This document shows, in pieces, positions 1 through 14,015 of a stretch of DNA of 14,015 bases. Under the pieces are notes generated by a model. It was not told the origin of the DNA. It saw only the letters and a program-made list of their open reading frames with translations, and made no database searches. Source of the DNA: Chloroflexota bacterium (lineage in GTDB: Bacteria; Chloroflexota; Anaerolineae; B4-G1; SLSP01). The position numbers and the translations under genes are program-made. The DNA is taken from the NCBI GenBank assembly GCA_022707665.1, contig JAKJAE010000034.1, forward strand, positions 1 through 14,015. Direction: 5' to 3'. Within the stretch, counting starts at the first letter, position 1, and every line of letters begins with the position of its first letter.

Positions 1-2
1 AG

Positions 3-626
3 GAGGTCCGCGCGATCACCGATGCCCATGGCCTGACAATCTGCATTACCCACGTAGGCTTTGACTATCTTCAGAACGATCTCGATGGTGCCATTGCCCA
101 ACACAAACTCTGGAACTGCCCCAACGTCGCGATTGGGAGTATGCCCCTCACCTACCGCGAGGACGGCGAGGCAGGTTTTCTGAAGTTTGCCCGCGATGCG
201 ACCGAGGTCGGGCGCAAGCTGGCCGACGCGGGGCTGACTTTCAGTTACCACAACCACAGCTTCGAGTTCGTGCGGTTCGGTAACCGGACCGGCCTCGACC
301 TGATCTATGAGGAGAGTGACCCCGCCTACCTCAAGGCCGAGATCGACACTTACTGGGTGCAACACGGGGGCGGCGACGTGATCTCGTGGATCGACAAGAT
401 GGCAGACCGTATGCCCGTCATCCATTTCAAGGACATGGTGATCGACGGAGGCCAACAAGTGATGGCCGAAATCGGCGAGGGCAACCTCAACTGGGAAGGT
501 ATCCTCGAAGCCTGTGAAATCGCGGACGTGGAGTGGTACGCCATCGAGCAAGACGTCTGCCGACGCGATCCCTTCGAGAGCCTGCGCATCAGCTACAACA
601 ACCTCCGCGTGATGGGAGTGGAGTAA
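3..626 (+). CDS. Sugar phosphate isomerase/epimerase, TIM-barrel (AP endonuclease 2-like), 5' truncated by window edge
   Basis: The frame is open from the window edge to the TAA at 624-626, giving about 207 residues and missing the N-terminus. It reads as the C-terminal two-thirds of a xylose-isomerase-like TIM barrel. The SYHNHSFEF strand, EIDTYWVQHGGG, VIHFKD, the EIGEGNLNW loop and the final EQD are the signature stretches of the sugar phosphate isomerase/epimerase group. By family analogy the Asp of EIDTYW, the His of IHFKD and the Glu of EQD are metal ligands; the first ligand position is taken up by the HNH strand in this subgroup. Members isomerise or epimerise free or phosphorylated sugars and inositols, and they often sit beside Gfo/Idh oxidoreductases, as here. 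The substrate cannot be named. The ATG at 141 is internal to the homologous region and is not the true start. Confidence 0.88.
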   Translation, partial: EVRAITDAHGLTICITHVGFDYLQNDLDGAIAQHKLWNCPNVAIGSMPLTYREDGEAGFLKFARDATEVGRKLADAGLTFSYHNHSFEFVRFGNRTGLDLIYEESDPAYLKAEIDTYWVQHGGGDVISWIDKMADRMPVIHFKDMVIDGGQQVMAEIGEGNLNWEGILEACEIADVEWYAIEQDVCRRDPFESLRISYNNLRVMGVE

Positions 627-697
627 CATCGCGGTAACCGAGCGCGCGTGACGCCAGAGGCTTCGCCCTGACTTCCTCGCGCGTATCCTGCAACAGA

Positions 698-703
698 TGG
701 AGG
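698..703 (+). promoter_or_regulatory. Ribosome binding site of the 708 gene
   Basis: TGGAGG lies four bases before the ATG at 708 and fixes that start. The 81-base gap before the gene (627-707) shows no convincing promoter or terminator. Confidence 0.6.
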
Positions 704-707
704 CGAT

Positions 708-1430
708 ATGCCAATCCTGATCGGTGTTGGTGTCCTGCTCCTGATCGTGCTGTCCATCAACGGCTTCCACGAGCTCAAGGAGAGGCGACGCAGAGGGCGT
801 CTGCGCAAACAGGCCGAGGTGATGGGCTTCAGCTTTGCCGCGGAGGGCGACTCGCGGTTGCTTGAGCTGCCTGCCGATTTCCTGCTTTTCGCCCAGGGTA
901 TGCCGGTCGCACCCAAGAACGCGCTGCAGCGACCGTGGGCTCCACCTGCGGAGGACGGCCGGCTCACACCAGAGCTCGCGCTGTTCGAGTACACCTTCAA
1001 TGTTCGCTTTGGCCGCTATCTCCAGAGCTGGCGGCAGACGGTCGTCCGCCTTCAGGCGCAGGACATCTCGCTTCCAAGCTTCTCGGTTATGCCACAGCGC
1101 GCTTTCGAGGCACTCGCCACCCGCGCACGCGACCCCGAGTTACGGGAGAAGGTTCTGGGCACAGCACAGATCAAGCTACCAGCCTACCCGTCGTTTACGG
1201 AACGAACCCATATCCACGGCTACGACAGGCTTGCGGTCCAGTCGCTCTTTGGCGATGATCTGGTAGCCGTTTTTGACAACGACACGACGCTCTGCCTCGA
1301 AGCAAGCGGATCGGTAATGGTGCTCTACACTTTTGACAAAGTGGCCACCGCCGAGGAGCTACCCGCACTGGTCGACCAGGCCACGCGGATCTACGAACTG
1401 CTCCAGCCCCGTGCAACCGTCACCCCGTGA
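708..1430 (+). CDS. Membrane-anchored protein of unknown function
   Basis: The protein has 240 residues. Residues 3-17 (ILIGVGVLLLIVLSI) form one hydrophobic N-terminal helix, followed by a strongly basic stretch (KERRRRGRLRKQ), so the remainder is predicted to be cytoplasmic. The soluble part starts with a GFSFAAEGD segment and continues with an FLLFAQG motif, an LFEYTFNVRFG strand, and a later PSFTERTHIHGYD segment followed by VQSLFGDD. I recognise this pattern from widespread uncharacterised bacterial proteins with a single N-terminal helix, but I know no function for them. It sits between two sugar isomerase genes and starts 81 bases after the first one. Its stop is 18 bases before the next ATG, so it is probably co-transcribed with them. 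That context does not by itself give it a metabolic role. Confidence 0.85.
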   Translation: MPILIGVGVLLLIVLSINGFHELKERRRRGRLRKQAEVMGFSFAAEGDSRLLELPADFLLFAQGMPVAPKNALQRPWAPPAEDGRLTPELALFEYTFNVRFGRYLQSWRQTVVRLQAQDISLPSFSVMPQRAFEALATRARDPELREKVLGTAQIKLPAYPSFTERTHIHGYDRLAVQSLFGDDLVAVFDNDTTLCLEASGSVMVLYTFDKVATAEELPALVDQATRIYELLQPRATVTP

Positions 1431-1448
1431 AAGGAGATCAGCCAAGCG

Positions 1449-2297
1449 ATGATGAAAATCGGAGCAGTCAGCCTCGGATGGAGCGGCACGAAACTGCCCC
1501 AGGTCTTTGACGAACTCGCCGCCATGGGCGGGACCGTCATCGAGATCAATGGAAACTCCCAGCGCCACCACGACATCGGTCTGGATGCCCGCACCATCCC
1601 CCAGATCCTGACCTGGGCCAAACACTCGGGCCTCACGATCGGAAGTCTGAGCGGGTACTGCGACTTCGCGCTGAGCACCGCAATGGACGCCGGAGCCGAA
1701 GCAGCCCTGGATGCGGAGATTGCGCGCCTGATGGCAACCTGTCGGGCCGCCTCCGAGATGCAGGTCCCCGTCGTGCGCACCTTTGTGGGCGATGTCAAGC
1801 CCGGTATCACATTCGCAGGCGCACGGCGCGGCATCGTCGCCGCACTGCGCAAGGCCAGCGCGCTGGCCAGCGTGCTGGGCGTGACGCTGGGTATCGAGAA
1901 TCACGGGCGACTGGTCAACGATGGCCCAACCCTGGTCGAGCTCGTGCGGGAGGTCGGTGCTCCTAACCTCGGATTCACGATCGACACCGGCAACTTCGCC
2001 TGGGCCGGACACGATGCAGCACAGGTGCGGGTCGATTTCGAGGCCACGGTGCCTTTGATCGTCAACGTCCACATCAAGGACGGCAAGTGGACTGACGACG
2101 GCTTTGAGTTTGTGCCCGCCGGGGAGGGCGAACTGCCGCTCGGGTGGTTACTGTCGAGCCTGAAGGCGCGGGGATATGAAGGCCCCATCTACAGTGAGTA
2201 CGAAGGTGGCGAGGCCTTCCGTGAGGGTACCCGTCGCAGCATCGCTTACCTTAGCCGCGCTATCGCGGAACTGGATTCGGCCCGCGCGGACGCTTGA
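1449..2297 (+). CDS. Sugar phosphate isomerase/epimerase, TIM-barrel
   Basis: This is a complete 282-residue protein of the xylose-isomerase-like TIM-barrel superfamily (AP endonuclease 2 fold). The four metal ligands expected for this fold are all visible: Glu150 in GIENHG, Asp179 in TIDTGNF, His208 in NVHIKDG and Glu250 in YSEYEGG. A divalent-metal sugar isomerase, epimerase or related lyase is therefore likely. The length is typical for the family. AAGGAGA at 1431-1437 precedes the ATG at 1449 by 11 bases; a second ATG follows at 1452 and either could be used. It is the second isomerase paralogue in this block and is diverged from the first, so the two probably act on different intermediates. 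Its TGA overlaps by one base the ATG of the oxidoreductase remnant, a classic translational-coupling arrangement. The substrate is unknown. Confidence 0.92.
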   Translation: MMKIGAVSLGWSGTKLPQVFDELAAMGGTVIEINGNSQRHHDIGLDARTIPQILTWAKHSGLTIGSLSGYCDFALSTAMDAGAEAALDAEIARLMATCRAASEMQVPVVRTFVGDVKPGITFAGARRGIVAALRKASALASVLGVTLGIENHGRLVNDGPTLVELVREVGAPNLGFTIDTGNFAWAGHDAAQVRVDFEATVPLIVNVHIKDGKWTDDGFEFVPAGEGELPLGWLLSSLKARGYEGPIYSEYEGGEAFREGTRRSIAYLSRAIAELDSARADA

Positions 2298-2711
2298 TGC
2301 TTACAACGAACAGGCCGATCAATCCGGCCTTCGTCGGAACCGGCAGTTGGGCCCGGAGCAAGCACTTCCCGGCCCTGGCCTATCTACTCACCCACCCCGA
2401 CGCGTTGCCCGGCGTCGAACTCAACCTCCAGGGCCTCTACAGCCTCGAGCAAGAGACCGCCCGAGCTGTCGCCGCCCAATACGGTTTTCGTCGCGTCTAT
2501 CAGAGCCTCGATGACCTGCTGTGCGACGATGGCCCCCGCGATCGATCCTGCAACACCGGAGATCGTACGTGTCGGCATCGTTGGCGAGTATGTCGAATTC
2601 CTCACCGCGGCCTGCGCGGGCAGACCTGTTCGCTCCACGTTCCAGAATGCCGTCAATAGCATGCGTGTGGCCGAAGCGATGCAAGAGGCAGGGAAACAGG
2701 TTGGAGCGTGA
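2297..2711 (+). pseudogene. Gfo/Idh/MocA-family oxidoreductase remnant with internal deletion and frame change
   Basis: From the ATG at 2297 one frame encodes an N-terminal Rossmann segment. The nucleotide-binding FVGTGSWARSKHFPAL is followed by a Y-G-F-x-x-V-Y-x-S-L-D-D-L-L stretch, the usual end of the second Rossmann unit of Gfo/Idh/MocA dehydrogenases. Homology stops near 2525. Another frame then encodes a typical C-terminal end: EYVEFLTAACAGRPVRST, then FQNAVNSMRVAEAMQEA, ending with TGA at 2709-2711. Family members have about 330-390 residues, whereas only some 130 residues' worth of DNA is left. Most of the catalytic domain is therefore missing and the two ends are out of frame. This is either a real deletion-inactivated gene or an assembly collapse. 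The intact enzyme would have oxidised a sugar or cyclitol with NAD(P), matching the adjacent isomerases. Confidence 0.85.
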
Positions 2712-2817
2712 TGGGATAGGAATGCCGCGAATCTGCCAGACGCGGCAGTCGGCCCCTGACCCGATTTGCGAATCGCCGGGTCACTCATCTTCTGCCGGGA
2801 ATCCATACCCTAACACT

Positions 2818-4197
2818 ATGCAATACTACACCCCTCCAGAACCAGACACGTTCGCCGGCGATGCAATGCCGTTCTACCACAATGGCACCTTCCACCTTTT
2901 CTACCTGCTCGACCACGGACACCACAGCAGCCTTGGGGGATTGGGCGGCCATCAGTGGGCGCACGCGACGACAACAGACCTGGTCCATTGGGAGCACCAT
3001 CCACTAGCGCTGGCGATCACCGAGCCGTGGGAGGGCTCGATCTGCACGGGCTCGGCGTTCTACCACGCCGGGACAACCTACGCCTTCTATGCAACACGCC
3101 GTCCCGACTGGACACAACACCTTGGCGTTGCCACAAGCTGCGACGGCATCACTTTCACGAAACGCCCACCCCTGGCATCGCCGGGGCCGCGCTTCTCGCC
3201 TGTTGACTATCGCGATCCCTTCGTCTTCCGTGACCCCGAGACGGGCACCTTTCACATGCTCGTCACATCGGCGCTTGCGAAGCCAGCCGTCGAGGGCTAT
3301 GGAGGCTGTCTTGCACATCTGACGTCGCGCGATCTGGAGCACTGGGAGGTGCAGGAGCCGTTCTACGAGTCCGGGTATGCCGGCCCTCCGGAATGTCCCG
3401 ACCTCTTTGCGTGGAACGGCTGGTGGTACCTCCTGTACAGCCACGGGCTCGTAACCCACTACCGGATGGCACGAGGGCCCCTGGGACCCTGGCAACGTCC
3501 TGTCGTGGACACGCTGGATGGAGCGATGGCAGCGGTGATCAAGACCGCACCGTTCGGCCCACAACGGCGGTTGGGCGTGGCCTGGGTAGGAACGCGCGAG
3601 GGCCATCTCGACCGCGGTGCCCGGCAATGGGGCGGCGCATTGGTTTTCCGGGAGCTCACCCAGCACTCAGATGGGACCCTCGGAACACGTTTCGTACCCG
3701 AAATGGTCCCATCGTCGGATGTGAAGCTTGAGCTGCCAATGCAACCCCTCACAGGCCATACAATCGTCGCAACCAGCAGCATCGCAATGACCGCGTCGAT
3801 GGGATTCGAGGTAGCTGCGTTTTCGGACGTACCTCGTGATGTCCACATCACCCTGCGGATCGAGCCCAACGGTGCCCACGCGTTTGGCCTGAGGCTCCGG
3901 GGAAGCGGCGCCTTCGCATCAGGCTATGACCTGCGCTTCGATCCCCACGAGGCGACCGTAAGCCTGGCGGACGTATCCCTGCCCCTCGTACGCGGCCTTG
4001 ACCATCCATTCCAGCTTGACCTCGTGATGATCGATGACCTCATCGATGTGTCCGTGAACACCGGTCATCCGGGGGGAGAACGGTGCCTGGCAAATCGTCT
4101 GCCCCAACTTGCCGGGGACCTGCTCTTCTTCTACGCTCAGGATGGCCCGGTCCGTTTCACCGATATTGCCGTTCGCAGAGCCAGTCGGGCTGGCTGA
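2818..4197 (+). CDS. GH32-like glycoside hydrolase (beta-fructosidase superfamily)
   Basis: This protein has 459 residues with a five-bladed beta-propeller followed by a C-terminal beta-sandwich-like region (about residues 310-459). The three acidic motifs of clan GH-J are visible in order: Asp15 in AGDAMPFY (nucleophile position, replacing the usual NDPNG context), Asp133 in YRDPFVF (transition-state stabiliser) and Glu192 in PECPDLF (acid/base). DLVHWEHHP and DLEHWEV are typical blade repeats. No signal peptide is seen, so it is probably cytoplasmic. The start at 2818 was chosen because family-like sequence begins immediately after it; no good Shine-Dalgarno precedes it. An in-frame ATG at 2722 is a weaker alternative that would add unrelated residues. 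It ends the sugar block, so it may release the sugar handled by the upstream enzymes. Fructoside specificity is uncertain because the first motif is divergent. Confidence 0.88.
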   Translation: MQYYTPPEPDTFAGDAMPFYHNGTFHLFYLLDHGHHSSLGGLGGHQWAHATTTDLVHWEHHPLALAITEPWEGSICTGSAFYHAGTTYAFYATRRPDWTQHLGVATSCDGITFTKRPPLASPGPRFSPVDYRDPFVFRDPETGTFHMLVTSALAKPAVEGYGGCLAHLTSRDLEHWEVQEPFYESGYAGPPECPDLFAWNGWWYLLYSHGLVTHYRMARGPLGPWQRPVVDTLDGAMAAVIKTAPFGPQRRLGVAWVGTREGHLDRGARQWGGALVFRELTQHSDGTLGTRFVPEMVPSSDVKLELPMQPLTGHTIVATSSIAMTASMGFEVAAFSDVPRDVHITLRIEPNGAHAFGLRLRGSGAFASGYDLRFDPHEATVSLADVSLPLVRGLDHPFQLDLVMIDDLIDVSVNTGHPGGERCLANRLPQLAGDLLFFYAQDGPVRFTDIAVRRASRAG

Positions 4198-4223
4198 TGG
4201 CGATATGGCATAACCGGCCCCCC

Positions 4224-4232
4224 TGGTATAAT
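4224..4232 (+). promoter_or_regulatory. Extended -10 promoter
   Basis: TGGTATAAT is a perfect TATAAT hexamer preceded by TG with one base between, which defines an extended -10 element. No good -35 is seen 16-18 bases upstream, as is usual for this promoter class. Transcription would begin near 4238-4240, giving a leader of about 33 bases before the TTG at 4272. It separates the sugar block from the MraY-like gene. Confidence 0.75.
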
Positions 4233-4257
4233 GACCGCTGACATCTGGCTTAAAGAT

Positions 4258-4264
4258 TAAGGAG
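4258..4264 (+). promoter_or_regulatory. Ribosome binding site deciding a TTG start
   Basis: TAAGGAG lies seven bases before the TTG at 4272. The ATG at 4265 directly after it is too close and in another frame, so TTG is the better start. Confidence 0.7.
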
Positions 4265-4271
4265 ATGACCC

Positions 4272-4901
4272 TTGCTGCCCTGGCTCGGTGAGCAACTCAC
4301 ACAGTTTTGGGGGCCCTTTCGGCTGTTCAATTCCTACCTATTTCTGGCGAGCATTGGCGCCGCGATGGCGGCGCTCAGTACCTGGTTTGCGCTGCCGCGT
4401 CTATGGGACCGGCTTCCCCACGATCAAGGGCGTGTCTACGCGGTCGATGCAGAAAAGGCCAAGGGGAAGCCAGTTGGCGCGGGACTGATCTTTGTCTCGG
4501 TCTTTGCCATCGTCGCCCTGCTCGTCATGCCCTTTGACTGGCGCGTCGTCGGCGTCGTCGGCTGCATCGTGCTGTCCATGCTCGAGGGATACCTCGACGA
4601 CAGGAGCCACGGCTGGGGAGAGTACAGGCTGGGTGCGCTGGATCTCGGCGTCTCCCTCCTCGGCGCGGTGACACTGTGCCAGTTCCAGGACTACGTGATC
4701 TGGCTGCCCCTGTTCAAGACGCCCTTCACCATATCGCCCTGGCTCTTCATCCCCCTCGCCACAGCCGTGCTCTGGGTGATGATCAACGCGACCAACTGCA
4801 CCGATGGCGTCGATGGACTGTCGGCCAGTCTGTCAATCCTGGCCTTCATCTACCTCGGGGGCATACTCTACGGCGTGGCCACACTACGCAGATGGCGCTA
4901 A
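4272..4901 (+). CDS. mraY: MraY-like phospho-N-acetylmuramoyl-pentapeptide transferase, N-terminal part (gene broken by frameshift)
   Basis: The 209-residue frame starts with TTG and holds several hydrophobic membrane helices. It carries the first landmarks of the MraY/WecA polyprenyl-phosphate phosphoglycosyltransferase family: VDAEKAKGKPVGAGLIF (early loop), the Asp pair Asp109-Asp110 in GYLDDRS, and NATNCTDGVDG near residue 175. Homology continues to about GGILYGVA at 4880, after which the frame reads a short nonsense tail to TAA at 4899-4901. The rest of the enzyme is in another frame directly downstream. MraY moves phospho-MurNAc-pentapeptide onto undecaprenyl phosphate to make lipid I at the inner membrane. 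The sequence around the substrate loop differs from E. coli MraY, so a paralogue using another sugar is possible. As written, neither half could work alone. Confidence 0.82.
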   Translation: MLPWLGEQLTQFWGPFRLFNSYLFLASIGAAMAALSTWFALPRLWDRLPHDQGRVYAVDAEKAKGKPVGAGLIFVSVFAIVALLVMPFDWRVVGVVGCIVLSMLEGYLDDRSHGWGEYRLGALDLGVSLLGAVTLCQFQDYVIWLPLFKTPFTISPWLFIPLATAVLWVMINATNCTDGVDGLSASLSILAFIYLGGILYGVATLRRWR

Positions 4902-5283
4902 CTGGGCGCTGATGGCCTTCATCATGGTGGGCTGTCTCGCCGGCTACCTGTGGCACAACAGCCTGCCCAGCGCCGTCTTGATGGGGGATGCCGGCTCCCG
5001 ACCGATGGGGCTTCTACTGGGCTTGCTTGTGATGGCTTCGGGCAATCCCTTCCTGATCTTTGTCGTCACCGGCGTCGTGTTGGTCAACGGCGCAACAGGC
5101 CTCCTCAAGGTGGCTCTGTTGCGCTTCTTCAGAATCAGCATCTTCAAAGGCATTCGCTACCCGTTGCATGACCATGTGCGCCACACGCTTGGCTGGTCCG
5201 ACACCCAGGTTCTGGTACGCTTTGTGCTCCTGCAGGCGATTGGCACACCCATCTTGCTCGTACTCCTGTTTAAGGTGCGTTAG
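4879..5283 (+). CDS. mraY: MraY-like transferase, C-terminal part (frameshifted continuation)
   Basis: In the +1 frame relative to the upstream part, the family sequence resumes at PHYADGANWALMAF from 4879. It then carries VLMGDAGSRPMG, whose MGD Asp is a conserved MraY/WecA active-site residue. Further hydrophobic helices follow, then PLHDHVRHTLGWSDTQ, which corresponds to the histidine loop (HHHFE in E. coli MraY) before the last helix. It ends with TAG at 5281-5283. An in-frame ATG at 4912 or one upstream at 4804 might be called by gene finders, but no Shine-Dalgarno supports independent translation. The stretch joining the halves looks roughly ten residues shorter than in E. coli MraY, as I recall it. 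The lesion may therefore be a small deletion that is not a multiple of three, and not a single-base change. Confidence 0.8.
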   Translation, partial: PHYADGANWALMAFIMVGCLAGYLWHNSLPSAVLMGDAGSRPMGLLLGLLVMASGNPFLIFVVTGVVLVNGATGLLKVALLRFFRISIFKGIRYPLHDHVRHTLGWSDTQVLVRFVLLQAIGTPILLVLLFKVR

Positions 5284-5285
5284 TC

Positions 5286-5337
5286 CCGTGAGCTAGCGCC
5301 GTGTAGTGGCACCGTGCGGTAGCACCGTGCACTAGAC
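5286..5337 (+). repeat. Four-unit 13-bp imperfect tandem repeat
   Basis: CCGTG recurs at 5286, 5299, 5312 and 5325, exactly 13 bases apart. The units are CCGTGAGCTAGCG, CCGTGTAGTGGCA, CCGTGCGGTAGCA and CCGTGCACTAGAC, with approximate consensus CCGTGnnnTAGCA. The array starts three bases after the MraY-like stop and lies in the 110-base gap before the FAD oxidoreductase. It could be a decayed minisatellite or a set of binding sites. I see no clear promoter or terminator in this gap. Confidence 0.75.
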
Positions 5338-5393
5338 CATCGACAGTACGTGGCGCCGTCCGTGGCGGCATTCGGTGTGAGGGGGCACCTACA

Positions 5394-6965
5394 ATGCGCA
5401 AACGAAGTCAGGTCCAGAACAACGTCATTGTTATCGGCGCTGGATTGTCGGGCCTCACCGCAGCCGCTTACCTTGCCAGGGCCGGGCATCCTGTCACCCT
5501 CTACGAACAGGCCACCGAGATTGGCGGAGTCACCGCAACGCTGCGCGAGAACGGCTACGCCTGGGACCTCGGGCCCCTGCTCATCGAGGGGATGGCGCCC
5601 GATGAGCGCGGCGGGCACATCCTTCGGGACCTTGGCATCTCCGACAAGGTGGCCCTCAAGGCTGGCGACCGCGGATACGTCTTCCCTGACTTCAACCTCT
5701 GGCGCCCCGACACGTATCCGGGCCCCAACTGGCGCCGTGAGCGACTGAAAACGCTCTTTCCTGCCGAGCGCCAGTCCGTCGACAACTACTACGCCTTCTA
5801 CAACCGGATGCTCGACGTCGTGGCGCTCAATGTACGCACGGACGTCGCCCGCGAGCCCCGCAAGAGCCTGCTCAAACTGCAGCTCTGGCACGCGTTCAAC
5901 CGCGTCAAACAGCGCGAGGCCTGGTCTGCCCAGCAACTGATGGACCATTTCTTCGTCGACCAGCGGCTCAAAGCCGTGTTTACCGCGATCCTGGCCGACT
6001 TTGTGGCCCGCCCGAGCCGGTTCCCGGCGCTTGCGGTGCCGGTGCTCAACGTTGAGAACAGCTTTGACGAACGCATTCCGCGTCGCCTGTCACGCGCGGG
6101 AAAGCGCCCCAGCTTCCAGTTTGTCCTCAACGGCTGTGATACCCTGGTCAAGGCGCTCGGTACGGTGCTTCGCCAACACGGGGCCCGGATCTACACCCAT
6201 GCCACGGTCGAAAAGATCCTCGTGGAGGGCGACCGCGTTCGCGGTGTGGCCCTTGCCGGCGGCCACATAGAGCCGGCAGACATCGTGATTGCCAGCGGCG
6301 GCGCGAAGGACACCTTCCACACGTTGGTGGGCCGCGAATACCTCACCTCCGACTTCGCCTACCTTGTTGACGAGCTCGAGCTGATGGAATCGGTGTTCAT
6401 GGTACACCTGGGCGTGGACCTGGATCCGCGCCCCTACCAACCCGGGCCCCTGGGTTACTACTACGGTACCTACGACATTGAGTCGGGTGTCGCCGCCTGT
6501 TTGCGTGGGCAATACCACGAGGGCGCGGACGGTTTCGTGCTCTATATCCCCTCGATGCACTCCCCGGCGATGGCGCCTCAACGGCACCATGCCATTACGA
6601 TCTACACGATCGCTCCCAATGAGCTCAATGAGGGCACATGGGAAAGCCGGCGGCGTGAGTTCGCCAACAAGCTCATCGCCTACGCCGAGCGCGTGATCCC
6701 TGTGCTGCGCGACCACGTCAGAACCCAGGTCGTCCTGACCCCTGATGACTTCCGCGAGCGGACCCACCAGGCCCACCACGCCTTTGGAGGCCGGGTTCCG
6801 GTTCTGGGCCAGGATGCGCCAGGATATGAGACCCCGGTCAAGGGCCTCTGGTTCATCGGCTCTCAAAGCAAGAGCGGCGGTGGCGTTCAGAGTGTGATGG
6901 TCGGTGCGCGCGATGCCGTGCGCCTGATTCGCAGCCAGACCAGGGGTCAGCCCAGAACTGGCTGA
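5394..6965 (+). CDS. Phytoene desaturase-like FAD-dependent oxidoreductase
   Basis: The protein has 523 residues. The N-terminus carries the dinucleotide-binding motif VIVIGAGLSGLTAAAYLA with Gly15, Gly17 and Gly20, and Glu38 to bind the ribose of FAD, followed by EIGG. The C-terminus has GLWFIGSQSKSGGGVQS with Gly495-Gly497 and then GARDAV, the second FAD contact of the CrtI/phytoene desaturase and NAD(P)/FAD oxidoreductase group. The length matches that group (about 490-540). No transmembrane helix other than the Rossmann start is obvious; family members are peripheral membrane enzymes that desaturate or isomerise isoprenoid lipids. No carotenoid synthesis gene is in view, so a carotenoid substrate is not shown. 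GAGGGGG at 5379-5385 supports the ATG at 5394. It lies 17 bases before proS and may lead that operon. Confidence 0.87.
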   Translation: MRKRSQVQNNVIVIGAGLSGLTAAAYLARAGHPVTLYEQATEIGGVTATLRENGYAWDLGPLLIEGMAPDERGGHILRDLGISDKVALKAGDRGYVFPDFNLWRPDTYPGPNWRRERLKTLFPAERQSVDNYYAFYNRMLDVVALNVRTDVAREPRKSLLKLQLWHAFNRVKQREAWSAQQLMDHFFVDQRLKAVFTAILADFVARPSRFPALAVPVLNVENSFDERIPRRLSRAGKRPSFQFVLNGCDTLVKALGTVLRQHGARIYTHATVEKILVEGDRVRGVALAGGHIEPADIVIASGGAKDTFHTLVGREYLTSDFAYLVDELELMESVFMVHLGVDLDPRPYQPGPLGYYYGTYDIESGVAACLRGQYHEGADGFVLYIPSMHSPAMAPQRHHAITIYTIAPNELNEGTWESRRREFANKLIAYAERVIPVLRDHVRTQVVLTPDDFRERTHQAHHAFGGRVPVLGQDAPGYETPVKGLWFIGSQSKSGGGVQSVMVGARDAVRLIRSQTRGQPRTG

Positions 6966-6982
6966 CGGAAGGACACCCACCC

Positions 6983-8755
6983 ATGCGCATGACCCGACTC
7001 TTCGGCAACACGCTGCGCGAGGCACCCTCCGACGCGCAGGTCCTCAGCCACCAACTTCTTCTGCGAGCGGGCATGATACGCCAGCACGCAGCCGGCATCT
7101 TCAGCGCACTGCCTCTCGGGCTGCGCACCCTCGCCAAGATCGAAGCGATCGTACGCGACGAGATGAACGCCATCGGCGGGCAGGAGCTCAAGATGCCCGT
7201 CGTCAACCCTGCCGAAATCTGGCAGGAGACCGGGCGCTGGTACACGATCGGCGCCGAGATGGGGCGCTTCAAAGACCGCACAGATCGCGACATGGTCCTG
7301 GCGATGACGCACGAGGAAGTCTTGACCGACCTGGTCCGCCAGGAGATCCACTCCTACCGCGACCTGCCTGCCCTGGTCTACCACATCCAGACCAAGTGGC
7401 GCGATGACCCCCGACCACGCGCGGGACTGATCCGCGTGCGCGAATTCACGATGAAAGACAGCTACAGCCTCGACGTCGACGAGGCTGGCCTGGATCGCCA
7501 GTACCGGGCCCACTACCAGGCCTACTTCAACATCTTCCGGCGCTGCGGACTGCAGCCCATCGCCGTGGGATCCGACACAGGCATGATGGGCGGCACCATG
7601 GCCCACGAGTTCATGACGCTGACGGCGATAGGCGAAGACACGCTGCTGCTCTGCGACCGGTGCGGCTACGCCGCGAACCGCCAGGTAGCGCAGTTCAGGA
7701 AACCGGCGGCCCCACCTGAGGCACTGCAGCCCATTCACAAAATCCCTACGCCGGGCATCACCACCATTCAGAACCTGACCACGTTCCTGAGCCTGTCGCC
7801 TGCCCGGACCGCCAAGGCAGTCTTCATGGTCGCCACCGTGAGCTCGGGAGGTGAGGATGCCGAACGCTTTGTCTTCTGCGTCGTGCGCGGCGATATGACC
7901 CTCAACGAGACCAAGCTGGCCAATGCGGTCAAGGCACAGGAGTTGCGCCCCGCCACTGAGGCCGAGATCCGCGCGATCGGAGCAGAGCCTGGCTACGGAT
8001 CGCCCGTCGGTGTCCACGACTGCATCATCGTCATCGATGAAGCTGTCGCCGCCTCACCCAACCTCGTGGCTGGAGCCAACGAAGTGGGCTATCACCTCCT
8101 CAACGTCAACGCAGGGCGCGACTTCACCCCCGACATTGTCTGCGACATTGCTGCCGCTGAGCAAGGGAGCGCCTGCCCCCACTGTGGGGCCGCGATGCGG
8201 GCAGAGCGCGGCGTAGAGATCGGCAATATCTTCAAGCTGGGCACCCGTTATAGCGCCGCGATGGGCGCCACCTTCAGCGATGAGGATGGCGTTGCGCGTC
8301 CGGTCGTGATGGGCTCCTACGGTATTGGCATCGGACGGGCCATGGCGTGTATTGCCGAGACCCATAACGACGCCCAGGGGCTCGTCTGGCCCGTCTCCGT
8401 CGCACCCTACCATGTCCACCTGATTAACCTCGGTCCGGTCGGATCGGACGCAGAAGCCGCTGCCGATGCACTCTACGCTGAGCTGCTTGCCGCCGGCGTC
8501 GAGGTGCTCTACGATGATCGCGACCGCAGCCCCGGGACCAAGTTCAACGATGCGGACCTCCTCGGACTGCCCCTGCGTCTGACGGTCGCGCGTCGCGGCC
8601 TTGCCCAGAACGCTGTCGAGTTCAAGCTTCGCACTGCGGACGCGCGTGAGCTCGTCCCCCGACCCGATGCCGTCTCGGTTGCCAGGCAGCAAATCGCTGC
8701 GATGGAGGCAGCGATCCGCGCAACGGTCACCGAAGTGCCATTCAAAAGCAACTGA
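6983..8755 (+). CDS. proS: Prolyl-tRNA synthetase, bacterial type with editing domain
   Basis: This class II aminoacyl-tRNA synthetase has 590 residues, near the usual 565-590 for the bacterial type. Motif 1 lies around GIFSALPLGLRTLAKIE. The THEEV element and motif 2 (TKWRDDPRPRAGLIRVREF from residue 137, Arg140) follow, then motif 3 (GSYGIGIGR at 444-452) and a C-terminal anticodon-binding domain from about 470 (VEVLYDDRDRSPGTKFNDAD). Between motifs 2 and 3 sits the INS insertion (about 228-400), which hydrolyses mischarged Ala-tRNA(Pro); it includes AKAVFMV and GDMTLNETKLANAV. Two CxxC pairs (CDRCGYAAN and CPHCGAAM) flank the insertion, as is frequent in this type. It charges tRNA(Pro) with proline in the cytoplasm. 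GGAAGGA at 6967-6973 precedes the ATG by nine bases. Confidence 0.98.
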   Translation: MRMTRLFGNTLREAPSDAQVLSHQLLLRAGMIRQHAAGIFSALPLGLRTLAKIEAIVRDEMNAIGGQELKMPVVNPAEIWQETGRWYTIGAEMGRFKDRTDRDMVLAMTHEEVLTDLVRQEIHSYRDLPALVYHIQTKWRDDPRPRAGLIRVREFTMKDSYSLDVDEAGLDRQYRAHYQAYFNIFRRCGLQPIAVGSDTGMMGGTMAHEFMTLTAIGEDTLLLCDRCGYAANRQVAQFRKPAAPPEALQPIHKIPTPGITTIQNLTTFLSLSPARTAKAVFMVATVSSGGEDAERFVFCVVRGDMTLNETKLANAVKAQELRPATEAEIRAIGAEPGYGSPVGVHDCIIVIDEAVAASPNLVAGANEVGYHLLNVNAGRDFTPDIVCDIAAAEQGSACPHCGAAMRAERGVEIGNIFKLGTRYSAAMGATFSDEDGVARPVVMGSYGIGIGRAMACIAETHNDAQGLVWPVSVAPYHVHLINLGPVGSDAEAAADALYAELLAAGVEVLYDDRDRSPGTKFNDADLLGLPLRLTVARRGLAQNAVEFKLRTADARELVPRPDAVSVARQQIAAMEAAIRATVTEVPFKSN

Positions 8756-8787
8756 CCATCCTTAGCTATCCAGAAGGAAATGACACG

Positions 8788-9291
8788 ATGGACGCACTTG
8801 AGACACTCTTCACCCGGCGGAGCATTCGCAAGTACACCTCAGAGCCTGTCTCCAAAGAGGATCTGCGGACCATTCTGGAGGCGGCGATGAATGCCCCGTC
8901 GGCCAACAACCGGCAGCCGTGGCACTTCCTCGTCGTCGACGGCCGCGATCGGCTGGACGCGATGATGGCCGTCCACCCTTACGCGAGAATGCTGGCCGAG
9001 GCACCAATCGGCATCCTCGTGGTGGCTGACACGAGCAAGTCCCCCCGCTTCTTCCAACAGGACTGCGCCGCGGCGACCGAAAACCTACTCCTCGCCGCAC
9101 GGGCCTTGGGCTTGGGCACCTGCTGGACCGGCGTCTACCCCGATGAAGGCCGCGTCGGCGGCCTGAAGGTACTCTTCGACATCCCGGAACCGTTCGTCCC
9201 ATTCGCCCTCATCGCGCTCGGACACCCGGCTGAAGATCGTGGCCGCGTCGAGCGCTGGATGGACGCCCTCGTCCACCGCAACACCTGGTAA
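8788..9291 (+). CDS. Nitroreductase family protein (FMN-dependent NAD(P)H oxidoreductase)
   Basis: The 167 residues cover the compact nitroreductase fold. RRSIRKY at residues 10-16 and the NAPSANNRQPWHF stretch near 35-47 are the FMN-phosphate and isoalloxazine contacts of the family. DCAAATENLLLAARALGLG followed by TCWTGVY forms the dimer-interface helix and the FMN-binding turn, and ALIALGHPAE is the usual C-terminal strand. Members reduce nitro groups, quinones, flavins or enones using NAD(P)H, and some dehalogenate; the physiological substrate is not visible. The length is at the short end for the family, matching the small stand-alone subgroup. AAGGA at 8774-8778 lies nine bases before the ATG. 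It begins 32 bases after proS and ends 23 bases before the next gene, so it is probably in the same transcript. Confidence 0.95.
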   Translation: MDALETLFTRRSIRKYTSEPVSKEDLRTILEAAMNAPSANNRQPWHFLVVDGRDRLDAMMAVHPYARMLAEAPIGILVVADTSKSPRFFQQDCAAATENLLLAARALGLGTCWTGVYPDEGRVGGLKVLFDIPEPFVPFALIALGHPAEDRGRVERWMDALVHRNTW

Positions 9292-9314
9292 GCAAGAGCA
9301 ACCGGCGGGGACGG

Positions 9315-10571
9315 ATGTCGGGCATAGCAAGCCACACACCGCTAGCAGCTTCCGTCAATCGCATCACCCTCGTCGATCTTCCCTCGGTGAAGGTCGACGA
9401 GGGTGTTCTCGGTGAGCAAGCATACCATCTCGTATCCGTCCCGGCTCTGATCCGGTACGCTCGAAAACAAGCCGAGGCTCTGAAGCTGCCAACGGCGCTC
9501 CGAGAAGCAGACCCTCAGATGCCCGAGGTGCGTCAGAGCCTGCCCCTATGGGTCGACGCTTCCCTCAACAGCGCCGACCCTGCAGCCCGCCACGCTGCCG
9601 AGTCCATTGCCAGACGACTCGGCCGCAACCTCGGATATCTGCTTGCAGTACTGCACCGCGGCGATGAGGTCAACCGAGCCGCACGCGCGGACTGGACGGC
9701 ACAGGAGTGGTCACGGTGGGCCAGCGTGCGCCATGTCTGGCTCGGTGGGGGTGTGGTTGCCGGCACCCTGGGACGGCAACTCGTGACCCACGCACAATCC
9801 GTGTTAGCCGAAGCTGGATGTAGTGCTTTGCAGATCGAACGCACACCCTATCCTGGCCACATCGCCACGCTCGGAGCAGCTCGGTGCTTGCCCGCAGCGC
9901 ACACCTCGACAGGACAAAGACACGCCCTGGTCCTGGATCTGGGCCAAACGTCGATCAAGAGATCGGTCGTGACCTTTCAAGAGCGAACGATTACCCACGT
10001 TGCCGTCCTGGCCCCTCACCCCGTGCCGTGGCGATGGCAGAACAGCCCCAGTGCAGGGCAGAACATCGCCGGACGGGCAGTGTTGGATCTCGTCACCGAG
10101 GCTCTGGGCACGAGCATGGAGGAGGCAGCCAGTCGGGGATGGCACGTCGATCGCCAGGTAGCCATGAGCATCGCAGCATACGTCGAGGGTACACGGCTAA
10201 TGGGCAATGGCATCTACGCACGGATGAGTATGCTCGCCGATGACGTGCCGCAACTGATCGCCGAGCACGTCGCAGCAACCTATGGCTGGCACCCGGAGCT
10301 GACCCTCATTCACGACGGCACGGCTGCTGCAGCAACGCACGCTGGCGAGGCTGGTCACACGCCGTGCGCTGTCGAGGCGACACCCGCCGTTGTATCAACA
10401 CCCACCCTCGAATCCACGGCCGCCGTTGAAGCGACAGAATCCGTTGCCATCGTCCTGGGGACCGCGCTTGGCATTGGATTTCCCGCCGCCAGCGACCTGG
10501 AGCTAACTGCTCTCTCGCCAGATCTCATCATCGAGACTATAGCCAAGCCCGAAGCCATAGGGCCACGCTAA
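9315..10571 (+). CDS. Actin/ROK-like sugar kinase-fold protein with permuted motif order
   Basis: This 418-residue protein shows the ATPase motifs of the ROK/actin fold in an unusual order. An adenosine-type motif VWLGGGVVAG (Gly144-Gly146) with a following LGAAR (187-190) comes first; in ordinary ROK kinases these lie near the C-terminus. Phosphate 1 follows as LVLDLGQTSIKRS (Asp208, Lys215), then IHDGTAAAA (Asp334, the position of the ROK catalytic Asp), and phosphate 2 as VLGTALGIGFP (Gly382-Thr383). The CxCGxxGCxE zinc motif of many ROK proteins is absent. A Pro/Ala/Thr/Val/Glu-rich insert (about 352-376, with VEAT twice) precedes phosphate 2, and only about 36 residues follow it. An ATP-binding sugar kinase or a regulator is likely; the substrate is unknown. 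I recall similar uncharacterised proteins in other bacteria, so this may be a conserved permuted family. It follows the nitroreductase by 23 bases. Confidence 0.7.
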   Translation: MSGIASHTPLAASVNRITLVDLPSVKVDEGVLGEQAYHLVSVPALIRYARKQAEALKLPTALREADPQMPEVRQSLPLWVDASLNSADPAARHAAESIARRLGRNLGYLLAVLHRGDEVNRAARADWTAQEWSRWASVRHVWLGGGVVAGTLGRQLVTHAQSVLAEAGCSALQIERTPYPGHIATLGAARCLPAAHTSTGQRHALVLDLGQTSIKRSVVTFQERTITHVAVLAPHPVPWRWQNSPSAGQNIAGRAVLDLVTEALGTSMEEAASRGWHVDRQVAMSIAAYVEGTRLMGNGIYARMSMLADDVPQLIAEHVAATYGWHPELTLIHDGTAAAATHAGEAGHTPCAVEATPAVVSTPTLESTAAVEATESVAIVLGTALGIGFPAASDLELTALSPDLIIETIAKPEAIGPR

Positions 10572-10580
10572 CCAATCGAT

Positions 10581-10608
10581 TTGACTGTGGCAGTCTCCAG
10601 GGTACACT
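10581..10608 (+). promoter_or_regulatory. Sigma70-like promoter of the hybrid kinase
   Basis: TTGACT at 10581-10586 and TACACT at 10603-10608 are separated by 16 bases, a good match to the housekeeping pattern. It starts ten bases after the preceding stop codon. Transcription would begin near 10614-10616, giving a leader of about 83 bases. The leader includes an imperfect inverted repeat around 10642-10664 (GTGCGCAG and CTGCAC) of uncertain meaning. Confidence 0.65.
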
Positions 10609-10685
10609 GGGATTGTTACAAAACGGTAAGATCTAGCTCGCCGTGCGCAGATCATGGCTCTGCACCGGTGGTTGGCGCATTCCTC

Positions 10686-10692
10686 GGGAGGT
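10686..10692 (+). promoter_or_regulatory. Ribosome binding site deciding the GTG start of the kinase
   Basis: GGGAGGT sits six bases before the GTG at 10698. The open frame reaches back to 10581, but that point is the -35 element itself, so the upstream extension cannot be translated from this promoter. Confidence 0.75.
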
Positions 10693-10697
10693 GCTTT

Positions 10698-13600
10698 GTG
10701 GCAGTTCGACGCCCTATGGATGCGGGGTATCCGCAGTCGTTCCTCGATGCAATGACGGATCTCGCCTACGTCAAGGATGCGGAGTTTCGCTACACGATGA
10801 TCAACCGTGCCAACTGCGCCTACTTCGGCCTATCTGAGTCGGAGATCCTTGGCAAGACCGACTTTGACCTGATGCCCGAACCCCAGGCGCGCGCCTGCCG
10901 CGACTCTGATGAGCGGGCGCTGCGCGAAGGCCGGATTGTCGTCACCACAGAGACAGTCGGAGATCAGGAATTCGAGTCACGCAAGTTCCCAGTGCAACTC
11001 ACTGATGGCACCGGGGTGGGCGCCATTATCAGAAACGTCACTCCAGAACGAAGCGCTGAAGCAATGGTTCGCCAGAACGAGGCGAGATTGCGCACCCTTG
11101 TCCGCATTCTGCAGCACCCCGCAATGTCGATTCAGGACCTGCTGGACTATACACTTAACGAGGCAGTGGCACTAACAGAGAGTACTGTCGGCTACATCTA
11201 CCGCTACAACGAAGACCGCAGGCAGTTCGTTCTGAACACCTGGTCAGAAAAGGTCATGCCAGCCTGTTCCATTCAAGAACCGCAGCTTATCTATGATCTT
11301 GACAAGACGGGCATCTGGGGCGAGGCAGTGCGTCAACGCAGGCCGATCATCGTCAACGATTTTCAGGCACCCAACCCGCTGAAGAAGGGCTATCCCGAAG
11401 GCCACGTGCCGCTGGAGACGTTTCTCACCATCCCGGTCACGCGCGAGGATCGTATCGTCGCCACAGTGGGCATGGGTAACAAAGCCACGGGGTACACCGA
11501 GGCCGATGCCCTGCAACTGACGCTGCTCATGGACGCTGTATGGAAAGTCGTCGAGCGTTTGGAAGCCGAGGACGCCGTCCAGCGCGAGAAGGACAACCTT
11601 ACCTCAGCACTTGCGGCTGCGCCCATCGCCATGCTCGTTTTCGACGAGGGCGAGCGCCTGCTATACGCCAATCCGCTGGCGGAGCAACTCTTCGGGCAGA
11701 ACGCCGTTACCCTTATAGGGCATCGGTGTGGCGACTTCATCGCCTGTGACATGCGACACACAGACCCACGGGGCTGTGGATACACGGACCAGTGCGCCTT
11801 GTGTCCGCTCAACCTGGCCATCAAGAGCGCGCTCGACTCGCATGGTGGCGATTCAGGCGAAGCATTGCTAACTCGTGACCTTCCCGCACGCCCGATGTGG
11901 GTCACGTATAGGGTGAACTCGGTGATCCTCGATGGTCGGCCCTGCGCGATCATGGCCCTCGACGACATCACCCGGCGCAAACAGACTGAAGAAGCGCTGA
12001 TCCAGGAGCGCCTGCTCCTCCGCACCGTCATCGACAACATCCCTGACTCGATCTACGCCAAGGATTCCAGGGGCCGCAAGACGCTCGCCAATCGCGCTGA
12101 CCTCGACTTTATGGGCGTCGACTCGGAACGCGAGGTGTTGGGCAAGACGGACTTCGAGCTGTTCCCCGAAAGCATCGCCACATCCTTTACATCCGATGAT
12201 CAGCACGTGCTCACAACCGGCGAGCCGGTCCTTGAGCGCGAGGAGCTCGTGACCGATCGCCGCGGCAACACCCGCTGGCTCCAGACGTCGAAGTTCCCCC
12301 TCCGCGATGCCTCCGGCCGCGTGATCGGCCTCGTCGGGACGGGCCGTGATGTCACCGGCCGCCGGCAAGCCGTGGCAGAGCGGCAGTTGCTCCTCTCCCA
12401 GATTCAGACGCAGGCAGAACAGCTCCAACACGTCCTGGAGACGGTACCGCAGGGTGTCCTGCTCCTGAGCGAGGATGGCCACATCCTGCTCCATAACCCG
12501 CTGGCCGAACGCGACCTAGCGGCCCTGGCACAGGGAGAAGCCGACCGGCTTACGGCGTTGGGCGGCCGGCCACTCCAGGAGTTCTTCACGTCCCCACCCA
12601 AGGGATTGTGGCACGAGGTCCGTGGTGCCGGACGTGTTTTCGAGGTAATCGCCCGGCCCATCGAGCAGAACGGATCGCCCGCGTCGGGACACTGGGTCAT
12701 GGTCATCAACGACGCGACCGAGGGGCGCCGGGTGCGCGACGAGCTCCAACAACAGGCCCGGTTGGCTGCCGTCGGACAACTGGCCGCGGGCATTGCCCAC
12801 GACTTCAACAACATCATGGCCGTGATCATCCTCCACGCCCGCCTGACCGAGGCCTCCGGGACACTCTCGGAACCCGACCGCGAACGCATCGCCGGGATCA
12901 CCCAGCAAGCCTACCACGCCAGCAGGCTCATCGAGCAGTTGCTCGACTTCAGCCGTAGCTCGACGCTCGATCGTCGGCCACTGGACCTCATGCCGCTCCT
13001 CAAGGAGCACGTCAAGCTACTCGAGCGCACGCTTCCGGAGACCATTGCCGTATCGTGTGATTGCGAGGGTGGAGAATACGTGGTCGAAGGCGACGTGACG
13101 CGCCTGCAACAGGTCCTGCTCAACCTGGCCATCAACGCCCGTGACGCCATGCCCGAGGGTGGTGCCCTGCGGTTCTCCCTGTCCCACGTCACCAGCACAG
13201 CCGCGCACCCGCCACTGCCCGGAATGCCGGGCGGAGATTGGGTCAGGATCACGGTCACCGATACCGGGACCGGCATCCCCGACGAGTTCCTCTCCCACAT
13301 CTTCGAACCATTCCGGTCCACCAAGGCGCATGGCAAGGGCACCGGCCTCGGCCTGGCCCAGGTGCACGGCATCGTCAGCCAGCACCAGGGCTACATTGGC
13401 GTCCAAACCGCATCAGGGGCTGGAACGACCTTCACGATCTACCTCCCCGCCTTCCGCGAAGCTGCACCCTCAGAAACCCAGCCCGGCGACGAGCCCTTGC
13501 CGCACGGCAACGGCGAGACCGTCCTCATCGTCGAGGACAACGCCGCTCTCCGCGAGGCACTCCGCCACATGCTTCTCGAGTGGCACTACCGGGTCCGGGT

Positions 13601-13916
13601 AGCCCCCAACGGACAGGAGGCGCTGGCCCTGCTGGACTCCCCCGCCGCGGCCGTCGACGTCGTCCTCAGCGACGCCGTCATGCCCGTGATGGGCGGACCC
13701 GCCCTCGCCCACGCCCTTCACGCCCGTGGTCGCGACATTCCCATGCTCATCATGAGTGGCCACGCCGAGGCGCAACCCATCTCCGAGCTGCGCGCCTATG
13801 GCGTACGGGCATGGCTCTCCAAGCCACTACAGCTCGACGAACTGGCACGGACCCTTCACGCCGCCTGCCACGACGGCACAAGCGAAGCCCGATCCCGTGA
13901 CTCTGAGAGGCTATGA
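10698..13916 (+). CDS. Hybrid sensor histidine kinase (PAS-GAF-PAS-PAS-PAS-HisKA-HATPase-REC)
   Basis: From the GTG start this is a 1072-residue soluble sensor without membrane helices. In order it has a PAS (about 15-120), a GAF (134-285, with [17 protein letters not shown]), a PAS with a Cys cluster (295-425; Cys344, 350, 360, 366, 369), a third PAS (443-555) and a fourth PAS (573-675). Then come a HisKA domain with phospho-acceptor His701 in [10 protein letters not shown], a HATPase (796-920) with Asn813 in the N box [11 protein letters not shown] and the G box GKGTGLGLA, and a receiver domain (942-1065). The receiver has Glu946-Asp947, phospho-acceptor Asp992 in LSDAVMP and Lys1042 in LSKPLQL. 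The intrinsic receiver suggests an internal phosphorelay or feedback; no DNA-binding output is fused and no separate regulator is in view. The ligand is unknown. The last four bases overlap the next gene. Confidence 0.94.
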
Positions 13917-14015
13917 CATCGCGAAAACGAAACGGCCTGGTCCAGAACCCCCTCGTCGTCGTGGGTATCGTTGCCGCGCTGCTGGTAAGCGGTGCCTGGG
14001 TCGGGGAGTGGCGTG
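13913..14015 (+). CDS. Membrane-anchored protein, N-terminus only (truncated by window edge)
   Basis: ATG at 13913 overlaps the TGA of the kinase (ATGA), and GAGAGG at 13905-13910 lies just before it. The frame stays open to the edge, giving 34 residues. They comprise a short basic start (MTSRKRN), a hydrophobic helix (PLVVVGIVAALLVSGAW), then GEWR. This is a single-pass anchor or an uncleaved signal sequence. The overlap suggests translation coupled to the kinase, so the product may be part of the same signalling pathway. No family can be named from so little sequence. Confidence 0.6.
   Translation, partial: MTSRKRNGLVQNPLVVVGIVAALLVSGAWVGEWR

Follow-up and report, generated by a model that had tools for sequence, protein, structure and literature searches.

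A conserved family of probable circularly permuted ROK-like proteins in the ASKHA superfamily

Within a 14,015-nucleotide stretch of a Chloroflexota bacterium genome (hereafter the window), one gene encodes a protein whose chain is almost certainly circularly permuted relative to the ROK proteins. Motif order, family conservation, predicted fold and lobe-by-lobe homology agree on this reading, which a preliminary description had put forward as a true permutation of an actin-fold ATPase. Judging from sequence comparison and structural modelling together, the protein is very probably ROK-like and permuted, with a functional ATP site.

ASKHA proteins, which include sugar kinases, Hsp70, actin, FtsA and MreB, have two lobes that move to close a cleft, and the ROK family among them comprises glucokinases, ManNAc/GlcNAc kinases, fructokinases and the Mlc/NagC/XylR regulators. 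We know of no natural circular permutation among ASKHA proteins, and searches of PMC literature turned up no account of a permuted ROK or ASKHA kinase; outside their reach lie most subscription papers and all bioRxiv preprints.

The gene, its motif order and its family

An ATG opens a 418-codon frame at window positions 9315-10571 (+ strand), 23 bp after the end of a nitroreductase gene, itself preceded by a gene for a prolyl-type tRNA synthetase, and 9 bp upstream of a large sensor-kinase frame. A Pfam scan of the protein returned no family at E up to 1, an NCBIfam scan gave a sole match of 15.8 bits against a cut-off of 650, and a sequence search of the PDB with the family profile gave no match (best E 0.75, a dynein light chain). 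No extra domain, DNA-binding domains included, was found by Pfam scan in the window protein or in the 31 family members scanned. The source genome, a fragmented draft of 513 contigs that is 73% complete, also has four ordinary ROK matches above the Pfam cut-off, one of which spans the whole model. The features of the gene, all on the + strand, are as follows.

9315..10571, +, whole gene, for a 418-aa protein read as a circularly permuted ROK-like ASKHA protein from the ORF, the family and the AlphaFold2 model
9315..9425, +, residues 1-37, N-terminal family-specific segment (SxNR..DLP), with S13 in 246/259 and N15 in 249/259
9426..9896, +, residues 38-194, domain II helices together with two of its core strands, corresponding to the ROK C-terminal part (profile 184-314)
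9666..9719, +, residues 118-135, insertion without a counterpart in the ROK profile; N120, R121, R124, D/E126, W127, W132 and W135 nearly invariant
9744..9752, +, residues 144-146, GGG adenosine motif, with G145 and G146 in 259/259
9870..9884, +, residues 186-190, LGAAR, counterpart of the GAA that ends ROK proteins; G187 in 259/259
9897..9935, +, residues 195-207, short linker and beginning of strand b1, where the former C- and N-termini are connected
9909..10349, +, residues 199-345, domain I (b1-b3, a1, b4, a2, b5, a3), equivalent to the ROK N-terminal half
9936..9959, +, residues 208-215, phosphate 1 motif DLGQTSIK, from profile alignment and conservation
10311..10331, +, residues 333-339, HDGTAAA with D334, at the position of the ROK catalytic Asp (NDxN); putative role
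10362..10436, +, residues 350-374, loosely predicted insertion, missing from most of 30 aligned relatives
10440..10538, +, residues 376-408, domain II strands b1', b2' and b3' with phosphate 2, from model, profile and conservation

In ROK proteins the motifs run phosphate 1, Asp, phosphate 2, adenosine and GAA, an order that this family does not have. In the window protein, GGG and LGAAR precede phosphate 1 (D208-x-G-x-T-x-x-K215), D334 and phosphate 2 (G382-T-A-L-G-I-G388), as the preliminary description had read them, with positions right within a residue or two. Its remark that almost nothing follows phosphate 2 was nearly right: 30 residues follow G388, among them a modelled strand at 399-408.

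Three protein-collection searches at E up to 1e-3, with about 8000 candidates scored in each, returned at least 225, at least 238 and at least 425 proteins, and the best 120 of each were taken. The resulting family set comprises 259 best-scoring, length-filtered proteins (P0001-P0259), the window's own included, and the conservation counts describe these proteins rather than every remote relative. Homologues were examined for their order, as the preliminary description had proposed: a pattern search located the full set of four motifs, rotated, in 151/259 and found no different order in any of the 259; in the remaining 108, one or two motifs were missed by the narrow patterns (the adenosine motif alone in 104). 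By alignment column, G145, G146, G187, D208, G210, H333, D334, G382 and G388 are identical in 259/259, which rules out a chance pattern, K215 is found in 258/259 and position 383 is T or S in 259/259. Among the family proteins listed, every name shown was "hypothetical protein" and none carried a precomputed Pfam domain.

DNA-level relatives were found on 29 contigs of species genomes, 22 of which have Chloroflexota-type titles; the other seven belong to Halanaerobacter, two Halanaerobium and MAGs titled Clostridiales, Lachnospiraceae, Spirochaete and Proteobacteria. The last title is probably wrong, because the family protein on that contig equals one in G128, which belongs to the window's phylum, in both score and length (loci L028 and L068). 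Occurrence is patchy across genome groups: 7/400 genomes of the window's phylum (the matches in G258 and G325 being partial or split), 2/38 in the order around Halanaerobium kushneri, 3/299 in the family of the Lachnospiraceae MAG and 2/196 in the order of the Clostridiales MAG, each count taking in the genome that prompted it. Intact copies are present in the isolate genomes of Halanaerobacter jeridensis and Halanaerobium kushneri. The copy of Halanaerobium saccharolyticum is interrupted (L023, 7947-8717 and 8743-9060, +), and the gene may therefore be dispensable in this species. A search of viral contigs gave 31 pattern matches and no relative of the family.

In G325, the halves of the family protein lie in two overlapping frames (L070, 1483-2034 and 1998-2627, -), which part where the old termini meet. 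A GTG just before phosphate 1 is a possible start for the C-half frame, which would then resemble the N-terminus of ordinary ROK proteins; a natural split gene is no more likely here than a frameshift.

Gene neighbours were compared by single-linkage clustering of the frames of the window and 32 loci (33 sets), with names outside the window read by eye. Surroundings were listed for 30 of the 33 sets (L010, L067 and L069 were left out, though family frames are present there), and six further stretches were added, with the gene in four (L134 being the same place as L029) and not in L135 or L136. No widely conserved neighbour emerged among the 33 sets and the further stretches. The largest shared groups, sensor-kinase/response-regulator genes (9/33 sets) and ABC-type ATPases (7/33), are broad families at varied distances from the gene. 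A moeA-like gene lies 13-17 bp downstream of the family gene in three loci (L024, L025, L034), DNA-ligase-like and prolyl-tRNA synthetase neighbours occur in three sets each (the latter in the window, L006 and L009), and aldehyde ferredoxin oxidoreductase-like genes (L007, L011, L026) and creatininase-like genes (L011, L012, L026) in three loci each. Because several of these loci are closely related, we draw no pathway from them; a link of the moeA-like and aldehyde ferredoxin oxidoreductase-like neighbours to molybdenum or tungsten cofactor enzymes is possible but weak. In two genomes of the Lachnospiraceae set (L131, 1234-1899, and L132, 6633-7238), the family gene is convergent to a gene that by eye resembles dipicolinate synthase subunit B.

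Elsewhere in the window, overlapping frames at 4272-4901 and 4804-5283 (+) hold the first and second parts of one PF00953 domain (glycosyl transferase family 4), and a 398-aa frame at the related locus L006 clusters with the first piece; the window copy looks frameshifted, through sequencing error or decay. By eye, 2294-2659 (+) reads as only the first part of a Gfo/Idh-type oxidoreductase, cut short, and a glycosidase-like frame (2521-4197) comes directly after it.

Profile tests and predicted fold

The permutation was tested with a ROK profile of 51 proteins drawn from the window's class (loci found by genome search gave 31 of them, and 20 more were added) and family profiles of 156 sequences for the tandem test and 259 proteins for the half-against-half test. 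The native family profile scored 44.4 (hhalign) over 128 columns against a single ROK profile; with ROK-ROK joined head to tail as the target, the score was 87.1 over 268 columns (E 2.2e-10), the alignment running from ROK 184-319 straight into ROK 1-146 at only about 20% identity. When the profile was rotated in 15-residue steps, the single-ROK score rose from 44.4 to a peak of about 72 at a cut of 190-196 in P0073 numbering (approximately residues 192-203 of the window protein) and then fell. An earlier hhalign run with a shallower ROK profile had given no score gain (37.4 native over 126 columns, 37.5 rotated over 298 columns), the gain appearing with the deeper profiles. The family's distant branch alone (77 sequences) went from 33.3 to 54.0 with tandem ROK.

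Controls stayed far below these values. Forty column-shuffled ROK tandems gave a mean of 16.0 (sd 3.0, maximum 23.2) and a reversed ROK tandem gave 17.9, and for normal-order families the tandem target added at most 1.7 (single/tandem: ROK against Glk 76.2/76.0, Glk against ROK 81.2/82.9, BadF against ROK 37.0/37.0). Profiling the halves separately, a check that the preliminary description had proposed, gave 40.9 for the family N-half against the ROK C-half and 46.2 for the family C-half against the ROK N-half, compared with 15.1 for N against N and 14.9 for C against C, so that both lobes are homologous to ROK lobes in swapped positions.

An AlphaFold2 model of the window protein (120 sequences) reached a mean pLDDT of 92.4 and a pTM of 0.90, the poorly modelled regions being both ends and the insertion at about 345-375. 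It comprises helices from 42 to 136, a strand at 140-144, a helix at 151-166, a strand at 173-176 and a helix at 183-190, followed by strands at 201-209, 213-222 and 225-236, a helix at 253-273, a strand at 278-286 and helices to 323; domain I, complete with five strands, closes with a strand at 328-333 and a helix at 334-341, and the chain ends with strands at 376-381, 385-388 and 399-408. On the ASKHA plan, the model reads as a1'-b4'-a2'-b5'-a3' of domain II, the whole of domain I, and then b1'-b2'-b3' of domain II. The first 200 residues, which had been taken for the C-terminal lobe of an actin-like ATPase, are thus predicted to hold two domain II core strands and the last 45 the other three; in the model the chain ends fall, as had been supposed, between phosphate 2 and the adenosine motif.

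The other model, made for a Lachnospiraceae member with about 25% identity (90 sequences; pLDDT 95.4, pTM 0.91), has its main elements in the same order, with two short extra N-terminal strands (9-11 and 17-19) and a chain that ends after b2'. With VIA-align, the N-part of the window model fell on the C-part of 3r8e and its C-part on the N-part of ROK entries such as 2yhw, and the C-part of the Lachnospiraceae model aligned with the N-part of ROK entries. Foldseek, which like VIA-align keeps chain order, put a tandem hexokinase at the top, followed by Hsp70 chains, all at low TM-scores. Two ribonuclease H-like domains around an ATP cleft, the ASKHA arrangement, are predicted by the AlphaFold2 models and the VIA-align results alike.

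ROK 147-183, with ExGH and CxCGxxGC, falls outside the tandem alignment, and the family's C-terminal tail and N-terminal segment stand in its place. Residues 1-37, conserved at S13, N15, R/K16 and LP (22-23), would thus occupy the position of the ROK ExGH/zinc loop. The insertion at 118-135 sits between helix a1' and strand b4'.

Proposed function and competing readings

In the mechanism we propose, the old termini would have been joined, LGAAR to strand b1, and the new termini would open in domain II, in the region of the ROK ExGH/zinc loop. The short join of the old ends suggests, as a likely origin, a tandem duplication after which both ends were lost. ATP would lie in the cleft, held by D208/K215 of phosphate 1, G382-T383 of phosphate 2 and G145-G146 of the adenosine motif. 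The Asp that follows strand b5 is the catalytic base of ROK and hexokinase enzymes; D334 would likewise activate the hydroxyl of a small molecule, as in a kinase. Because the family retains the residues of the ATP site and its Asp is invariant (HDGTAAA for NDxNAAA), we favour an ATP-dependent phosphotransferase, and kinase activity is predicted with moderate confidence.

The usual ROK hexose ligands are the Asn of NDxN and the Glu and His of ExGH. The family-specific invariants H333, Y289 and Y301, with S13/N15 of the relocated N-terminus and perhaps also the R124-W127-W132-W135 insertion, may replace them. Since the hexose ligands are missing and family invariants may stand in, the substrate is probably not a free hexose, and the protein would probably be an ATP-dependent kinase of some other small molecule with a hydroxyl group, its pocket differing from that of hexose kinases. 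As no widely conserved gene neighbour was found, we can only infer this function.

The main rival accepts the permuted fold and sees in it an ATPase-driven switch, sensor or regulator, no kinase, as with the Mlc-like ROK regulators, Hsp70 and PilM/FtsA elsewhere in the ASKHA superfamily. Loss of the hexose-binding motifs (ExGH anywhere in 8/259, the zinc motif in 0/259) and the want of a widely recurring neighbour suit such a role, and the three near-invariant Trp of the insertion could form a protein-binding surface. However, the Asp after b5 is present in 259/259, in a motif that aligns with NDxN, and the window protein and the 31 scanned members have no DNA-binding or other extra domain; we regard a regulator as possible, if somewhat doubtful. 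A permuted ASKHA kinase might also derive from outside ROK, as the identity of only about 20% and the Lys at +7 of phosphate 1, which recalls actin and hexokinase rather than ROK, would allow. Against the same family profile, though, ROK scores 83.9 in tandem, BadF/BadG (19 sequences) 33.3 and Glk (9 sequences) 25.9, and even with only 9 or 19 sequences ROK profiles score 63-76; on this comparison, with BadF/BadG and Glk for the non-ROK ASKHA families, a source outside ROK is unlikely.

The permutation itself could be denied in two ways. The chain might have a normal actin-like order with a reduced first domain, its motifs seeming shifted as the two domains resemble each other. Against this, unswapped halves score at the level of the shuffled controls (15.1 and 14.9 against 16) while swapped halves reach 40.9 and 46.2, and in both models the N-half has two domain II core strands and the C-terminus supplies more; on these comparisons with ROK such an order is very improbable. 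A frameshift, assembly artefact or local fusion of two ROK fragments might be suspected in a fragmented draft where other window genes look broken, yet same-order relatives lie on many contigs, the intact Halanaerobacter jeridensis and Halanaerobium kushneri copies included, and its chance is negligible. Local fusion, named in the preliminary description as a case against its reading, is ruled out by these relatives.

The permuted ROK-like reading can be extended further, to a first natural permutation of an ASKHA kinase, spread across phyla, whose relocated ends replace the hexose loop and form a new substrate pocket in an undescribed small-molecule kinase; the chances of this full account are about even. 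A rotated chain kept over several phyla would in itself mean that fold and ATP site are independent of where the chain starts, and the family would be a natural test of folding-order and hinge ideas. The rotation would explain why ordinary domain libraries miss the family, which would add to the probable kinases a set of genes from anaerobes and from some gut bacteria.

Relation to ROK and other kinase families

We place the family in the ASKHA superfamily as a permuted sister of ROK rather than as a ROK member, because its lobes are homologous to those of ROK but the order, Pfam model, signature, ExGH and zinc motif fail. Common to ROK (PF00480) and the family are both lobes, by profile, the phosphate 1, phosphate 2, adenosine and GAA motifs, and the Asp after strand b5. 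Unlike ROK, the family has a rotated order with new termini in domain II, HDG in place of NDxN, and an N-terminal segment and Trp-rich insertion of its own. The PF00480 model matched 1/31 family members scanned (E 0.00044) and not the window protein, and the PROSITE ROK signature PS01125 was found in 0/259 family proteins versus 38/51 ROK proteins of the window's class. ExGH occurs at any position in 8/259 versus 44/51, and CxCGxxGC in 0/259 versus 33/51, so the zinc motif is not universal in ROK either.

The BadF/BadG/BcrA/BcrD family (PF01869) shares the ASKHA fold, and its weak tandem match (about 33.3-34.6) crosses the junction too, but its order is normal and its similarity far weaker than that of ROK. 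Bacterial Glk (PF02685), an ASKHA sugar kinase itself near ROK (76.2), differs in its normal order and insignificant profile match (24.0 single, 25.9-26.4 tandem). Eukaryotic hexokinases are likewise ASKHA sugar kinases of normal order; human hexokinase I/II, with two tandem copies, aligns with the model over both copies at an overall rmsd of 31-36 A. Outside this superfamily, ADP-dependent glucokinase and 2-keto-3-deoxygluconokinase have a ribokinase-like fold. PMC2213659 describes a segment swap between these two enzymes, which resembles our case as a non-sequential relation between two kinases and differs from it in being a local segment swap instead of an ASKHA rotation.
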